Assembly (NCBI GenBank): GCA_017962375.1
Contig: JAGCVJ010000009.1
Coordinates: 62,001-126,000, forward strand
Direction: 5' to 3'
Source: Bacteroidales bacterium
GTDB lineage: Bacteria; Bacteroidota; Bacteroidia; Bacteroidales; UBA932
DNA length: 64,000 nt
Below are positions 1 to 64,000 of the stretch, in pieces; position 1 is the first letter of the stretch, and every line of letters begins with the position of its first letter. The notes beneath the pieces were generated by a model. That model saw only the letters and a program-made list of their open reading frames with translations, did no database searches and had not been told where the DNA came from. The position numbers were made by a program, and so were the translations under genes.

Positions 1-252
1 AAGCCAATGGGAGCGTTCTACACCATCGCCCGCCTGCCTGTGGATTCCGCAGAGAACTTTGCAAAGTGGATGCTCGAGGAGTTCAACTACAACGGCGAGA
101 CCACTATGGTGGCTCCTGCCGCAGGATTCTACGCCAGCCCTAATACCGGAGTGGACGAGGTAAGACTTGCCTACGTTCTCAAGGTAGAGGACATTGAGCA
201 TGCCATCAAGTGCCTGGAGGAAGGCCTGAAGGTTTATCCGGGAAGAAAGTAA
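1..252 (+). CDS. Aminotransferase class I/II, C-terminal fragment (5' end outside window)
   Basis: The frame is open from the first base, so this is the end of a gene that starts upstream. The 83 visible residues contain a tail typical of fold-type I PLP-dependent aminotransferases of the aspartate aminotransferase group: an arginine-containing strand (DEVRLAYVL, about residue 57) that normally binds the substrate alpha-carboxylate, then a closing helix with alternating Leu/Glu. The PLP lysine and the rest of the enzyme lie outside the window, so substrate specificity cannot be judged. A strong hairpin terminator follows 18 bases after the stop codon, so this gene ends its transcript. Family assignment is good; the exact enzyme is open. 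Confidence 0.7.
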   Translation, partial: KPMGAFYTIARLPVDSAENFAKWMLEEFNYNGETTMVAPAAGFYASPNTGVDEVRLAYVLKVEDIEHAIKCLEEGLKVYPGRK

Positions 253-270
253 GCATTCTTCTGCTGATTG

Positions 271-305
271 AAAAGAACCGGTTTGGGATGACCGGTTCTT
301 TTTTT
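271..305 (+). terminator. Rho-independent terminator after the aminotransferase
   Basis: The arm AAAAGAACCGGT (271-282), an 8-base loop and the arm ACCGGTTCTTTT are followed by an uninterrupted T run to 305. It separates the aminotransferase from glnN. Confidence 0.9.
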
Positions 306-348
306 GTCCAAAATGTGCGAAAAAGATATAATTTTTCTAAAAAATATC

Positions 349-356
349 TATATTTG
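349..356 (+). promoter_or_regulatory. -7 box of the glnN promoter (TATATTTG)
   Basis: This is an exact match to the Bacteroidota housekeeping -7 consensus TAnnTTTG. It lies 71 bases before the glnN start and is the only good box in the 175-base gap. No clear -33 TTTG was found. The leader of roughly 65 bases is long enough for regulation, but no specific element was recognised in it. Confidence 0.65.
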
Positions 357-427
357 CAATGCCGATGACTGATTAATGGTGTAATTTTTCCAAAAATATA
401 CATTTTGCACCTTAAATCCTGTTTCTT

Positions 428-2629
428 ATGAGCAATGTCCGTACAAGAGCCCTGGCAGAGAGCGCAACTCACCAGGCGGAGCGTTTCTATGTAGATCCGC
501 GGCCGGTTTCCGAGTATTTCGGAATGAACGTGTTTGACCTTCCCAAGATGCAGCTTTATCTTTCCCAGCAGGCTTACGACGCCGTTGTGGATGCAGTGGA
601 GAACGGAGCGGCCCTGCAAAGGGAAGTTGCAGACCAGATAGCCCTTGGCATGAAGAACTGGGCTGTGAAGATGGGAGCCACCCATTACACCCACTGGTTC
701 CAGCCGCTTACAGACGCTACGGCGGAAAAGCACGAGTCTTTCTCGGATCCCGTGAAAAGCGCCGGCGGAGGCTCTTTCGAGAACTTCAGGGGCAGCACTC
801 TTATTCAGCAAGAGCCTGACGCTTCTAGCTTCCCCAACGGAGGACTGAGGAATACTTTCGAAGCAAGAGGATACACCGCCTGGGATCCAACATCGCCGGC
901 TTTCATCATAGGCAAGACGCTTTGCATCCCAACGGTATTCGTCTCCTATACGGGAGAGGCTCTGGACCAGAAAACCCCTCATCTGAAGAGCATTGCGGCA
1001 ATAGACAAGGCTGCTTTGGCTGTTTGCAGGATGTTCGACAAGAATGTGGAGAAGGTGGTTCCGCAACTGGGAATCGAGCAGGAGTACTTCCTTGTGGACA
1101 GCGCCCTTTACAGCGCGAGGCCGGATCTTGTAGCCTGCGGACGCACGCTTCTGGGCCATACCGCAGCCAAGGACCAGCAGCTGGAAGACCATTATTTCGG
1201 GGCCATACCGAGCAGGGTTATGGCTTTCATGCAAGACTTCGAGACCGAGGCCTACAAGCTGGGCGTCCATCTGAAAACCCGCCACAACGAGGTGGCTCCC
1301 AACCAGTTTGAGTTCGCTCCGGTTTACGGGAACGCAAACATATCGTCTGACCAGAACCTGATGATGATGATCATAATGAAGGCCATCGCCGAGAAGCATC
1401 ACCTGAGGGTGATTTTCCACGAGAAGCCTTTTGACGGAGTAAACGGCAGCGGCAAGCACTGCAACTGGAGTCTTGTCACCAACACCGGTGTGAATCTGCT
1501 CAAGCCTGGCAAGAACCCGAGGGCCAACCTCCAGTTCCTGTGCTTTTTCTCCTGCGTGCTAAGGGGCGTATATGAGCACAATCATCTGCTTATGAGCACT
1601 GTGGCATCGCTGAACAATATGTACCGTCTGGGAGGGAACGAGGCTCCTCCTGCAGTACTGAGCGTTTTCATCGGCGAGACTCTGACGCGTCTTGTTGAGA
1701 GCATTGAAAAGCTTCCGGACGACAATCTGGCCAGCGTGGCTGACAAGGATGTGAAAGTTCGCAGCAAAATGCACATAGTCAACCAGATTCCGGAAATCCT
1801 CCCTGACAATACAGACCGTAACCGCACATCTCCTTTCGCTTTCACCGGCAACAGGTTTGAATTCAGGGCGGTAGGCTCTTCCGCAAATGTGGCGTCGTCG
1901 CTTTTCGTTCTGAATGCAGTTGTGGCTGAACAGCTAATCCGGTTCAAGAATCTGGTAGGGGAGAATATGGAAAGCGGAATGAGCGAGAGCAAGGCTATGA
2001 TGAAGGTTATCCGCCAGTTCCTGGTGGAAAGCCGCAAGATTCGCTTCGAGGGCAACGGCTACAGCGAGCAGTGGAGAAAGGAAGCTGCCCGCAGAGGCCT
2101 CAAGAGCATCAGCGTTCCGGACGCCTTCTCCGAATACAAGGTCAAGAAGAACATTGCCCTTTTCGAAGGCCTGGACATAATGACAAAGCGCGAGGCCGAA
2201 GCCCGTTACGAGGTGCTCAACGAGATTTACGTGAAGAAGCTCCAGATAGAGGCCCGCGTACTGGGCGACCTGGTTACGAACCACGTTATACCAACCGCCA
2301 TAACCTTCCAGAATTCGCTGATACAGAACGTGAAGGGAATCAAGGAACTTTTCCCTGAGAACTACTCGGAAATGTCCAAAATGCAGATGAATCTGATTGA
2401 AAAGATTTCCGGATACATCAATGTTCTGCATAAAGACGTGCACGATCTGGTAGAGGCCCGCAAGGTTGCAAACAAGATAGTGGACATACCGGCAAAGGCC
2501 AAGGCCTATTCTGAAACCGTGGCTCCTTTCATGTCCAAGATCAGGGAAAAGGCGGACAAGCTTGAAATGGTCATCGACGATGAACTGTGGCCGCTTCCTA
2601 AGTACCGCGAGCTTCAGTCTTTCAGATAG
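428..2629 (+). CDS. glnN: Glutamine synthetase type III
   Basis: The 733-residue protein is the right size for the GSIII/GlnN family, which is far larger than GSI or GSII. It makes glutamine from glutamate, ammonia and ATP in the cytoplasm and is a main route of ammonia assimilation in Bacteroidales. Family signatures are visible: the N-terminal GSIII region (GATHYTHWFQP, about residues 77-87), the conserved metal/ATP segment NGSGKHCNWS (about 338-347), and RTSPFAFTGNRFEFRAVGSS (about 463-482), which carries active-site arginines. The long C-terminal helical part is typical of GSIII. The gene has its own promoter and is followed by purM with a new promoter, so it is probably monocistronic. 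No glnB or amtB gene lies beside it. Confidence 0.95.
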   Translation: MSNVRTRALAESATHQAERFYVDPRPVSEYFGMNVFDLPKMQLYLSQQAYDAVVDAVENGAALQREVADQIALGMKNWAVKMGATHYTHWFQPLTDATAEKHESFSDPVKSAGGGSFENFRGSTLIQQEPDASSFPNGGLRNTFEARGYTAWDPTSPAFIIGKTLCIPTVFVSYTGEALDQKTPHLKSIAAIDKAALAVCRMFDKNVEKVVPQLGIEQEYFLVDSALYSARPDLVACGRTLLGHTAAKDQQLEDHYFGAIPSRVMAFMQDFETEAYKLGVHLKTRHNEVAPNQFEFAPVYGNANISSDQNLMMMIIMKAIAEKHHLRVIFHEKPFDGVNGSGKHCNWSLVTNTGVNLLKPGKNPRANLQFLCFFSCVLRGVYEHNHLLMSTVASLNNMYRLGGNEAPPAVLSVFIGETLTRLVESIEKLPDDNLASVADKDVKVRSKMHIVNQIPEILPDNTDRNRTSPFAFTGNRFEFRAVGSSANVASSLFVLNAVVAEQLIRFKNLVGENMESGMSESKAMMKVIRQFLVESRKIRFEGNGYSEQWRKEAARRGLKSISVPDAFSEYKVKKNIALFEGLDIMTKREAEARYEVLNEIYVKKLQIEARVLGDLVTNHVIPTAITFQNSLIQNVKGIKELFPENYSEMSKMQMNLIEKISGYINVLHKDVHDLVEARKVANKIVDIPAKAKAYSETVAPFMSKIREKADKLEMVIDDELWPLPKYRELQSFR

Positions 2630-2651
2630 TGCTCATAAAATCAGTTTTTAT

Positions 2652-2659
2652 TAAATTTG
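2652..2659 (+). promoter_or_regulatory. -7 box of the purM promoter (TAAATTTG)
   Basis: This exact TAnnTTTG match ends 13 bases before the first of three consecutive ATG codons (2673, 2676, 2679). Transcription would start only a few bases before translation, giving a very short leader. Confidence 0.65.
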
Positions 2660-2672
2660 CCAAATCAACAGG

Positions 2673-3869
2673 ATGATGATGGCAAAAGAAGGCAGTATCA
2701 CGGACAGATATGCCCAAAGGGGCGTGTCTTCGCAGAAGGAAGACGTTCACAAGGCTATCAAGAATGTGGACAAGGGCTTGTTTCCCAAAGCGTTCTGCAA
2801 GATAGTGGAGGATGTCTATTCCAAGGAGGAAGACCCTTGGTGCAGCGTCATGCACGCAGACGGGGCCGGAACCAAGTCTTCCCTGGCATACGCTTACTGG
2901 AAGGAGACGGGAGATTTGTCTGTCTGGGACGGCATTGCCCAGGATGCCATTGTGATGAACACGGACGACCTGCTGTGCGTGGGCATTACAGACAACATTT
3001 ACATAAGCTCCACAATCGGGAGGAACAAGGCTCTGGTGCCCGGGGAAGTTATTGAAAGGCTTATTTCGGGCAGCGAGAAGTTTGTGGCCAAGATGAAGGA
3101 ATTTGGCGTCAACCTGATCCCAACGGGCGGAGAGACGGCTGATGTGGGAGATCTGGTAAGGACAATAATCGCTGACACTACCGTTTACGCCAAGATCAGG
3201 AAGAGCCAGGTCATAGACAATGCAAATATCCGCCCGGGTGACGTGATTGTGGGCCTTGCCTCTGACGGACAAGCCAAATACGAAGACTTTTACAATGGAG
3301 GTATGGGCAGCAACGGCCTCACCAGTGCCCGCCACGACGTGTTTGCCAAGTATCTGGGCCTTAAATATCCTGAAACCTACGACCAGTTGATTCCGGAGGC
3401 TCTTGTTTACAGCGGCACAAAGAAACTGACCGACATTGAGCCTGAAACAGGGCTTACCTATGGCCGTCTGGTTCTCTCTCCAACCAGAACCTACGCCCCT
3501 GTTGTTAAAGTGGTCCTGGACAAGATGAGAGATTGTATCCACGGAATGATACACTGCACAGGTGGAGCCCAGACCAAGATTCTGCATTTTGTAGGTGATC
3601 TAAGGATAGTCAAGGACAATCTGTTCCCAGTTCCGGTGCTTTTCCGCACAATCCAGCAGGAGAGCGGGACCCCTTGGAAGGAGATGTTCAAGGTGTTCAA
3701 CATGGGACACAGGATGGAGTTTTACACCGGAGAAAGAGAGGCCTCTGAAATTATTGCTATATCAGAGAGTTTCGGCATTCCGGCTCGTGTAATAGGCAGG
3801 GTGGAAAAAGGCGGCAGCGGCCTTCCTGCGCTTACAGTAAGCTGCCCGCAAGGTGAATTCAATTATTAG
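2673..3869 (+). CDS. purM: Phosphoribosylformylglycinamidine cyclo-ligase (AIR synthase)
   Basis: The 398-residue protein belongs to the AIR synthase/PurM family in its longer Bacteroidota form. It closes the imidazole ring in purine synthesis: FGAM plus ATP gives AIR. Visible features are the N-terminal YAQRGVSSQKED segment (about residues 11-22), the substrate and ATP region HADGAGTKSSLAY (about 61-73), DGIAQDAIVMNTDDLLCVG (about 84-102), and the glycine-rich PTGGETADVGD (about 150-160). The start is one of three tandem ATGs; the first is given and the true one may be up to six bases later. The next gene begins 4 bases after the stop, so the two are probably cotranscribed. Confidence 0.9.
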   Translation: MMMAKEGSITDRYAQRGVSSQKEDVHKAIKNVDKGLFPKAFCKIVEDVYSKEEDPWCSVMHADGAGTKSSLAYAYWKETGDLSVWDGIAQDAIVMNTDDLLCVGITDNIYISSTIGRNKALVPGEVIERLISGSEKFVAKMKEFGVNLIPTGGETADVGDLVRTIIADTTVYAKIRKSQVIDNANIRPGDVIVGLASDGQAKYEDFYNGGMGSNGLTSARHDVFAKYLGLKYPETYDQLIPEALVYSGTKKLTDIEPETGLTYGRLVLSPTRTYAPVVKVVLDKMRDCIHGMIHCTGGAQTKILHFVGDLRIVKDNLFPVPVLFRTIQQESGTPWKEMFKVFNMGHRMEFYTGEREASEIIAISESFGIPARVIGRVEKGGSGLPALTVSCPQGEFNY

Positions 3870-3873
3870 AGTT

Positions 3874-5379
3874 ATGAAAAGATATTTTTCAGTTATTCAG
3901 ATAATCGCGATTGCCACTGTTGCCGCGTTAGCTCTGTCTTCCTGCGACAAAGGCAAAAAGACCAATGTTGAGGTTCTTCCTGTTATGGACAAGGCCCTTA
4001 ACCAGCCTTCCAGCGTCTGGTATGCAGACTTTGACGTGTTTCCCCAGAATATGGACCGCAGCCAGCTTCCGATTGGAGTGTTTGATTCCGGAACAGGCGG
4101 GCTTACGGTTCTGGAAGTTATTCTTGGAGCCGACTATCTGGACAATATAGAGGGCGACGCCGGCCCTGATGGAATTCCTGATTTCCACGGCGAGGACTTC
4201 CAGTATCTTGCAGACCAGGCCAATATGCCTTACGGCACATATTCTTCCGAGGGCAAGGCAGACTATCTGAGAGAGCTGGCCGTAAAGGACGCGTTGTTCC
4301 TTCTCGGCGACAAATACTACAAGCTGCCAACCGACAAGTCCGCCAAGGGTACAAAGAGCAGATGCAAGATTTTGGTCATTGCCTGCAACACCGCTACCGC
4401 ATACGGTCTGAACGACATAAAGAACCTGCTGGATCTTTCAGGTACCGGGGTAAGGGTAATAGGAGTGATCAATGCCGGAGTGAACGCCGCCTTTGAAGAC
4501 ATAGCCTCTTCCAAGGAGAGGGATTCCCTATCAATAGGCGTTATGGCCACCATAGGGACCATAGACTCAGACGCTTATCGCCGCACCATTGAGGAAGTTA
4601 AGAAAGCCAGGAACTATCCTGGATTCGTTCAGGTGGTCAACCAGAAGGGAGCTGGCTTCGCTGAGGCTGTGGATCTTGAAAAAGATTATGTAGACCTTTC
4701 CCTTACCGCTCCTAGGGATTCTTACAGAGGCCCGTCTCTGGGCGAGGGTGAAGATGACATCAAGGAAGAGCTTTTGCCGGTATATAACTTCTGCTTTAAA
4801 GACGGAGGCGTTCTCTACAAGAAGGAAAACGGCAAATACACTCAGTTCCAGCTGAATTCGGCTGCCAACTATGCCCGCTTCCACTTGGTGAGCCTTCTGG
4901 AAAAGGTAAGGCAGAGCAAGGAGCAGGCCCCTCTGAAGAGCGTGATTCTGGGCTGCACCCACTATCCTTTCCTTCTCGACACTCTCAAGCAGACACTCAA
5001 GGAGCTCAAGGAATTCAAGAAGAACGGAATGTACATTTATTCTCATTTGATTGCAGACGATTTCACGTTCATAGACCCGGCTGTCTTCACCGCCATAGAG
5101 TGCTGCAAGGCTCTCCGCGAGGACAAGCTTATGGCTCTGAGGACCAGAAGGGGTAATGTGGATGCCTACATATCGGTTCCTTACTACAGGGTTGATCCTA
5201 AATATCTTGAAAAAGACGGCGGGCTCACTCGCGAGTTCAAGTACGGACGCTTCCCTGGAACAGAGGACATTACCACGGTTCCGGTTCCGTTCTCCAAGGA
5301 GAATCTCAATCCTGACAACCTGAAGAGAATCCAGAAACTGGTTCCATACACATACGAAAAGATAAAAGAAAAACTGTAA
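3874..5379 (+). CDS. Exported glutamate racemase-like lipoprotein
   Basis: Starting at ATG 3874 gives a 501-residue protein with a basic N-terminus, a hydrophobic stretch and a lipobox ending in ALSSC near residue 24, so it should be a lipoprotein outside the cytoplasm. The mature part is an Asp/Glu racemase (MurI) homologue: PIGVFDSGTGGLTVLE near residue 60, the first catalytic-cysteine motif ACNTATAYGL near 170, and the second, ILGCTHYPFLL, near 360. Both cysteines are present. It is almost twice the length of ordinary MurI, with an insertion after the first motif and a long C-terminal tail. Cytoplasmic MurI supplies D-glutamate for peptidoglycan; an exported version cannot do that directly, so its job is unknown. 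An in-frame extension upstream to 3853 overlaps purM and would spoil the signal peptide. Confidence 0.75.
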   Translation: MKRYFSVIQIIAIATVAALALSSCDKGKKTNVEVLPVMDKALNQPSSVWYADFDVFPQNMDRSQLPIGVFDSGTGGLTVLEVILGADYLDNIEGDAGPDGIPDFHGEDFQYLADQANMPYGTYSSEGKADYLRELAVKDALFLLGDKYYKLPTDKSAKGTKSRCKILVIACNTATAYGLNDIKNLLDLSGTGVRVIGVINAGVNAAFEDIASSKERDSLSIGVMATIGTIDSDAYRRTIEEVKKARNYPGFVQVVNQKGAGFAEAVDLEKDYVDLSLTAPRDSYRGPSLGEGEDDIKEELLPVYNFCFKDGGVLYKKENGKYTQFQLNSAANYARFHLVSLLEKVRQSKEQAPLKSVILGCTHYPFLLDTLKQTLKELKEFKKNGMYIYSHLIADDFTFIDPAVFTAIECCKALREDKLMALRTRRGNVDAYISVPYYRVDPKYLEKDGGLTREFKYGRFPGTEDITTVPVPFSKENLNPDNLKRIQKLVPYTYEKIKEKL

Positions 5380-5382
5380 TAG

Positions 5383-5964
5383 ATGACATTTCCCCCACAC
5401 ATAGCAACTGAGCAGATAGAGCAGTTGCCATTGGCTGATTTCAAAGGTGATATAACGGTAATAGACAGTCTGGGCGAGAATTATCGCAGAGCATTGGAGA
5501 CGCTTGGAAAAGAGAAGGTCATTGGTTTTGACACCGAGACCAAGCCTTGCTTTATTGCTCACGCGCCCAAGAACCGCATGGCTCTCCTTCAGCTTTCCAC
5601 TGAAGACCACGCTTTCATTTTCCGCCTCCAGCAGCTGGGGCTTCCGAATGGGCTTTGCTCCATCCTTTCCAACCCTGCCATCATAAAGGTTGGCGCTGCC
5701 GTCAGGGATGACATCAACGGCCTTAACACCTACGCCAACTTCACTTCCAGGGGATTTGCCGATCTCCAGACTCTTGCCGAAAAATTCGGCATAGAGGAAA
5801 AAAGTGTAAGGAAAATGTCTGCCATCATTCTCGGAGTGAGGGTGTCCAAGTCTCAGCAGCTCTCCAATTGGGAGAGCTCCCGCCTGACCGACGCTCAGCT
5901 CAAGTATGCTGCCATAGATGCCTGGGTTTGCAGGCAGATGTACCTGAAACTTATGTCTATTTAA
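5383..5964 (+). CDS. RNase D-like 3'-5' exonuclease
   Basis: The 193-residue single-domain protein is of the DEDDy 3'-5' exonuclease superfamily. The acidic residues are visible in order: FDTETKP (about residues 47-53, D and E), the aspartate of VRDDINGL (about 106-113), and the last motif YAAIDAW (about 175-181) with Tyr and Asp. It lacks the HRDC domains of full RNase D, so it is the short form common in Bacteroidota. It probably trims structured RNA or DNA 3' ends; the natural substrate is not evident. It starts 3 bases after the racemase-like gene and is followed 18 bases later by rlmI, which suggests one transcript. Confidence 0.85.
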   Translation: MTFPPHIATEQIEQLPLADFKGDITVIDSLGENYRRALETLGKEKVIGFDTETKPCFIAHAPKNRMALLQLSTEDHAFIFRLQQLGLPNGLCSILSNPAIIKVGAAVRDDINGLNTYANFTSRGFADLQTLAEKFGIEEKSVRKMSAIILGVRVSKSQQLSNWESSRLTDAQLKYAAIDAWVCRQMYLKLMSI

Positions 5965-5982
5965 CGTGTCATATTATCTGAT

Positions 5983-7182
5983 ATGGATAATAAAACAATA
6001 AACGGAACAATAATCCTGAAAAAAGGCAAGGACCAGAGCCTTCAGAGGTTTCATCCCTGGGTTTTCTCTGGGGCCGTTGCAAAGATTGAAGGAGATCCCC
6101 AGAACGGCGATATAGTCAGAGTCCAGTCTTTTGACGGAACTCTTCTGGGCAAAGGCCATTTCCAGAGAGGCTCCATTATGGTCAGGATGCTTGTCTGGGA
6201 CAACTCTGCAATTGATGACGCTTTCTGGCAGAACAGGATTCAGGCAGCTTATACTCAGCGATTAAATACTCTCGTCTCTCTTGGCGAGGGTATGACAGAC
6301 TGCTTCCGTCTGGTTCACGGGGAAGGGGACTATCTTCCCGGCCTGATTGTGGACATTTACGGCAAAGTGGCTGTTATGCAGACACATTCAGCCGGAATGT
6401 ATGCCAGCAGAAAAGAAATCGCTGAGGCCATAAAAGCAGTTTTCCACGACAGTATAGACGCCATTTATTCCAAGTCCACTCCAATAGGCACTTTCGTGGG
6501 TGATAATGACTACCTCTACAAAAAAGACGGTTTCAACGCCACCGGCATCGAGGTAAAGGAAAACGGCTGCAAGTTCTTCGTGGACTGGGAAAAGGGCCAG
6601 AAGACAGGCTTCTTCCTGGACCAGAGGGACAACCGCAACATGGTCGGACGGCTTTCAGACGGCAGGAGAGTGCTCAACCTCTTCTGCTATACCGGCGGCT
6701 TTTCCGTTTACGCAATGAGTGGCGGAGCAGTGGAGTGCTGCTCTGTAGACAGTTCCCAGCTTGCCATTGACGCTTGCAAAAACAACCTCAAGCTTAACGG
6801 CTTCACTCAGAATTGCGATTGCATCTGCACCGATGCAATTGAATTCCTGAAGAATGTCGAAAAAGGCAGGTACGATCTGATGATTGTTGATCCTCCTGCT
6901 TTTGCCAAGCATCTGAGCGCCAAACCGAACGCTCTCCGTGCCTACAAGAAGCTCAACTCCATGGCTATTGAAAAAGTTGCCCCGGGCGGCATAGTCTTCA
7001 CCTTCAGCTGCTCTCAGGTTGTGGACAAAAACGACTTTGCCCTGGCTGTCTTTTCCGCTGCAACCATAGCAAAACGCAAGGTCAGGATTATCTCCAGAAT
7101 GACTCAACCATCTGACCATCCGGTAGATATCTGCCACCCGGAAGGCGAATATCTCAAAGGCTTGGTCCTTTATGTTGAATAA
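5983..7182 (+). CDS. rlmI: Class I SAM-dependent rRNA cytosine-C5 methyltransferase (RlmI family)
   Basis: The 399-residue protein has an N-terminal PUA domain (RFHPWVFSGAV near residues 18-28) and a C-terminal Rossmann methyltransferase. Motif X/I is seen as GFFLDQRDNR (about 205-214) and NLFCYTGGFSVYA (about 228-240). Motif IV is VDPPAFAKH (about 305-313) and motif VI is FSCSQV (about 343-348) with the catalytic cysteine. E. coli RlmI makes 5-methylcytosine at 23S rRNA position 1962. The order of domains and the cysteine motif fit that orthologue, though related enzymes of the same fold modify other sites. It is the last gene before tRNA-Cys. Confidence 0.85.
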   Translation: MDNKTINGTIILKKGKDQSLQRFHPWVFSGAVAKIEGDPQNGDIVRVQSFDGTLLGKGHFQRGSIMVRMLVWDNSAIDDAFWQNRIQAAYTQRLNTLVSLGEGMTDCFRLVHGEGDYLPGLIVDIYGKVAVMQTHSAGMYASRKEIAEAIKAVFHDSIDAIYSKSTPIGTFVGDNDYLYKKDGFNATGIEVKENGCKFFVDWEKGQKTGFFLDQRDNRNMVGRLSDGRRVLNLFCYTGGFSVYAMSGGAVECCSVDSSQLAIDACKNNLKLNGFTQNCDCICTDAIEFLKNVEKGRYDLMIVDPPAFAKHLSAKPNALRAYKKLNSMAIEKVAPGGIVFTFSCSQVVDKNDFALAVFSAATIAKRKVRIISRMTQPSDHPVDICHPEGEYLKGLVLYVE

Positions 7183-7196
7183 TCAAAAAAGATTGC

Positions 7197-7204
7197 TATA
7201 TTTG
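7197..7204 (+). promoter_or_regulatory. -7 box of the tRNA-Cys promoter (TATATTTG)
   Basis: This exact TAnnTTTG match lies 12 bases before the mature 5' end of tRNA-Cys. That gives only a short 5' leader for RNase P to remove. It sits just after the rlmI stop. Confidence 0.7.
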
Positions 7205-7216
7205 CATTCCCAATCC

Positions 7217-7287
7217 GGTACCATGGCCGAGTGGCTAGGCAACGGTCTGCAAAACCGTGTACAGCAGTTCGATTCTGCTTGGTACCT
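7217..7287 (+). tRNA. tRNA-Cys (anticodon GCA)
   Basis: The acceptor arms GGTACCA (7217-7223) and TGGTACC (7280-7286) pair fully. The anticodon stem ACGGT/ACCGT holds the loop CTGCAAA with anticodon GCA at 7249-7251. The T arm AGCAG-TTCGATT-CTGCT is canonical, and the discriminator base is T (7287), as expected for cysteine tRNAs. CCA is not encoded. The D arm is GGCCGAGTGGCTAGGC. Confidence 0.96.
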
Positions 7288-7299
7288 CAAAAACAGACT

Positions 7300-7336
7300 A
7301 ACCCCTTCCAGACATTCTCCGGAAGGGGTTTTCTTT
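7300..7336 (+). terminator. Terminator of tRNA-Cys
   Basis: The arms AACCCCTTCC (7300-7309) and GGAAGGGGTT (7321-7330) form a 10-bp stem with an 11-base loop, followed by TTCTTTT. The 3' arm and T tail overlap the start of the left 64-bp direct repeat. Confidence 0.85.
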
Positions 7337-7389
7337 TATATGTCCACCCTTTTTGTGTCTGTTTCAGACTGTTTTGAGACTGTAAATGA
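7326..7389 (+). repeat. Left copy of a 64-bp direct repeat flanking an AT-rich insert
   Basis: It matches 9103-9166 at 62 of 64 positions by hand alignment. It starts inside the 3' arm of the tRNA-Cys terminator and contains the internal near-palindrome GTCTGTTTCAGAC. The two copies enclose about 1.7 kb with an IS3 remnant and two envelope-type genes. The placement beside a tRNA gene fits an integration or recombination duplication. Confidence 0.85.
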
Positions 7390-7425
7390 GACCGTGTACC
7401 TTCCCCCCATCTATCGTGCAGGATA

Positions 7426-7958
7426 ATGGATATATACAGGTCTTACTTCTACTATAGAAGCAAGAAAGATGACGCTCCGATTGAAGAAGCGATAAGAAAA
7501 GCAGCTGAGTTCGGGGATGGGTTTGACAAAATCTATCAAAGGCTAAAAAAGGCCGGTTACACCTGGAACCATAAGAAGGTATACAGAGTATACTGGAAGA
7601 CGCTATCTCATGCAACGGGAAACCTGATTGCATACGGACAGACAACGGTCCAGAGTTTATATCAGACAAATTGAAGATATGGTGCCATGCAAATGGCGTT
7701 GAGCATAAATTCACACAGCCCGGCAAACCCACGCAGAATAGTTATATAGAGCGCTTTAACGGAAGTTACAGAAGGGCTATATTGGATGCCTATATCTTCA
7801 GGAACCTGGATGAAGTAAGGAAAATTACAGATAGATGGAGACATGACTACAACTACAACAGGCCGCATGAGGTTTTAGGAAACATGACTCCAATTGAATA
7901 CAAGCAGAATTTATTAAACAAAAACACTAACTTTGATGTAAACTTATTAACTGTTTAA
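7426..7958 (+). pseudogene. IS3-family transposase (OrfB) remnant with internal deletion and frame change
   Basis: An N-terminal piece (7426 to about 7600) reads as the OrfB helix-turn-helix region, including IYRSYFYYRSK and NHKKVYRVYW. From about 7630 a different frame gives the second half of the DDE integrase core: RTDNGPEF, FTQPGKPTQNSYIERFNGSYR with the catalytic Glu, then YNYNRPHEVLGNMTPIEY. The middle of the core, including the first catalytic Asp, is missing and the two parts are out of frame, so it cannot be active. No OrfA and no clear terminal inverted repeats were found. It lies just inside the left 64-bp repeat. Confidence 0.85.
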
Positions 7959-7978
7959 TAATGGGGATGGGGACATTT

Positions 7979-8569
7979 ATGAGATTTTCTTATCTTTTAA
8001 TGACAATACTAATTCTTTTAGGTTGTCGCTCAAATGAAAATAATGACGCGAATAGTAATAACTCTCCTTATGGGAAATGGGAGGTGTGTGATTATAAGGA
8101 CGATTTTGGGAAGCCCACAGGAAAGAAATTTGTACGTCAAATAGTGTCAGGAACCTTCAGCAATTCAGCAACTATTTCAAGTCCATTGATGGCTTATGTT
8201 TTTCTCTATCAGTATGATTACAATGGAGATTATTCTATTGATGGCGAGATATATTTTGATGAATATGATAATTTGGTAAAAGATTGGAAGATTTTTCAAG
8301 ATGCAAGCCCAAGCGAGTATTGTAAAATAGTAGATAATACCAATAAGAGGGTTTTTGAGAAAGCAAATAGGTATATTTATTTTGCAGAGAATGGCGTTAA
8401 GGACAAATCATATAGGTGGATAGACATTTTTGTAAGGTATCCTTCAAAATATAGCGTTACTATCAAAGGCGAGCATAATACGATGTATTACTTTGACATA
8501 GATACAGAGAAATTACCTGAAGCATTAACAGCAGCAAATATTAAATCAGAGAACCCAAATGACAGATAA
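7979..8569 (+). CDS. Hypothetical lipoprotein, AT-rich
   Basis: Starting at ATG 7979 gives 196 residues with a short hydrophobic signal (MRFSYLLMTILILL) and a lipobox cysteine in LLGCRS near residue 16. An Asn-rich linker and a soluble domain rich in Tyr, Asp and Lys follow. No named domain was recognised; the segment with DDFGKPTGKKFVRQ resembles uncharacterised Bacteroidota lipoproteins from memory only. The stop overlaps the start of the next gene by 11 bases, so the pair is translationally coupled. It is clearly AT-richer than the core genes and lies inside the repeat-bounded insert, which suggests transfer. An in-frame earlier ATG (7961) would put charged residues before the signal and is less likely. 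Confidence 0.7.
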   Translation: MRFSYLLMTILILLGCRSNENNDANSNNSPYGKWEVCDYKDDFGKPTGKKFVRQIVSGTFSNSATISSPLMAYVFLYQYDYNGDYSIDGEIYFDEYDNLVKDWKIFQDASPSEYCKIVDNTNKRVFEKANRYIYFAENGVKDKSYRWIDIFVRYPSKYSVTIKGEHNTMYYFDIDTEKLPEALTAANIKSENPNDR

Positions 8570-9005
8570 TAATAGTAACAGAGAGCTTCGACTAAAACGA
8601 CAGAGAAAAAAAAAGGAAATCAAAAGGCAAAAGACAAGGGAAAAATGGAACTCTATGTCAAAGAGACAAAAGACATGGAGGATTATTTTCATCATATTAT
8701 CAGTTTTGTTTGTTGTCTTGGGTATTGTCTTTATTGTAATTGGGAATCTTGATTATACTAAGGAAATATTTAGAGGTTTGGGGTGTGGCGTTATTTCTAT
8801 TGGCTTGTTTATGAGTATAGTTCAGGCAGTGATTGGAGGACAAAAGTTCGGGTGGTATATTCAGCGTGGATGGGGGCAAATAGCATTCATAATGGGAGGT
8901 ATGTTCTTCTTGATTAGTATCTTTAATTTGTTTCTTTGGTATGTAGCACTTATCATTTTATGTGCCTGTGTCTTTATTCCTGAAATTCTAAGAGAAAAGC
9001 GATAG
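8559..9005 (+). CDS. Small integral membrane protein of unknown function
   Basis: The 148-residue protein has a strongly basic, Lys/Arg-rich N-terminal tail (about residues 8-45). About four hydrophobic segments follow: near 46-68, 80-100, 108-125 and 127-143. It has no recognisable domain. It overlaps the lipoprotein gene by 11 bases, so the two probably act together in the envelope. Both lie between the two 64-bp repeats and share the AT-rich composition. Confidence 0.65.
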   Translation: MTDNNSNRELRLKRQRKKKEIKRQKTREKWNSMSKRQKTWRIIFIILSVLFVVLGIVFIVIGNLDYTKEIFRGLGCGVISIGLFMSIVQAVIGGQKFGWYIQRGWGQIAFIMGGMFFLISIFNLFLWYVALIILCACVFIPEILREKR

Positions 9006-9102
9006 TTTAAGTGGAGACAAATTAGGGCATTTATTCGAAGTCTTTTTCTATCTTCGGCAAAACCACATCCTGCCTGACGATAATACACTCCTTAATAAGA
9101 AT

Positions 9103-9166
9103 GGGTTTTCTTTTATAAGTCCACCCTTTTTGTGTCTGTTTCAGACTGTTTTGAGACTGAAAATGA
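9103..9166 (+). repeat. Right copy of the 64-bp direct repeat
   Basis: It matches 7326-7389 at 62 of 64 positions. Differences are A for T at 9119 and A for T at 9160. The copy begins with GGGTTTTCTTTTATA, the same bases that form the 3' arm and tail of the tRNA-Cys terminator on the left. The stretch 9006-9211 holds no gene. Confidence 0.85.
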
Positions 9167-9211
9167 AATCAGGTAAATAGTCTGATAGTCATTTATCCTT
9201 GATACCCCAGG

Positions 9212-9616
9212 CTAAAACATAGATACAGACAGAAGCCTGCGGCCTAGGTCGTGAAGAGCATTCTCGATTTTCTTGACCTGCTTGTCTGAAATAGGGAAAT
9301 CGCCGCATTTATAGTGCCTGAGCAGAGATGAGTTGACTCCCGCCATTTTTGCAAATTTGGTGGTGTTGATTACATCCAGTTCATCGAAGACTGAAGATAC
9401 GTCATATCTGAATTCAAACTTTGGATTCAACATTTCATCGGGGATTTTCATTCCTCTATCAGGATATATGCTTTTGACTTCTTCCCAAGAGTTAAAGAAA
9501 TCTGCTTTCGCTTCCTCAACATTTTTCCCTTCACCAATAATCACACCATGCTTCAGGTTATCTGTGTAAACAGAAAAACCTTTGTCGTCTTTTTCTATTA
9601 ATACTCTGACTGTCAT
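9212..9616 (-). CDS. hicB: HicB-family antitoxin (orphan)
   Basis: Starting at ATG 9616 gives 134 residues. The N-terminal half is the HicB partial RNase H-like fold: TVRVLIEKDDKGFSVYTDN at the start, then GEGKNVEEAKADF. The C-terminal half is a helix-turn-helix (NTTKFAKMAGVNSSLLRHYKCG and ISDKQVKKIENALHDLG), which normally binds the operon promoter. HicB neutralises the mRNA-cleaving toxin HicA, normally encoded just upstream. Here only the first codons of hicA remain (see 9617-9653), so this antitoxin has no local partner. An upstream TTG at 9628 could extend it by four residues but is less likely. Confidence 0.85.
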   Translation of the reverse strand: MTVRVLIEKDDKGFSVYTDNLKHGVIIGEGKNVEEAKADFFNSWEEVKSIYPDRGMKIPDEMLNPKFEFRYDVSSVFDELDVINTTKFAKMAGVNSSLLRHYKCGDFPISDKQVKKIENALHDLGRRLLSVSMF

Positions 9617-9653
9617 ATTCTTTGGCAATCTTTAGCAGTTCATTCCATTTCAT
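9617..9653 (-). pseudogene. 5' remnant of hicA toxin
   Basis: The reverse strand from ATG 9653 reads MKWNELLKIAKEY, a typical HicA start. It then runs out of frame into hicB and stops after 31 codons. The rest of HicA, including the double-stranded RNA-binding-like fold with the catalytic histidine, is missing. A simple deletion from about codon 12 of hicA to just before the hicB start would produce this. Confidence 0.75.
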
Positions 9654-9721
9654 TTTATCGTGACGATGTAAAGGTAACGCATTTTTGCGATATTCCAATA
9701 ACTATCGCATCAATTAATAGC

Positions 9722-10828
9722 TTACAGGAGTTTCTTCAGTTCTTCAATATCGGGAAGCGCCTTACGAAGATTTGCAGGCATATCTTCAGAGGTCCTGTAT
9801 GTTACAACTCCCATAGGCTTGTTGTAGTCTCTGATTACGAATTCAACAAACTCCCGATCGGCAGATTTGCACATAACAATTCCTATGGACGGGTTTTCAT
9901 TAGTTTTTTTGACTTTTGTATCGAGTATTGAAAGATATGTCATCAGTTGCCCTAAGTAAGAAGACTTGAAAGCCCCTTTCTTAAGATCAATCACCACCAG
10001 GGCCTTGAGTTCTCTATTAAAGAAAAGCAGATCTGGAAAGTTTTCCACTCCATATATTTCCAGGTGATACTGATTCCCCACAAAGGCAAAGTCATTCCCG
10101 AAAGTCATAATGAACTTCTTGATGTTCTGTATAATTCCTTGTTCTACCATTCTTTCATCCACATCCATGCAATCTCTTTCTCCGATTTCCTCAACATTTA
10201 TGAAGTCCAGCAGGTATTCATCCTTGAACATCATTACAGCTTTGCGCGCCATTTCAGAATTTGAAAGTGTAGCAGGAAAATTGTTAGGCATTCTGTCTTT
10301 GTGTTCGTAAGTATGTTGATCTATTTCTTTCTTAAGATATTCTTTTGAAATATGTTCCACTGCTGTTCGATGAATATAATAATACCTTTCTTTTATATCC
10401 TTCGATTTGCGCAGTATTATTGTATGGTGAGTGAACGGTACGTTGAAAAAGTCATCAACGGGGAAATCTTTCGTTTCAGGAATCATCATAGCCTGATGAA
10501 TGTTGATAGCATTCTTAAATTCGTCGGCTACGGCCGACGAATTTGGATCAAGCATTTTCCAGCCTTCATAGAAAAGACGCATCTCCTTCATTTGTGTAGC
10601 CGAAAACCCCTTTAATCCTGGCAACTCTTTCCTTAACTGACTACTGATTGTTTCAAGGGCTCCAGAGCCCCACTTCGCCTGCCTTGTATTCATTGACAGA
10701 TACTTCCCGATAGCAAAATATAGTGCCAGTTGAACTCTATTGACCTTTTTTGCTGCTTCATACTGACCTTGCAGGATGGCTGTCTTTATTGATTCTACAG
10801 CACTCTTCAAGTCATTCTCTTTAGCCAT
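9722..10828 (-). CDS. YhcG-family PD-(D/E)XK nuclease (DUF1016), copy 1
   Basis: The 368-residue protein has the two-part YhcG layout. An N-terminal helical DUF1016_N region (about residues 10-130) includes LALYFAIGKYLS and GFSATQMKEMRLFYEGW. A C-terminal PD-(D/E)XK nuclease domain shows ENFPDLLFFNRELKALVVIDLKKGAF (about 265-290), carrying the catalytic P-D and D-x-K residues. The family is related to archaeal Holliday-junction-type nucleases and often sits with mobile or defence genes; its exact role is not settled. A second, diverged copy lies at 36620. Upstream is copy A of the shared promoter module. Confidence 0.9.
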   Translation of the reverse strand: MAKENDLKSAVESIKTAILQGQYEAAKKVNRVQLALYFAIGKYLSMNTRQAKWGSGALETISSQLRKELPGLKGFSATQMKEMRLFYEGWKMLDPNSSAVADEFKNAINIHQAMMIPETKDFPVDDFFNVPFTHHTIILRKSKDIKERYYYIHRTAVEHISKEYLKKEIDQHTYEHKDRMPNNFPATLSNSEMARKAVMMFKDEYLLDFINVEEIGERDCMDVDERMVEQGIIQNIKKFIMTFGNDFAFVGNQYHLEIYGVENFPDLLFFNRELKALVVIDLKKGAFKSSYLGQLMTYLSILDTKVKKTNENPSIGIVMCKSADREFVEFVIRDYNKPMGVVTYRTSEDMPANLRKALPDIEELKKLL

Positions 10829-10854
10829 AACACTCTTTTTTAAGTTTATGACTA

Positions 10855-10932
10855 CAATAGTATACCGTTTTCTCTTAAACCGGATGCCAAACGGTAAATT
10901 GACGCTGTCCGCCCCGAAAGTTTTTACGTTTA
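10855..10932 (-). promoter_or_regulatory. Shared upstream promoter module, copy A (yhcG copy 1)
   Basis: The conserved block is 10881-10932. It matches 26265-26317 at roughly 46 of 53 positions and shares its core with 30502-30551, 36541-36565 and 62357-62406. Read on the minus strand the core AATTTACCG ends at 10892, 64 nt before the ATG. A one-mismatch -7 box, TACTATTG, lies at 10862-10855, 30 nt past the core. Confidence 0.65.
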
Positions 10933-11011
10933 TGCTTCTTTAGGACCAACTAATCCATCTTTTTCACTACTTTTATGGTCAAATTAGAACAACCTTAATA
11001 GCAAAACAAAG

Positions 11012-11506
11012 ATGAAAACCACATTCAGATTCTCTGTTGTCATGATGATCATGGCATTTCTTTTCTCCTCTTTGAAGCCTAATGTAACCTACGCTCAGAA
11101 AGCGACATTCAAGAACTGCAGGCTTGAGACGAACGTTCAAGACAAAAACGGAAAGAAGAAAATGGTATGTCATTTCTCAGCTGACTTTACGGGAATGAAG
11201 AAACATGACGCCCAGATATATATGGAAGTTGAATGTCCTAAAGGCACAACGCATGAATATTTATCTAATGATTATGGTGGAGAGGGACGTTTGCGTTATC
11301 CTGTCCAGAAGGTCAAGGATTTCAAGAACAAGAACAAGACAGACAAATTCGTTCTCAACAACAAAATCATCTGGATGTGGAACAGCGATATTCACCCTAA
11401 GAAGGGTAGTCACACATACTATGTGCGCCTTGTAGCATACGATGCCCAGACATACAAGGAAGTTGGTCATTCTAATTATATGACTTTCACAATGACAGGG
11501 AAATAA
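11012..11506 (+). CDS. Secreted protein of unknown function
   Basis: The 164-residue protein has a signal peptide (basic start, hydrophobic residues 8-22, likely cleavage after TYAQ near residue 29). The mature domain is rich in Lys, Tyr and Thr, and its strand pattern suggests a compact beta fold. Segments such as GGEGRLRYPV and THTYYVRLVAYD hint at an Ig-like or lectin-like fold, but no family was recognised. It has its own terminator. No clear TAnnTTTG box was seen in the 183-base gap before it, which instead holds module A for the divergent yhcG gene. Confidence 0.65.
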   Translation: MKTTFRFSVVMMIMAFLFSSLKPNVTYAQKATFKNCRLETNVQDKNGKKKMVCHFSADFTGMKKHDAQIYMEVECPKGTTHEYLSNDYGGEGRLRYPVQKVKDFKNKNKTDKFVLNNKIIWMWNSDIHPKKGSHTYYVRLVAYDAQTYKEVGHSNYMTFTMTGK

Positions 11507-11530
11507 CTTTTGTCTTTCAAGACTTTTAAT

Positions 11531-11565
11531 AACCCCTTTCAGAGATTATCTGGAAGGGGTTTTCT
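11531..11565 (+). terminator. Terminator after the secreted-protein gene
   Basis: The arms AACCCCTTTC (11531-11540) and GGAAGGGGTT pair with one G-T, followed by TTTC. The stem sequence closely resembles the tRNA-Cys terminator at 7300. Confidence 0.8.
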
Positions 11566-11577
11566 CGTGAAAAATAT

Positions 11578-11585
11578 TATCTTTG
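11578..11585 (+). promoter_or_regulatory. -7 box of the esterase promoter (TATCTTTG)
   Basis: This exact TAnnTTTG match lies 37 bases before ATG 11623 and just after the preceding terminator. Confidence 0.6.
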
Positions 11586-11622
11586 ATGGAAATATCGGTT
11601 AATTAGTTTCTCAAAGTTCCAC

Positions 11623-12579
11623 ATGAAGAAGATAACTAAGAAAATTTTATGGACGGTGGTGTGCCTCATTTCCGCCATCGTTATTGCCGGAGCAGCCTTC
11701 TGGCTGATTTCCGGACGTTCCCCTCAAGCAGCGGTTGTAAGTCATATGATCCATCAGTCAACGATGGAGGAGTATGAAATGACCAAAGGCGACCAGACAG
11801 ACCAAAGCACGGTAGAGATACCGGACGGAGTTAATTTTCCACGCCAGATGAACCAGTACAGGGTGGGGAACATGCAAGTTTTCCACATGGAACCTCAGGA
11901 CGAAAGCAAGCCTGTAGTGCTTTACATCCACGGCGGAGCATACTATCATAACTTTTCGGCCTTGCACTGGAAAGCGATGGCCGGGTGGGCCGAGACTACA
12001 GGCTGCGGAATCGTGGCTCCGAACTATCCGTTGCTATACTGTTACACGGCCAAGGATGCTCATCCGCTTATGATGGAGCTCTATCTGAAACTGATAAACC
12101 AGTATAATCCTGAACGTATTGTCATTATGGGAGACTCTGCAGGGGGAGGCTTTACGCTTGCCCTGGCTCAGAAGATACTCAGCGATACACTCAGCCTTCC
12201 AAAGCGTCTTGTGCTCATATCCCCTTGGGTGGATGTTTTGGGTGGAGACGATGCCCTCCAGGAATACGACACCTTCCTGAACGCTCAGGTTCTGAGGAAA
12301 ATCGGTGCGGATTGGGCCGGTGATATAGATCCTCTGGACCCGATGATTTCACCTTTATACGGCGATATGAAAGGACTGCCGCCTACAGACCTTTTCACCG
12401 GTACCTGGGAGATATTCTACACAGATATAGTCCAGACTTTCAACAAGATGAAAGACTCTGGCGTTGACGCCAGGCTGCATGTTGCCAAGAAGATGGGGCA
12501 TGTCTATCCTCTCTGGCCATGCCCGGAAGGCAAAAAGGCCCGCAGGGAAATCGCGGAGATTATCAAATCTGTACAATAG
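11623..12579 (+). CDS. Alpha/beta hydrolase, HSL-like esterase with N-terminal membrane anchor
   Basis: The 318-residue protein opens with a hydrophobic segment (about residues 9-29) that is either an uncleaved anchor or a signal peptide. The catalytic domain has the hormone-sensitive-lipase oxyanion motif YIHGGAYYHN (about 105-114), the nucleophile elbow MGDSAGGG (about 168-175), and candidate acid and histidine residues near FTGTWEIFYTD and KKMGHVYPLWP. This fits carboxylesterases acting on short acyl or aryl esters. The physiological substrate is unknown and genomic context does not help: it stands alone between two terminators. Confidence 0.85.
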   Translation: MKKITKKILWTVVCLISAIVIAGAAFWLISGRSPQAAVVSHMIHQSTMEEYEMTKGDQTDQSTVEIPDGVNFPRQMNQYRVGNMQVFHMEPQDESKPVVLYIHGGAYYHNFSALHWKAMAGWAETTGCGIVAPNYPLLYCYTAKDAHPLMMELYLKLINQYNPERIVIMGDSAGGGFTLALAQKILSDTLSLPKRLVLISPWVDVLGGDDALQEYDTFLNAQVLRKIGADWAGDIDPLDPMISPLYGDMKGLPPTDLFTGTWEIFYTDIVQTFNKMKDSGVDARLHVAKKMGHVYPLWPCPEGKKARREIAEIIKSVQ

Positions 12580-12591
12580 GGCAGAAAAATT

Positions 12592-12627
12592 AAACCCCGG
12601 AACTTTGGTCCCGGGGTTTTGTTTTTT
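12592..12627 (+). terminator. Terminator between esterase and the DUF3276 gene
   Basis: The arms AAACCCCGG (12592-12600) and CCGGGGTTT flank a 10-base loop, followed by TGTTTTTTT. The opposite strand also ends in a weaker T-rich tail, so it may serve both convergent genes. Confidence 0.85.
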
Positions 12628-12661
12628 TCTTATTTAAGTTTTGTCTGTGTCTTTACTGATT

Positions 12662-13033
12662 CTAGAGCTTGTCGAAATCAACATCGGTGAAGTCGTTTCT
12701 CTCTGCCTGAGGAGCGGCGTTGTCAGAAGGTTCTGTGTAAACTCTCTCCTGGACAGGGCATTTTTCCTTTATGAACTGTACAACTTCCTGCAATCCGGCG
12801 GCGAACTTCTCGAAATCTTCCTTGTAGAGGAAAATCTTGTGCTTGTCGTATGAAAAGCGTCCGTCCTTCTCCACTTTGCGCTTGCTCTCTGTTATAGTCA
12901 GATAGTAGTCGTTGTTCTTTGTGGCCTTTACATCGAAGAAGTATGTCCTCTTGCCGGCTCTTACAGGCCTAGAATAAATATCATCCCCACTTTTCTCCTG
13001 TGAGAAAGCATTGTCAAAATCTTCTTGATACAT
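12662..13033 (-). CDS. DUF3276 / PUR-like nucleic-acid-binding protein
   Basis: The 123-residue protein matches the Bacteroidota DUF3276 family, a PUR-alpha-like repeat protein. Aromatic and basic strand patterns are visible: YSRPVRAGKRTYFFDVKA (about residues 20-37), DYYLTITESKRK (about 41-52), and KHKIFLYKEDFEKFAAGL (about 64-81). PUR domains bind single-stranded DNA or RNA; the cellular role in Bacteroidota is not established. The C-terminal tail is acidic. The gene is divergent from nusB with overlapping promoter space. Confidence 0.85.
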   Translation of the reverse strand: MYQEDFDNAFSQEKSGDDIYSRPVRAGKRTYFFDVKATKNNDYYLTITESKRKVEKDGRFSYDKHKIFLYKEDFEKFAAGLQEVVQFIKEKCPVQERVYTEPSDNAAPQAERNDFTDVDFDKL

Positions 13034-13059
13034 AATCTTGTATTTTTTAATTCGGTAAG

Positions 13060-13067
13060 CAAAGATA
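13060..13067 (-). promoter_or_regulatory. -7 box of the DUF3276 gene promoter (TATCTTTG, minus strand)
   Basis: This exact TAnnTTTG match lies on the minus strand, 26 bases before ATG 13033. It is only 22 bases from the divergent nusB box. Confidence 0.65.
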
Positions 13068-13089
13068 AAATAATTTTTGCGTAATTGAC

Positions 13090-13097
13090 TATATTTG
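13090..13097 (+). promoter_or_regulatory. -7 box of the nusB promoter (TATATTTG)
   Basis: This exact TAnnTTTG match lies 23 bases before ATG 13121. It supports that start over the earlier in-frame codon at 13085, which lies upstream of the box. Confidence 0.7.
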
Positions 13098-13120
13098 TAG
13101 AATATTTAACATGTGAGCAA

Positions 13121-14068
13121 ATGATTAGCAGAACACTTATAAGGATAAAGGCTTTCAAAGAGCTGTACAGCAGGGTAACTACGGGGTCTACAGACACCAA
13201 GGCTGCTGAGGCTGAGCTTATGCAGGCATTTGTGCAGACTCAGAGGCTGTGGGGGCTTATGGCGCTGCTGCCTTCGGCTCTGGCTATGGTGGCGGAAGAC
13301 AAGGTCAACACCCAGATGCGCAAATTCAACCCGGACAAGCAGATTATCGAGCAGAATACAAGGTTCGCTTCCAATGCTCTGAGCTCAATAGTGAAGGCAG
13401 ATTCCGTGTTTGTGAACTGGTGTTCCAACCAGAGAATCAGCTGGATGGATTTTGAGACACCTCTCAAGTCCATTTACTCCAGCGTGGTTTCCAAGGATTA
13501 TTTCCAGGACTTTGCTGTCAAGGAGAATCCTTCGGTTGAGGATGCCGTGAAGCTTTTCCGCCACATATATTCTGAGGAGCTTTCCGGGAACGAGGTGCTG
13601 GAAGACGCGCTGGAGAGCAGCAATATCTGGTGGACTGAAGATCTTGAATATGTGGTAAACAAGATACTGGAGAAGCTTTCTTCGGTTGTTTCTTTGGGCC
13701 GCGTAGAGATACCTCAAATCTTCGAAGAGGAGGAAGACGAGGCTTTTGCCAAGAAACTTGTGGGAACGGTGCTGCTGAATTTCGACGATCTGGCCGAGAC
13801 CATTTCATCCTATATGAAGAACTGGGAAGTGGGCAGGGTAGTGCAGTCGGACATTCTTATAGTGGCTATGGGAGTGGCTGAGGCCCAGACCTTCAGCAGC
13901 ATTCCTGTAAAGGTTACAATAAACGAGTATGTGGAGCTTTCCAAGAATTTCTCCACCCCTAAGAGCTATTCTTTCGTGAATGGCCTGCTCAACACAATCC
14001 TGAAGGATATGATTTCAGACGGCAGGATCAAGAAAGACCCGAGAGGAATGGTAGGAGGGCTTTACTGA
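13121..14068 (+). CDS. nusB: Transcription antitermination protein NusB (long Bacteroidota form)
   Basis: The protein is 315 residues from ATG 13121, about twice E. coli NusB, as usual in Bacteroidota. The C-terminal half carries the NusB fold: a buried run LIVAMGVAEAQTFSSIPVKVTINEYVELSKNFS (about residues 247-279) and GLLNTILKDM. NusB pairs with NusE (ribosomal protein S10) on boxA RNA during rRNA transcription. The N-terminal half (MISRTLIRIKAFKELYS) is the phylum-specific extension. The gene heads the nusB-yajC-ybbR-coaE cluster, a recurrent Bacteroidota order. Confidence 0.88.
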   Translation: MISRTLIRIKAFKELYSRVTTGSTDTKAAEAELMQAFVQTQRLWGLMALLPSALAMVAEDKVNTQMRKFNPDKQIIEQNTRFASNALSSIVKADSVFVNWCSNQRISWMDFETPLKSIYSSVVSKDYFQDFAVKENPSVEDAVKLFRHIYSEELSGNEVLEDALESSNIWWTEDLEYVVNKILEKLSSVVSLGRVEIPQIFEEEEDEAFAKKLVGTVLLNFDDLAETISSYMKNWEVGRVVQSDILIVAMGVAEAQTFSSIPVKVTINEYVELSKNFSTPKSYSFVNGLLNTILKDMISDGRIKKDPRGMVGGLY

Positions 14069-14112
14069 TTTTATCGCGACAATAATTATTATAAATACTT
14101 AAAATTCAGAAT

Positions 14113-14433
14113 ATGAACTTTTTGACAATTACACTTCAGGCTCAGCCTGCACAGCAGGGCGGCGGCGGACTTTCCCTCATCATTATGATGGTTGCAATCT
14201 TCGCTATCATGTATTTCCTTATGATACGTCCTCAGCAGAAAAAGCAGAAGGAGCTTCAGAGATTCCGCAACGAGCTCAAGAAAGGCGACAAGGTTATTAC
14301 AATAGGCGGCATTTACGGCAGCATTGAGGAAATAGGTGACAACCACGTTATGATGAGGGTTGACACCAACGTTCGCATCAAGGTTGCCAAGAGCTCTATC
14401 GTAAGAGATTTCTCAGACGTTCAGCAGCAGTAA
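14113..14433 (+). CDS. yajC: Preprotein translocase subunit YajC
   Basis: The 106-residue protein has one membrane segment (about residues 19-37, LSLIIMMVAIFAIMYFLMI). The YajC signature RPQQKKQKELQRF comes next, then a small soluble domain (GDKVITIGGIYG). YajC associates with SecDF at the inner-membrane translocon. It is 44 bases after nusB and 11 bases before ybbR. Confidence 0.95.
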   Translation: MNFLTITLQAQPAQQGGGGLSLIIMMVAIFAIMYFLMIRPQQKKQKELQRFRNELKKGDKVITIGGIYGSIEEIGDNHVMMRVDTNVRIKVAKSSIVRDFSDVQQQ

Positions 14434-14444
14434 ACTTTTCTTCC

Positions 14445-15428
14445 TTGGAAACAGACAGGCACAGTAGCTGGAGCAACAGGCGTTTAGGCGGAAATCTGAT
14501 AGTGTTTCTGATTTCCCTGATGGTTGCGCTTGTGGTGTGGGGAGTGATGAAACTCTCCGCAAGCTATCGCTATCTGTTTCATTACCAGGTGGAAATTACG
14601 TCTCCGCTCGAGGGCCGTATGCTGAAATCCGTTTCCAAGGATCCTGTAACTTTCAGGGGGGCGGCCTCCGGCTTTTATCTTCTGCGATACAAATATTCTC
14701 TTCACAAGAGAAGCAACATTCTCTCTTTTAGGGTGAATCCGTCTGTGCTGAAGCCTCTTCCGGAAGCTGAAGATGTTTTCTTCTTCCATTCTTCAGCTCT
14801 CAAGGACAGGATTTCGGAAAAGCTGGACGGCTCGGTAAGCGTGGATGAGATTGTTTCAGACACTTTGTTTTTCACCATTCCCAAGTCTTTCCAGAAGAAG
14901 GTGCCGGTTTGCCTGCGTTCAGACTTGACGTTCTCTCCTCAGTACATGCCTTTGGAAAGGGTTGCGCTGATGCCGGACTCGGTTTTTATCACTGGCGAGG
15001 AAAGAGTTGTAGCAGGCATAGATTCGGTTTTCACTGAGAAGGTTATCGGAAGGAATCTAACCAGGACTTTCCAGGGAGTTGCCGAAATAGTGCCGATGCC
15101 CGGAGTGGAAATAAGCGAAAGCGAAACCGTCTACAGCCTGAAAGTAGGGAGGTATGTGGAGCGTGCCGTGGATGTGGATATCCAGGCCAGAAATGTGCCC
15201 GAAGGAAGCAGGATGGTGCTGGTTCCTTCAACCGTAAAAGCCGTTTTCAGAGAGGAATACGGCCGGAAGAAGCCGCTTGGCAAAGACGACTTCATTATAT
15301 ATGTGGACTATGAGGAAGCCTCTCTGTCCGAATCCGGAAAGGCAAAGGTCAAGATGGACTGGCTGCCGGAAGGATTGCTCAAGATTTCTCTGGACCCGCC
15401 TTTTGTAGACAGGATAATTGTAGAATGA
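14445..15428 (+). CDS. YbbR-domain membrane protein (TTG start)
   Basis: The 327-residue protein has one N-terminal membrane segment (about residues 17-38, GGNLIVFLISLMVALVVWGV) and a long extracytoplasmic part with YbbR-like repeats. In Firmicutes YbbR proteins (CdaR) regulate the diadenylate cyclase CdaA; no cdaA is present here, so the partner is unknown. The best start is TTG 14445, because the first in-frame ATG falls inside the membrane segment. Its last codon overlaps the start of coaE by 4 bases (ATGA), which suggests coupled translation. Confidence 0.8.
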   Translation: METDRHSSWSNRRLGGNLIVFLISLMVALVVWGVMKLSASYRYLFHYQVEITSPLEGRMLKSVSKDPVTFRGAASGFYLLRYKYSLHKRSNILSFRVNPSVLKPLPEAEDVFFFHSSALKDRISEKLDGSVSVDEIVSDTLFFTIPKSFQKKVPVCLRSDLTFSPQYMPLERVALMPDSVFITGEERVVAGIDSVFTEKVIGRNLTRTFQGVAEIVPMPGVEISESETVYSLKVGRYVERAVDVDIQARNVPEGSRMVLVPSTVKAVFREEYGRKKPLGKDDFIIYVDYEEASLSESGKAKVKMDWLPEGLLKISLDPPFVDRIIVE

Positions 15429-16030
15429 TTATGGCCAAAGTGCTGGGCGTAACGGGAGGAATAGGTTCCGGAAAGAGCCACGTGTGCAAGGTGTTTGCAT
15501 CGCTGGGCTGCGCCGTGTACGATTCCGATTCCCGCACCAAGCAGCTCTATGAAGAAAACGAAGATCTGCTTAGGGGCCTGCAAGAGCTTCTGGGGAAAGG
15601 AATCCTGAAGAAAATTAAGGGGAAGACCGTCCTGGACAAAAAGGCCATGGCATCAGTGATTTTCAGCGACAAGGCACTGATGGAAAAGGTGAAGGAGTTT
15701 GTCTATCCGTTTGTGATGGAGGACTTCAAAAAGTGGAAGAGGTGGAAAAGGGGAGTTGTGCTCTTTGAAAGCGCCGTGATACTTGAGAACGACTATGTCC
15801 GCGGCTTTATGGACAAGACACTAGTTGTGACTGCGCCTTTGGAAGAAAGAATCGCGAGAGTAATAAAGAGAGACATAATCTCTATAGAGGAAGTGGAGAG
15901 CCGGCTCAAAAGCCAGTGCTCAGACCAGGAGAGGATAGCCAAGGCAGACTTTGTGATTGAGTCCGTGGACGGCTCAGATATAGAGTCAGAGGCCAGGAAG
16001 ATTCTCAAACAGATGATAACGGTTAATTAA
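15425..16030 (+). CDS. coaE: Dephospho-CoA kinase
   Basis: The 201-residue P-loop kinase carries out the last step of coenzyme A synthesis, phosphorylating the 3'-hydroxyl of dephospho-CoA. The Walker A motif GVTGGIGSGKSHV lies near residues 6-18. The CoA-binding aspartate region VYDSDSRTKQLY follows (about 31-42), then VLFESAVILEND (about 115-126) and the lid segment with RDIISIEEVESRLKSQ. It overlaps ybbR by 4 bases. A second ATG at 15431 is an alternative start. Confidence 0.93.
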   Translation: MIMAKVLGVTGGIGSGKSHVCKVFASLGCAVYDSDSRTKQLYEENEDLLRGLQELLGKGILKKIKGKTVLDKKAMASVIFSDKALMEKVKEFVYPFVMEDFKKWKRWKRGVVLFESAVILENDYVRGFMDKTLVVTAPLEERIARVIKRDIISIEEVESRLKSQCSDQERIAKADFVIESVDGSDIESEARKILKQMITVN

Positions 16031-16047
16031 GCAAACGCTGCAGTAAT

Positions 16048-16839
16048 ATGATATTCAGATTCATACTCGGAGCTATTGGTTGGGCGGCCGGCGGCTTTAT
16101 CGGCGGCATAATAGGCTTTGCCCTGGGCTCTGCCATAGACGGAGCTACATCGCAGAAGAGAATCGGTTCCGGTTCTTCTGACAGCGGAACGGGCGGCTAT
16201 ACTACCGGAGGAGGCTACGGCGGCGGATATACCACCAGGCGTCCTTATTCTACAACCGAGCAGCGCAACAGCTTCCTTATCAGCCTTCTGGTTCTTTCCA
16301 CCGCTGTGATGAAGGCAGACGGGAAGGTACTCAAGAGCGAACTGAACTACATAAAAGCCTTTATCCGCTCGAATTTCGGAGACGATGCCGTAAACGAGAG
16401 CCTCCAGATAATCAAGAAACTCCTCCAGCAGAACATAGACATCCCTCAGGCCTGCGCCCAGATAAGGGTCAATATGATTTCATCGCAGAGGCTTCAGCTC
16501 TTCCATTATCTTTTGGGAATAGCCCAGGCGGACGGCCAGGTTTCTCCCGAAGAGAGCAGCCTGCTGTTCACCATAGGCCAGAATCTGGGCCTCAACGAGA
16601 AGGATATCCGCAGCATTATGGGAATGTTTGAGCCGGAGAAAGATCCTTACAAGATTCTGGAGATAGACAAGACTGCCACGGACGAGGAGGTGAGAAAGGC
16701 TTATCGCCGAATGGCTGTCAAGTTCCATCCGGACAAGGTGGAGAGCCTGGGAGCAGACGTGAAGAAGGCTGCGGAGGAGAAGTTCAAGAGCGTGCAGGCG
16801 GCATACGAGCAGATAAAGAAAGAGCGCGGCATGCGTTAA
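16048..16839 (+). CDS. TerB-like plus J-domain co-chaperone (DjlA-like)
   Basis: The 263-residue protein has a glycine-rich hydrophobic N-terminus (residues 3-30), a Gly/Ser/Tyr-rich linker (about 45-70), a TerB-like helical domain (about 75-185, with VLSTAVMKADGKVLKSEL), and a C-terminal J domain (about 196-262). The J domain keeps the HPD motif (VKFHPDKVES), so it should stimulate an Hsp70 ATPase. The layout matches DjlA-type membrane-associated co-chaperones. It lies between coaE and a DUF5606 gene with short gaps. Confidence 0.88.
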   Translation: MIFRFILGAIGWAAGGFIGGIIGFALGSAIDGATSQKRIGSGSSDSGTGGYTTGGGYGGGYTTRRPYSTTEQRNSFLISLLVLSTAVMKADGKVLKSELNYIKAFIRSNFGDDAVNESLQIIKKLLQQNIDIPQACAQIRVNMISSQRLQLFHYLLGIAQADGQVSPEESSLLFTIGQNLGLNEKDIRSIMGMFEPEKDPYKILEIDKTATDEEVRKAYRRMAVKFHPDKVESLGADVKKAAEEKFKSVQAAYEQIKKERGMR

Positions 16840-16870
16840 ACAGAATATAAACGATAATAGTAATAGCAAT

Positions 16871-17416
16871 ATGAAGACAGATTTAGGTAAAGTACTTACA
16901 GTAAGCGGAGAGCAGGGGCTCTTCACCTACGTTGCACAGGCTGCCAGAGGAGCCATTCTGGAGTCTATGCTCACCAAGAAAAGATTTGTTGCAGGCCCGT
17001 CTGTAAAGATGAGCGCACTGAGCGATATTTCCATCTTCACCCAGGAGGGCGAGATGAAGCTCCAGGAAGTTCTTACTGCAATGCACAGCAGCCTCGGCGA
17101 CGAGAAGGCTCCAAGCGGAAAGAGCGATCCTGAGGTCCTGAAGGAATTCTTCGGCAAGATTGTTCCGGACTATGACGGCGAGAGATTCTATCCGTCTCAC
17201 ATGAAGAAAGTTGTGGAATGGTATAACTGCCTCAAGGAGCATGCTTCTCTGGATTTTGAGACAGAGGAGGACCAGGCAAAGGCCGGCGAGAATGAGGAGA
17301 GCGCAAAGACCGCTGCCTCAAAGCAGGCAAAAGAGGCTTCCAAGCATCAGGGAACAAAGGTGAGTGCCAAGCAGGCAGCTCCTTCCAAGACTAACGTTCC
17401 GAGAAAGGTTGTATAG
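16871..17416 (+). CDS. DUF5606 family protein
   Basis: The 181-residue protein matches the Bacteroidota DUF5606 family. Its N-terminal SH3-like beta region (TDLGKVLTVSGEQGLFTYVA) is followed by KKRFVAGPSVKMSALSDISI and a helix-rich part (ADSDPEVLKEFFGKIVPDYD-like). The last 60 residues are a low-complexity Ala/Lys/Glu tail. Function is unknown; the family is usually found beside core genes, as here ahead of rimO with a 5-base gap. Confidence 0.8.
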   Translation: MKTDLGKVLTVSGEQGLFTYVAQAARGAILESMLTKKRFVAGPSVKMSALSDISIFTQEGEMKLQEVLTAMHSSLGDEKAPSGKSDPEVLKEFFGKIVPDYDGERFYPSHMKKVVEWYNCLKEHASLDFETEEDQAKAGENEESAKTAASKQAKEASKHQGTKVSAKQAAPSKTNVPRKVV

Positions 17417-17421
17417 CCAAT

Positions 17422-18765
17422 ATGCTTGAAATCTCAGGCATATTCAAGCCAAGGCGGGTGCAGCTGATAACAATGGGCTGCTCCAAGAACCGCGTGGATT
17501 CGGAGAAGCTCCTTTCCCAGCTCAGCGACGGGGGAATAGAGATTCTTCCGGAGGACCTTCCGTATGAGCAGTCTAGGCCGGATGTGGTGATAATCAACAC
17601 TTGCGGCTTCATCGGCGATGCAAAGAAAGAATCCATAGACGAAATACTGGCCGCAATTCAGGCTAAAAACGCCGGATTTGCCGCTCAGGTTGTGGTTTGC
17701 GGCTGCCTGAGCGAGCGTTATCTTCAGGACCTGAAGGAATCGCTTCCGGAGGTGGACGCTTTCTTCGGGTCTTTCCAGTGGAAGAGTGTTGTGGAATGGA
17801 TGGGGCTGAAGCCTCAGCGCAGCTGGACTGGCCGCCGTCTTACAACTCCAAAGCATTACGCATACTTGAAAATAGCTGACGGCTGCAACCGCAAATGTTC
17901 CTACTGCGCCATTCCGTTGATCAAGGGCAGGTTTGTCTCCATCCCGATGGCCACTTTGGAAAAAGAGGCCAAGGCTCTGGCAGCCAATGGGGTAAGAGAA
18001 CTCATACTCATAGCCCAGGACACCACTTTCTACGGAATGGACCTATATGGCAAGAAGATGCTCGCCCCTCTGATCGAGAGACTTTCCAAGATAAAGGGCA
18101 TTGAGTGGATCAGAATCCATTATTCTTATCCTACGGGATTCCCGAAAGACGTTCTGAAGGTAATGGCAGACAATCCCAAGGTCTGCAAGTACCTTGACAT
18201 ACCGCTTCAGCACTCTTCCACAAAGATTCTCTCGATGATGAGAAGGGGAGTGGACCACATCAAGACTCAAAGGCTGATAGACGATATCCGCAGCAAGGTG
18301 CCAGGAGTTGCACTCCGCACAACTATGATTGTGGGGCATCCGGGAGAAGGCGAAGAGGAATTCAAAGACCTTCTGGACTTCGTAAGGCATAACCGCTTTG
18401 AAATGCTGGGGGCTTTCCCTTACTCGGAGGAGGAAGGAACTTACGATGCCGCTCATTTTGAGGACGATGTGCCTTCTGCCGTAAAGAAGCGCCGCTACGG
18501 CCGCCTGATGAAACTCCAGAGCAGGATTTCTCTGGAGAACAACCTCAAGAGGGTAGGCGGAGTGGAGAAGGTCATCATAGACGATTACCGCGACGGCTTC
18601 CTTATAGGCCGCAGCCAAAAAGAGAGTCCGGAAGTGGACGGATCAATTCTGATAGACATGGCGGGGCAGAAAGGAAGTTTCCCTCCTGAAGATTTTATTG
18701 GTAAATTTGCGGCGGTCAAGATTATTGCCGCCACCGAGTACGACCTGACCGGCGTGCTGGCTTAA
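17422..18765 (+). CDS. rimO: Ribosomal protein S12 methylthiotransferase RimO
   Basis: The 447-residue radical-SAM enzyme adds a methylthio group to an aspartate of ribosomal protein S12. The N-terminal UPF0004 domain supplies three cluster cysteines (MGCSKNRVDSEKLL near residue 18, NTCGF near 54, CGCLSERY near 90). The radical-SAM motif GCNRKCSYCAIP lies near 154-165 with CxxxCxxC. The C-terminal TRAM domain (about 375-447) binds the substrate. Absence of the tRNA-binding features of MiaB and the MGCSKN motif favour RimO. Confidence 0.93.
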   Translation: MLEISGIFKPRRVQLITMGCSKNRVDSEKLLSQLSDGGIEILPEDLPYEQSRPDVVIINTCGFIGDAKKESIDEILAAIQAKNAGFAAQVVVCGCLSERYLQDLKESLPEVDAFFGSFQWKSVVEWMGLKPQRSWTGRRLTTPKHYAYLKIADGCNRKCSYCAIPLIKGRFVSIPMATLEKEAKALAANGVRELILIAQDTTFYGMDLYGKKMLAPLIERLSKIKGIEWIRIHYSYPTGFPKDVLKVMADNPKVCKYLDIPLQHSSTKILSMMRRGVDHIKTQRLIDDIRSKVPGVALRTTMIVGHPGEGEEEFKDLLDFVRHNRFEMLGAFPYSEEEGTYDAAHFEDDVPSAVKKRRYGRLMKLQSRISLENNLKRVGGVEKVIIDDYRDGFLIGRSQKESPEVDGSILIDMAGQKGSFPPEDFIGKFAAVKIIAATEYDLTGVLA

Positions 18766-18798
18766 AATGAAATTAAGATTTTTAAATACTAAGACATT

Positions 18799-19545
18799 AT
18801 GAAACTACTTGAAGGAAAGGTTGCCCTGATTACCGGCGCAGCCAGAGGAATCGGCAAGGCAGTTGCCTTGAAGTTCGCAAGCGAAGGCGCCAACATCGCT
18901 TTCACAGACCTCGTTATAGATGAACTTGGCGAGCAGACCAAGAAGGAGCTCGAAGCCTATGGAGTAAAGGTTGTTGCCATTGCTTCAAACGCGGCTGATT
19001 TCCAGCAGGCTCACGATGCAGTTGCCCAGATCGTCAAGGAAATGGGAAGAATCGACATCCTTGTAAACAACGCCGGAATAACCAAGGACGGCCTGATGCT
19101 CAAGATGACTGAAGCTCAGTGGGATGCCGTTATCGCAGTTAACCTCAAGAGCGCTTTCAACTTCATTCACGCCGTTACTCCTGTAATGATGAGCCAGAAG
19201 AGCGGTTCCATCATCAACATGTCATCCGTTGTAGGAGTTCACGGCAATGCCAGCCAGTGCAATTACTCTGCATCCAAGGCCGGAATGATCGGTCTTGCAA
19301 AGAGCATCGCCCAGGAGATGGGAAGAAGAGGCATCCGCGCCAACGCAGTTGCTCCGGGCTTCATCATCACCGAGATGACTGCCCAGCTTCCTGAGGAAGT
19401 AAAGCAGGACTGGTACAAGAAGATTCCTCTCAGAAGAGGCGGCACTCCTGAAGACATCGCCAATGTCTGCCTGTTCCTTGGAAGCGACCTTTCATCATAC
19501 GTATCAGGACAGGTCATTCAGGTTTGTGGCGGAATGATGATGTAG
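18799..19545 (+). CDS. fabG: 3-oxoacyl-[acyl-carrier-protein] reductase
   Basis: The 248-residue short-chain dehydrogenase has a cofactor motif TGAARGIGKAV (about residues 12-22), NNAGITKDG (about 89-97), catalytic Ser in INMSSVVG (about 137-144), and YSASKAG (about 155-161) with Tyr and Lys. It reduces 3-oxoacyl-ACP with NADPH in fatty acid elongation. Length and motifs fit FabG closely, though other SDRs share them. The next gene starts 3 bases after its stop. Confidence 0.9.
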   Translation: MKLLEGKVALITGAARGIGKAVALKFASEGANIAFTDLVIDELGEQTKKELEAYGVKVVAIASNAADFQQAHDAVAQIVKEMGRIDILVNNAGITKDGLMLKMTEAQWDAVIAVNLKSAFNFIHAVTPVMMSQKSGSIINMSSVVGVHGNASQCNYSASKAGMIGLAKSIAQEMGRRGIRANAVAPGFIITEMTAQLPEEVKQDWYKKIPLRRGGTPEDIANVCLFLGSDLSSYVSGQVIQVCGGMMM

Positions 19546-19548
19546 TAT

Positions 19549-20481
19549 ATGGCTGGAGGAAAGATTTTTACCAAGCAGAACATATTGGAATACAGCCTTC
19601 TGGCGGGTGGATGCTTCATCTTTTCGCTGGGGGCTGTTCTCCTTATAGAGCCTTATGGTTTCGCTCCGGGCGGAACGTACGGCCTTTCTATGGTGTTCCA
19701 TCACCTGTGGGGCTGGAGGACCGAGGTTTCGGCTCTTTGCATGGATATTCCTCTTCTGGTTCTGGGCACTATAGTTTTGGGCAGCAGGTTCGGCATAAAG
19801 ACTCTGCTGTGCACCCTGCTGATTCCGGCTTTCATGTGGATTATCCACCAGACTTATGGCTTTGATTCTCTGATAGAGCCGGAAGTCAGCCAGAAGATTG
19901 CCGCCGAGGGCCTGACCGGAGAAGCCGCCATCAGCCTCTACGACCACCAGCTTCTGGCAGCCATCTTCGGCGGAATACTCTACGGCATCGGTCTTGGAAT
20001 GATTTTCCGCTCAAGGGCCACCAGCGGCGGAAGCGACATCATCTCGATGATCATCAACAAGTACCTCCACATCTCGATGGGAACGGCGGTAACCATTGTT
20101 GACGGTCTTATAACCCTCTCTACCGTAATCGCTTTCGGAGACTGGAAGCTTCCTATGTACTCCTGGCTTATAATCATTCTGGAGAGCCTGATCATAGACA
20201 AGGTAATCGAGGGACAGGCCGCCAAGACAATGATGATCATATCCCAGAAGCAGGATGAAATCCGCAAGGTCATCATAGACGACATGCATCGCGGAGCCAC
20301 CCTGATACACGCTACCGGAATGTACAAGGGAGAGCAGAAGGACATCATCTACGTGAACCTTACAAGAAGAGAAGTCGTGAACCTCAGGTACCGCATCGCC
20401 GAGATAGATCCGCAGGCTTTCATAAACATCATGAATTCCTCCGAAACAATCGGCCGGGGGTTCAAGTCTATTAAGGAGTAA
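19549..20481 (+). CDS. YitT family membrane protein (DUF161/DUF2179)
   Basis: The 310-residue protein has five to six membrane segments in its first 210 residues (about 14-36, 55-80, 85-105, 120-150, 165-185). A cytoplasmic C-terminal DUF2179 domain follows (about 225-290, with YKGEQKDIIYVNLTRREV). The glycine-rich segment SRATSGGSDIISMIINKY is typical of YitT proteins. The transported substrate is unknown. It follows fabG directly and ends at a strong bidirectional terminator. Confidence 0.88.
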   Translation: MAGGKIFTKQNILEYSLLAGGCFIFSLGAVLLIEPYGFAPGGTYGLSMVFHHLWGWRTEVSALCMDIPLLVLGTIVLGSRFGIKTLLCTLLIPAFMWIIHQTYGFDSLIEPEVSQKIAAEGLTGEAAISLYDHQLLAAIFGGILYGIGLGMIFRSRATSGGSDIISMIINKYLHISMGTAVTIVDGLITLSTVIAFGDWKLPMYSWLIIILESLIIDKVIEGQAAKTMMIISQKQDEIRKVIIDDMHRGATLIHATGMYKGEQKDIIYVNLTRREVVNLRYRIAEIDPQAFINIMNSSETIGRGFKSIKE

Positions 20482-20493
20482 GCTCTTGCGTTT

Positions 20494-20533
20494 CAAAAAG
20501 AAAGGCGGCCTTTTCAGCCGCCTTTTCTTTTTC
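20494..20533. terminator. Bidirectional terminator between yitT and mgtC-like gene
   Basis: The arms AAAGAAAGGCGGC and GCCGCCTTTTCTTT surround a short loop. The flanks are A-rich on the left and T-rich on the right, so both strands end in a U tract. It serves the two convergent genes. Confidence 0.88.
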
Positions 20534-20545
20534 AGTCGAATTTCA

Positions 20546-21232
20546 TCAGTCGAGTTTCATCAGCATCAGGTTCTTTATCTCGTTCAGCCTTCTGAAAAGC
20601 TCGTTCTCGTCGTTCTTGTTGTGGATTCTGACAACCACGTCAACCTTGTAGCCGTTTGGCATCTCGCTGACATTGTAGTTGCTGACCATATAACGGGACT
20701 CGGCGAGGATTTTCTGTATAGACTCCAGCTGTGCCTGTTCAGGAACCAGAATCTCAAGCCCGATGCTTCTGAGTCCCAGACCTTTGAAAAAGAATCTCAG
20801 AACTTCCAGGCCAATCAGGATGAAGATTGTGGCGGCGATACCGACAAAATACATTCCGGCTCCAATGGCAAGGCCGACGCCCGCCAGAGCCCAGAGTCCA
20901 GCCGCTGTTGTAAGACCTTTGACAATCTGCTTCTGGAGGATGATGGTACCTGCACCCAGAAAACCTATACCGGAAACTACCTGAGCCGCGATTCTGGCCG
21001 GGTCAAGCCTCATGGCGTTTACCTGTCCGCCATATTTTTCTATAACTGCATTAAACCCGTACTGGGACACCAGCATAAAAGTCGCGCTGCCCAGACAAAT
21101 CAGAAAATGCGTCCTGTATCCGGCCGCCTTGGCGCGGTATTCTCTTTCAAGTCCCACCACTGTGCCCAGTATGCCGGCAACCAGCAGCCTGAGCAGATGC
21201 TCCCATTCAAGGTTTGCCAAAAATTCTTCCAT
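20546..21232 (-). CDS. MgtC/SapB family membrane protein
   Basis: The 228-residue protein has an N-terminal MgtC domain of four to five membrane segments. It contains GTVVGLEREYRAKAAGYRTH (about residues 19-38), the acidic-arginine motif characteristic of the family, and GIGFLGAGTII (about 92-102). A C-terminal ACT-like cytoplasmic domain follows (about 150-228). MgtC proteins modulate ATP synthase or cell envelope physiology under low magnesium in some pathogens; the role here is not known. It follows a DUF6340 lipoprotein gene by 4 bases. Confidence 0.88.
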   Translation of the reverse strand: MEEFLANLEWEHLLRLLVAGILGTVVGLEREYRAKAAGYRTHFLICLGSATFMLVSQYGFNAVIEKYGGQVNAMRLDPARIAAQVVSGIGFLGAGTIILQKQIVKGLTTAAGLWALAGVGLAIGAGMYFVGIAATIFILIGLEVLRFFFKGLGLRSIGLEILVPEQAQLESIQKILAESRYMVSNYNVSEMPNGYKVDVVVRIHNKNDENELFRRLNEIKNLMLMKLD

Positions 21233-21236
21233 AGTC

Positions 21237-22181
21237 TTAATTCTGTGATTTGTTTTTCTTCATTTTAAGGTACTTGTGAAGCTGTCCAGCCTGTTCAAAG
21301 TCGTATCTGCTTCTGGCATAGGTAATCCAGTTCTCCGCCAGGTCTGTGTTCCCCAGCATCTGGCAGGCTACCGCAATGTTGAATGCGGCAAACGAAGCCT
21401 TTTCAGAGTTCTGGTCTTCTGTCATCGGCATCCATTCCTTTATGGCGTCTTCCCACTTGAAGTCCATCGCGTGCTTGTATGCCGTGTGCCAGGCGCTCTC
21501 CTGCGGATAGTCTATCAGCATCCATTCTTCTTCAATCCAGTTTTCGCATACCTTGGAGGCCAGACGGTTTCCGAACGCTGCAAAAATCAGGGAGTCGCAT
21601 TTGTCTACATATTCCTGCACGCTTTGCGTAGAATAGGCGTATTCGTCAGGAATCCTGAACTTTATGCTGTCAGTAATGGCAGACTGGAACAGGGTGGTAT
21701 CAGCGATTGCGTCATAAATAGTCAAATGAGCTTTTGTTGGTATGATGGCCACCGTACCTGCTCCCAAGAACGAGTTGTAGGTTCTGGAAACAGTTCCCTG
21801 CCCGAAATCAATATCGCTGATAATAGCCAGAAGCCCGCTTCCTGTTGTCATCATCAGCTGTTCCAGGTATTCTTTGTCTGAAGTGCCCTTGAACTCGGAA
21901 GCCGGTATGGTGAAAGCTCCCACCTCTCCCTCTTCCAGGGCGTTGGCCTCTTCCACCTTGCGTGCGGCTGCCAGGGCAACCGTTGCAACTTCAGCGCTGT
22001 CCAGCTTGTCGTCTGAGTATGTGGCCACAAAAGCTGCAGGAGTTTCTTCCACATCCAGAGTGAATGTATTAGGCTGAAGCACATCCACATTGAACGGCAT
22101 TAACTGCGGAGTGGCGCATCCTGTAAGCATCAGCGCCGCCAGCGCAAGAGCCAGTTTGTATCGCGACAAAAACCGTTTCAT
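21237..22181 (-). CDS. DUF6340 family lipoprotein
   Basis: The 314-residue protein has a signal peptide and lipobox (LMLTGCATP, Cys about residue 22). The mature part matches the Bacteroidota DUF6340 family: an N-terminal beta domain followed by a TPR-like helical C-terminus (about 225-305, with AFNIAVACQMLGNTDLAENW). It is probably anchored in the outer membrane facing the periplasm or surface. Function is unknown. It lies 4 bases before the mgtC-like gene in the same direction. Confidence 0.8.
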   Translation of the reverse strand: MKRFLSRYKLALALAALMLTGCATPQLMPFNVDVLQPNTFTLDVEETPAAFVATYSDDKLDSAEVATVALAAARKVEEANALEEGEVGAFTIPASEFKGTSDKEYLEQLMMTTGSGLLAIISDIDFGQGTVSRTYNSFLGAGTVAIIPTKAHLTIYDAIADTTLFQSAITDSIKFRIPDEYAYSTQSVQEYVDKCDSLIFAAFGNRLASKVCENWIEEEWMLIDYPQESAWHTAYKHAMDFKWEDAIKEWMPMTEDQNSEKASFAAFNIAVACQMLGNTDLAENWITYARSRYDFEQAGQLHKYLKMKKNKSQN

Positions 22182-22226
22182 AATCTTTTCTCCTATAATA
22201 ACGCAGAATCTACTGCAAAATTCAGG

Positions 22227-23117
22227 CTACAATATGTTCAGGCTCTGTTCCCTTATCTTTTCCAGCTCGTCTTTCATCCTGACTACCAGTGCCTGGATGG
22301 CGGCGTCGTTGGCCTTTGAGCCCAGTGTGTTGATCTCGCGGCCCATCTCCTGCACTATGAATCCCAGCTTCTTTCCGGCCAGCGGATCCTTCATTACGGT
22401 GTCCATAAAGTACTTGCAGTGTTGGGCGAGCCTCACTTTCTCCTCGTTTATATCCAGTTTCTCCACGTAGAAGACAATCTCCTGCTCCAGGCGTTCCGGA
22501 TTGGCCTCAATTCCCGCCTTGTCTATCTTCTGGCGAAGCCTTTCCTTAATGGCCGGCACTCTCTTAACGTCCAGCTCCTTCACTTGCTCCAGGCAGGACA
22601 TTATGTTGGCAACTCTGCTCAGCACGTCTTCCAAAAGGGCTGTTCCTTCGGTCTCGCGATAGGAATTCAGCTTCTTGATTGCCTGGGAGATAGCCTTGTC
22701 TATCTTAGCCCAGTCCTCGTCGCTGAACTCATACGGCCGGGTTTCCATCACGTCAGGCATCCTTATAATGGATGCTATCAAAAACGAGTTGGACAAAGGG
22801 AGAGCCGCTGCATCAGGACTCTCTACCTTCTGGATGTCCTTTATCTGGTGAAGAATGTCCAGGACCGCCTCCCTGTTTATCTGCTTGTTTGCCGCAGAGT
22901 TCTTGAGCTCCAGGTTCAGGGAAAAATCTATGCTGCCCCTGACAAGTTCCGCGGCAAGCAACTTGCGTATTTCCAGTTCCTTGTCTTTAGGAATAATCTG
23001 GCTCTTGACGCTGATGTCAGCGGTTTTCCCGTTGAGAGACTTTATCTCCACGGTAATCTTGCTGTGGTCTGCAAGGGTGCATTCGCCCTTGCCGTATCCT
23101 GTCATCGATTTTATCAT
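22227..23117 (-). CDS. YicC/YloC family endoribonuclease
   Basis: Starting at ATG 23117 gives 296 residues beginning MIKSMTGYGKGE, the conserved YicC start. The C-terminal DUF1732 region ends with GFIVQEMGREINTLGSKAND, carrying conserved Glu, Arg and Asn. E. coli YicC and B. subtilis YloC are endoribonucleases acting on small RNAs. The earlier in-frame start at 23165 lies upstream of a minus-strand -7 box (23124-23131) that ends 6 bases before 23117, so the shorter form, probably leaderless, is preferred. Confidence 0.88.
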   Translation of the reverse strand: MIKSMTGYGKGECTLADHSKITVEIKSLNGKTADISVKSQIIPKDKELEIRKLLAAELVRGSIDFSLNLELKNSAANKQINREAVLDILHQIKDIQKVESPDAAALPLSNSFLIASIIRMPDVMETRPYEFSDEDWAKIDKAISQAIKKLNSYRETEGTALLEDVLSRVANIMSCLEQVKELDVKRVPAIKERLRQKIDKAGIEANPERLEQEIVFYVEKLDINEEKVRLAQHCKYFMDTVMKDPLAGKKLGFIVQEMGREINTLGSKANDAAIQALVVRMKDELEKIREQSLNIL

Positions 23118-23123
23118 ATCACG

Positions 23124-23131
23124 CAAATTTA
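23124..23131 (-). promoter_or_regulatory. -7 box of the yicC promoter (TAAATTTG, minus strand)
   Basis: This exact TAnnTTTG match lies 6 bases before ATG 23117. The transcript would start at or next to the start codon. Confidence 0.7.
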
Positions 23132-23172
23132 ATAAATCGCGGCCGAATTGCATACTTTCAGCCATATTTTAG

Positions 23173-23180
23173 TATTTTTG
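23173..23180 (+). promoter_or_regulatory. -7 box of the glnS promoter (TATTTTTG)
   Basis: This exact TAnnTTTG match lies 4 bases before ATG 23185 and 25 bases before the alternative ATG 23206. It is divergent from the yicC box 42 bases away. Confidence 0.65.
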
Positions 23181-23184
23181 TACG

Positions 23185-24861
23185 ATGTCTAATAATAATC
23201 GCGATATGGAAGAAAATACCAAAAACCTCAACTTCATAGAGGAAATCATTGAGGACGACCTGAAGACCGGAAAGCACAAAAGCATACTAACCCGTTTCCC
23301 TCCGGAGCCGAACGGCTATCTCCATATCGGGCACGCGAAGAGCATCTGCCTGAACTTTGGCGTGGCAAAGAAATACGGCGGAAAGACTAACCTCCGCTTT
23401 GACGACACCAACCCTACAAAGGAAGACGTGGAGTATGTAGATTCCATCAAGAACGACATCCGTTGGCTGGGCTTCAACTGGGCAGAGGAGAGATATGCCT
23501 CCGACTATTTCCAGCAGCTTTACGACTGGGCTGAGAAGTTGATAGAGAAGGGCTTGGCATACGTAGATGACCAGTCTCTGGAAGAGATCCGCCTCAACAG
23601 GGGAACTGTCCAGAAGCCGGGAACCCCGTCTCCTTGGCGCGACCGCAGCGTGGAGGAAAATCTCCAGCTTTTCCGCGACATGCGTGACGGCAAGTTCAAG
23701 GAAGGGGAGAAGGTTCTCAGGGCCAAGATAGACATGGCTCATCCTAACATGCTCTTCCGCGATCCTATAATGTACCGCATCAACTACGCTCCTCACCACC
23801 GCACGGGCACCAAGTGGTGCATCTACCCGATGTACGACTATGCCCACGGCCAGAGCGATTCCATAGAGGGTATCACCCACAGTATCTGCACCTTGGAGTT
23901 CGACGTTCACCGTCCTCTGTATGACTGGTTTATAGAGAAGCTGGAAATCTTCCCGAGCCATCAGTACGAGTTCGCCAGGCTTAACCTCACCTATACAGTG
24001 ATGAGCAAAAGAAAGCTTCTGGAACTTGTGAAAAACAACTACGTTAGAGGCTGGGACGATCCGAGAATGCCTACCATCTGCGGTATCAGGAGAAGAGGCT
24101 ACACTCCTGAGAGCATCAAGATGTTCGCCGAGAAAGTTGGCGTTGCAAAGCGCGACAACATAATTGACCTCTCCCTTATGGAGTGGTGCGTAAGAGAAGA
24201 CCTGAACGCAAGAAGCAACCGCTATATGGCTGTGCTTGACCCAGTTGAGCTGGAACTCGAGGGATGGCCGGAAGGCCAGGTAGATTGGGTTGAGGCTCCG
24301 CTGAACCCTGCCTTCCCTGATGGTCCTAAGCGCCGCATTCCATTCACCGGCCACGTTTACATAGAGAGAGCAGACTTCATGGAAAATCCTCCTAAGAAGT
24401 ACTTCCGTCTCCAGCCTGGCGGAGAAGTCCGCCTGAAGTACGGCTACATCATCAAGTGCAAAGACATAGTAAAGGATGCAGACGGCAACATAACCAAGAT
24501 CATCTGCACTTACGACCCGACCTCCAAGCCTGGAGCAGGGGAGTGGAGAAGCGTCAAGGGCACCATCCACTGGGTTAGCATTCCTTATGCCAAGACTCTG
24601 GAAGTAAGGCTGGTAGACCGCCTCTTCACCGAGCAGTACATGGACCAGATTCCGGAAGGCTCAGACTACAAGGACTTCCTCAACCCTCACTCCATGGACA
24701 TTGTTACCGCATACGCCGAGCCTGCTCTACTGGAAGACAACTCCGGCATTGCCGTGCAGTTCGAGCGCACCGGCTACTTCTTCAAGGATCCTGACACCAC
24801 GCCAGACCATCCTGTATTCAATCGCACCGTCACCCTGAAGGACACCTTCAAGATGAAATAA
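23185..24861 (+). CDS. glnS: Glutaminyl-tRNA synthetase
   Basis: The 558-residue class I synthetase charges tRNA-Gln directly with glutamine. The HIGH motif lies in PEPNGYLHIGHAK (about residues 40-52) and the KMSKR-type motif in TVMSKRKLLEL (about 270-280). The C-terminal anticodon-binding beta barrels are present (about 340-550). Start choice is open: 23185 is 4 bases after the -7 box and would make a leaderless message, while 23206 (MEENTKNLNF) gives a short leader. Both keep the catalytic domain whole. Confidence 0.95.
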   Translation: MSNNNRDMEENTKNLNFIEEIIEDDLKTGKHKSILTRFPPEPNGYLHIGHAKSICLNFGVAKKYGGKTNLRFDDTNPTKEDVEYVDSIKNDIRWLGFNWAEERYASDYFQQLYDWAEKLIEKGLAYVDDQSLEEIRLNRGTVQKPGTPSPWRDRSVEENLQLFRDMRDGKFKEGEKVLRAKIDMAHPNMLFRDPIMYRINYAPHHRTGTKWCIYPMYDYAHGQSDSIEGITHSICTLEFDVHRPLYDWFIEKLEIFPSHQYEFARLNLTYTVMSKRKLLELVKNNYVRGWDDPRMPTICGIRRRGYTPESIKMFAEKVGVAKRDNIIDLSLMEWCVREDLNARSNRYMAVLDPVELELEGWPEGQVDWVEAPLNPAFPDGPKRRIPFTGHVYIERADFMENPPKKYFRLQPGGEVRLKYGYIIKCKDIVKDADGNITKIICTYDPTSKPGAGEWRSVKGTIHWVSIPYAKTLEVRLVDRLFTEQYMDQIPEGSDYKDFLNPHSMDIVTAYAEPALLEDNSGIAVQFERTGYFFKDPDTTPDHPVFNRTVTLKDTFKMK

Positions 24862-24871
24862 ACCAAGTGCC

Positions 24872-25612
24872 ATGAAATTCCTGAAATCTTTTTCCTCCGC
24901 GACTTTAACAGCCGCTTTTGCCGTTATTGCGGCTATTTCTATATCATCCTGCAAATCAGGCAACAACTCCGCCCAAGCCAATCCTGAAAACAATGGCATC
25001 ACCTTCACGGAACACGAGCTTATGATCATAAACCAGTCCGATTCCGTGATGTATCTGACTGTTGTCACCGACAGGGCAGACAGCCTCATCCTGAGAAACA
25101 AGTCCAGAGATTTCACCGCTGAAGAACTGCAAAGCAAAGAGTTCCAGACTCTTGCCAAGAACCTCCTTGCCACCGTACAGGATCCAAGCCAGGATGGAGT
25201 GGGCATCGCCGCCCCTCAGGTTGGCCTCAACCTGAGGATGCTTGCTCTTATGCGCTATGACAAAGAAGACAAGCCTATCGAGCCTTACGCCAATGTCCAC
25301 ATTCTGGAATACAGCAAAACTGAAAAGACCGGTCCTGAGGGCTGCCTCTCCATTCCCAAATATCGCGGAGAAGTAAAAAGGGCAGACTCCATAATTGTCT
25401 CATATTACGACATTAACGCAAAAACTTACCGTACCGACACTATTGCCGGCTACACTGCCATCATCTTCCAGCACGAGACAGACCACCTGGAAGGCATCCT
25501 CTACACAGACCGCGCAGACACTGTCTATTTCAACCAGAAATGGGCAGATGAGCGCAAACTCTACGAGCAGCAAGGCGCCTACACCAAACCAGCCTGGTGG
25601 CCATACAAATAA
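24872..25612 (+). CDS. Exported peptide deformylase-like lipoprotein
   Basis: The 246-residue protein begins with a signal peptide and lipobox (ISISSCKSG, Cys about residue 27). It continues as a peptide deformylase with all three metal-site motifs: GVGIAAPQVG (about 109-118), EGCLSIP (about 149-155) with the metal cysteine, and QHETDHLEG (about 200-208) with both histidines and the catalytic glutamate. PDF normally removes N-formyl groups from nascent proteins in the cytoplasm; a lipid-anchored version outside it must have another substrate. About 70 residues between lipobox and catalytic core match no named domain. A broken paralogue lies at 27041-27423. Confidence 0.85.
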   Translation: MKFLKSFSSATLTAAFAVIAAISISSCKSGNNSAQANPENNGITFTEHELMIINQSDSVMYLTVVTDRADSLILRNKSRDFTAEELQSKEFQTLAKNLLATVQDPSQDGVGIAAPQVGLNLRMLALMRYDKEDKPIEPYANVHILEYSKTEKTGPEGCLSIPKYRGEVKRADSIIVSYYDINAKTYRTDTIAGYTAIIFQHETDHLEGILYTDRADTVYFNQKWADERKLYEQQGAYTKPAWWPYK

Positions 25613-25640
25613 GTCAATCTTGTTTTCTCTTTTCAGAGAT

Positions 25641-26213
25641 TTATTTGTTTTGTTCTGAGGAACTTTTAACTTTGCGGTTAGAAGGTTGGGATACAGTTCC
25701 GTTCGTGGCAGGTGTATTATCTGTTAAGTTCCCCGCCAGCAAAGTATTATGAGCAACAGATTGCTCTTTCTGCACTTCGGAAGCAGACCACACAACCTTC
25801 TTATCTTTTCCGTATCCTTTTCTGAAAATACCACCACTGTTCACTCTCCAGAATCCCTTATCTCCTATCAGTTCAATATATAACGTATTGTTATGTGAAT
25901 CTTGAAGCTGTAATAGATGAGTCCCGTTTCCAATGGTGTATTGCTTGCCTTCTAATATCTTATTGTAATTCCCAGCTACATATTCCACGAAGGCCTCTAT
26001 ACTATTAAATCCTGCCCTAGAAATTTGCCGGCCATGCCTGAGTTCTATGTGAATTCTACCGTATTTTGCGTTACCCAGTTCCAATTTAATAGGTGCCGGC
26101 ACAAGTCCTGTTTCAGGAGTTATGTGACCAAATACTGTTGTTTTATTGCTAGATAGGGTAAACAGTATTCCGTTTTCTTCAACAACAAAGCATTCACTGA
26201 TTTTCTTTTCCAT
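25641..26213 (-). CDS. Barnase/colicin-E5-like (PBECR-type) domain protein, tentative
   Basis: The 190-residue protein has a core (about residues 52-145) with a pattern seen, from memory, in the C-terminal putative nuclease domain of large Bacteroidota phage and mobile-element proteins: RIHIELRHGRQI, then GFNSIEAFVEYVAGNYNKI, then a strand with LYIELI, and FWRVNSGGIFRKGYGKDKKVVW. The last 45 residues are a disordered Ser/Thr/Asn tail. Such domains are predicted RNases in toxin-like proteins. Here it stands alone without a phage or toxin-delivery context. No immunity gene was recognised. Copy B of the shared promoter module lies 51 bases upstream. Confidence 0.45.
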   Translation of the reverse strand: MEKKISECFVVEENGILFTLSSNKTTVFGHITPETGLVPAPIKLELGNAKYGRIHIELRHGRQISRAGFNSIEAFVEYVAGNYNKILEGKQYTIGNGTHLLQLQDSHNNTLYIELIGDKGFWRVNSGGIFRKGYGKDKKVVWSASEVQKEQSVAHNTLLAGNLTDNTPATNGTVSQPSNRKVKSSSEQNK

Positions 26214-26238
26214 GAATCTCTCTTTTAGTTCAACCCAT

Positions 26239-26317
26239 CAAAGAAAACCCATCTTCCCCAAAAGCGAATGCCAAACGGTAAAATTGACTCTGTCCGCCCC
26301 TAAAGATTTTACTTTTA
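26239..26317 (-). promoter_or_regulatory. Shared upstream promoter module, copy B (barnase-like gene)
   Basis: The conserved block is 26265-26317, the closest relative of copy A. On the minus strand the core TACCG ends at 26276, 63 nt before ATG 26213. A -7-like box TTTCTTTG (one mismatch) lies at 26246-26239. Confidence 0.6.
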
Positions 26318-26424
26318 CGAAATGGAACAACAATCTAATCTGCAATTGTTCCTATTGAAATAATCCAGGATTATCATAAAAAACAGAGCGCCCTAGCCTA
26401 ATAACATCAACAATGATTTTGGTG

Positions 26425-26432
26425 TATCTTTG
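26425..26432 (+). promoter_or_regulatory. -7 box before the truncated ZIP gene (TATCTTTG)
   Basis: This exact TAnnTTTG match ends 9 bases before ATG 26442, the same close spacing as the intact ZIP gene at 35404. Confidence 0.55.
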
Positions 26433-26441
26433 CAATGATTT

Positions 26442-27046
26442 ATGAATGGAATCCTGACAGCTCTGCTTATACCTCTAGCCGGAACCGTAATCGGCGCCGC
26501 CTTTGTTTTCTTTCTGAAGAGGGAGATTTCTTCCTGGATGCAGAAACTCATGCTCGGTTTTGCTTCGGGAGTAATGGTTGCGGCTTCTGTCTGGAGCCTG
26601 CTGATTCCTAGCTTGGAACTTGGATCCGCTTCTGCAGGCGTATCGTTATCAGGCGTTTTTCCTGCTGTCATAGGCCTTCTTGCCGGCTTTGCCTTTCTGC
26701 TGCTGATAGACTATATAACTCCGCATCTTCATCCTGACGGCCAGGCCGAGGGTCCTAAAAGCCGGCTTTCTCATACATCCAAGCTCATGCTTGCTGTTAC
26801 TATCCACAACCTTCCGGAAGGCATGGCTGTAGGTGCAGCGCTCATTGCCGCAACAGCTTCAGTATCATCCGCTACGCCGGCATCTTCTGCTTCTGCTGTT
26901 TCTCTAGCTTCAGCCTTTGCAATCAGCATCGGCATTGCAATTCAGAATATCCCGGAAGGAGCCATCATCTCCGTTCCGATGAAGGCTGCCGGCAACTCCA
27001 GAGCCAAGTCTTTCCTGCTCGGCTGCCTGAGCGGCATTGTTGAACC
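26442..27046 (+). pseudogene. ZIP family metal transporter, 3'-truncated and fused to a deformylase fragment
   Basis: About 200 residues align with the intact ZIP protein at 35404: the N-terminal membrane segment, a metal-binding HNLPEGM motif in helix IV, and IQNIPEGAIISVPMKA in helix V, up to GCLSG and VEP. After that the reading frame continues only 9 codons and stops at 27074. The last part of the transporter (about 55 residues) is replaced by the 3' part of a deformylase gene. Loss of the final helices should abolish transport. The break lies in TTGAACCT (27040-27047), shared by both genes. Confidence 0.85.
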
Positions 27047-27423
27047 TCAGGATGATTGCTGTAATGCGCTATGACAAAGACAACAAGCCCATTGAACCTT
27101 ACGCCAACGTCCACATCACATACTTGAGCCAGAACATCAAGTCCGGCCCGGAAGGCTGCCTTTCCGTTCCTAACTACAGAGGCATCGTTCCCCGTTCTGA
27201 CAGCATCATTGTCTCTTACTACGACATCAACTCCAACGCTCAGAAAACCGACACGATAGGGGGCTACACCGCCATCATCTTCCAGCACGAGACAGACCAT
27301 CTGGAAGGCATTCTTTACATAGACCGCGCAGACTCCGTATTCTTCAACCAGGCTTGGGCAGACGAGCGCAAACTCTTCGAGCAGCAAGGGGCCTACACCA
27401 AACCTTCCTGGTGGCCGTATTAG
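27041..27423 (+). pseudogene. Peptide deformylase 3' fragment (paralogue of 24872-25612)
   Basis: From LNLRMIAVMRYDKDNKPIEP onward the protein matches residues 117-246 of the lipoprotein deformylase upstream. It includes EGCLSVP, QHETDHLEG and the shared C-terminal end QQGAYTKPSWWPY. The signal peptide, linker and first active-site motif (GxGxAAxQ) are missing, so it cannot be a working enzyme. It is out of frame with the ZIP fragment it is joined to. Confidence 0.85.
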
Positions 27424-27435
27424 GAAAACAAATCT

Positions 27436-27484
27436 GTTTATCGCGATAAACAAAAATCGCTAAAATTTGTTTATTACGATAAAC
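27436..27484 (+). promoter_or_regulatory. Twin palindromic operator before the DUF4143 ATPase gene
   Basis: GTTTATCGCGATAAAC (27436-27451) is a perfect 16-bp palindrome. GTTTATTACGATAAAC (27469-27484) is an imperfect second copy, 33 bp later, about three helical turns. The second copy lies between the -33 and -7 elements of the promoter, where a bound repressor would block RNA polymerase. Confidence 0.7.
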
Positions 27485-27497
27485 AAGTGTACATTTG
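27466..27497 (+). promoter_or_regulatory. Promoter of the DUF4143 ATPase gene (TTTG, 20 nt, TACATTTG)
   Basis: TTTG at 27466-27469 and TACATTTG at 27490-27497 are separated by 20 bases, matching the Bacteroidota -33/-7 consensus. ATG 27514 lies 16 bases after the box. Confidence 0.75.
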
Positions 27498-27513
27498 CCC
27501 AAAACAATAGGCT

Positions 27514-28725
27514 ATGGATTTACTGTTTGAGCGGCATTCTGAATATCTTTCTGGTGTTCCTACAGCTTTTGAGCGGGAACTTATGTTTAAAATCGATTGG
27601 GAGTCAAGGCTGGTCCTGATCAGAGGACCTAAAGGTGTTGGCAAGTCTACTTTGATGCAGCAGTATATTCTTAAGCATTATGGTATTTCTGACAGGCATG
27701 TGCTATACTGTTCTGCAGACTCTTCATATTTTGCTTCGCACACGTTGCTTGACACTGCTGCAGCATTTGTCCGCCAGGGTGGCAAGCATCTGTTCATTGA
27801 TGAGATTCATAAATATGAGGGTTGGAGCCGGGAGATTAAAGAGATTTACGATTTATATCGCGATCTTAAAGTGGTTTTGAGCGGCTCGTCCTTGCTTCAG
27901 TTGAATGACGGGCAGGCAGATCTTTCCAGACGTCAGGATATATATGATATGTCCGGCCTTTCTTTCCGAGAGTATTTGTGGTTCAGAACCGGTAAGAAAA
28001 TTGAACCGGTACGATTGGATCAGCTGTTAGAAAAGGCTTCTGGATATTGTTTGGAAATCAGGTCTTTATATCGTCCTCTGGAGTTTTTTGAAGATTATTT
28101 GCGATTTGGCTATTATCCGTATTCTTTTGAAAAAAAGAATACTTATAAAACACTGGTAGAGAGCGTTGCCAACTATATCATCGAGGTAGAACTGACGAAG
28201 TTTCGCGGTGTAAACATGGTCAACACAAGGAAAATCAAAGCTCTGCTGAATGTGATTTCTGAAATGTTGCCTTATCAAGTTGATTTGTCAAAGCTTTCTT
28301 CCAGTGTCAGCATAGACCGTGTTACCTTAGTCCGGTATCTGAGATTTATGGATGAAGCAAAGCTTATCAGGAATCTTTTTACTGAGATTGATATGATTAC
28401 AGATTTACAGAAACCTGACAAGATACTTCTGGATAATACTAACCTTAGCTATGCTTTTGCTATAAAGGAGCCTGAAAGAGGTACTTTGAGGGAGACATTT
28501 TTCTGCAACCAACTTTCCTCAGCTGGGCATATTGTAGAATATGGCGGGCTTCAAACAGGAGACTACCGTATAGACAAAAGCATTGTAATTGAAGTAGGAG
28601 GGGCAGGTAAAGATTTTTCTCAGATTAATTCCAAAGATATTGCCAATGCAGCATTGGCATTGGATGACATAGATATGGCTTCAGGCAAGAAGATCCCATT
28701 GTGGGCTTTCGGATTTCTCTATTAG
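27514..28725 (+). CDS. AAA ATPase with DUF4143 domain
   Basis: The 403-residue protein has an N-terminal AAA_14 domain: Walker A RGPKGVGKSTLMQQ (about residues 35-48), Walker B KHLFIDEIHKYEGW (about 87-100), and sensor motif VVLSGSSLLQL (about 117-127). A C-terminal DUF4143 domain with a PD-(D/E)XK-like fold follows (about 205-370, with DKSIVIEVGGAGKDFSQI). These proteins are common in Bacteroidota accessory genomes; their role is poorly known. It has its own promoter with a twin operator, which suggests repression by an unlinked regulator or by itself. Confidence 0.88.
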   Translation: MDLLFERHSEYLSGVPTAFERELMFKIDWESRLVLIRGPKGVGKSTLMQQYILKHYGISDRHVLYCSADSSYFASHTLLDTAAAFVRQGGKHLFIDEIHKYEGWSREIKEIYDLYRDLKVVLSGSSLLQLNDGQADLSRRQDIYDMSGLSFREYLWFRTGKKIEPVRLDQLLEKASGYCLEIRSLYRPLEFFEDYLRFGYYPYSFEKKNTYKTLVESVANYIIEVELTKFRGVNMVNTRKIKALLNVISEMLPYQVDLSKLSSSVSIDRVTLVRYLRFMDEAKLIRNLFTEIDMITDLQKPDKILLDNTNLSYAFAIKEPERGTLRETFFCNQLSSAGHIVEYGGLQTGDYRIDKSIVIEVGGAGKDFSQINSKDIANAALALDDIDMASGKKIPLWAFGFLY

Positions 28726-28750
28726 ACAGGTATTTATCTAATGCACTGCG

Positions 28751-29848
28751 ATGAACCCTGTAGTTATTCGTCTTCTCAACCAGCAGCTTGCAGCACCTCA
28801 GTTCACCGATCCGGCTGAGGTTGTACGCCATTTGTGCGCCATTCAGGCACAGGAATACCGCATGATGCGCTGGGCTGTGGCCATGCGCACCAAGAAGCCT
28901 TCCGCCAAGGCATTCAAGGATGCATTTGACAGCGGAAGCATCATCCGCCTTCACCTTATGAGGGGTACCTGGCAGCTGGTGAGCGCACAAGATTACTGGT
29001 GGATGCTGGACCTTTGCGCTCCCAAAGCCATCGCCGTCACTAAAGGCTGGATGGCCAGCAACAAGATCTCCATCCCGGCTAAAGAACAGGCAAAAATCAG
29101 AGATATTCTCTCAAGAACAGCATCTGACAGAGGAAGCGCAACCAAAGAAGATTTCAAACAGGCTCTGAAAGAGAAAGATATAACTATGGATGACCACAGG
29201 CTGTCCTACCACATCCGTATGGCCGAGTTTACCGGCACTCTCTGCAGCGGAGACCTCCTTCCCATGAAGGCCACATACGCTCTGGCATCAAATAAAGTAG
29301 GCCCACACCCTGGCAAAACCGACAGGGACGAGGCTCTTATGAACTTCACCCGCAAGTACTTCCAGAGCCGCCAGCCTGCCACTCTCGAGGACTTTGTCTG
29401 GTGGTCCGGCCTTAATGTCAGCGATTGCAGAAGGGGCATTGAACTCCTTAGCACTTCAATTCATAAAGAGCATATTAATGGCCGTGATTTCTACCTTACC
29501 GAAAACTGCCGCACTCGAGGCTTCCGCCAAGGCAAATATCTTCTGATTCCTCCATACGATGAATATCTGATTGGCTACAAGAGCAGAGACATAGTCCTGC
29601 CCCAGGAACATCGCCACAAGGCCCACAACAACAGCGGCATCTTCCAGCCCGTCATCGCCCACGACGGCATCATCTGTGGCAACTGGGCTCCGTTCAAACA
29701 AGAACTTCAGGCGGAATTCTTCATCCCGTCCACACCCGTAGCCAAGCATAGCAGCTCCACAAAATCCTATCCTGAGCCACTCCAGCACGCCTGGCAGGTT
29801 TACAACCGCTTATTTTCTTGCCCTGGTAATTTCAACCTGAAGTCCTAG
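28751..29848 (+). CDS. Winged-helix DNA-binding protein, AlkZ/YcaQ-like
   Basis: The 365-residue protein is of the HTH_42 family (three tandem winged helices). This family includes AlkZ and YcaQ glycosylases, which unhook interstrand crosslinks or remove bulky bases. The catalytic QxQ motif is present in CAIQAQEYRMMRWA (about residues 32-45). Other family residues are seen in LHLMRGTWQLV (about 68-78) and RLSYHIRMAEFTG. Substrate cannot be inferred. It is 25 bases downstream of the ATPase gene and overlaps the convergent antitoxin gene by 39 bases at its 3' end. Confidence 0.82.
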   Translation: MNPVVIRLLNQQLAAPQFTDPAEVVRHLCAIQAQEYRMMRWAVAMRTKKPSAKAFKDAFDSGSIIRLHLMRGTWQLVSAQDYWWMLDLCAPKAIAVTKGWMASNKISIPAKEQAKIRDILSRTASDRGSATKEDFKQALKEKDITMDDHRLSYHIRMAEFTGTLCSGDLLPMKATYALASNKVGPHPGKTDRDEALMNFTRKYFQSRQPATLEDFVWWSGLNVSDCRRGIELLSTSIHKEHINGRDFYLTENCRTRGFRQGKYLLIPPYDEYLIGYKSRDIVLPQEHRHKAHNNSGIFQPVIAHDGIICGNWAPFKQELQAEFFIPSTPVAKHSSSTKSYPEPLQHAWQVYNRLFSCPGNFNLKS

Positions 29849-30121
29849 TGCATTGATTATGCGGTAGAAAGTTCCGACACTTGGGACCATCACTCCGTTT
29901 TCAATCTTTGAAATGTAGCTTTTGGTGCTTCCTATTCTTGATGCCAATTCATTTTGAGTCACACTCTCTCCTACACGAGCATCCTTAAGAATCTGTCCTG
30001 AATAAAAAGCATAAGCTTCTTCTTCTGCCTTGATTCTCTCTTTACTTCCCGGAGTGCCGAATTCTGTATCTAGAACAATATCGTAATCTCTTATTTTATT
30101 GTCATTTACATGTTCTTTCAT
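29810..30121 (-). CDS. XRE-family antitoxin (HigA-like), toxin partner broken
   Basis: The 103-residue protein has a C-terminal helix-turn-helix (ELASRIGSTKSYISKIENG, about residues 58-76). Its N-terminal half, with a DTEFGTPGS segment, is typical of antitoxins partnered with RelE/HigB-type toxins in Bacteroidota. The upstream toxin reading frame ends 20 bases inside this gene, the usual coupled arrangement, but that toxin is damaged. The antitoxin may still regulate its own promoter or neutralise related toxins elsewhere. Confidence 0.82.
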   Translation of the reverse strand: MKEHVNDNKIRDYDIVLDTEFGTPGSKERIKAEEEAYAFYSGQILKDARVGESVTQNELASRIGSTKSYISKIENGVMVPSVGTFYRIINALGLQVEITRARK

Positions 30122-30284
30122 AGTATGCTTTCTTTATTAGTTTTGCTTTGTCAATCTCATTTTGGGGTGTTTGTTGAGTCTTTTTCTTAAAACCGTTAAA
30201 CAGTACAACAACATTGTCTGAGTCAAAAATGAAGAAAGTCCTGAATATGTTCCCTTCATATTCTGTTCTAAGTTCATAAAAGCC
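30102..30284 (-). pseudogene. RelE/HigB-type toxin, C-terminal fragment
   Basis: On the minus strand, codons after a TGA at 30287-30285 read GFYELRTEYEGNIFRTFFIF, then VVVLFNGFKKKTQQTPQNEI and a Lys-rich tail with YYERTCK before the stop at 30102. This is the second half of a RelE/HigB mRNA interferase. The in-frame stop and lack of any recognisable N-terminal half show it is broken. A different frame stays open from 30442 (Lys/Gln-rich, about 60 residues) but does not look like toxin. Confidence 0.8.
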
Positions 30285-30464
30285 TCAAAGTATCCTCCGT
30301 ATGTCAAGATTCGTCTTGTCGATTGCAAAGGTAATAAAGGTTGCATTATTATGCAACTTGTCGCTGCTTTTTTATTCTGTTTTCTTTGCTGTTTTTTTGT
30401 TTGATTTTTCTTTCCCTTTTTATCGTTCTTCTCCTTCATCATTCTTTCTGATATTTCAATGATT

Positions 30465-30551
30465 CAAAGGAAAAGGATTCCGCAGATAAGCGGTTGCAAG
30501 ACTGTAAAATTTACCCGACAGAGTTAAAAATTTTGTGGTTAACGTTTTTGA
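30465..30551 (-). promoter_or_regulatory. Shared upstream promoter module, copy E (broken toxin-antitoxin locus)
   Basis: The minus-strand segment 30551-30502 includes AACGTTAACCACAAAATTTT and GGGTAAATTTTACAG, weaker but collinear with the other copies. The core ends at 30502, 63 nt before ATG 30439. A -7-like box TTCCTTTG (one mismatch) lies at 30472-30465, the same 30-nt offset as copies A and B. Confidence 0.5.
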
Positions 30552-30570
30552 TCAACGTAAAATAACAATC

Positions 30571-31077
30571 TCAGCGACTATACTTTGCCTTGATTTCCTG
30601 ACTGAAATACTTGTTTCTGGCCTTTCTCTCGGCTTGTTCTTTCCGGCTCTTCTCCCTTAACTGTCTGGCCAAGGCAATCCTCTCCCGATATTCCTTTCCA
30701 CCGGACACAATCTCATCCTTAACCCTCAAAACAGTTTCCTCAAACACTGCTTTCTTCAGCTGGCACTCCCACACGACCACCACCTTCCACCCAAGCGCTT
30801 CCAGCCTCCTCCACACTGCAGAATCCCTAACCTTGTTCCTCTCCACCTTGGAAACCCAGAACTCCACATTGGTTTTTGGCACCGTGTACAGGCTGCACCC
30901 CTGGTGCCCGTGCCAGAAGCATCCGTGCACAAAAACCACTGTCCTGTACCGCCCAAACACTATATCCGGCTTACCTGGCAAGCGAGGATCATTCACTCTG
31001 TACCTGAACCCCAGATGCCACAGCGCTCTCCTCAGCCGTATTTCCGGTTTTGTCCCCGATGAGTGTATCCGCGACAT
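30571..31077 (-). CDS. vsr: Very short patch repair endonuclease Vsr
   Basis: From ATG 31077 the protein is 168 residues; a TTG at 31104 would add nine. The Vsr signature is complete: MSRIHSSGTKPEIRLRRALW at the start, PGKPDIVF with the catalytic Asp, FVHGCFWHGHQGC with metal ligands and active-site histidines, and VVWEC with the last zinc cysteine. Vsr nicks beside T:G mismatches made when 5-methylcytosine deaminates, and so protects sites methylated by the linked C5 methyltransferase. It lies at the end of the restriction operon. Its composition is more GC-rich than the restriction genes, so it may have joined separately. Confidence 0.92.
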   Translation of the reverse strand: MSRIHSSGTKPEIRLRRALWHLGFRYRVNDPRLPGKPDIVFGRYRTVVFVHGCFWHGHQGCSLYTVPKTNVEFWVSKVERNKVRDSAVWRRLEALGWKVVVVWECQLKKAVFEETVLRVKDEIVSGGKEYRERIALARQLREKSRKEQAERKARNKYFSQEIKAKYSR

Positions 31078-31130
31078 TCTGAAGTGTATATTCGTATTGG
31101 CCAAGGTAACAATTATAGCTAGTAAAGGAA

Positions 31131-31784
31131 TTACATTATCATCCCTTTTATCTGTTCGGAAATAGTGTTATAGTCTATAAGGCAAAGGTCTGTCTCCATT
31201 ATAGTTAGTTCTTGAGCTGGCTTATGCCAAAGAGTATGAAAAGGAAGATATTTAGAAGGTACTGTTAAGATATTATCTATTATAAAATAAGTATTATCTT
31301 TGGTAGAGATACCAAGAAGAATGGAATCAGTTTCAACTATCTTTTTGAACTTTTGGTCTCGCAGATGACACTTATGTGTTTTTTTCCAGAACCCTTTATG
31401 ATCATTCACTAGCTCAAGTCTCCTTTTTTTACCATTGTAAGAAACCAGACAGTCGCTATCAGTAGAAACAATAGTATTGGGAAGAATTTCTCGATTCTTA
31501 TCTGTTCCAGATCCTACAATATCGAGCCCTACAATTTTTAACTTGTGCATAAGATAATCCTCATATAGCCAAGAGGCAACTAAGTCTTGACCATAAAGAA
31601 TAGGCAATCTGTTGTCTCGATTATGGTAACAAGAAATCAAATTGTCATATGTTGAAGGGAACTTATTATGAAGTTCATCAATATCTCCACGAAGGATGCA
31701 AATGCTTGATTCTGGGTAGTTCAACTTTTTTGCAACAGTTGATAAGTCCCCCAAAATTGTGGATAGTTGTAGAAATGCTCCCAT
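31131..31784 (-). CDS. Restriction-operon protein of unknown family, probable endonuclease component
   Basis: The 217-residue protein was not recognised. It contains a charged stretch LELVNDHKGFWKKTHKC followed by HLRDQKFKKI (about residues 122-148) that could be a nuclease active site, with predicted beta strands around it. It starts 3 bases after the 281-residue gene and precedes vsr in the same direction. Position between controller, second restriction gene and vsr suggests it is a subunit or domain of the cognate endonuclease. An unrelated defence role is possible. Strongly AT-rich. Confidence 0.5.
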   Translation of the reverse strand: MGAFLQLSTILGDLSTVAKKLNYPESSICILRGDIDELHNKFPSTYDNLISCYHNRDNRLPILYGQDLVASWLYEDYLMHKLKIVGLDIVGSGTDKNREILPNTIVSTDSDCLVSYNGKKRRLELVNDHKGFWKKTHKCHLRDQKFKKIVETDSILLGISTKDNTYFIIDNILTVPSKYLPFHTLWHKPAQELTIMETDLCLIDYNTISEQIKGMIM

Positions 31785-31787
31785 GTG

Positions 31788-32633
31788 TTATATACCATTA
31801 GGGAGGATTTCGACTATTTTGTCAAGATTATGATGAAACTGGATTTGTTCTTGATGCCATTGAACAAAACCAAAAGGAAGTTGGATAGTTGTTCCTCCTT
31901 GGCGGTTGCCATAAAAAACCTTATCTGAAGACAAGTCAACAGCATAGACTATATCGTTAATCGGATAGATTGTATCAAAACTATCTTCACCTAGAAGGTT
32001 AATATACCATACATAATCCGCCCAATCTCCTTTATTAGCAGCTAATCCTTTAGAGAAACAGAAATCTGCAATAAGGCCTTTATTCTCATTAAACCATGAA
32101 ATCAATGCATCAGCCATATTTGAATTGTATCGTCTTAAAAGAGTTTCTGTAAGGCGGTGCCGTTTTTTTACATAACGTAATGCATGTGTACTAAGATCTC
32201 CTGTAATAGTAGGGTCTTCTAAAATCTTATCTGTTTGAGTATGACCAAAAAAGAAAAGATATAAAGCCTCTTTGACATCTTTAGGTATTATCTTCTTGAA
32301 ATGTAGCTCAAAGCCAGCAATGAATCTATCTACTCCTATTAGGTAGACTTGCCCTCCACTGCTTTTCTTAATAGAAATATTAATGTTCTTTCCATCTTCC
32401 AGCACGAGCCTGAGATCCGTTTTAGACTTTGTAAGGTCCCCTAAAATACTAGAGACATTTTTTTCACATATGCCTCCGACTGTGGCTTGGACAATTCTTG
32501 GAACTCCTAACCTTTCTTCAATGTGTCTCCTAAAGTCATCATGTTGAAAAAACTGTTCAACATCTTCCTCATTTTCGTGTCCTGAGACTTTGGCATGTCT
32601 CCAACCTTCAGAACGATTTCTGTATGTACTCAT
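31788..32633 (-). CDS. Putative type II restriction endonuclease (PD-(D/E)XK-like)
   Basis: The 281-residue protein has a likely PD-(D/E)XK core: KSKTDLRLVLEDGKNINISI then KKSSGGQVYLIGVDRF (about residues 69-104), with the Asp in KTDL and Lys in SIKKS positioned as in this superfamily. The C-terminal half contains strand-rich segments without known motifs. It follows the controller gene by 3 bases and is divergent from the C5 methyltransferase, which is the classic place for the restriction subunit. Recognition sequence cannot be read. AT-rich compared with core genes. Confidence 0.65.
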   Translation of the reverse strand: MSTYRNRSEGWRHAKVSGHENEEDVEQFFQHDDFRRHIEERLGVPRIVQATVGGICEKNVSSILGDLTKSKTDLRLVLEDGKNINISIKKSSGGQVYLIGVDRFIAGFELHFKKIIPKDVKEALYLFFFGHTQTDKILEDPTITGDLSTHALRYVKKRHRLTETLLRRYNSNMADALISWFNENKGLIADFCFSKGLAANKGDWADYVWYINLLGEDSFDTIYPINDIVYAVDLSSDKVFYGNRQGGTTIQLPFGFVQWHQEQIQFHHNLDKIVEILPNGI

Positions 32634-32636
32634 ATG

Positions 32637-32864
32637 TTATTCGAAGAAATATGACATATCCTTTCCATAGCGCTTTGCAAGCGCATGTAGCATTATTGCA
32701 GAAATATTTATTTCCGCATTCTCAATTTTAGATAAATGGCTTTGAGATATTATTCCCTCTTTTTGAAGCAAAACTTGAGTAATACCTAGTTGTGTGCGAA
32801 CTAGGTATAATTTATGGGCAATCTTTTGCCTCTCTTTAGATTTAGAATCGAAATGTGCTCTCAC
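32637..32864 (-). CDS. Restriction-modification controller (C) protein, XRE type
   Basis: The 75-residue protein is essentially one helix-turn-helix domain: AHKLYLVRTQLGITQVLLQK, then SQSHLSKIENAEINIS and a final hydrophobic helix. Size and context match C proteins, which bind an inverted repeat and time restriction after methylation. It begins with GTG at 32864, 5 bases after a minus-strand -7 box, so its message should be leaderless, as is common for C genes. A perfect inverted repeat lies just upstream at 32891-32911. Confidence 0.85.
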   Translation of the reverse strand: MRAHFDSKSKERQKIAHKLYLVRTQLGITQVLLQKEGIISQSHLSKIENAEINISAIMLHALAKRYGKDMSYFFE

Positions 32865-32869
32865 CTTGA

Positions 32870-32877
32870 CAAAAATA
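32870..32877 (-). promoter_or_regulatory. -7 box of the controller/restriction operon (TATTTTTG, minus strand)
   Basis: This exact TAnnTTTG match lies 5 bases before the GTG start at 32864. Confidence 0.65.
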
Positions 32878-32890
32878 AATATACTTTTTT

Positions 32891-32911
32891 AATATTCCAT
32901 TTTGGAATATT
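32891..32911. promoter_or_regulatory. C-box operator (perfect inverted repeat) between restriction and methylase genes
   Basis: AATATTCCA (32891-32899), a 3-base spacer and TGGAATATT (32903-32911) form a perfect inverted repeat. It covers the expected -33 positions of both divergent promoters, whose -7 boxes lie at 32870-32877 and 32924-32931. One site could therefore control both directions. Confidence 0.8.
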
Positions 32912-32923
32912 TCCTTAAAATTG

Positions 32924-32931
32924 TATATTTG
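32924..32931 (+). promoter_or_regulatory. -7 box of the C5 methyltransferase promoter (TATATTTG)
   Basis: This exact TAnnTTTG match lies 21 bases before ATG 32953. Confidence 0.7.
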
Positions 32932-32952
32932 TAAAAATAAGATTTTACTAAA

Positions 32953-34095
32953 ATGACTTATAGGGTAATAGATTTATTTGCGGGTGTTGGTGGGCTTAGT
33001 TACGGATTTGCACATGACCCTGAATTTGAGATTGTTGCTGCCAATGAAATATTAAAGCCGATGGCAGAGGCTTACAGTAAGAACCATCCGTCAGTAAAGA
33101 TGTACAATAAAGATATAAAGGACTTCTCTGTTGAGGACCTGACAAGAGATCTCGCACTGAAGAAAGGCGATATTGATGTAATTGTAGGGGGACCGCCATG
33201 CCAGGCATATTCAACTGTGGGAAAAAGATTAATTGATGATCCAAGAGGAAAGCTATTCCAAGAATATTATCGCATATTGAAAGAATTAAGACCGAAGGTT
33301 TTTGTTTTTGAAAATGTCAAGGGACTTCTTTCTATGCAAAAGGGTGAGTTAATAGAAACAATATCTTCCTTATTTGCTTCTATCGGTTATCATTTACAAA
33401 TGAAGGTTCTTAATGCTGCGGATTATGGCACACCCCAGATAAGAGAAAGAGTTATTTTGGTAGGAACTCTGTCTGACAAACCATTCACATATCCCAAGCC
33501 AACTCACTATAATCCAGAATTAGGATCTCCTAAGAATAAATCATTAAAACCTTATGTAACTCTTGGTGAGGCATTAGGAGATCTTCCTTCTATTAAGACT
33601 GGAGAATGTGGTACTCATTACTCTAAAAAGCCACAAAATAGCTATCAAAAATTGATGAGAGAAAATGCCCCATCTGAAATTGTTGATCATGAAGTTCCAA
33701 AAAATAGTGAAAGGTTAGTTGCCCTTATGGAAGCACTGCCAGATGGTGGATCTCCAAAGGATATTCCAGAAGATCTAAGACCAAAGAGTGGATTTGCAAA
33801 TTGCTATTGTAGGTTATGGTGGAACAAACCAAGTACAACAATAACGAGAAATTTAGGCTGTCCTTCATCTTCAAGATGTGTTCATCCTAAAGACCCTCGT
33901 CCTTTATCTACTCGAGAAGGCGCTCGTCTACAAGGCTTCCCGGATAACTATGTTTTCTGTGGGAGGCGTGGGGATAAGCATTTGCAAATAGGTAATGCGG
34001 TTCCTACTTTTTTATCTTCTGCTATCAAAGATGCAATTAAAGACTATTTAAAAGGCAAACATAATCCAGAGGAGAAAGAGCTTACTTTGTTTTGA
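32953..34095 (+). CDS. DNA (cytosine-5)-methyltransferase, type II R-M
   Basis: The 380-residue protein has all main C5-methylase motifs in order: I DLFAGVGGLSYGF (about residues 7-19), IV GGPPCQAYSTVGKR (about 79-92) with the catalytic cysteine, VI FENVKGLLS (about 118-126), VIII QIRERVILVG (about 159-168), IX TREGARLQGFPDNY (about 327-340), and X QIGNAVP near 352. The target-recognition region lies between VIII and IX and is not assignable to a known sequence specificity. It is divergent from the controller/restriction operon and shares the C-box with it. Confidence 0.95.
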   Translation: MTYRVIDLFAGVGGLSYGFAHDPEFEIVAANEILKPMAEAYSKNHPSVKMYNKDIKDFSVEDLTRDLALKKGDIDVIVGGPPCQAYSTVGKRLIDDPRGKLFQEYYRILKELRPKVFVFENVKGLLSMQKGELIETISSLFASIGYHLQMKVLNAADYGTPQIRERVILVGTLSDKPFTYPKPTHYNPELGSPKNKSLKPYVTLGEALGDLPSIKTGECGTHYSKKPQNSYQKLMRENAPSEIVDHEVPKNSERLVALMEALPDGGSPKDIPEDLRPKSGFANCYCRLWWNKPSTTITRNLGCPSSSRCVHPKDPRPLSTREGARLQGFPDNYVFCGRRGDKHLQIGNAVPTFLSSAIKDAIKDYLKGKHNPEEKELTLF

Positions 34096-34120
34096 GCGTT
34101 GATTTATAGAGGCAACTTTT

Positions 34121-35235
34121 ATGAGTGAGTCTAGGAAGATCGTTCTAGTAATAGGCAATGGCTTTGATCTCGACCTGGGCCTCAAAACTTCTTACAAAGA
34201 TTTTTGGGAGTCCGAGTTTTGTCCTAAAGATTATCCATCACCCCTTATTCGGCATTTGAATAGTCAGTGGCTGACAATTTGGATGCTGTTAGATGGTATG
34301 ATATCGAGAATGAGATGCATTCCTTTGCTATCAGGGGAGATAAAAGCGATATTGTTAGTGAAGAGGAATTACAATTTCTTCGGGAGAGTTCAAGTTACAG
34401 TTTGACTATTGAACTTAACTTTTTGGGAAATAGTGCTGCTTTTAGATCGTTGCTTAAAAAAGGTTACATTATCATAGAGAATACCCCTGTATGTAAAGTC
34501 TCAGTTCCTTATCATTCTGATTTTGAATATCCCCTGGAGTGGCGAAATAAGCGGTCGTTTTCATTAATTAAGGAAGGGCTTTGCAAATATCTGAAGTCTG
34601 TTGAGCTATTATATAAGTCTAATTTAACTACCTGTGTCTCAGCTAATCTACTAAGTGCTCTTTCTCGGGCGGTGAGTGCTGGAGCATCTTTGGAGATTTT
34701 TTCTTTTAATTACACTCGTTTCCCAGATTTAGGGATTAATCTAAATATACCAGTGCATTATATGCATGGTAGTTGCGAGGGAGGAAAAATTATTATCGGA
34801 ACAAGGGATGATTTGTCAATAGAAAAGGATTATGACTTTTTACAAAAGGCGATGGATCCATATTTTAGGCCGCCTGGACTGGTTAAGAGCTTGCGGGAAG
34901 CGGATGAAGTGATATTTTTCGGACACTCGTTAGGAGAAAACGATAAACAGTATTTCACATCTTTTTTCAGGCATTCAGCAAGTTTTGATAGTCAGCAATC
35001 AAAGGACATAACGATTTTTACCTATGATCAAACCTCGGAAGATGACATTAAGAGATCTTTGAATAATATGACTGATGGTAAACTTTCTGTTCTGTTCAGC
35101 AATAATAATCTGGAGTTCATAAAAACTGCGAATATCACTGAGGATCAGAAGATACTTCTAGGCTTCTTATTGAAGCATGAAACTGATGAGCGTTTTGCGA
35201 GTGGAATTGTAGGCAAGCTCGTGAATAAGTCGTAG
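34121..35235 (+). pseudogene. AbiH-family abortive infection gene with a frameshift
   Basis: The first part (34121 to about 34265) reads LVIGNGFDLDLGLKTSYKDF, the AbiH N-terminal signature. Past NSQW the frame shifts by one base and continues as ADNLDAVRWYDIENEMHSFA to 35235. The second part includes LEIFSFNYTRFPDL, HYMHGS, VIFFGHSLGENDKQYF and a C-terminal helical region, all typical of AbiH (PF14253). Joined, the two parts give about 370 residues, the normal family length. No slippery run is present at 34262-34270, so this looks like a real one-base loss or a sequencing error, not programmed frameshifting. AbiH proteins block phage growth. Confidence 0.82.
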
Positions 35236-35388
35236 AATAATCAAAATAGCACCGCCAGCAGCTACGGGAGCGTTTCTACGGCTCCATATTGGATAATGAG
35301 AAAGCCTTGTACAAAGGAGGAGTTTGATGCCGCCGTAAAGCGCGGTGTCAAGTAAGATCTTGTCGCTGAGAATAAAAGTATTTCTTGG

Positions 35389-35396
35389 TATATTTG
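35389..35396 (+). promoter_or_regulatory. -7 box of the intact ZIP gene (TATATTTG)
   Basis: This exact TAnnTTTG match ends 7 bases before ATG 35404. The gap 35236-35388 holds only a short stray reading frame ending MRKPCTKEEFDAAVKRGVK at 35355, possibly the tail of a lost gene. Confidence 0.6.
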
Positions 35397-35403
35397 TGCC
35401 GAG

Positions 35404-36162
35404 ATGAAAGAGATTCTGACAGCATTGATGATACCACTGGCAGGAACTGTAGTGGGGGCAGGGTTCGTGTTTTGCCTGAAGAAGGAGATTTCTGCCTGGA
35501 TGCAGAAGCTGATGCTTGGGTTTGCGTCGGGAGTGATGGTGGCGGCCTCGGTATGGAGCCTGCTGATTCCGAGCATTACAATCGGAAACGTTTGGCATGC
35601 AACTGTGGGGCTTCTTTGCGGGTTCGGATTTCTGCTGCTGATAGATTACATAACTCCACATATACATTCCTCAGGCGATGCAGAAGGTCCTAGAAGCCGC
35701 CTTTCACGCACTTCAAAGCTGATGCTTGCGGTAACTATCCACAATCTGCCGGAAGGAATGGCAGTGGGGGCTACGCTTGTGGGGGCGATAACTTCAGGGG
35801 CAGAAATATCAATGGCGGCAGCGTTTGCGGTAAGCATAGGTATCGCCATACAGAATATCCCTGAAGGGGCAATCATTTCTGTCCCGATGAAAGCAGAAGG
35901 CAATTCCAGGAGCAAGTCTTTCCTTCTCGGATGCCTGAGCGGGGTGGTAGAGCCGGTAGGGGGAGCGCTTGTAATCGTTCTGGCATCTGTCTTTACTCCT
36001 ATGATGCCTTACTTGCTGGCGTTTGCAGCTGGAGCGATGTTGTATGTGGTTGTGGAAGAACTGATTCCTGAAACATCAAAAGGATTGCATTCTAATTTGG
36101 GGACTGTTGGCTTTGCGGTGGGGTTTGCCCTGATGATGGTGCTGGATGTAGTATTGGGATAA
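35404..36162 (+). CDS. ZIP family divalent metal transporter
   Basis: The 252-residue protein has about eight membrane segments and the two ZIP metal-site motifs: TIHNLPEGMAVG (helix IV, about residues 114-125) and IQNIPEGAIISVP (helix V, about 150-162). A short His/Asp loop (HIHSSGDAEGP, about 83-93) lies between helices III and IV. It probably imports zinc or iron. It closely resembles the truncated copy at 26442, so the two arose by duplication or homologous exchange. This copy is complete. Confidence 0.9.
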   Translation: MKEILTALMIPLAGTVVGAGFVFCLKKEISAWMQKLMLGFASGVMVAASVWSLLIPSITIGNVWHATVGLLCGFGFLLLIDYITPHIHSSGDAEGPRSRLSRTSKLMLAVTIHNLPEGMAVGATLVGAITSGAEISMAAAFAVSIGIAIQNIPEGAIISVPMKAEGNSRSKSFLLGCLSGVVEPVGGALVIVLASVFTPMMPYLLAFAAGAMLYVVVEELIPETSKGLHSNLGTVGFAVGFALMMVLDVVLG

Positions 36163-36187
36163 AGGAAATTGATATATAATAACAATT

Positions 36188-36379
36188 ATGGCAAAACAGT
36201 ATCGATGTGAAACCTGTCCGTTCAGGGCAAAGTATGACAAGAACCCGAAGTCTTTGATGGGAAGGTTCTGGAGGTGGCATATCAATTTCTGTCCTGGGTG
36301 GAAAGGGTATTTCACTCACCAGGATGAAGAGGTAAAGGCATCGCTGAGAGAAAAGTATAACTTCCAGAAGTACAAGTAG
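36188..36379 (+). CDS. Small conserved cysteine-containing protein
   Basis: The 63-residue protein begins MAKQYRCETCPFRAKYDKNP with a CxxC pair, has a third cysteine in NFCPGWKGYF (about residues 33-42), and is otherwise aromatic and basic. This could bind a metal, but the fourth ligand is not obvious. Similar short proteins are known to me from other Bacteroidota without a function. It follows the ZIP gene by 25 bases in the same direction and may be cotranscribed, which would fit a metal-related role. Confidence 0.65.
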   Translation: MAKQYRCETCPFRAKYDKNPKSLMGRFWRWHINFCPGWKGYFTHQDEEVKASLREKYNFQKYK

Positions 36380-36396
36380 GCGTCTTCTGCCTTTAA

Positions 36397-36431
36397 TTAG
36401 AGGAAGCGGGCGGTGCGGGCGGCAAGGCAGG
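36397..36431 (-). pseudogene. Stray copy of the psuG 3' end
   Basis: The minus strand reads LAARTARFL then TAA, almost the same as the last codons of psuG (LAARTARNL, stop at 38573). At DNA level 36397-36431 matches 38573-38607 at about 31 of 35 positions. No further psuG sequence extends upstream of it. The two copies bracket the second yhcG gene and the DUF4919 gene. Confidence 0.7.
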
Positions 36432-36454
36432 AAGGAAAAGGTAAAGCAGGATTT

Positions 36455-36482
36455 GCGGTCGAGGTTGCTCGGCCGCTTTTTG
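36455..36482 (+). terminator. Terminator after the small cysteine protein gene
   Basis: The arms GCGGTCGAG and CTCGGCCGC (one G-T pair) close a GTTG loop, followed by TTTTTG. Confidence 0.75.
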
Positions 36483-36530
36483 TTTGTGGTGGGATGGTTG
36501 CAAAATGTTGTTCATTTCCGTACGATTCTA

Positions 36531-36593
36531 CGATTGTATAAGGTAAAATTTACCGGATGGTTTGGTTGAGGGGGTGGGGTTGGTGTAGATTTG
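36531..36593 (+). promoter_or_regulatory. Shared upstream promoter module, copy D (yhcG copy 2)
   Basis: GGTAAAATTTACCGGATGG (36542-36560) is the 3' half of the module. Then come TTTG (36561-36564), 21 bases, and TAGATTTG (36586-36593), a good -33/-7 promoter. The core ends at 36555, 65 nt before ATG 36620 and 31 nt before the -7 box, exactly as in copy C. Confidence 0.7.
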
Positions 36594-36619
36594 CGAGAGT
36601 GAATCTAAATGTGATTGTG

Positions 36620-37636
36620 ATGGAAGAGAAACAAAACTTGAAAGAGGCGTTTGTCGGGGAAATCAAGGGGATTATTGATGGTGCAAGGGCAAATGCAGTC
36701 AGGAGTGTAAACTTCAGCAGGGTGCAGATGTACTGGAATATCGGGAAGAAGATATTCGAGGAAGAGCAGCATGGGAAGAAGAGAGCGGATTACGGGAGCT
36801 ATTTGATTAGGAAGCTGGCGGAGAGGCTGGAGCCGGAATACGGGAGTGGATTCTCCAAAAGACAATTGGAGAAAAGCAGGCAGTTTTATAAACTGTTTCC
36901 AATTGCGTCCGCATTGCGGACGCAATTAAATTGGACTCAATATAAATTACTTATAGCTATTTCGGATGCTTCTAAAAGAGAGTATTATGAATTGGAGGCT
37001 GTAAATAATGCCTGGACAAGTAGAGAGTTGGAGAGGCAAATAAACTCAATGCTGTATGAAAGACTGCTGCTAAGCAATGACAAAGAGTCTGTTTTAGCTG
37101 TGGCTCGAAAAGAAAGGATTCCGGAAGCGCCTTCTGAGGTTATAAAGGATCCAATGGTGCTTGAATTTCTGGGATTAGAGAAGAAAGCATCATATTACGA
37201 GAAAGATTTGGAGAGTGCCATTATCTCACATCTGGCGGAGTTTCTTCTGGAAATGGGGAAGGGCTTTTCATTTGTGGCCAGGCAGAAAAGGATAATGCTG
37301 GAGGATGATGAGTTCTTTGTGGATCTCGTGCTTTATAACAGGCTTCTGCGTTGCTTTGTTGTAATAGAAATCAAGACTGAGAAACTTACTCATCAGGACT
37401 TGGGGCAGTTGCAGATGTATGTAAATTATTATGACAGATGCGAGAAACTGCAGGAGGAGGGGCCTACATTGGGAATCTTGCTATGCGTAGACAAGAATGA
37501 TACAGTAGTCAGGATGAGTCTTCCAGAAGACAATCAGAGCATTGTGGCAAGCAGATATAAGCTGTGTATGCCTAGTGAACAGCAGCTTGTTAAAGAGGTG
37601 GAGGATGTGAAGAAAAAGATTGATGGTAATTGCTAA
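36620..37636 (+). CDS. YhcG-family PD-(D/E)XK nuclease (DUF1016), copy 2
   Basis: Starting at ATG 36620 gives 338 residues; the earlier in-frame start at 36557 lies upstream of the -7 box. The N-terminal DUF1016_N region includes RVQMYWNIGKKIFEEEQHG and GFSKRQLEKSRQFYKLF. The C-terminal nuclease domain has DDEFFVDLVLYNRLLRCFVV then IEIKTEKLTHQDLGQLQMYV (about residues 232-275) with catalytic Asp and E-x-K. It is only distantly similar to copy 1, so the two are not recent duplicates. Both carry the shared promoter module. The gap 37637-37847 has a further TAGATTTG box (37720-37727) but no convincing gene. Confidence 0.9.
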   Translation: MEEKQNLKEAFVGEIKGIIDGARANAVRSVNFSRVQMYWNIGKKIFEEEQHGKKRADYGSYLIRKLAERLEPEYGSGFSKRQLEKSRQFYKLFPIASALRTQLNWTQYKLLIAISDASKREYYELEAVNNAWTSRELERQINSMLYERLLLSNDKESVLAVARKERIPEAPSEVIKDPMVLEFLGLEKKASYYEKDLESAIISHLAEFLLEMGKGFSFVARQKRIMLEDDEFFVDLVLYNRLLRCFVVIEIKTEKLTHQDLGQLQMYVNYYDRCEKLQEEGPTLGILLCVDKNDTVVRMSLPEDNQSIVASRYKLCMPSEQQLVKEVEDVKKKIDGNC

Positions 37637-37847
37637 CACATTTCGTTGAAAGAAGAACTTAAAGATGCTTGAACTGACGCAAAATATGCGACAGTTCAAT
37701 TTGATGGGTGGAACGGGTGTAGATTTGCAGTAGTGAACTTAATACTGAATGTTGAATTGGCAAAAACAGCAGCACGTTCTGTTGAGGACATTTTGCTTAC
37801 CAGGTATGCATGTTATTTGGTTGAATGATATATCAATATACGAGAAA
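37637..37847. other. Intergenic stretch with a decayed promoter-like segment
   Basis: TTTGATGGGTGGAACGGG and TAGATTTG (37720-37727) resemble the promoter region of the preceding yhcG gene. They are followed only by a 36-codon frame from ATG 37749 with no recognisable content. It is probably a relic of a lost gene. Confidence 0.4.
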
Positions 37848-38552
37848 TCAGTCAAATAACTTGTTCAAGTGGGAGAGCGGGAGGTCTACGTTGAAATAGA
37901 AAGTGTAGGTGTTCTCGTTGTCATCCTCTAGCTTGAAGTCCATCTTGTCGCACTGTCCTGAAGGGGTGTTGACCAAAGACTGGCCGAGTATCTGGCCTAC
38001 GCCGGCAAAATTCAGGAAGATGTACTCGTCTGTGACATTAATGACATACATTGGAGAGTCTTCTGTGCCTCTGCCGGATTTTGAGATATGGAAAAGAATG
38101 GTTTGCATTCTCAAGGTAATGTTTTTAAACAGCTCTTTGTCCTTGGTCCGATCAGCGATAATAAAAAGATCATACAAGAGTTCAAGTGAAACAGGATTGT
38201 TTATCTGTGCTTCCAGGGCTTCTGCCTTGGCTTTTTCAAGATCTTCTTTCTGAATTAGTTCCCTTATGTTGTCATAGTTGCCGTAAGGAGCATAATGGCT
38301 GGTGAATGCGTAGCCGTAATAGATGATGGCCACTTCTTCTGGAGTGAAAACAGTGGTGGAGTCCATCTTGAGGAAGCTTTCTGTGAGGCTGTCATAGCGG
38401 GCACGGTCTTTATTGACAACCTTTTCTATCGCTTTCAGGTCAGGAGTATACTTTACAGTTTTGGTTTCTGTATCCTGGGCGAAAGCCTGGACGGAGGATG
38501 AAAGCAGGGCGGATATTGCTATGACTGCGGAGAGAATGAATGCCTTTTTCAT
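37848..38552 (-). CDS. DUF4919 family secreted protein
   Basis: The 234-residue protein has a signal peptide (residues 1-25, cleaved after AFAQ). It matches the Bacteroidota DUF4919 family: KVVNKDRARYDSLTESFLKM early on, EVAIIYYGYAFTSHYAPYG (about 72-90), a helical middle, and a strand-rich C-terminus with DFKLEDDNENTYTFYFNVD. It is probably periplasmic. Function is unknown. It ends convergently to yhcG copy 2, and its start is 20 bases from the psuG stop. Confidence 0.85.
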   Translation of the reverse strand: MKKAFILSAVIAISALLSSSVQAFAQDTETKTVKYTPDLKAIEKVVNKDRARYDSLTESFLKMDSTTVFTPEEVAIIYYGYAFTSHYAPYGNYDNIRELIQKEDLEKAKAEALEAQINNPVSLELLYDLFIIADRTKDKELFKNITLRMQTILFHISKSGRGTEDSPMYVINVTDEYIFLNFAGVGQILGQSLVNTPSGQCDKMDFKLEDDNENTYTFYFNVDLPLSHLNKLFD

Positions 38553-38572
38553 ATTATGTTTTTGTTTGTTTG

Positions 38573-39478
38573 TTAGAGGTTGCGGGCGGTGCGGGCGGCC
38601 AGGCGGGCGTTGTTCAAAACAAGCTGGATGTTGGCCTTGAGGCTGTCTCCGCCAGTAAGGTCTTTTACCCTGGCAAGGAGGAACGGGGTGGTTTCCTTGC
38701 CGTGGATGCCTTGATCTTTGGCTTCTTTGACGGCCTGCTCAATGGCTTGGTTAATATAGTTTGGATCCATAGACCATTCTTCAGGGATTGGGTTGGTGAC
38801 AAGCATGCCGGAGTGCAGGCCCATTTCCTGCTGGGCTTTGAAAGCAGAGGCAAGGTCTTCAGGAGTGTCAATCCTGTAGTCAACCCTGAAGCCGCTGACT
38901 CTGGTGTAGAAGGCCGGAAGCTCGTTTGTCTGGTAGCCGATAACCGGTACTCCCTTGGTTTCCAGGTATTCCAGGGTGAGGCCAAGATCCAGGATAGACT
39001 TGGCTCCGGCGCAAACAACCATAACAGGAGTGCGGGAAAGTTCCTCCAGGTCGGCAGAAATATCCATAGTGGTTTCTGCTCCGCGATGAACTCCTCCGAC
39101 TCCGCCGGTGGCAAAGATCTTTATACCCGCAAGGTGGGCAATGATCATAGTGGTGGCAACGGTGGTGGCGCCGTCTCTTTTCTGGGCCACAAGCACGGGA
39201 AGATCTCTTCTGGAAGCCTTGGTAACCGCTGGCCCTTTTTTGCCCAGATACTCGATTTCCTCTTTGGTCAGACCGGCCTTTAATTTGCCGCCAATAACGG
39301 CTATGGTAGCAGGAACCGCTCCTTCCTTACGGATGACGTCTTCTACCATAAGGGCGGTCTCAACATTCTGAGGATAAGGCATTCCGTGGGAGATAATGGT
39401 AGATTCCAGGGCTACAACTGGCTTGCCTTGCTCTATTGCGGTTTTGACTTCGGGAGATAATTCCAAGTGCTTGTTCAT
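38573..39478 (-). CDS. psuG: Pseudouridine-5'-phosphate glycosidase
   Basis: The 301-residue enzyme splits pseudouridine 5'-phosphate into uracil and ribose 5-phosphate. Family motifs are clear: ALESTIISHGMPYPQNVE (about residues 23-40), PATIAVIGGKLKAG (about 56-69), KRDGATTVATTMIIA (about 98-112) with the catalytic lysine region, and ATGGVGGVHRGAE (about 119-131). It overlaps the upstream kinase gene by 4 bases and works with it in pseudouridine degradation. A stray copy of its last codons lies at 36397. Confidence 0.93.
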   Translation of the reverse strand: MNKHLELSPEVKTAIEQGKPVVALESTIISHGMPYPQNVETALMVEDVIRKEGAVPATIAVIGGKLKAGLTKEEIEYLGKKGPAVTKASRRDLPVLVAQKRDGATTVATTMIIAHLAGIKIFATGGVGGVHRGAETTMDISADLEELSRTPVMVVCAGAKSILDLGLTLEYLETKGVPVIGYQTNELPAFYTRVSGFRVDYRIDTPEDLASAFKAQQEMGLHSGMLVTNPIPEEWSMDPNYINQAIEQAVKEAKDQGIHGKETTPFLLARVKDLTGGDSLKANIQLVLNNARLAARTARNL

Positions 39479-40323
39479 AAAGAAAGAGTTTTGAGTTCAG
39501 GGTTTACAGCTTCGGGGCTTTCAAGGGTGAGAGCGGCACATCTGAGGCCGAACTGTGCAGCTTCATCAATTGTGGCGTTCGGGCCTTTGTGGATTATGCC
39601 TGCAAACAGGGCGTCTCCGGCGCCGGTCATGTTCTTGATCTTTTCCTTTGCAATCGGATAGGCGGGGAAGGTTTGCGTTTGGGTTTTCAGGCCGTCTTTG
39701 CCAAGGCTGATGAAGTGGCGGCCGTGATGCTGCAAGTGGCTGAGAGAGTGTTCTTCCAGGCGGTTGTACTTGATAGAGTGGAAGTGTGGATGGGCGGCTA
39801 TTTCAAAGGCCTGGGCTATGCGCTTTGCCTTAGGGCCGGAAACGGCATCCAGGTACAAAGGAGCCTTGCAGCTGTCCATAAGCCAGGCAATCGTTTCTGG
39901 CTGGAGGTTGGCCTCGGCCACAACTATGTCGGCTTCATCTATTTTTGCTTTCCTTTGTTCAAGCCACTCCGGTGTAATAAGGTTTGTTGTATCCATATCA
40001 GCGATGCCGCCAATCATTCGTCCGTCAGAATCGTTGATTGAGGCAAAGCAAGGATTGGGAGCGTTTTCTGCGATTTGGCAGGCGGAGATGTCCATTCCGA
40101 GTTTTTTGCAGGACTCTGCGATAGATTTGCCGAAAATGTCATCGCCGAAGACGGTGAGGAAGGTAACCTGGTGTCCAAGCAAAGAAAGGTTGTGGGCAAT
40201 GTTGCGGCCAACGCCTCCAAACGAAGTGCGCACCCTCCCGGGGTTGGAATCTTCTGAACGGAAAGGGGCATCCGAGGTGGCCGTTATGTCCAGATTGGCT
40301 CCGCCTATTACGCAGATTTTCAT
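39475..40323 (-). CDS. psuK: PfkB-family kinase, probable pseudouridine kinase
   Basis: The 282-residue protein is of the PfkB/ribokinase fold. The N-terminal signature is FGGVGRNIAHNLSLLG (about residues 35-50) and the C-terminal one is MTGAGDALFAGI (about 230-241) with the catalytic aspartate. PfkB kinases cannot be told apart by motif alone; the 4-base overlap with psuG makes pseudouridine the likely substrate, giving the 5'-phosphate that PsuG cleaves. No dedicated nucleoside transporter is adjacent. Confidence 0.85.
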   Translation of the reverse strand: MKICVIGGANLDITATSDAPFRSEDSNPGRVRTSFGGVGRNIAHNLSLLGHQVTFLTVFGDDIFGKSIAESCKKLGMDISACQIAENAPNPCFASINDSDGRMIGGIADMDTTNLITPEWLEQRKAKIDEADIVVAEANLQPETIAWLMDSCKAPLYLDAVSGPKAKRIAQAFEIAAHPHFHSIKYNRLEEHSLSHLQHHGRHFISLGKDGLKTQTQTFPAYPIAKEKIKNMTGAGDALFAGIIHKGPNATIDEAAQFGLRCAALTLESPEAVNPELKTLSL

Positions 40324-40324
40324 A

Positions 40325-41122
40325 TTAGTAGTCGCCAGCGTTTTCGAAGGTGATAGGGCCTTCGTAGTAGAGTTTCCACTTCTGGCCGTTGCTCAGGGAA
40401 ACGTCTATGTTTGCCACATAGCCCTTGCCTGTAACCATTTCAAGGCTGAAATATCCGGTGGCGGTAATTGGAAGCACATCCCACATCTCGTTTCTTATGA
40501 CAGGATTTTCGTCTCTGCTGAGGTAGATGGTGATGTCGTTGTCGTTGTTGTTTCTCACAGAGCATAAGAAGCAAGTGTCGAATTTGTCAAGAGACGCAAG
40601 CGGTTTGGAAACGTCTATCTTCTTTCCAAGGTCACGGTGCATCAGCATCATAATGAAATGCTCGGTACCGTCTGTGAAATCCGCTTCATAGTAACTGATT
40701 ACTCCTGGAGAGTCGTAAACCTTCCAGCCAGAAGCCTTCTTAATCGGGTAGGAGAGGCTGCCTTTGCTCATTGTCCAGTAAACCTTGATGTTGGCTTCAG
40801 TTTTCACAGCGTCGCAAGTTGCAATCAGCTTGGCGCTTCCAGCGGAAAGGGCGTTCACTTTCCCGTTTTCGTAAGTGGCTATGTTTGGCTTGTTTACATC
40901 TACCTGAAGGTTGCCGGCAGTGGTGGCGTTATCGGGAAGTGTCTTTACCTGGACAGGAAGGCTCTGGCCGATGAACATCTCCATTGAGCTTGGCAGTATT
41001 TCTATTCCAGTTACGGGAACTGTCTTTTCCTTTTTGCTGCATGCTGAAGCAACAAGGATTATGGCGGACAGCGCCAATACACTGACGCTGAATCTGGTCT
41101 TTGCTGACGTGTTCATTATCAT
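40325..41122 (-). CDS. Lipoprotein with a bacterial Ig-like (BIG2) domain
   Basis: The 265-residue protein has a signal peptide and lipobox (LVASACSKKE, Cys about residue 28). A BIG2-type domain follows (about 37-115: VTGIEILPSSMEMFIGQSLP, then GSAKLIATCD), and then a C-terminal beta-rich domain that I do not recognise. It is probably at the outer membrane. It is followed by psuK one base later and preceded by the STAS gene with a 33-base gap, so it may belong to the tail of the signalling operon or to the psu pair. Confidence 0.7.
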   Translation of the reverse strand: MIMNTSAKTRFSVSVLALSAIILVASACSKKEKTVPVTGIEILPSSMEMFIGQSLPVQVKTLPDNATTAGNLQVDVNKPNIATYENGKVNALSAGSAKLIATCDAVKTEANIKVYWTMSKGSLSYPIKKASGWKVYDSPGVISYYEADFTDGTEHFIMMLMHRDLGKKIDVSKPLASLDKFDTCFLCSVRNNNDNDITIYLSRDENPVIRNEMWDVLPITATGYFSLEMVTGKGYVANIDVSLSNGQKWKLYYEGPITFENAGDY

Positions 41123-41155
41123 TTATTTCAAGTGTTCTTTGTTATTCTGCTTGTC

Positions 41156-41458
41156 TTACCTGATTTCAAACAGGTTGAGGAAGCCGGTCATCATAAACAC
41201 GGAGCGGATGTCGTCGTTGATGTTCTGGATGATGATCTTGCCGCCCTTGTCTTCAGCGGCCTTTCTGAGGGTGAGGAAGATTCTAAGTCCGGAACTGGAG
41301 ATGTACGTCAAGTCTTTGCAGTCCAGGATGATGGTCTTGTCTGCCTCTTCCAGAAGCGGGGTGATGACAGGATTAGCTTCCTGTGCAGCTGGGGTGTCTA
41401 ACCGGCCAGTGAAAGCAACGGTAATCTGGCCTTCTTCTTTGGTGACTTTGGTTTTCAT
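41156..41458 (-). CDS. STAS-domain anti-sigma factor antagonist
   Basis: The 100-residue STAS protein is of the SpoIIAA/RsbV type. The strand-loop segment LDCKDLTYISSSGLRIFLTL (about residues 49-68) carries the serine that is phosphorylated in partner switching (position equivalent to SpoIIAA Ser58). The gene is 5 bases downstream of the phosphatase-ATPase gene, so substrate, kinase-type ATPase and phosphatase are in one transcript. It is the last gene of the six-gene operon. Confidence 0.88.
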   Translation of the reverse strand: MKTKVTKEEGQITVAFTGRLDTPAAQEANPVITPLLEEADKTIILDCKDLTYISSSGLRIFLTLRKAAEDKGGKIIIQNINDDIRSVFMMTGFLNLFEIR

Positions 41459-41463
41459 TTCTG

Positions 41464-43647
41464 TTATCGTATTTTCTTTGTTAGCGTTAGTATGTTCTTG
41501 TTGTCTTGGCGTTTGTAGGTAACGCCGTCCATTATCTTGCGGAAGAGGTGGATGCCCAGGCCTCCTATCTTTCGGTCGCCTACACTCTGGTTTGTGTCCA
41601 CATCCGGAGCCTGGGTAGGGTCGAACGGCTTGCCGCTGTCAGTTATGGTAAAGGTAAGTTCATCTTCACTTGACTCCACGTCTATATCTACCGATTTAGC
41701 GCCGGAGTACATTATCACGTTGGTCACGGCCTCTTCCAATGCAAGATTGATGCTAGAAGAGAGGGCGTGAGGCAATTTTTTCTCTTCAGCGATAGATTCC
41801 AGGAACTCAGAGAGCTGTGGAATCTGCTTTACGTCGCTGTCAAGGTGGATAGTGCGGGATTCTCCCGGACGATTCAGATAATGGAAGAACAGCATCGTAA
41901 GGTCGTCGCTCTGGGCAGCGTCCTTGACGAAAGCCGCCACTGCCTTCTTGACATTTTTCAGGTGTTCCTGGGCCGGTTTCCTGCCGGAAAGGGCGTTTTT
42001 CAGCCTCTGGAGCCCGAACAGTTCGTGGTTCTGGTTTTCAGCCTCGGTGATGCCGTCTGTATAGAGGAACACTGCATCGTCATAGTGGAGATTCACTTCC
42101 TGGAGGGTGTAGTTCATTCCGTGCATCACTCCAAGCGGAAGGTTAGGATCCACAGGCAGTTCGCGCATCTTGTCGGTAAGCAGAAGAGGAGCGTTGTGGC
42201 CTGCGTTGCAATACTGCATCTTTCCGTTATTGAGGTCCAGCACACAGCAGATGAAGGTTACGAACATATTGTTTTCGTTGATGTCTGCCATACTGTTGTT
42301 TATGCTGGTAACTATATCCTTCGGGTTGTCCTGGTGGGCGCAGATGCTGCGGAAAAGGCTTCTTGTAACGGCCATCAGCAATGAGGCGGGAACTCCCTTG
42401 CCGGACACGTCGCCGATGCAGAAGAAGAGCTTTTCGTCGCGGATGAAAAAGTCGTACAGGTCTCCGCTGACTTCCTTTGCCGGAACCAGGGCAGCGGAAA
42501 GGTCTATGTCCTTCCTTTCAGGGAATGGCGGGAATGTCTTAGGAATCATGGACATCTGGATGTCGCTGGCAATCCTCAGCTCGTTCTCCATTATTTCCTT
42601 CTTCTCCGATATATATTTGACCTTGAGCTGGTTCTTGGCTATAGAGCGGAAAATCATTACCAGCAGCAGAAGACCGATAATCTGCAGCATCCTTATAAGA
42701 TTGTCCAGCTTTTTCAGGCTTGCAAACATCTCTTTTTCCGGAATGATGATGTTCATGGCCCATCCGGTTTTGTCGATAGGAGAATAGTAAACCTGATTCT
42801 TGATGCCGTTGACAGTGACTTGCAGATTGCCGCTCTCTCTGTTGAGCATAGCCCTGTTAAGGGCGTTAAGGTCTGCCGAGTCTTTTACTGAAGATGCATA
42901 CTCGTTTATGGTAGTGGTCATTACAAGGGAGGAATCAGGGGAGACCATAAGTCTTCCCTGGCGGCTTACAACAGTGCTGAAGGCTCCCGGATATATCTTG
43001 ATGCCATTCACCAGAGCGCTGAGCCACTCAAGGTCGAGGTCTGCCGTGAGCACGGCTGCTATGCGCCCCTGATTGTCCTTGATAGGGACAGAAAAAGTGG
43101 TCATCAGGATTTCTCCTCCGCCTATATCTATGTAAGGTTCAGACCAGTATTCGCGGTCAAGCTCGATAGGCTTGGTAAACCATTCTTTGGACGGATAGTC
43201 ATATTCCGGAGTTGCCAGGGACGTTTCTATTATTTCTCCGTTTGTTATTGCAGTATACGGCGAATATAGTGGCCGATTCTTGTAATAGTTTGGAACAATG
43301 GCAATTGTGGATCCTGCGATAATAGGGTTGTTGTTCACGATCAGCTTAGGAATGTTGGCCAGGCTGTCCGGAACCTGAAGGCACCATTGCGCGAGCCACA
43401 CATTGTTTCTGACTGCACTTTCCGCCTGGTTTACAACATTCAATATTCCGCTCCTGACAGCATTAAGCTGGCCTTCGGCTTTTGCCTTGGCTTCTTGCCT
43501 GATGCCATCCTTCGCGTAGTATGCCTGGACATGTGAGATGGCTTCCAGAATCACCAGGGCGATGACGATAAGAAGAAGTCCGGTCCACCTGCTCCTTCTT
43601 TTCATGTCCTTTTCTACATGTTTTCTTGCGAACTCTGTTATATTCAT
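41464..43647 (-). CDS. Membrane SpoIIE-type phosphatase fused to an RsbW-type ATPase
   Basis: The 727-residue protein has a membrane segment at about residues 21-40, a periplasmic sensor of Cache type (about 45-310, with YSEPYIDIGGGEILMTTFSV-like strands), and a second membrane segment about 315-335. After a linker comes a PP2C/SpoIIE domain (about 375-570) with the metal aspartates in VSGDLYDF, GDVSGKG, YTDGITEAEN and SDDLTMLF. A HATPase_c_2 anti-sigma domain (about 590-725) has ALEEAVTNVIMY, TDSGKPFDP and GGLGIHLFR. It thus joins a sensor, the STAS phosphatase and a STAS kinase-like domain. It overlaps the gene before it by 4 bases. Confidence 0.88.
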   Translation of the reverse strand: MNITEFARKHVEKDMKRRSRWTGLLLIVIALVILEAISHVQAYYAKDGIRQEAKAKAEGQLNAVRSGILNVVNQAESAVRNNVWLAQWCLQVPDSLANIPKLIVNNNPIIAGSTIAIVPNYYKNRPLYSPYTAITNGEIIETSLATPEYDYPSKEWFTKPIELDREYWSEPYIDIGGGEILMTTFSVPIKDNQGRIAAVLTADLDLEWLSALVNGIKIYPGAFSTVVSRQGRLMVSPDSSLVMTTTINEYASSVKDSADLNALNRAMLNRESGNLQVTVNGIKNQVYYSPIDKTGWAMNIIIPEKEMFASLKKLDNLIRMLQIIGLLLLVMIFRSIAKNQLKVKYISEKKEIMENELRIASDIQMSMIPKTFPPFPERKDIDLSAALVPAKEVSGDLYDFFIRDEKLFFCIGDVSGKGVPASLLMAVTRSLFRSICAHQDNPKDIVTSINNSMADINENNMFVTFICCVLDLNNGKMQYCNAGHNAPLLLTDKMRELPVDPNLPLGVMHGMNYTLQEVNLHYDDAVFLYTDGITEAENQNHELFGLQRLKNALSGRKPAQEHLKNVKKAVAAFVKDAAQSDDLTMLFFHYLNRPGESRTIHLDSDVKQIPQLSEFLESIAEEKKLPHALSSSINLALEEAVTNVIMYSGAKSVDIDVESSEDELTFTITDSGKPFDPTQAPDVDTNQSVGDRKIGGLGIHLFRKIMDGVTYKRQDNKNILTLTKKIR

Positions 43648-44477
43648 AATACTGATTCAAGTGCAGCCCTGAAGCAAGGCATAGGGCAATTGGTGTCTCT
43701 TTCTATGATTAGTGTCTTGAGTCCCGCGTACGGGCGTATCATCTCCTCTGTGTCTTTGAGGCTTATGCCTTCTCCGAAGTACAAAGGGGCGAATGTGTCC
43801 CAGCACTTCATGGCCACGGTCTTGGTCATGTGGTAGGTTTCCTGGATGAATTCAGCGTCGCTAAGATAGCAGCACAGGTAAACCATTCCGATATCAAACA
43901 GGCGGTTTCCTCTCCCGAAATCGCCCAGGTCTATGAAATATCTCTTGCCCTCAGGGGTGAAGATGGCGTTGCTGAACTGGAGGTCTCCGTGCAAGGCCGT
44001 GTTCTCGTCCGGAGTGTCGGCGATGAATTTTCCCAGCTTGTTTTTCTCTTTAACCGTGAAGAAAGGATTCTCTTCCAAAAGCCTGTAATAGCGGTTCTTC
44101 ACGTTCTCGAACTCATTCGGGTCCAGCTGGATCTTATGGAGTTCCAGGCACATCTGCGCGAACTCGCCAACATACTGGGGAATCTTTTCAGGATTGTCGC
44201 CAATTGCTCTTGAATATGAGGTCTTTCCGGGGATCCTTTTGAAGCGGATGCCGTAGCGGCCGTCTTCAGTTACTACATAGTCGCCCGGCTCGGGAGAGGG
44301 GATGCCCAGGTCATACACCTTGCGGGCCATAAGCATCTCGTCCAGCGGCTGGGAGATCTTGCCCGGGAAATAAAGCTTGAGCATCACAGAAGGGTCTGTC
44401 TTGTGGTTGTAGCTCTCTCCGTTGGCTCCGCCGCCGGAAAGTACATAATCGCTGAGAGAAATCTTGATTGGCTGCAT
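43644..44477 (-). CDS. APH-like phosphotransferase (TIGR02172 type)
   Basis: The 277-residue protein has an aminoglycoside-phosphotransferase/protein-kinase-like fold: an N-terminal glycine-rich region (LSGGGANGESYNH), the catalytic loop ALHGDLQFSNAIF (about residues 157-169), and the metal aspartate in YFIDLGDFGRGN (about 176-187). It resembles a family (TIGR02172) first noted in Fibrobacter and Bacteroidota, with unknown substrate. It probably phosphorylates a small molecule or protein. It lies inside the operon between the HD hydrolase-like gene and the phosphatase gene. Confidence 0.75.
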   Translation of the reverse strand: MQPIKISLSDYVLSGGGANGESYNHKTDPSVMLKLYFPGKISQPLDEMLMARKVYDLGIPSPEPGDYVVTEDGRYGIRFKRIPGKTSYSRAIGDNPEKIPQYVGEFAQMCLELHKIQLDPNEFENVKNRYYRLLEENPFFTVKEKNKLGKFIADTPDENTALHGDLQFSNAIFTPEGKRYFIDLGDFGRGNRLFDIGMVYLCCYLSDAEFIQETYHMTKTVAMKCWDTFAPLYFGEGISLKDTEEMIRPYAGLKTLIIERDTNCPMPCFRAALESVL

Positions 44478-44491
44478 ATCTTGCGGTTATA

Positions 44492-45079
44492 TTATTCTTT
44501 CTTGTCGCCGAATACCTGGTTTACCAGCATTTCAAATTCCTTGAAGGCAAACGTGTCTTCCAGTTCCCTGAGAGAATCTGCCAGGCCTCTGTAGTGCCAC
44601 TCGTGGTCTTTCTTGTCGTGAACGTGGAATATCTTCCAGAGCTCGTCTCCCTTCACGGAATAGTCTCTGGCAATGGCTCTCATGTTGGAAAGCTTGTCGC
44701 CCAGAGCCACCATTTTTGCATCGCGTGAAACCTTGGCGAGCCTCTCAATGGCGCCCTTCTTGCGGGTGTGCCAGCTTTCTTTCTCGCTTCTTCCTTCCAC
44801 AAACTTGTCGCTTTCCGCTTCAACGATGGAGGCAATCCTGTCTCCGAACTCCTCCCGGATCTGGTCTATGGTAACGTATGTGTCTTCCACTGTGTCATGG
44901 AGGGCTGCGGCGGCCAGAAGTTCCTGGTCTGATGTCATTGTGGAAACAATCTCAACGGCCTCCATAGGATGCACGATGTACGGGAATCCCTTGCCACGCC
45001 TCTCAGTTCCGGAGTGGGCTTTGACGGCGAATATTATCGCTCGGTCAAGAAGCTCTGTATCAATATGTTTGTTTGCCAT
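44492..45079 (-). CDS. HD-domain hydrolase resembling small alarmone hydrolases
   Basis: The 195-residue protein is a stand-alone HD domain. The HD motifs match the (p)ppGpp-hydrolase type of SpoT and MESH1: GKGFPYIVHPMEAVEI (about residues 27-42), AAALHDTVEDTYVTID (about 56-71) with the diagnostic HDTVEDT, and a later Asp in ALGDKLSNMRAIA (about 122-134). It is one base downstream of a synthetase-like gene, so synthesis and breakdown of an alarmone would be on separate neighbouring proteins. Other nucleotide substrates are possible. Confidence 0.8.
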   Translation of the reverse strand: MANKHIDTELLDRAIIFAVKAHSGTERRGKGFPYIVHPMEAVEIVSTMTSDQELLAAAALHDTVEDTYVTIDQIREEFGDRIASIVEAESDKFVEGRSEKESWHTRKKGAIERLAKVSRDAKMVALGDKLSNMRAIARDYSVKGDELWKIFHVHDKKDHEWHYRGLADSLRELEDTFAFKEFEMLVNQVFGDKKE

Positions 45080-45080
45080 T

Positions 45081-46145
45081 CTACTGATTCATAAAAGGCA
45101 GCTCCTTTGCCTGTTCTACAATCATTTCAGCAACAATCTCGTTGCTCTTTTCCTTGCCGTTGAGAAGGTCGAAGAAGTAGCGTACTCCGCCCTTTCCCCA
45201 GCCTTTCTTCAAAATGTATGCTATACACAGGTTCTGCGGCCCAATTGAAGAGGATATGATGTCCAGGTCTGTCAGGCCCATCTGGTAGCAGGCAATCTGG
45301 TATGCGCCGTCAAAATTGTTGTTTATAATGTTGTGGATGTCACCAAGAGTATTGCAGCCGATGCCCTTGAAAACAGCCAGGTACGGCAGAAGCGAAACTT
45401 CCTGTATCTCGGCTTGGTTTACTGCGGCTATCTTCCTGTTTATCTGGCGGAAAGGATCCAAGTCCAGAAAGCTGCGGAATGAATCCAGGTCCAGAGGCAC
45501 CTCGTCCAGGTTGCCTGAAGCCACAAGCTTCTGCACTTTGCGGCGGTAGTCTGTAAGCTCGGTGCGGATTCTGCTGAACTCCTCGTCTATCAGTTCCAGC
45601 ATTCCCGCCAGGCGGCTCATAGACCTGAGGTACCTTTTCGGAATCTCCACCCCTGACTTGTAGCCAGTATCGTGGTCCAGGTTGGCCCAGGCATGCTGGA
45701 GCACCGTACGCATCTGGATCTCAAACCTGTACGGAAATCCTTCCATAGAGCAGACATAGTGCAGCGAAAGGTAGCCGAAACTGTCTATGTCGTGGAGCTT
45801 GCGCTTGTCTATCGAATTTTCCCAGTCCACGTCAAACAGTCTTTCAATGGCTGTGGCAACCTTGTCCACGTCGTCTATGTAGTAGGTTATCAGCCTCACT
45901 CCCAGGATGTCTGTAATGTCGGAAAGGCCCTTGTACTTGGAGCCTTTCCTTTCCAGCTTGCCGGCGAGGGAGTCCTCTTTCTTGATTCTGGACTCGATGC
46001 TTGCTAGATGGATGCCCGCCTCCTCAAGAGCCTGTTTAAGAAGAGCCACTATCTTGGCTTCGGCTTCCTCGAAAACTGGATGCTTGTCTTTATATTCCTG
46101 CAGGATGGCCTGGCAATGGTCATCCAAATGAATGATATGGGCCAT
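45081..46145 (-). CDS. RelA/SpoT-type nucleotide pyrophosphokinase domain protein
   Basis: The 354-residue protein has a RelA/SpoT synthetase domain (about residues 45-165): SRIKKEDSLAGKLERKGSKY, then DITDILGVRLITYYIDDVDK with the catalytic Asp, DSFGYLSLHYVC, and FEIQMRTVLQHAWANLDHD. There is no HD domain and no TGS/ACT regulatory part; the C-terminal half (about 180-354) is helical and unrecognised. It should transfer pyrophosphate from ATP to GDP/GTP or a related nucleotide. It is longer than typical small alarmone synthetases. It lies 2 bases downstream of the kinase-like gene and 1 base before the HD gene. Confidence 0.85.
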   Translation of the reverse strand: MAHIIHLDDHCQAILQEYKDKHPVFEEAEAKIVALLKQALEEAGIHLASIESRIKKEDSLAGKLERKGSKYKGLSDITDILGVRLITYYIDDVDKVATAIERLFDVDWENSIDKRKLHDIDSFGYLSLHYVCSMEGFPYRFEIQMRTVLQHAWANLDHDTGYKSGVEIPKRYLRSMSRLAGMLELIDEEFSRIRTELTDYRRKVQKLVASGNLDEVPLDLDSFRSFLDLDPFRQINRKIAAVNQAEIQEVSLLPYLAVFKGIGCNTLGDIHNIINNNFDGAYQIACYQMGLTDLDIISSSIGPQNLCIAYILKKGWGKGGVRYFFDLLNGKEKSNEIVAEMIVEQAKELPFMNQ

Positions 46146-46147
46146 TG

Positions 46148-46792
46148 CTATTTGATATAAGACAATATGATGTCTACTATTTCATCTTCAGTGTGGTTGT
46201 CGGCATTTATAACCAGATCGTAGTTGCGGGCGTCGTAGCGGCTATTTCCAGTGTAGCGCTTCACGTAGTTCTCTCTGGACTCGTCTATGGAATCCATAAT
46301 GGTTTCAGCCTCTGTTTCAGTAAGATGCTGCTTTTTCACGATTCTCTGGATGCGATTTTCGCGAGATGCCGTAATGAACACGTCCACCTTGTTAGGATGA
46401 TCTCTGAGTACAAAGAATCCGCTTCTTCCGGCTATAACGCATGAACCTTCATCGGCGATGGCGTTAAGGATCTCAGATTCAGCTTTGTAGATGTCATTTG
46501 TAGTGACATCTGAGCGAAGATTCTGCATAAACTTACTGTCCGTGTCCATAATCATTCCGACCTTAGGCACAGGAGCAACCATCTGGATAAACTCTGCAAA
46601 CCAGCTTTTCTTTTCTCCTTTGAGTTTTTCGATTGCATAGGTTGTCAGGTTGAATTTTTCCCTCAGGTTACGGATGAGCTCCTTGTCTGAATAGCGTACG
46701 CCAAGCTTGGCGGCTAGTTTGCGTCCGATAGTTCTTCCGCCAGAACCGATTTCACGGGCAACGGTGATGACGAATTTTTCGTTGGTATTCAT
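46148..46792 (-). CDS. Cytidylate kinase-like P-loop protein
   Basis: The 214-residue protein is of the cytidylate kinase-like family (PF13189). The P-loop-like motif AREIGSGGRTIGRKLA lies near residues 11-26 and DKELIR near 36-41. A helical insert follows (about 50-95), then VIAGRSGFFVLRD (about 118-130). It is not the housekeeping cmk, which differs in motif and length. Substrate is unknown. It is the first gene of the six-gene operon and has a minus-strand -7 box 31 bases upstream. Confidence 0.8.
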   Translation of the reverse strand: MNTNEKFVITVAREIGSGGRTIGRKLAAKLGVRYSDKELIRNLREKFNLTTYAIEKLKGEKKSWFAEFIQMVAPVPKVGMIMDTDSKFMQNLRSDVTTNDIYKAESEILNAIADEGSCVIAGRSGFFVLRDHPNKVDVFITASRENRIQRIVKKQHLTETEAETIMDSIDESRENYVKRYTGNSRYDARNYDLVINADNHTEDEIVDIILSYIK

Positions 46793-46823
46793 ATATCTGA
46801 TGTGTTTTGTTTCTCCTAACCTA

Positions 46824-46831
46824 CAAATTTA
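46824..46831 (-). promoter_or_regulatory. -7 box of the six-gene signalling operon (TAAATTTG, minus strand)
   Basis: This exact TAnnTTTG match lies 31 bases before ATG 46792. The rest of the 255-base gap to hsp20 holds no convincing gene; a GGCCCTTGCGGGCC hairpin lies near 47005-47020. Confidence 0.65.
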
Positions 46832-47047
46832 ATAAGAATCTTGATTGAAAAGCAGGCTGAAGGTGTTTTTTGCCTTTTTGTCACTCAAGATGGACATTTA
46901 TTCCTCTTTTAGCGACAATATTTCCTCTTTGGAAGGGGAATTTCGCCTGGCACCTGATTTGCCGTTGATGGAAGTGTCTTCAGTTACTGAAGATCAGCGA
47001 ACAAGGCCCTTGCGGGCCAGAAGGCTGAACATTAAGAATTTTACGTT

Positions 47048-47479
47048 ATGCTACCTGTAAGAAGAACTTCAAATAGCTGGCTGCCGGAAATTTTTAATGA
47101 TTTCTTCGACAACGGCTGGATGGAAAGGACCAGTTATACAGCCCCGGCCATCAATGTAATCGAGAACGAAAAAGAATATGAGCTTGAACTGGCCGCTCCT
47201 GGCCTGAGTAAGGAAGACTTCAAGATCCAGCTCGACGGCGAGGGCAACCTCGTGATCAACATGGAGAAGAGGACCGAGAACAAGGAAGAGAAGAAGAAAG
47301 GCCGCTTCCTCAGGCGCGAGTTCTCATACGAGAAATTCCACCAGAGGCTGATGCTTCCGGACGATGTTGACATCGAGAAGATAGACGCCAAGATGGAGAA
47401 CGGTGTCCTGAATGTTCATCTTCCAAAGATCGTGAAGGCTTTGCCAGCCGCAGAGCACCGTACAATAGACATCAAGTAA
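47048..47479 (+). CDS. Small heat shock protein, Hsp20/alpha-crystallin family
   Basis: The 143-residue protein has the alpha-crystallin domain (about residues 33-125): a YELELAAPGLSKEDFKIQLD segment, a strand region FLRREFSYEKFHQRLMLPDD, and the conserved ENGVLNVHLPK (about 118-128). The C-terminal end lacks a clear IXI motif. It is an ATP-independent holdase. The promoter is not obvious from TAnnTTTG boxes. A strong terminator follows. Confidence 0.92.
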   Translation: MLPVRRTSNSWLPEIFNDFFDNGWMERTSYTAPAINVIENEKEYELELAAPGLSKEDFKIQLDGEGNLVINMEKRTENKEEKKKGRFLRREFSYEKFHQRLMLPDDVDIEKIDAKMENGVLNVHLPKIVKALPAAEHRTIDIK

Positions 47480-47516
47480 TTGCCTGTCATTTAGTTGGCT
47501 ACAGCTAATTGTGCAA

Positions 47517-47552
47517 CAAGCCTGCCGGGTAACTGGCGGGCTTGCTTTTTTT
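47517..47552. terminator. Terminator between hsp20 and recG (convergent)
   Basis: CAAGCCTGCC (47517-47526) and GGCGGGCTTG (47535-47544) form a 10-bp stem with an 8-base loop and a T run to 47552. The T run overlaps the recG stop codon. Confidence 0.88.
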
Positions 47553-49731
47553 AGCTGATCGCTGAGTAGTCTTTGATGTCTTTCCCGGATTTGCGGAGCG
47601 CTTTAAGCTCTTCTGTGAGAAATTTGTTTTCCGGTTTCTGGAGCAGCGGATCGTTTTCAAGAATCTGAAGGGCAGTCTGCCGGGCTTCTTCCAGATATCT
47701 TCCGTCGCGATAAAGGGAGGCGATGTGAAGGTCTATGGCAAGGCCGCTCTGCGATGTGCCTTCCAGATCTCCGGGGCCTCTCATCTTCATGTCTTCCTCC
47801 GCCAGGACAAATCCGTCTGTGGTCTTGCACATAAGTTCAAGCCTTTTGCGGCTTTCCTTGCTGAGCTTGTAGCCGCTCATAAGTATGCAGTAGCTCTTTG
47901 CGGCTCCTCTTCCCACTCTTCCGCGGAGCTGGTGAAGCTGGCTGAGGCCGAACCTCTCTGCGCTCTCGATTACCATAACCGAGGCGTTTGGCACATCTAC
48001 GCCCACTTCTATTACGCTGGTAGCCACAAGTATATGGGCTTTCCCGGAAGCGAAAAGGTTCATGTCAATTGCCTTGTCTTCAGGCTTCATCTTGCCGTGG
48101 ACAACGGCGGTTATGTACTCCGGAGTCTTGAACTCTTCTATGATTCTCATATAGCCGGCCTCCAGGTTTTCGTAGTCCATCTTCTCGCTTTCCTTTATGA
48201 GAGGGTACACCACAAACACCTGCCTTCCCTGGTTTATCTGGCTGCGCATGAAGTCGAACACCTGATGCCTCTGGTTTTCCCATGCATGGGTTGTAACTAC
48301 AGGAGTCCTTCCTGGCGGCATTTCGTCTATGACGCTCACGTCCAGGTCTCCGTAAAGAGTCATTGCCAGGGTTCTCGGGATAGGGGTGGCGGTCATCACC
48401 ATCACGTGAGGAGAGAGACTCTCTGCCCGTGCTTCATCGTTCTTGTTCCACAGGCGGCTTCTCTGGTCCACGCCGAAGCGGTGCTGCTCGTCTATGATGG
48501 CCAGCCCCAGAGCATGGAACTTCACCCTGTCCTCGATCAGAGCGTGAGTGCCCACGATTATGTTCAGGTTTCCGTCTTCCAGGTCTTTCAGTATCTGCTT
48601 TCTTTCCTTGGCCTTGGTGCTTCCTGTCAGCAGGGCCACTTTGGCATCCGTGGCCTTGAGGAACTTTGATATGCTTGCAAGGTGCTGCTGGGCAAGTACT
48701 TCTGTAGGAGCCATTATGCAGGCCTGGTAGCCGTTGTCTATCGCGATCAGGCTCAAAAGAACCGCTACTAGAGTCTTCCCGCTTCCCACGTCTCCCTGAA
48801 GAAGGCGGTTCATCTGCTTTCCGCTGCGCATATCTTCCCGCATTTCCTTGATTACCCTCTTCTGCGCTCCGGTCAGCGGATAAGGGAGGGAAGCGTAGCA
48901 CTTGTTGAAATTGTCGCCGACCTTGGACATCATTATTCCGCCGCTTTTCGAAAGGCGGATGTTCCTTTGCTTGAGTAGACTGAGCTGGAGGTAGAAAAGC
49001 TCCTCGAACTTGAGCCTTTTCTGGGCTGCTTCCAGTTCTCTCACTCCTGCGGGGAAGTGTATGTTTCTCAGAGCCTCTTCCAGAGGGCAAAGGCCTTTGG
49101 AACGGATCAGATCCTGTGGCAAGGTTTCTTCTATGTGGCCTTTGACTTTTTCCAGAAGAACGCTCTCGATCTTGGTTATGGCCTTGATTCCCAGCCCGGA
49201 GTTTTTCATCTTCTCGGTAATGGAGTAGATGCCTGCCATTGAGCCGGTTCCGTATACAACCGCTTCAGATGGCTTGTATACCTCAGGATGGACGAGGTTC
49301 ACGTGGCCGTTAAAGACGGAAGGCTTTCCGAAGGCTATGAACTCCTCTCCCTGAACCAGCTTTTCCGTTATCCATTTCAGTCCGCTGAAAAACACCAGTT
49401 CCATCTTCCCCGTGGCGTCCTGCATCGTGGCCACCAGGCGGGATTTCCCCTTGACGGGCCGGTTTCCCGAAAACCCCACAAGTTCCTTCTTGACAATCAC
49501 GCCTCTGATCTGGATGTATGAGTAAGACGTAGTGTCTTCCCCCTCCAGCAGAGAGTCGCTGAGGATGGAGCTTATCGGATACACTTTGCTCTTGTCTATC
49601 CACCGGAATGGGAAATAGTAGAGCATATCCCTGAACGTGTGCACTCCAATCTCGTTTGAGAGCAGCTGCGCACGCTTGGGCCCTATCCCCGGAAGATACT
49701 TGATATCCGTGTCCAAAACACTGATTTTCAT
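47551..49731 (-). CDS. recG: ATP-dependent DNA helicase RecG
   Basis: Starting at ATG 49731 gives 726 residues. RecG remodels stalled forks and Holliday junctions. The N-terminal wedge/OB region (about residues 60-190) is followed by helicase motifs: Walker A LLQGDVGSGKTLVAV (about 308-322), DEQHRFGVDQR (about 413-423, DEQH box), MTATPIPRTLA (about 447-457), and QLRGRVGRG (about 627-635). The next codon upstream in frame, TTG 49740, overlaps a -7 box, so 49731 is preferred and the message is probably leaderless. Confidence 0.95.
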   Translation of the reverse strand: MKISVLDTDIKYLPGIGPKRAQLLSNEIGVHTFRDMLYYFPFRWIDKSKVYPISSILSDSLLEGEDTTSYSYIQIRGVIVKKELVGFSGNRPVKGKSRLVATMQDATGKMELVFFSGLKWITEKLVQGEEFIAFGKPSVFNGHVNLVHPEVYKPSEAVVYGTGSMAGIYSITEKMKNSGLGIKAITKIESVLLEKVKGHIEETLPQDLIRSKGLCPLEEALRNIHFPAGVRELEAAQKRLKFEELFYLQLSLLKQRNIRLSKSGGIMMSKVGDNFNKCYASLPYPLTGAQKRVIKEMREDMRSGKQMNRLLQGDVGSGKTLVAVLLSLIAIDNGYQACIMAPTEVLAQQHLASISKFLKATDAKVALLTGSTKAKERKQILKDLEDGNLNIIVGTHALIEDRVKFHALGLAIIDEQHRFGVDQRSRLWNKNDEARAESLSPHVMVMTATPIPRTLAMTLYGDLDVSVIDEMPPGRTPVVTTHAWENQRHQVFDFMRSQINQGRQVFVVYPLIKESEKMDYENLEAGYMRIIEEFKTPEYITAVVHGKMKPEDKAIDMNLFASGKAHILVATSVIEVGVDVPNASVMVIESAERFGLSQLHQLRGRVGRGAAKSYCILMSGYKLSKESRKRLELMCKTTDGFVLAEEDMKMRGPGDLEGTSQSGLAIDLHIASLYRDGRYLEEARQTALQILENDPLLQKPENKFLTEELKALRKSGKDIKDYSAIS

Positions 49732-49737
49732 CTTGTG

Positions 49738-49745
49738 CAAATTTA
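49738..49745 (-). promoter_or_regulatory. -7 box of the recG promoter (TAAATTTG, minus strand)
   Basis: This exact TAnnTTTG match lies 6 bases before ATG 49731, the same spacing as yicC. Confidence 0.7.
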
Positions 49746-49789
49746 TGATTATTTTTTCGTAAATTGCACCGATTAGGGTACCATTAATT

Positions 49790-50878
49790 ATGAAACAGAA
49801 ACTTGTAATTGGAATTACTCAAGGCGACAGCAACGGCATAGGATATGAAGTCATTATCAAGGCACTTTCAAACGCCAATGTGCTAGAGCTGTTTACGCCT
49901 GTTATTTACGGTTCGTCCAAGGCTTTCGGCTACTACCGCAAGCAGATACCGGAAACCGAGAACATAAACACAAACCTCATATTTTCCGCAAAAGACGCTC
50001 ATCCAAAGAGGGTGAACATAGTCAACTGCGTGGGAGATGACCTTCCCATAGATCCGGGCCGGCTCACTCACGAGAGCGCCAAGGCAGCCATAGCCTCTCT
50101 GGAGATGGCGGTAAAAGAAGCCAAGGCAGGCTACATAGACGCCATAGTTACAGCTCCTTTCAGCAAGAAGGGCGTTACTCTGGAGCATTTCAAGTATGCT
50201 GGGCACACCGGTTACCTGATTGAGACATTCGGGGCTAAAGACGGCCTTATGTTCATGTGCTCAGATTCTCTGAGAGTGGGAGTTGTGACTATGCACATTC
50301 CTTTGAAAGACGTCTCTTCTTCCATAAACAAGGAGGTTATAATGAGCAAGCTCCGCCTGATGAACGATTCTCTCAAGCAGGACTTCTGCATAGAGAGGCC
50401 GAAGATTGCGGTGCTGGGCCTGAACCCTCACGCCGGAGACCGCGGCCTGCTTGGCTCAGAGGAGCAGGAGATTATCATACCGGCTATCAAAGAGGCAAAT
50501 GCTGAGGGAATTGACACGTTCGGGCCTTTCCCTCCAGACGGCTTCTTTGCAGCCACCATGCAGGGAAAGTATGACGCTGTTCTCACCATGTATCACGACC
50601 AGGGCCTGATCCCTTTCAAGACTCTCTCCTTTGACACTGGAGTTAACTATACGGCCGGACTGCCTGTAATCAGGACATCTCCGGACCACGGGACAGCTTT
50701 TGACATTGCGGGCCAGAACAAGGCAAACCCTCGTTCCATGCTGAGCGCCATCTTCCAGGCTATTGACATTTACCGCAGCCGGGAGAGATATCGCCAGATT
50801 CATGCAAACCCTATGAAGGCCCAGATTCCGGCTCAGGAAGACAGACGCCAAAATCCTCAAGAAACTGAAGCAGAGTAA
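49790..50878 (+). CDS. pdxA: 4-hydroxythreonine-4-phosphate dehydrogenase
   Basis: The 362-residue enzyme acts in DXP-dependent pyridoxal phosphate synthesis. It oxidises 4-phosphohydroxy-L-threonine with NAD. Motifs: GITQGDSNGIGYEV at the start, TAPFSKKGV (about residues 122-130), NPHAGDRGLLG (about 214-224), and TMYHDQGLIPFK (about 266-277) with metal-binding His and Asp, then YTAGLPVIRTSPDHGTAFD. A TAAATTGC near-match to a -7 box lies 28 bases upstream. It heads a chain pdxA-rnhA-gpsA-pgi-antiporter with gaps of 2-13 bases or overlap. Confidence 0.93.
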   Translation: MKQKLVIGITQGDSNGIGYEVIIKALSNANVLELFTPVIYGSSKAFGYYRKQIPETENINTNLIFSAKDAHPKRVNIVNCVGDDLPIDPGRLTHESAKAAIASLEMAVKEAKAGYIDAIVTAPFSKKGVTLEHFKYAGHTGYLIETFGAKDGLMFMCSDSLRVGVVTMHIPLKDVSSSINKEVIMSKLRLMNDSLKQDFCIERPKIAVLGLNPHAGDRGLLGSEEQEIIIPAIKEANAEGIDTFGPFPPDGFFAATMQGKYDAVLTMYHDQGLIPFKTLSFDTGVNYTAGLPVIRTSPDHGTAFDIAGQNKANPRSMLSAIFQAIDIYRSRERYRQIHANPMKAQIPAQEDRRQNPQETEAE

Positions 50879-50880
50879 TT

Positions 50881-51351
50881 ATGGAAAATCAGCATCCTCC
50901 AATCTATCTTTATACCGACGGGTCTTCAAGGGGCAACCCCGGGCCGGGCGGCTGGGGCGTGGTGCTGGTATGCGGAAACCTGAGGAAGGAACTCAGCGGC
51001 GGGGAGGCATCCACCACCAACAACCGTATGGAACTTACCGCCGTCATAGAAGGGTTGAAGGCAATCAAGTGGAAAGACGCCACTGTTCATATCTGGTCAG
51101 ACTCCTCTTACGTGGTGAATGCCATTGAGAAAGGCTGGCTTGCCCAGTGGCTTGCCAACGATTTCAGGAACAAGAACAAGAAGAAGAAAGCCAACGAGGA
51201 GCTTTGGAGGGAGTATGTGAGGTGTTCTGAAGGCATGGACCTGCATTTCCACTGGCTGAAAGGCCACGCCGGCCATCCGGAAAACGAAAGGTGCGACGAA
51301 CTGGCTTTTGAAGAGGCTACGAAACTTATTGACAATGGATTCGATACTTGA
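50881..51351 (+). CDS. rnhA: Ribonuclease HI
   Basis: The 156-residue protein degrades RNA in RNA-DNA hybrids. All catalytic residues are seen: Asp in YTDGSSRGNPGPGGWG (about residues 11-26), Glu in MELTAVIEGL (about 51-60), Asp in WSDSSYVVNAI (about 73-83), and His plus Asp in LKGHAGHPENERCDELA (about 124-140). The basic handle region (KNKKKKANEELW, about 98-109) is present. Its 3' end overlaps gpsA by 17 bases. Confidence 0.95.
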   Translation: MENQHPPIYLYTDGSSRGNPGPGGWGVVLVCGNLRKELSGGEASTTNNRMELTAVIEGLKAIKWKDATVHIWSDSSYVVNAIEKGWLAQWLANDFRNKNKKKKANEELWREYVRCSEGMDLHFHWLKGHAGHPENERCDELAFEEATKLIDNGFDT

Positions 51352-52342
51352 AAAACGAAACTTGAAGTTTGCGATGGTGGGCAGCGGCAGCTGGGCTACG
51401 GCTCTGGTGAAGCTGCTTATGAACCATCAGGAGAAGATATCCTGGTTCATAAGAGACCAGAAGAACATAGACAGGGTGATGAAAAACCACCGCAACAAAG
51501 TCTATCTGAGTTCAGTGATCCTGGAGCCTGACCGCCTGTTCATGTCTACCGACATAAACGCAGTGGTAGAAAGTGCGGACGTTCTGATTTTCTGCATCCC
51601 GAGCGCTTATTTTCTGGGAGTTATGGAAAAGCTGACCATTCCTCTGGACGGCAAGTTCGTGGTTTCCGCCATCAAGGGGTTCGTGGGTGACAAGACCATT
51701 GCCGAGTACTTCAACCAGACGCACGGAATACCATACGACAGGATAGGGGTTGTGAGTGGCCCTTGCCACGCCGAGGAAGTTGGAATGGAAAGGCTTTCCT
51801 ACCTGACTTTCACCAGCAAGCATCTTTCCGAGGCAAAGGCTCTCTGCGATTTCTTCGAGTGTGACTATGTGCGCACTATGCCGGGTACCGATATCTACGG
51901 AGTTGAGTATGCTGCCGCCTTGAAAAACATTTACGCTATAGCGGCGGGCATCGCTCACGGCCTGGGCTACGGCGACAATTTCCTGTCGGTTCTTATGACC
52001 AGCTCTTTCAAGGAACTGGTGGATTTCCTCAACGCATCTCATCCGGACAAAAAGCGCAACGTGCTCACTTCCCCATACTTGGGAGATTTGCTGGTTACCG
52101 GCTACAGCCAGTTCAGCCGCAACCGTACCTTCGGAAGTATGATAGGAAAGGGCTATCCGGTAAAGAGTGCCCAAGTTGAAATGAATATGGTGGCCGAGGG
52201 CTATTTCGCCTCCGCCGCAATTAACCGCATAAACAAGAAATACAGAGTGGATATGCCTATCGCTGAGGCAGTTTATGAAATTCTTCACGAGGAGAAATAT
52301 CCAGCCTACGTAATGAAGAGGCTCAGCGACAGGCTCTACTAA
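51335..52342 (+). CDS. gpsA: Glycerol-3-phosphate dehydrogenase [NAD(P)+]
   Basis: Starting at ATG 51335 gives 335 residues. The enzyme reduces dihydroxyacetone phosphate to sn-glycerol 3-phosphate for phospholipid synthesis. The N-terminal Rossmann motif is VGSGSWATALVKLL (about residues 15-28), followed by SAIKGF and VSGPCHAEEVGMERL. The active-site helix VEYAAALKNIYAIAAGI with catalytic Lys lies near 190-206. The start overlaps rnhA by 17 bases; an earlier start at 51308 would overlap more and add unconserved residues. Confidence 0.93.
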   Translation: MDSILEKRNLKFAMVGSGSWATALVKLLMNHQEKISWFIRDQKNIDRVMKNHRNKVYLSSVILEPDRLFMSTDINAVVESADVLIFCIPSAYFLGVMEKLTIPLDGKFVVSAIKGFVGDKTIAEYFNQTHGIPYDRIGVVSGPCHAEEVGMERLSYLTFTSKHLSEAKALCDFFECDYVRTMPGTDIYGVEYAAALKNIYAIAAGIAHGLGYGDNFLSVLMTSSFKELVDFLNASHPDKKRNVLTSPYLGDLLVTGYSQFSRNRTFGSMIGKGYPVKSAQVEMNMVAEGYFASAAINRINKKYRVDMPIAEAVYEILHEEKYPAYVMKRLSDRLY

Positions 52343-52355
52343 AATTATTCAGACT

Positions 52356-53657
52356 ATGCTCAAGCTTAACACCGATATGATAGAGCCCTTCATAGGGCCA
52401 GAAGATTACAAGAGGACAATGGGCGAGGCTTTCAAGGCTTTTGATACCCTTGTGTCCGGGAAAGGAGTAGGAGGCAAGATGACCGGCTGGCTGGATCTTC
52501 CGGTAAGCATTCCGGAGAAAACTCTAGCAGACTGCCGTCTTGTGGCCAGCCGCTGGCTCGGCACCCTGGATGTTGTGGTGGTAATTGGAATCGGAGGCTC
52601 GTTCCTCGGGGCCAAATGCGCTCTTGAGGCCTTTTCACACAGCTTCGCTTCCGCCGGAGAGAGAAACTCTCCTCATATCGTGTTTGCCGGCTATTCGCTC
52701 AGCGAAGACTATATGTCCGATTTGCTGGGCTACCTGAAGAAAAAGTCATACGGCCTGATAGTCATCTCCAAATCGGGCACTACAATTGAGCCCGCCCTTG
52801 CGTTCAGGATACTGAGAATGAACATGCTCAAGAGATTCGGTGTAGAGGACACCAGAAGGAGGATTGTGACCGTCACAGACGAGAGAGACGGGGCCTTGAG
52901 GGCCATGAGCGAGAAGTACGGCTATACGTCGCTTTCCATTCCGTCTAACGTGGGAGGCAGATATTCAGTGCTTTCTGCGGTTGGCCTGCTTCCTATAGCA
53001 GTGGCCGGCTTCGATATAGACAGCTTTGTGGGCGGAGCCAGGGAAGCCAGGGAATACCTGATGAACAAGACCAAAGACAACCCTGCCATTATCTACGCCG
53101 CGCTGAGGAACATAATGTACCGGAACGGCAAGAAGATAGAAGTGTTTGCCAACTATCATCCTAAGCTCAAGTATCTTGGCGAGTGGCTCAAGCAGCTCTT
53201 CGCCGAGAGCGAGGGCAAGGATCTGAAGGGTCTTTTCCCTACCACTCTGGACTTTACGACAGACCTTCATTCCGTGGGCCAGTATATCCAGGACGGAGAA
53301 AGGATAATGTTCGAGACCTCTATCCTGGCCGGCAGCAAGGAGGTGGAGGTGATAGTGCCTAAGTCCACCGACAATCTCGACGGCCTGGACTATCTGGTGG
53401 GCAAGACTCTAGAACACATCAACATGATGGCCGAAAAGGGCACCCGCCTGGCTCACACCAGCGGCAATGTTCCGAACATCTACATCGAGATGGAAAAAAT
53501 AGATGAATGGAATATGAGCCAGCTCTTCTATTTCTTCGAATTTTCCTGCGCCCTTTCTGCATATATGCTGGGCGTGAATCCGTTTGACCAGCCTGCAGTT
53601 GACGTCTACAAGAAGAATCTTTACAAGCTGCTGGGCAGGCCTGGTTATACTGACTGA
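52356..53657 (+). CDS. pgi: Glucose-6-phosphate isomerase
   Basis: The 433-residue enzyme interconverts glucose 6-phosphate and fructose 6-phosphate. Sugar-phosphate-binding motifs are visible: GIGGSFLGAKCALEA (about residues 76-90), ISKSGTTIEPALAF (about 136-149), and NVGGRYSVLSAVGLLP (about 199-214). The C-terminal helix carries the catalytic lysine (NPFDQPAVDVYKKNLY, about 410-425). The short length matches the bacterial/Firmicutes-type PGI. Confidence 0.94.
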   Translation: MLKLNTDMIEPFIGPEDYKRTMGEAFKAFDTLVSGKGVGGKMTGWLDLPVSIPEKTLADCRLVASRWLGTLDVVVVIGIGGSFLGAKCALEAFSHSFASAGERNSPHIVFAGYSLSEDYMSDLLGYLKKKSYGLIVISKSGTTIEPALAFRILRMNMLKRFGVEDTRRRIVTVTDERDGALRAMSEKYGYTSLSIPSNVGGRYSVLSAVGLLPIAVAGFDIDSFVGGAREAREYLMNKTKDNPAIIYAALRNIMYRNGKKIEVFANYHPKLKYLGEWLKQLFAESEGKDLKGLFPTTLDFTTDLHSVGQYIQDGERIMFETSILAGSKEVEVIVPKSTDNLDGLDYLVGKTLEHINMMAEKGTRLAHTSGNVPNIYIEMEKIDEWNMSQLFYFFEFSCALSAYMLGVNPFDQPAVDVYKKNLYKLLGRPGYTD

Positions 53658-53659
53658 CA

Positions 53660-55924
53660 ATGACTTCCGCGATTAATCCCATGTTGCTGGACCTGGCGCT
53701 GATACTTGTGGTGGCCGGTGTGGTGACTATTATCTTCAAGGCTCTAAAGCAGCCTCTGGTGCTGGGATATATCGTGGCCGGAATACTTACCGGACCTTAC
53801 ATTGGCTTCATACCTACAGCCACTCAGGTTGAGAGCGTGGAGTTCTGGGGCAAGATAGGAGTGATCTTCCTTCTGTTCGGCCTGGGATTGGAATTCAGTT
53901 TCAAGAAACTCACCAAGGTAGGCGGCGCCGGTGTTTCAACCGTATTGTCCGAAGCGGTGGTGATGTTCTGCATGGGCTTTCTCATAGCCAAGATATTCGG
54001 GTGGGAAAACATTACTGCCCTTTTTGTGGGAGCGATGCTTTCCATCTCCTCTACTTCTATAATAATCAAGACATTCGATGACCTTAAAATAGGCGGGAAA
54101 AAATCTTCCCAGCTGGTGTTTGGAGCGCTCATCTGCGAAGACCTCGTAGCCATTCTCCTTTTGGTGCTGCTTCCGACACTGGTGATAAGCAAAACCTTCA
54201 GCGGCGTCCAGCTGGTTACAAAGATTCTTACGATAACCGTGTTCCTTCTGCTGTGGTTTACTGGAGGCATCTATTTCATCCCGACAATCTACCGCAAACT
54301 CAGAAAGCTGATGAGCGACGAGACACTGATTGTGGTGTCTCTGGGACTATGCCTGTTCATGGTGGTAATTACCCTGAAGGCCAATATCTCCGAGGCTCTT
54401 GGCGCGTTTGTGATGGGTTCAATTCTTTCGGGAACTATCCAGAGAGACAAGATAATAGCCCTTACCAGACCTATCAAGGATTTCTTCGGGGCCATATTCT
54501 TCGTGAGTGTGGGAATGCTCGTAGATCCTTCTGTTTTGCTGCATTACTGGCCTCACGTCCTGATCATTACGCTTGCCGTTATCTTAGTCAAGCCTCTTGC
54601 CGCAACCATAGGTTTTCTGTTCAGCGGCCAGACTCTGAAGATAGCCCTTCCCGCCGGAATGTGCATGTGCCAGATAGGTGAGTTCTCCTATATTATAGCG
54701 TCTTTAGGCAAGAGCATGAACGCCACTCCCGACTACCTTTATCCGGTTATAGTAACGGTTTCTATACTAACAACTTTCGTTACCCCTTACTGGGCAAAGG
54801 CCGGCGACAAGACCTTCGGCTTCATCTACAATCACACCTCCTCCGGCTGGCGTAACGTAATAGACCGCCTGGGCAACGGCAAAAACACCTTCAACCAGGA
54901 ATCCAGGTGGAAAAAGCTGCTTAAAAGCTATCTGGGGAGAGTGTTCATCCTCACGACCTGGATGGCGTTCTTCATCCTGCTGTTCACCAAGGTGATAAAT
55001 CCTTTCCTGAACTCCCTGCTGAAATCTCTGTATCCTCAGATTGCAGGAGTATTCTGGGTTAGGCTGGCATTTTTCCTTCTGACAATAGGAGTGGTGGCGC
55101 CTTTTATCTGGGCCCTGCTCAAGCTCAAGGACAAGGAAGGCATCTATGACCAGATCTGGGCAGACGGCAAATTCGCCCGCGGGCCTTTGCTGTTCCTGGT
55201 GGCAGTCAAGTACATAATCGCCTTTATGGCAATATCTTTCGTGGCCAGCCTCTACCTTACCCGAAGCGTTGGAGCCATTATGCTCATCTGCGCCACGGTA
55301 ATAGTTCTGGTTGTATTGTCGCGAAGAGTTAAAGGCTACTATTCCAAAATCGAGAAAAACTTCCTCACCAACCTTGACAGCGAGGGCGGACGCCGTTTTG
55401 TGGTTCCAAGAGAAATGGCCAATGAGATCCACATGGAAAAGTGTGTGGTTGGCCAGAACTCCTACCTGGCCGGCCGCTCTATTGGCACCGTTCACCGCAA
55501 AAAAGACACAGGAGCCCTAGTAATACAGCTTACCAGAGGCACCAAGACCATCAACCTTCCAGACAAGGAGCAGGTGTTCTATCCTTCTGATTCTCTTCTT
55601 GTTCTGGGTTCGGACAAACAGCTCAGTTCCTTCATAGCCCTTTCCAAGAACACAGCCGAAGAAACAGCTCCGCTCCCTGAAGAGGACACCATTGAGATGC
55701 GCCTGTTCCAGATAACTTTAGGAGAAAAGTCTCCTGTTCTGGGCCACAATGCCAACATTACAGCCTTCCGCAAAGAATTCGGAGTGCTTCTGGTTGGAGT
55801 GGAAAAATCCGATTCAGACAACTTCCTCCGGCCTAATTCCACGGTTACCATTGAAAAGGGCGACACCATCTGGGTTGTCGGAAACAGGGAAAAAGTAGAT
55901 AAGTTGAACATTGCAGACGATTGA
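53660..55924 (+). CDS. Kef-type cation:proton antiporter with two RCK C-terminal domains
   Basis: The 754-residue CPA2-family transporter has about 12 membrane segments in residues 5-390, including the conserved ALICEDLVAILLLVLLP segment with an ion-site Asp. Further hydrophobic segments lie at about 425-565. The cytoplasmic tail carries two TrkA-C type domains (about 590-665, with FVVPREMANEIHMEKCV and GSDKQL, and about 675-750). It probably exchanges K+ or Na+ for protons. The extra membrane bundle before the TrkA-C tail is longer than KefB/KefC. It ends the pdxA-led gene chain. Confidence 0.85.
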   Translation: MTSAINPMLLDLALILVVAGVVTIIFKALKQPLVLGYIVAGILTGPYIGFIPTATQVESVEFWGKIGVIFLLFGLGLEFSFKKLTKVGGAGVSTVLSEAVVMFCMGFLIAKIFGWENITALFVGAMLSISSTSIIIKTFDDLKIGGKKSSQLVFGALICEDLVAILLLVLLPTLVISKTFSGVQLVTKILTITVFLLLWFTGGIYFIPTIYRKLRKLMSDETLIVVSLGLCLFMVVITLKANISEALGAFVMGSILSGTIQRDKIIALTRPIKDFFGAIFFVSVGMLVDPSVLLHYWPHVLIITLAVILVKPLAATIGFLFSGQTLKIALPAGMCMCQIGEFSYIIASLGKSMNATPDYLYPVIVTVSILTTFVTPYWAKAGDKTFGFIYNHTSSGWRNVIDRLGNGKNTFNQESRWKKLLKSYLGRVFILTTWMAFFILLFTKVINPFLNSLLKSLYPQIAGVFWVRLAFFLLTIGVVAPFIWALLKLKDKEGIYDQIWADGKFARGPLLFLVAVKYIIAFMAISFVASLYLTRSVGAIMLICATVIVLVVLSRRVKGYYSKIEKNFLTNLDSEGGRRFVVPREMANEIHMEKCVVGQNSYLAGRSIGTVHRKKDTGALVIQLTRGTKTINLPDKEQVFYPSDSLLVLGSDKQLSSFIALSKNTAEETAPLPEEDTIEMRLFQITLGEKSPVLGHNANITAFRKEFGVLLVGVEKSDSDNFLRPNSTVTIEKGDTIWVVGNREKVDKLNIADD

Positions 55925-55971
55925 CAATCATCAATTAACTATAATTGACATAACTTGTCAATCCAGAGAAA

Positions 55972-55979
55972 TATCTTTG
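55972..55979 (+). promoter_or_regulatory. -7 box of the addB promoter (TATCTTTG)
   Basis: This exact TAnnTTTG match lies 5 bases before ATG 55985. It makes the upstream in-frame TTG at 55955 unlikely as a start. Confidence 0.65.
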
Positions 55980-55984
55980 CATAT

Positions 55985-58900
55985 ATGGAAAAAGCATTTT
56001 TAAGGCAGGTTGCTGCCCTTTTCAAAGACGACAACCTTGACGACTACACATTCGTATTCCCGAACAGGAGGTCTTCGCTGTTCTTTCTCAAGCATTTGGG
56101 AGAACTGAAGAAAAAGCCGCTGTTCGCCCCGAAGGTTTTTACGATAAGCGAATTGTTCTCATCATTGTCAGAACTGGAGAATCTTCCCAAGCTTCCTTTG
56201 ATGCTAAGATTATGGAAAGTTTGGTGTCAAGAGCAAGAAAAGGCATGGACAGCGGCTAACCCTGACAAAAGTTACATAAAAGAGGAACTGGACGATTTCA
56301 TAACCTGGGGTGGTGTCATACTATCTGATTTCAACGATGTAGACCAGTATATGGTTTCAGCTGAAAGCCTTTTCTCTAATATGAAAGATCTGGGAAACAT
56401 TAGACCTGACTACTCGTTTCTTAATGAAGATCAGAAGGCGGCGCTTAATAAACTCTTGAATTTGAGAAAAGATCTTGACAGCAAAGAAACACAGAAGAAA
56501 TATTTTGATGTTTGGGATTTGATGCTTCCTGTATATCAGGCGTTCAGAAAGAATTTGATTGAGGAGGGTAAATCTTATTCTGCCATGCAGCACAGATTTG
56601 TTGCAGATGAAGTTGAGGCTCTTGACAGAGGCGAATCTAATCAAAAACTTAAAGAAAAGTTGGACAAACTGGGGGATGTGGTTTTCATTGGCTTTTCTGC
56701 TCCGACAAAGTGTGAAAAAGTGCTTATGAAGCATTTCTCGGACAAAGATGGATGTGGTTTCTTTTACTGGGATTTCTATTCAGAAATGGTTAAGGACCCT
56801 ACAAACCGTTCTTCTCTTCTTATTAAGGAATGCCTGGAGAATTTCAAATGTATTCGTCCTTTGAAAGACCCGAAAGGACAGGTAACGGAAAAAGCCTGCA
56901 ATTATACTGTTGTTCCGGCTGAGGGGCCTACAGCTCAGACAATGATAGCGGCAGATATACTCAAAAAAGTTGTTAGTCTTGGTGGCGATGAAACAGATAC
57001 TGCAATAGTGGTTTCAGACGAATCACTTCTTCTTCCGCTTCTACAGATGCTGGATGATGTTTCTGTAAACATTACTATGGGCTATCCTCTGCAGGGTACG
57101 TCTGCTTTTTCTTTTGTATCCGCTCTGTCGTCTTTGCATCTTACTTCGGATGTGAGAAATGGTGAGGTTTTCCTTAGCGGAAATGCCTTGAGGACTTTTC
57201 TTGACCACTCATACATAAAGTCTATCAATGAAGTTCAGTCATCTAAAGCCTCCGGGAATATCCTAAAAAACAATATGATACGTATAGGGGTATCAAAATT
57301 AAGTCTGGAAAATCCTTTAGAAATAACCGACTCTAATCTTTCCGATTTGCTAAAACTACTGATTCCTTCAGCCCAGATGTATCCTGACAATACAGAGGGA
57401 TCAGCTTCTCTTATGAAGGCAATAGTTTCGTATCAGAGACGCATTATCGAGTATGTTTCTGCTTTTCTTCCTTCAAGAGAACGTAGTTTTCTGAATGTTT
57501 ATCACGATGTCCTTGATAGTGTATATTCTTCTGACATAGTTTTTTCAAGACCAAGAACTATCTATGCTGCTCTTCGAGCTGGATTAAAGGCATCTTCAGT
57601 TCCTTTCAGTGGAGAACCGCTTAAGGGAATTCAGATAATGGGGCCTTTGGAAACTCGTTCACTGGATTTTGACAACATTATAGTTCTTTCCTTCAACGAA
57701 GGTGTTTTCCCAGCAAACGGTGAGCAGAGCAGCAGTATTCCATATTTCCTGAGGAAAGCATTTGGTCTTCCTACCTACGAGGAAATGGACAGCATATCAG
57801 CATATAACTTCTATCGTTTGATTCAGAGGGCTTCAAGGGTTTTCCTACTATATGATTGCGCAACAGTGGATTCTACTAAGGCTAAAGAAGAAAGCCGGTT
57901 TGTCAAGCAACTTGTATATGATTATGGCGTTAAGCCTGAAATATGCTATTATACATTCCCAGTGCCATCTGGTTCTGTTTCATATGAAACTGACCTTGTA
58001 GCCGATACGCCTGATTTGGAAAACTTGAAGAGATTTTTTCCTTCTCTAAATGGAACTATAAAGGCAGGCGCATTGTCTCCAACTGCACTAAATGCCTATT
58101 TGGCTTGCCCGAGGCGTTTTTTCTTGTCTAATGTTCTCAAGATAGAAGAAGACACGGAACTTACCGATACTGTAGAGGCAAATACATTCGGCGATTTGTT
58201 TCATTATTGTATGCAAATTCTTTACAAGAATTATTTGAAGGACAAGGCGGAACTGATAGTTGATGAGAAACTGATGTCTAATATCAGAGAGGAAGTGAAA
58301 AATCAGGAATTCCTGGATAATCTTGTAAAGATAGCCTTTGGTGAAATAATGAATGTCAGTATTGTAGATGGTGAGAATATTCTTATTAGAGAGGCAGTTG
58401 AGAATTATATCAGGATGACAGTAGAAGCAGATTATCTTAAGGCAGTAAGCGGTTCGTTTTCGATATTAGGACTGGAATATCTCATTCCAATGATGGAAGT
58501 TTGCGGTGCTAATTTCACTGCAATTATTGATAGGCTCGAGAAACAGAACGGGATATACAGGATTTGCGATTACAAGACGGGAATGTTTGTCCCGGTAAAC
58601 AAGAATATTCCTCAGTCTTTGAAGGACAAAGGATTCGAAATAAGAAGTGATATTTCATCCCGTACTTACAAGGCTATGGATGACGACGAGTTTTCTGAAT
58701 TATTGGAAGCCATATTTGCTGGAGGAGGCGACCGTTATTGTGAAATTATGTTCCAGATGCTTGTTTATGCTATTCTTTTGTGCGAACATAAGCATTACAA
58801 CGGAGATGTGGAGATTTCAATATATCAACTTAGAATTATTGACAAGGCAGGTCCTGTCACAGTGCTGGTTACAAGTAGCCAACTAGATGCTTTTAGGCAA

Positions 58901-59029
58901 GCACTTAACGGGCTGACTAACGAACTGCGGGCAAAGGCTGATGGATCGGCTCCGGCTGTATTCAGGGTCAGCGAAGGAATAGATGCCTGTACATATTGTG
59001 ATTTCAAAAAATTCTGTAGGAGGACCTAA
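55985..59029 (+). CDS. addB: AddB-like helicase-nuclease subunit
   Basis: Starting at ATG 55985 gives 1014 residues. The N-terminal part is a helicase-like fold without a Walker A motif (YTFVFPNRRSSLFFLKHL, about residues 20-37). The C-terminal part is a PD-(D/E)XK nuclease: LACPRRFFLSNVLKIEE (about 705-721), TFGDLFHYCMQ, ANFTAIIDRLEK and RICDYKTGMF (about 845-875) with Asp and Lys. The Fe-S cysteines are present as CPRR and CTYCDFKKFC at the very end. With the next gene it forms an AddAB-like double-strand-break resection complex. G+C falls to around 40% after about 56160. Confidence 0.88.
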   Translation: MEKAFLRQVAALFKDDNLDDYTFVFPNRRSSLFFLKHLGELKKKPLFAPKVFTISELFSSLSELENLPKLPLMLRLWKVWCQEQEKAWTAANPDKSYIKEELDDFITWGGVILSDFNDVDQYMVSAESLFSNMKDLGNIRPDYSFLNEDQKAALNKLLNLRKDLDSKETQKKYFDVWDLMLPVYQAFRKNLIEEGKSYSAMQHRFVADEVEALDRGESNQKLKEKLDKLGDVVFIGFSAPTKCEKVLMKHFSDKDGCGFFYWDFYSEMVKDPTNRSSLLIKECLENFKCIRPLKDPKGQVTEKACNYTVVPAEGPTAQTMIAADILKKVVSLGGDETDTAIVVSDESLLLPLLQMLDDVSVNITMGYPLQGTSAFSFVSALSSLHLTSDVRNGEVFLSGNALRTFLDHSYIKSINEVQSSKASGNILKNNMIRIGVSKLSLENPLEITDSNLSDLLKLLIPSAQMYPDNTEGSASLMKAIVSYQRRIIEYVSAFLPSRERSFLNVYHDVLDSVYSSDIVFSRPRTIYAALRAGLKASSVPFSGEPLKGIQIMGPLETRSLDFDNIIVLSFNEGVFPANGEQSSSIPYFLRKAFGLPTYEEMDSISAYNFYRLIQRASRVFLLYDCATVDSTKAKEESRFVKQLVYDYGVKPEICYYTFPVPSGSVSYETDLVADTPDLENLKRFFPSLNGTIKAGALSPTALNAYLACPRRFFLSNVLKIEEDTELTDTVEANTFGDLFHYCMQILYKNYLKDKAELIVDEKLMSNIREEVKNQEFLDNLVKIAFGEIMNVSIVDGENILIREAVENYIRMTVEADYLKAVSGSFSILGLEYLIPMMEVCGANFTAIIDRLEKQNGIYRICDYKTGMFVPVNKNIPQSLKDKGFEIRSDISSRTYKAMDDDEFSELLEAIFAGGGDRYCEIMFQMLVYAILLCEHKHYNGDVEISIYQLRIIDKAGPVTVLVTSSQLDAFRQALNGLTNELRAKADGSAPAVFRVSEGIDACTYCDFKKFCRRT

Positions 59030-59030
59030 T

Positions 59031-62000
59031 ATGGATTCAAGCAAAAGACTCAAGGTTTTTGATGCTTCCGCAGGCAGCGGCAAGACTTACACACTCTCAT
59101 CAAAATATTCAGAGTACCTTCTAAACGAGTATTCTAAAGATCCAAATGCATTCAGGCACATCTTGGCTGTGACTTTTACGAACAAGTCTACATTCGAGAT
59201 GAAAAAAAGAATCATAGACAGGTTATGGGAGCATTATTCAAAGGCAAAGACTCTAGAAGAAAAGAATAAGGCCAAAGCTATCCTCAAGAATCTTGTCCAT
59301 GACTATACAATGTTTAAAGTAAGTACGATAGACAGCTTCTTCCAGAAGGTTTTGCGTGCTTTTGCTGTTGAAATGGGTAAAAGAGGAGCTTACGAGACTG
59401 TCCTTGAAGATTCGAGTGCAATAGAACCAGCTGTTGATGCTATGTATACTAAACTTGGAGAGAACAAGGATTTGTTGGATGCTATGAGGGTTATTGCTAA
59501 CTCCAAGATTGAGGCGAATGAAAACTGGAATTGGAGGAAAGATGTGTTGGAAGCCGGAAATGCGGTTGTGAACAAAGATTACATCAAACTGTGGAGAAAG
59601 TCTGCTTCTTCTGGAAAGACTTTGAAAGCTTTCAAAGAGGAATTATTAGGTAAAATGGCAGAACTAGAAGAGATTTTTGTGAAGCCTGTTATAATACTTG
59701 ATAATGATATCCTTTCAGGTTTTGCCTCTTCAGGTTTGGGTAAAGAGGTTTTTAAGAACCAGTCAAATTCAGATTTATATAAGTTTTTGACAGGAAAAGT
59801 TCAGTATTTGGATAAAGACAGAAACAAAATCCTGTCTGGGTATCCTGTAGTGTTGGACAGTTGGCCAGATGGAGATTTCTACAAGATTTCTTCCGCAAAA
59901 GCAACCGTTGAGGATTTAGTCGGAGACAGAGTTGACAACATCAAGAAATTGTTTGACAAATACTATGAAAGTTATGTGTCATTGAATCTTGCTGGAGCCC
60001 ATTTGAAAGAAAACTCTATTCTAGACTTTATCTCAGAAGAGCTTGAGGATTACCTGAAAAAGGAACAGCTCACTCTTTTGAGCGATGCACCTCAGATTTT
60101 AAGCGACCTTATTAGCGGTAGCGACGCTCCTTTCATTTATGAGAAAATCGGAACGGCGTTGAATCATTATATGCTGGATGAATTCCAGGATACTTCAGAC
60201 AGCCAGTGGAAAAATTTCCTTCCACTTCTTAATGATGGCATATCGCGCGACAAAGAGAGTTTTCTTGTAGGAGATGTCAAGCAGAGTATATACAGATTTC
60301 GAGATGGTGACTGGCATTTGTTCAAAGAGGATGTTCAAAAACAGTTTCCTTATCATTATGATAAAGATGATCTGAAAATCAACTATAGGAGTCTTTCTAA
60401 CATCGTGGATTTCAATAATTCTTTGTTCTCCCCGAAGAAAACGGAAGATGGCGGTACTTCTCCTGGTATTATGGTTAATGCGTTTGTCCGTTGCTTAAAG
60501 GATTCTTTCATGTCGGATGGCAGGAATGCTAAGTTAGAGGAGAAGTTGTGCAAGGATGTGATAGACATTTACAATAGCCCAAAGCAGGAAGTTAGGGACA
60601 TTTACAGTGGAATTGAAGAAAAGGGTATTGTGGACGTAATTTGTCTTAATAGGGCAGCTAACCAGCAAAAGAATTCTGTTATCAGCAACAAAGATTTTAT
60701 ACTTCTTGATATGGTGAGGAAGATCATTTCGCTCACTAAAGGGGTGAATCCAAAGTATTGTTTGGGAGATATTGCGGTACTCACTAATGATAATGACGAT
60801 GCGGCATTTACCGCAGACTATCTTATAAAACACAAAATCAGCATTATTTCAGGTGAAAGTCTTTTGATAGAGTCATCTAAGTCTGTATGTCTGATTGTAG
60901 AGGCTCTTAGAAAGCTTTCCGATCCTTCTTCAAAGGGTTTAGAGGCTTTTGCTAGGATTTCTTCTTCTGAACTGAAGAACTTGAACCTTTTGGATGCAAC
61001 AAGCCCTGAAGGCGAAAAATTCCGCAACAAGATACTTTCTGGCAATACATTATATGAAATATGCACGATTATCATCAAGAAGATAATTCCACCTATAGCA
61101 AAAGGGGAAATAGTTTTTGTAAATGCATTTCTTGACAGGGTTCTTGATTATTCTGCAGGTAATGGAACAGATATTTCCAGTTTCTTGAAATGGTGGGCGG
61201 AGAAATCCTCCAAATTGTGCATTCCTGAGCCAACTTCAGGTCAGGCCGTCAGAATTATGACTATGCACAAAGCTAAAGGTCTAGATTTTAAAGTAGTCTT
61301 CATTCCATTCCTCCGAAATAGAATGATTCGATTGCCTAAAAACAAATGGCTGTCCTCTGATTCGGATATTCTGGGATACACAGGACCTCTGCTTATCGAT
61401 ATGACTGGCGACAATGTGGCTAATTCAATTTATTCTAGATCTCTGATCCAAGAAAAAATGGAATGCTGCGTAGATGCTCTCAATCTCGCATATGTTTCGT
61501 TTACAAGACCTAAAGAACGTCTGTACATCTATGCTCAAGATCCTGCGAAGGATAAAGCTCATACGGTTTCCGCTGCTTTAAGCTATATCTGTTCTCAAAG
61601 CAGTATGTTTTCTTTAAAACGTTTTTCTATTGGCTATGATGAAGTCAAAAAGTATAATCCATACACGGTAAAAGACGATACCAAGAAAGATTTTGAGTAT
61701 ATTGAATATGTTCTTGGAAATGAAGACGAAAAACCATATTCTTCGGAAAAAGCAGATGAGTATAATCTATTTACTACAGCCTCTAAAGATGCATCACATC
61801 TAGTTCCAGGATCAGGGTCAAATAAATTGAAAAACCAGCTCAAAGTGGTTTACGATGGAGATGACAATATTAGAAGGGGAGTCTTGTACCACCAGTTGTT
61901 TTCAATGATAGAAGCTGTTGGTGAAGATGGAGTTTCGAGAGTTGTCGCTGATGCTGTCGACAAATTCCTACAGAAGAATCCGGACACACTTTTAGGCAGA

Positions 62001-62318
62001 GACAGGACAAAACTGATTGATTTCGTTGTTTCAAAGTTGAATCATATTCTCGAAAAGGGTTGGTTTTCAGATGTGTACGATGTTGTGAGCGAGAGGGCCA
62101 TAATTAGCGGCTCAGATTTTTATCGCCCAGATCGAGTGATGATTCCAAAAACAGGCAGCGGCCCAGTTATAGTTTTGGATTACAAATTCGGAAAGGTGAG
62201 AGACGAAAAGTATCACGAACAGGTGCGTAACTATATGCATCTTCTTCAAGAAATGGGGTATTCCAATGTCAAAGGCTTTCTCTGGTATGTTTTGGAGGAT
62301 GAAGTTGTGCCTGTGTAA
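59031..62318 (+). CDS. addA: AddA-like UvrD-family helicase-nuclease subunit
   Basis: Starting at ATG 59031 gives 1095 residues. UvrD helicase motifs in order: Walker A FDASAGSGKTYTLSSKY (about 9-25), ILAVTFTNKSTFEMKKRI (about 44-61), motif II LDEFQDTSDSQW (about 382-393), GDVKQSIYRFRDGDW (about 413-427), MTMHKAKGLDFKVVF (about 742-756), and YVSFTRPKERLYIY (about 820-833). The C-terminal nuclease has RRGVLYHQLF and YRPDRVMI, then VIVLDYKFGKV (about 1055-1065) with Asp and Lys. It is one base after addB. This is the motor and nuclease partner in Chi-type end resection. Notably AT-rich. Confidence 0.9.
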   Translation: MDSSKRLKVFDASAGSGKTYTLSSKYSEYLLNEYSKDPNAFRHILAVTFTNKSTFEMKKRIIDRLWEHYSKAKTLEEKNKAKAILKNLVHDYTMFKVSTIDSFFQKVLRAFAVEMGKRGAYETVLEDSSAIEPAVDAMYTKLGENKDLLDAMRVIANSKIEANENWNWRKDVLEAGNAVVNKDYIKLWRKSASSGKTLKAFKEELLGKMAELEEIFVKPVIILDNDILSGFASSGLGKEVFKNQSNSDLYKFLTGKVQYLDKDRNKILSGYPVVLDSWPDGDFYKISSAKATVEDLVGDRVDNIKKLFDKYYESYVSLNLAGAHLKENSILDFISEELEDYLKKEQLTLLSDAPQILSDLISGSDAPFIYEKIGTALNHYMLDEFQDTSDSQWKNFLPLLNDGISRDKESFLVGDVKQSIYRFRDGDWHLFKEDVQKQFPYHYDKDDLKINYRSLSNIVDFNNSLFSPKKTEDGGTSPGIMVNAFVRCLKDSFMSDGRNAKLEEKLCKDVIDIYNSPKQEVRDIYSGIEEKGIVDVICLNRAANQQKNSVISNKDFILLDMVRKIISLTKGVNPKYCLGDIAVLTNDNDDAAFTADYLIKHKISIISGESLLIESSKSVCLIVEALRKLSDPSSKGLEAFARISSSELKNLNLLDATSPEGEKFRNKILSGNTLYEICTIIIKKIIPPIAKGEIVFVNAFLDRVLDYSAGNGTDISSFLKWWAEKSSKLCIPEPTSGQAVRIMTMHKAKGLDFKVVFIPFLRNRMIRLPKNKWLSSDSDILGYTGPLLIDMTGDNVANSIYSRSLIQEKMECCVDALNLAYVSFTRPKERLYIYAQDPAKDKAHTVSAALSYICSQSSMFSLKRFSIGYDEVKKYNPYTVKDDTKKDFEYIEYVLGNEDEKPYSSEKADEYNLFTTASKDASHLVPGSGSNKLKNQLKVVYDGDDNIRRGVLYHQLFSMIEAVGEDGVSRVVADAVDKFLQKNPDTLLGRDRTKLIDFVVSKLNHILEKGWFSDVYDVVSERAIISGSDFYRPDRVMIPKTGSGPVIVLDYKFGKVRDEKYHEQVRNYMHLLQEMGYSNVKGFLWYVLEDEVVPV

Positions 62319-62356
62319 CTTATTGTGTAATTGCTGATTGAAGTTTATCCAAAACG

Positions 62357-62435
62357 TAAACGTAAAAACTTTTCATAAGGCCGGGTAAATTGTACCGGAT
62401 GGTTTGGAGAGGCCCTTCCTCTGCTGATATTTTTG
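62357..62435 (+). promoter_or_regulatory. Shared upstream promoter module, copy C (DUF3575 gene)
   Basis: TAAACGTAAAAACTTTTC begins at 62357 and GGGTAAATTGTACCGGATGG at 62383, then TTTG (62403-62406), 21 bases, and TATTTTTG (62428-62435). The core ends at 62397, 63 nt before ATG 62460 and 31 nt before the -7 box. The first part matches the minus strand of copy A almost exactly. Confidence 0.7.
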
Positions 62436-62459
62436 CTGCTGAATTTTTAGCGCAGAAAT

Positions 62460-63032
62460 ATGAAGCAGTTTAAAAGGAAGGGCTTGTTCTTTTGTGCTGT
62501 GGCGGCGCTGGCAGTGCTGCCTTGCATGAAGAGTTATGCCCAGAATTATTCGGTTTCCACGAATGCGGCCCAGTGGCTGATGCTGGGGACCGCCAACGCC
62601 CAGGCAGGATATCCTGCTGCAAGGCATATCAGTATAGAGGGCGGATTCGCCTATAATCCATTTTCTTTCGGCAAGAAGCCAGACAGGAAATACTTCCGCA
62701 GGACAGAGTTCTACGCGGGAGGGAGATACTGGCCCTGGTTTGTCAATTCAGGCTGGTTTGTGTCGGCATACGCAGACTGGGCCAAGTTCGCATACGCGGG
62801 AATCTTTACTAAAAAGGCATACGAAGGCTATGCCTACGGCCTGAAGGTGGGGGGCGGGTATGCCCTGATGCTTGACAAGGGAATCAATCTGGAGATGGGC
62901 CTGGGAGCCTTTGCCGGTAAGGTTAACTATACGGAATACTCCTGCGCCACCTGCGGGAAGAATCTGGGCAAGAAGGACAAGTTCATTATAGCCCCGGCCA
63001 ATCTTCTTCTGGGCTTAACCATTGTATTCTAG
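62460..63032 (+). CDS. DUF3575 outer-membrane beta-barrel-like protein
   Basis: The 190-residue protein has a signal peptide (residues 1-27, cleaved after SYAQ). It then shows alternating strands rich in Gly, Tyr, Trp and Phe, as in small outer-membrane barrels: STNAAQWLMLGTANAQAGY, RTEFYAGGRYWPWFV, YGLKVGGGYALMLDKGINLE and a terminal strand ending in VF. It matches the Bacteroidota DUF3575 family, often near fimbrial or lipoprotein genes. It is 5 bases before a lipoprotein gene and is driven by module C. Confidence 0.82.
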   Translation: MKQFKRKGLFFCAVAALAVLPCMKSYAQNYSVSTNAAQWLMLGTANAQAGYPAARHISIEGGFAYNPFSFGKKPDRKYFRRTEFYAGGRYWPWFVNSGWFVSAYADWAKFAYAGIFTKKAYEGYAYGLKVGGGYALMLDKGINLEMGLGAFAGKVNYTEYSCATCGKNLGKKDKFIIAPANLLLGLTIVF

Positions 63033-63037
63033 GCGGT

Positions 63038-64000
63038 ATGAAGAAGATGGCTATAGTATTGGGGCTTGTGGCCGCTCTTGTGGCAGGATGCAAGGCATTT
63101 TATGTCAGGCACAAGTCACCAGAAAGTGTAAGAGTAAGCATATCCGATAACTTTTCCGGGCAGGGAACGGATCCGGTTTATGTCCTGCCGAAATCTGAGA
63201 GGACATACAAAGACACGGCTTTTGCCAATCCGGGTGAGGACCTGGTACTCAATGCGGTGGTGGAAGACGCTACGGGAGAGCTGGTTGCGCACGGAAAGAT
63301 TGCTCCGATAACAGTTACTGCAACCCATAAGAATATCGCCGAGAGAGGAGGAAAAATCAAGTTGAGCTTTGATGTGAGAGTTCCTTCTTCCATACTTTCC
63401 AACGACAGGCAGGTTAGGGTGGTGCCTCATCTCTTGCTGGACGATGGTTCAAAGATGCTGGACAGGATATTCATTACAGGAAAGTCTTATCGCGATCAGC
63501 AGAACAAAGGATATGAAAGGTACAACAAGTATTTTGCTTCAATCATACCGGATTCAGTGGATTTCCTCAAGGCCTTCGGCTATCTGGGCCTGTTGCAGTA
63601 CTTTACAGAGAGGAATATAGAAGACCGCCCCAGAGGAGAGTTCGGGGTAACGGAACCTGAAGCAATTGACTATTACATAAAGCATTATCTGGTAAAAGCA
63701 AACCGCCGCCGGAAGGACAGGCTTGAGGAGGTGTTCAGAAAATGTGTGAAGGATCCCGTGGACAGGCTTGGTGTAAGGTTGGACACAGTGTTGGAAGATC
63801 CTTCCGGAGGTCTGGTTTACAGATATGTGCAGGATCTGCAGCCGAGTGGGGGAATGCATCGTCTCAGGCTGGTTTTCGACGGCAGCGTGCACAATTACGG
63901 CAAGAGGCTTTTCGGGTTTTCCAGCCCCGATACCCTGACTTATTACGTCAGCTCGCTGGTGCAGCTGGCAGACACTTCGGCCAGGTATCGCGAACATACT
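63038..64000 (+). CDS. Lipoprotein of unknown function, 3' end outside window
   Basis: The frame is open from ATG 63038 to the window end, 321 residues so far. It starts with a short signal and lipobox (LVAALVAGCKAFY, Cys about residue 18). The first 120 residues are beta-rich (PVYVLPKSERTYKDTAF and LVLNAVVEDATGELVAHGKI). A helical region with conserved Tyr/Lys/Asp follows (YIKHYLVKANRRRKDRLEE), and then RLRLVFDGSVHNYGKR. No named family was recognised with certainty. It is 5 bases after the DUF3575 gene, so the pair probably acts together at the outer membrane. Confidence 0.7.
   Translation, partial: MKKMAIVLGLVAALVAGCKAFYVRHKSPESVRVSISDNFSGQGTDPVYVLPKSERTYKDTAFANPGEDLVLNAVVEDATGELVAHGKIAPITVTATHKNIAERGGKIKLSFDVRVPSSILSNDRQVRVVPHLLLDDGSKMLDRIFITGKSYRDQQNKGYERYNKYFASIIPDSVDFLKAFGYLGLLQYFTERNIEDRPRGEFGVTEPEAIDYYIKHYLVKANRRRKDRLEEVFRKCVKDPVDRLGVRLDTVLEDPSGGLVYRYVQDLQPSGGMHRLRLVFDGSVHNYGKRLFGFSSPDTLTYYVSSLVQLADTSARYREHT

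Follow-up and report, generated by a model that had tools for sequence, protein, structure and literature searches.

Five copies of what looks like one promoter module had been described by a first-pass annotation of this locus, each at a fixed distance from genes unrelated to one another, and the question is what such a module controls. The window analysed here is a stretch of 64,000 nucleotides, bases 62001-126000 of contig C1, from a 2.17-Mb genome that is 87% complete. Both the genes it holds and its type of promoter suggest that the source belongs to the Bacteroidales. Blocks A, B and E (minus strand) and D and C (plus strand) were all found at the coordinates and on the strands proposed there (Table 1). 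Our own reading of the distance between the end of the core and the ATG also agreed with the original values: 65 nt in D, 64 nt in A and 63 nt in B, C and E, where for E the second of two neighbouring ATGs was taken as the end point. The same is true of the -7 box, which resembles TAnnTTTG and is complete in C and D while carrying one mismatch in the other three.

Table 1. Features of the five blocks and their surroundings (window positions unless a locus is named; M3 is the matrix described in the text)
Feature	Position	Strand	Details
Block A	10855-10903	-	core GTCAATTTACCG at 10892-10903, then TTTGGCATCCG; M3 score 19.6
Block A, -7-like box	10855-10862	-	TACTATTG, one mismatch
Block A, upstream part	reaching 10932	-	GGGGCGGACA and TAAACGTAAAAACTTT
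yhcG-type nuclease gene downstream of A	9722-10828	-	YhcG_C and DUF1016_N; PADLOC candidate defence family PDC-S02
Block B	26239-26289	-	core AGTCAATTTTACCG at 26276-26289, then TTTGGCATTCG; M3 score 59.0
Block B, -7-like box	26239-26246	-	TTTCTTTG, one mismatch
Gene B, downstream of B	25641-26213	-	190 aa, without significant family
Block E	30465-30515	-	core GGTAAATTTTACAG at 30502-30515, then CTTGCAACCG; M3 score 21.8
Block E, -7-like box	30465-30472	-	TTCCTTTG, one mismatch
Broken Gp49/RelE-type toxin ORF downstream of E	30137-30442	-	
HTH gene after the broken ORF of E	29810-30121		
Block D	36542-36593	+	core GGTAAAATTTACCG at 36542-36555, then GATGGTTTGG; M3 score 46.3
Block D, full -7 box	36586-36593	+	TAGATTTG; upstream GTACGATTCTACGATTGTA
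yhcG-type nuclease gene downstream of D	36620-37636	+	ATG 65 nt past the core
Block C	62384-62435	+	core GGTAAATTGTACCG at 62384-62397, then GATGGTTTGG; M3 score 39.7
Block C, full -7 box	62428-62435	+	TATTTTTG; AT-rich half starting at about 62357
DUF3575 gene downstream of C	62460-63032	+	opens a type V pilus operon
Second pilus-operon gene	63038-64000	+	608 aa, C-terminal TPR; extends beyond the window end
110-bp direct repeats	L358 8713-8822 and 10101-10210; L359 9162-9271 and 10126-10234		look like cassette borders

Each block in the window consists of a GTMAATTKTAC-like core, followed within a few bases by a TGG element, and the TAnnTTTG-like box about 30 nt downstream (29-30 nt between core and box in all five, by our own reading of the sequence). 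The notion of one shared core had to be revised, as there are two sub-types instead, GTMAATTKTACCGTTTGGCAWCCG in A and B, with E as a divergent form, and GTMAATTKTACCGGATGGTTTGG in C and D. The core of block A lacks one base. The AT-rich half reported as common to A, B and C is an optional part of the module; ACGTAAAAACTTT (at most 2 mismatches) was present in 27 of the 167 sites described below. In Bacteroidetes promoters the -7 consensus is TAnnTTTG and the -33 element, TTTG, usually lies 19-21 nt away. A distance of 25 nt, as between TTTG and -7 box in A and B, exceeds this, so the core has the appearance of an activator site rather than a -33 box. An alternative sigma factor, which had been offered as one explanation, is unlikely because the standard TAnnTTTG-like box is retained, not replaced. 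The possibility of an RNA element was dropped, as the only Rfam match in the window was a tRNA and the module precedes the inferred transcription start.

Three matrices were used to determine how far these blocks stand out. Matrix M (32 sites including those of the source genome; L002 was dropped for a gap) gave the five blocks scores of 25.3-61.5, compared to 0.6 for the next position in the window and 9.3 for the best in 60 dinucleotide shuffles. Matrix M2 (24 rows with no site from the source genome, including the relative of block E from genome G029) singled out A, B and E (26.8-57.1) but not C (-4.5) or D (-7.7), because its set held no copy of their sub-type. Matrix M3, built from 138 sites of both sub-types in ten other genomes with strong matches, recovered exactly the five blocks with scores of 19.6-59.0, the next best being -10.8. 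The relative of the block E toxin ORF in G029 (locus L029) is intact and belongs to Pfam Gp49.

For scanning genomes, a sequence-only profile was made from alignment A1, which held 33 of the 34 prepared references (block A was left out); four loci considered to be chance matches (L020, L024, L025 and L037) were not used either. Pattern GGTAAATTTTACNNTTTGGCAWCCG with at most 3 mismatches matched in 14 of the 39 genomes of the genus, and its reversed control pattern matched in none of the same 39. With the profile at E 0.1, 11 of these genomes had 10-22 matches with best E values of at most 2.8e-11 (the strong genomes hereafter), 17 had 1-8 weaker matches and 11 had none. The strong genomes together gave 190 matches, including 21 (E ≤0.1) in the source genome. 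They are 80-96% complete, and the absence of a single gene from one of them could be a gap. In several of the weaker genomes the best matches lie before dprA, the comEA-like gene, DUF3575 or the lipoprotein gene, and in others (e.g. L144-L146 and L152-L154) they do not precede core genes. Among 199 genomes of the family, 12 were matched at E ≤0.001, 11 of them within the genus, and the match in the sole genome outside it was weak. The recurrence of the site within the genus is therefore established, and since it is nearly confined to the genus in this sample and 19 of 20 comEA-like loci outside the strong set (other genera and weaker genomes of the same genus) scored at most 2.1, the site is not a phylum-wide rule. 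The remaining locus, in G024, gave a weak 12.8. While the matrix scan covered all 20 loci, the upstream region was read directly at 10 of the 19, one of them with 27 bases only.

The sites are also tied to gene starts. Among the matches listed, 167 in the analysed stretches of the 11 strong genomes had a matrix score above 12 and make up the site set used from here on; 157 score at least 20, and the set includes some weak sites as well as three shadows, scoring 18-23, on the reverse strand of the comF promoter. An ATG-initiated ORF of at least 60 aa starts 50-95 nt from the core start at 114 of the 167 sites, compared to 3651 (18%) of 20,000 positions drawn at random from the same loci, which bears out the claim that the module keeps a set distance before start codons. 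On account of this positioning, a dispersed REP or MITE repeat was rejected. A DNA-uptake sequence was likewise rejected, as there are about 20 copies and not hundreds. With 10-22 matches per strong genome, the module is too scarce to be merely the general promoter. Could the core be an extended promoter element, used by ordinary RNA polymerase with no regulator and giving matched constitutive expression? The normal -7 box, kept at a nearly fixed distance from the core, fits this idea. However, such low numbers per strong genome (about 2 Mb), together with the tie to functionally related genes across species, do not, and several columns of the core and the TGG element in M3 are near 2 bits, which exceeds our own expectation for a -33 element. 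We consider this explanation improbable.

What the sites have in common becomes apparent from the genes behind them, assigned by BLAST to reference proteins. A recurrent set accounts for 79 of the 167 sites and accessory genes for 69, with no gene assigned to the other 19. The first proposal, an accessory regulon under a shared regulator, was thus partly right: a shared regulon is supported by the few sites per genome, their recurrence across species and their set distance before start codons, whereas a purely accessory one is contradicted by the 79 sites before a recurrent set that includes DNA-uptake genes. A site precedes the gene for a ComEA-like HhH DNA-binding protein and that for a surface lipoprotein in all 11 strong genomes, the DUF3575 type V pilus operon and a C39-peptidase ABC exporter in 10, dprA and a gene of the Exo_endo_phos_3 nuclease family in 9, and comM and comF in 7 each. 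In the source genome, thyA- and folA-like genes (the names are our own reading) come after the nuclease gene. Weak sites were also present before the gene of a 51-aa membrane peptide in 5 of the 11 genomes; peptides of this type (51-63 aa, ENRKQIIWL...) were seen at L257, L269, L275, L283 and L297, with site scores of 13.4-21.0.

Family identities were tested on one or two representatives each. DprA and YifB/ComM exceeded the NCBIfam cut-offs, and comF stayed below its own (73.4 vs 233.55 bits). HHH_3 (ComEA-like) was exactly at the Pfam cut-off, while the ComEA-like copy of G027 matched no Pfam or NCBIfam family. DUF6359, SDH_protease and ORF6N were above their cut-offs and DUF4493 was below (24.3 vs 27). 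Representatives of RhuM, KilA-N, Gp49, SLFN_AlbA_2 and Exo_endo_phos_3 also found family support.

The sharing of one operator by dprA (9), the comEA-like gene (11), comM (7) and comF (7) among 11 genomes supports the reading that the module acts as operator and promoter for a regulon controlling natural competence, and we consider this probable. Several observations weaken the reading: comM and comF carry a site in only 7 of the 11 genomes, with comF below its cut-off; and comEC, although present in all 11, has no site within about 1.5 kb at any of the 11 loci (best matrix score -13.4). As comEC is present throughout yet lacks a site, it may be expressed separately from the regulon. Its loci (L241-L251) read as a short frame of 357-373 aa in 10 of the 11 genomes and of 479 aa in G030. 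The same lack of a site at comEC would suit a regulon for DNA damage or phage stress, in which a stress-responsive activator or repressor would induce defence-like genes, and dprA, comM and the nuclease would serve repair instead of uptake; so would the 69 sites before accessory genes, many of which belong to PADLOC candidate-defence families (PDC-S02, PDC-S05 and PDC-S22). However, by our own reading no classic repair gene (recA, uvr, umu or lexA) stands behind a site in the table of 167, in which 19 sites have no assigned gene, and the ComEA-like protein (11 of 11), lipoprotein, pilus and exporter are envelope functions that better fit uptake and signalling. A stress regulon is therefore unlikely in our estimate. 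As for a regulator of the competence regulon, a LytTR response regulator was found in only 3 of the 11 strong genomes, ruling it out as the general one.

Downstream of block C, the order is DUF3575, the 608-aa gene, a FimA-like subunit and an Mfa2-like anchor, the latter two lying beyond the window (L177). The gene first described as a DUF3575 barrel thus opens a type V pilus operon. Families of such pili, among them FimA, Mfa2 and DUF3575, exceeded the Pfam cut-off (PF12099, 106.6; PF06321, 36.0; PF22492, 34.8; and PF08842, 23.3 bits). The order from DUF3575 through the 608-aa gene to the FimA-like gene is kept in all 10 loci that bear the site, and Mfa2 was reached in three of the nine loci from other strong genomes, with none in the stretch examined at the rest. 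An operon with DUF3575, a FimA-like subunit and an Mfa2-like anchor is a feature shared with the type V (FimA/Mfa1) pili of Bacteroidia, which are known as adhesion fimbriae; the difference is that the present operon has the same type of promoter as genes for DNA uptake. No secretin family was found in any of the 11 strong genomes, nor was a type II/IV secretion ATPase above the family cut-off (7 genomes gave short weak matches), and assembly gaps in all 11 genomes at 80-96% completeness are a possible but not likely cause. Because these markers of type IV pili and type II secretion were not found, the type V pilus becomes a candidate for the organelle of DNA uptake.

Transformation in related bacteria offers a comparison. 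The gene sets of Riemerella anatipestifer and Porphyromonas gingivalis likewise include DprA, ComF, HhH/ComEA and surface proteins, and the outer-membrane step of P. gingivalis is likewise unexplained in the portions of the sources available to us, which, unlike the present case, describe no operator or regulon for these genes. According to the accessible part of one report, the naturally competent P. gingivalis needs ComEA and ComEC for transformation, how its DNA import to the periplasm occurs is unclear and no type II or IV secretion system has been identified in it (PMC11532111). Transformation of Riemerella, as far as the available text of another report goes, needs ComEC, DprA, ComF, RecA and an HhH protein, and also a predicted fimbrial protein with DUF5689/DUF5017 and an outer-membrane protein (PMC8459023). 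The parallel between this set and the regulon described here is our own. Our literature search, which left most subscription papers outside its coverage, found no competence operator or regulon described for Bacteroidota.

Downstream of the site, ten loci have a C39-peptidase ABC transporter gene (Peptidase_C39 PF03412, 90.2 bits, plus ABC domains in the representative tested) and then short peptides with double-glycine leaders. A small membrane ORF (45-59 aa) lies between site and transporter in 9 of the 10, and our script did not detect it in the tenth. The first peptide is present in all 10 loci and the second in 9, one locus ending too early; their cores are conserved. TolC- and HlyD/MacA-like genes come after the exporter in the source genome. 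The peptides matched no Pfam family and no meaningful NCBIfam family, and they could be a signal or a bacteriocin. These peptides, at L240 (5329-5869) and nine related loci, are candidate pheromones or bacteriocins. In streptococci, the ComABCDE/com-box system combines competence genes with a C39-peptidase ABC exporter and double-glycine peptides. The combination found here is similar, with the differences that the exporter shares its operator with dprA, that LytTR occurs in so few of the genomes and that TolC- and HlyD-type partners follow.

The 69 accessory sites precede 25 toxin-antitoxin-like genes, 15 YhcG-like genes (some broken), 8 RhuM/ORF6N/KilA-N genes, 7 transposase-like genes and others. 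By PADLOC, YhcG is PDC-S02, RhuM/ORF6N PDC-S05 and KilA-N PDC-S22. HicA, HigB, Gp49 (three), AbiEi_3, Y1_Tnp and YhcG were above the Pfam cut-off, whereas the HicB-like (L199) and Phd-like (L195) labels are our own reading and had no Pfam support. For gene B, a family search gave no significant hit (nearest Pfam E 0.042). Transposase-like genes with a site were noted at L003, L017, L023, L265, L261, L268 and L281; L261 is Pfam Y1_Tnp, and L003 gave a weak REP-transposase match. The first REP-transposase representative stayed below its NCBIfam cut-off (29.9 vs 80 bits). Judging from their position, these genes would be under the same control.

Enrichment of YhcG, which the first-pass annotation had proposed as a test, was borne out: 14 of the 19 YhcG_C gene copies in the 11 genomes have a site, one of them being broken. 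In contrast, 80 named YhcG loci from other taxa, of which 79 extend 250 bases or more upstream of the match, had no site; matrix M scored 996,414 positions there, of which a single one reached 12.3 and none reached 15, and the best score with the final matrix was 3.2. The YhcG gene thus does not appear to bring the promoter from afar, and the difference between 14 of 19 and 0 of 80 indicates that, as judged from sequence, the promoter is native to the clade while its cargo comes and goes. The third YhcG gene of the source genome (L334; G000 C4:55345-55806) has the upstream flank ACGATTGTA with no scorable core, possibly a lost site.

Exchange of the cargo is established at three places where the promoter was kept while the gene behind it changed. 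The promoter of block D (36418-36631) is 90% identical to its counterpart in G029, where ORF6N takes the place of YhcG; to the right, from 37830 onward, identity is 87% along 8.2 kb, and the left flanks differ. At block B, identity to G009 is 91% in the left flank (25002-25612) and 85% in the promoter (26239-26398), and G009 has a RelE/Gp49-type gene instead of gene B. In the third pair, RelE in G003 corresponds to YhcG in G029, both flanks are shared, and 110-bp direct repeats, 93-97% alike, lie on either side of promoter and cargo. These repeats could be taken to mean that promoters spread chiefly as mobile cassettes together with their genes, the match to competence genes arising because a strong promoter was copied rather than from shared control. 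In L184 and L307, unrelated genes next to each other have almost identical promoters, and REP-transposase-like genes carry sites; both point the same way. However, the repeats were seen at one locus, and a search around A, B, D and E gave no general flanking repeat; diverged copies of the site stand at the native loci of dprA in 9 genomes and of the comEA-like gene in all 11; the best documented pairs show a promoter that stayed and a gene that changed; and the 80 YhcG loci of other taxa had no site. Spread as cassettes is thus very improbable as the main explanation, and the transfer of promoters suggested at the outset survives in another form, mostly as gene exchange behind a fixed promoter, plus the near-identical neighbours.

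The nearest parallel to a competence regulon with such cargo is the CRP-S/Sxy (TfoX) regulon of Haemophilus influenzae, to which dprA and comM belong and in which a dispersed operator likewise joins DNA-uptake genes and an acquired toxin-antitoxin operon, toxTA. Its operator sequence is different, and the regulon described here stands apart by the variety and the exchange of its cargo and by including a type V pilus operon and a peptide exporter. In the part of the toxTA report available to us, its authors place toxTA under competence control and do not know how it came to be so (PMC6957337).

Taken as a control region for competence, the module would work as follows. We infer an activator, probably dimeric, that would bind the imperfect palindrome GTMAATTKTAC together with the TGG element next to it, at a site whose centre lies some 50 nt before the transcription start; the activator would replace the missing -33 element and recruit housekeeping RNA polymerase, the TAnnTTTG box being kept. 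Expression would be inducible, and the genes activated together would be: dprA, comM, comF and those for the ComEA-like HhH protein and the nuclease family, with the thyA- and folA-like genes behind the latter in the source genome; the surface lipoprotein gene and the type V pilus operon; and the C39-peptidase ABC exporter with its two double-glycine peptides, whose exported product may be a signal or bacteriocin-like. Single toxin-antitoxin, YhcG, RhuM/ORF6N/KilA-N and transposase-like genes would have been captured under the same control, with the gene behind a given promoter being exchangeable.

A bolder version, which we hold to be rather doubtful, is that DNA would enter through the type V pilus and the co-regulated DUF6359 lipoprotein instead of a type IV pilus, that competence would be set by the C39-exported peptide, and that the same switch would arm rotating toxin and defence genes at fixed promoter slots, guarding the cell against what it imports. 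Because one promoter type links DNA-uptake genes to the pilus operon, lipoprotein and exporter, it provides a short, testable list of genes for DNA import. If true, the exchange of defence-like genes behind competence-type promoters would offer a new view on how DNA import is paired with protection.

Finally, paralogous pairs lie beside blocks B and D. A ZIP-like gene (26442-27034) has a related copy at 35404-35942 (69%), and part of a second gene is repeated at 25229-25605 and 27043-27419 (77%). These pairs are perhaps traces of recombination at these slots.
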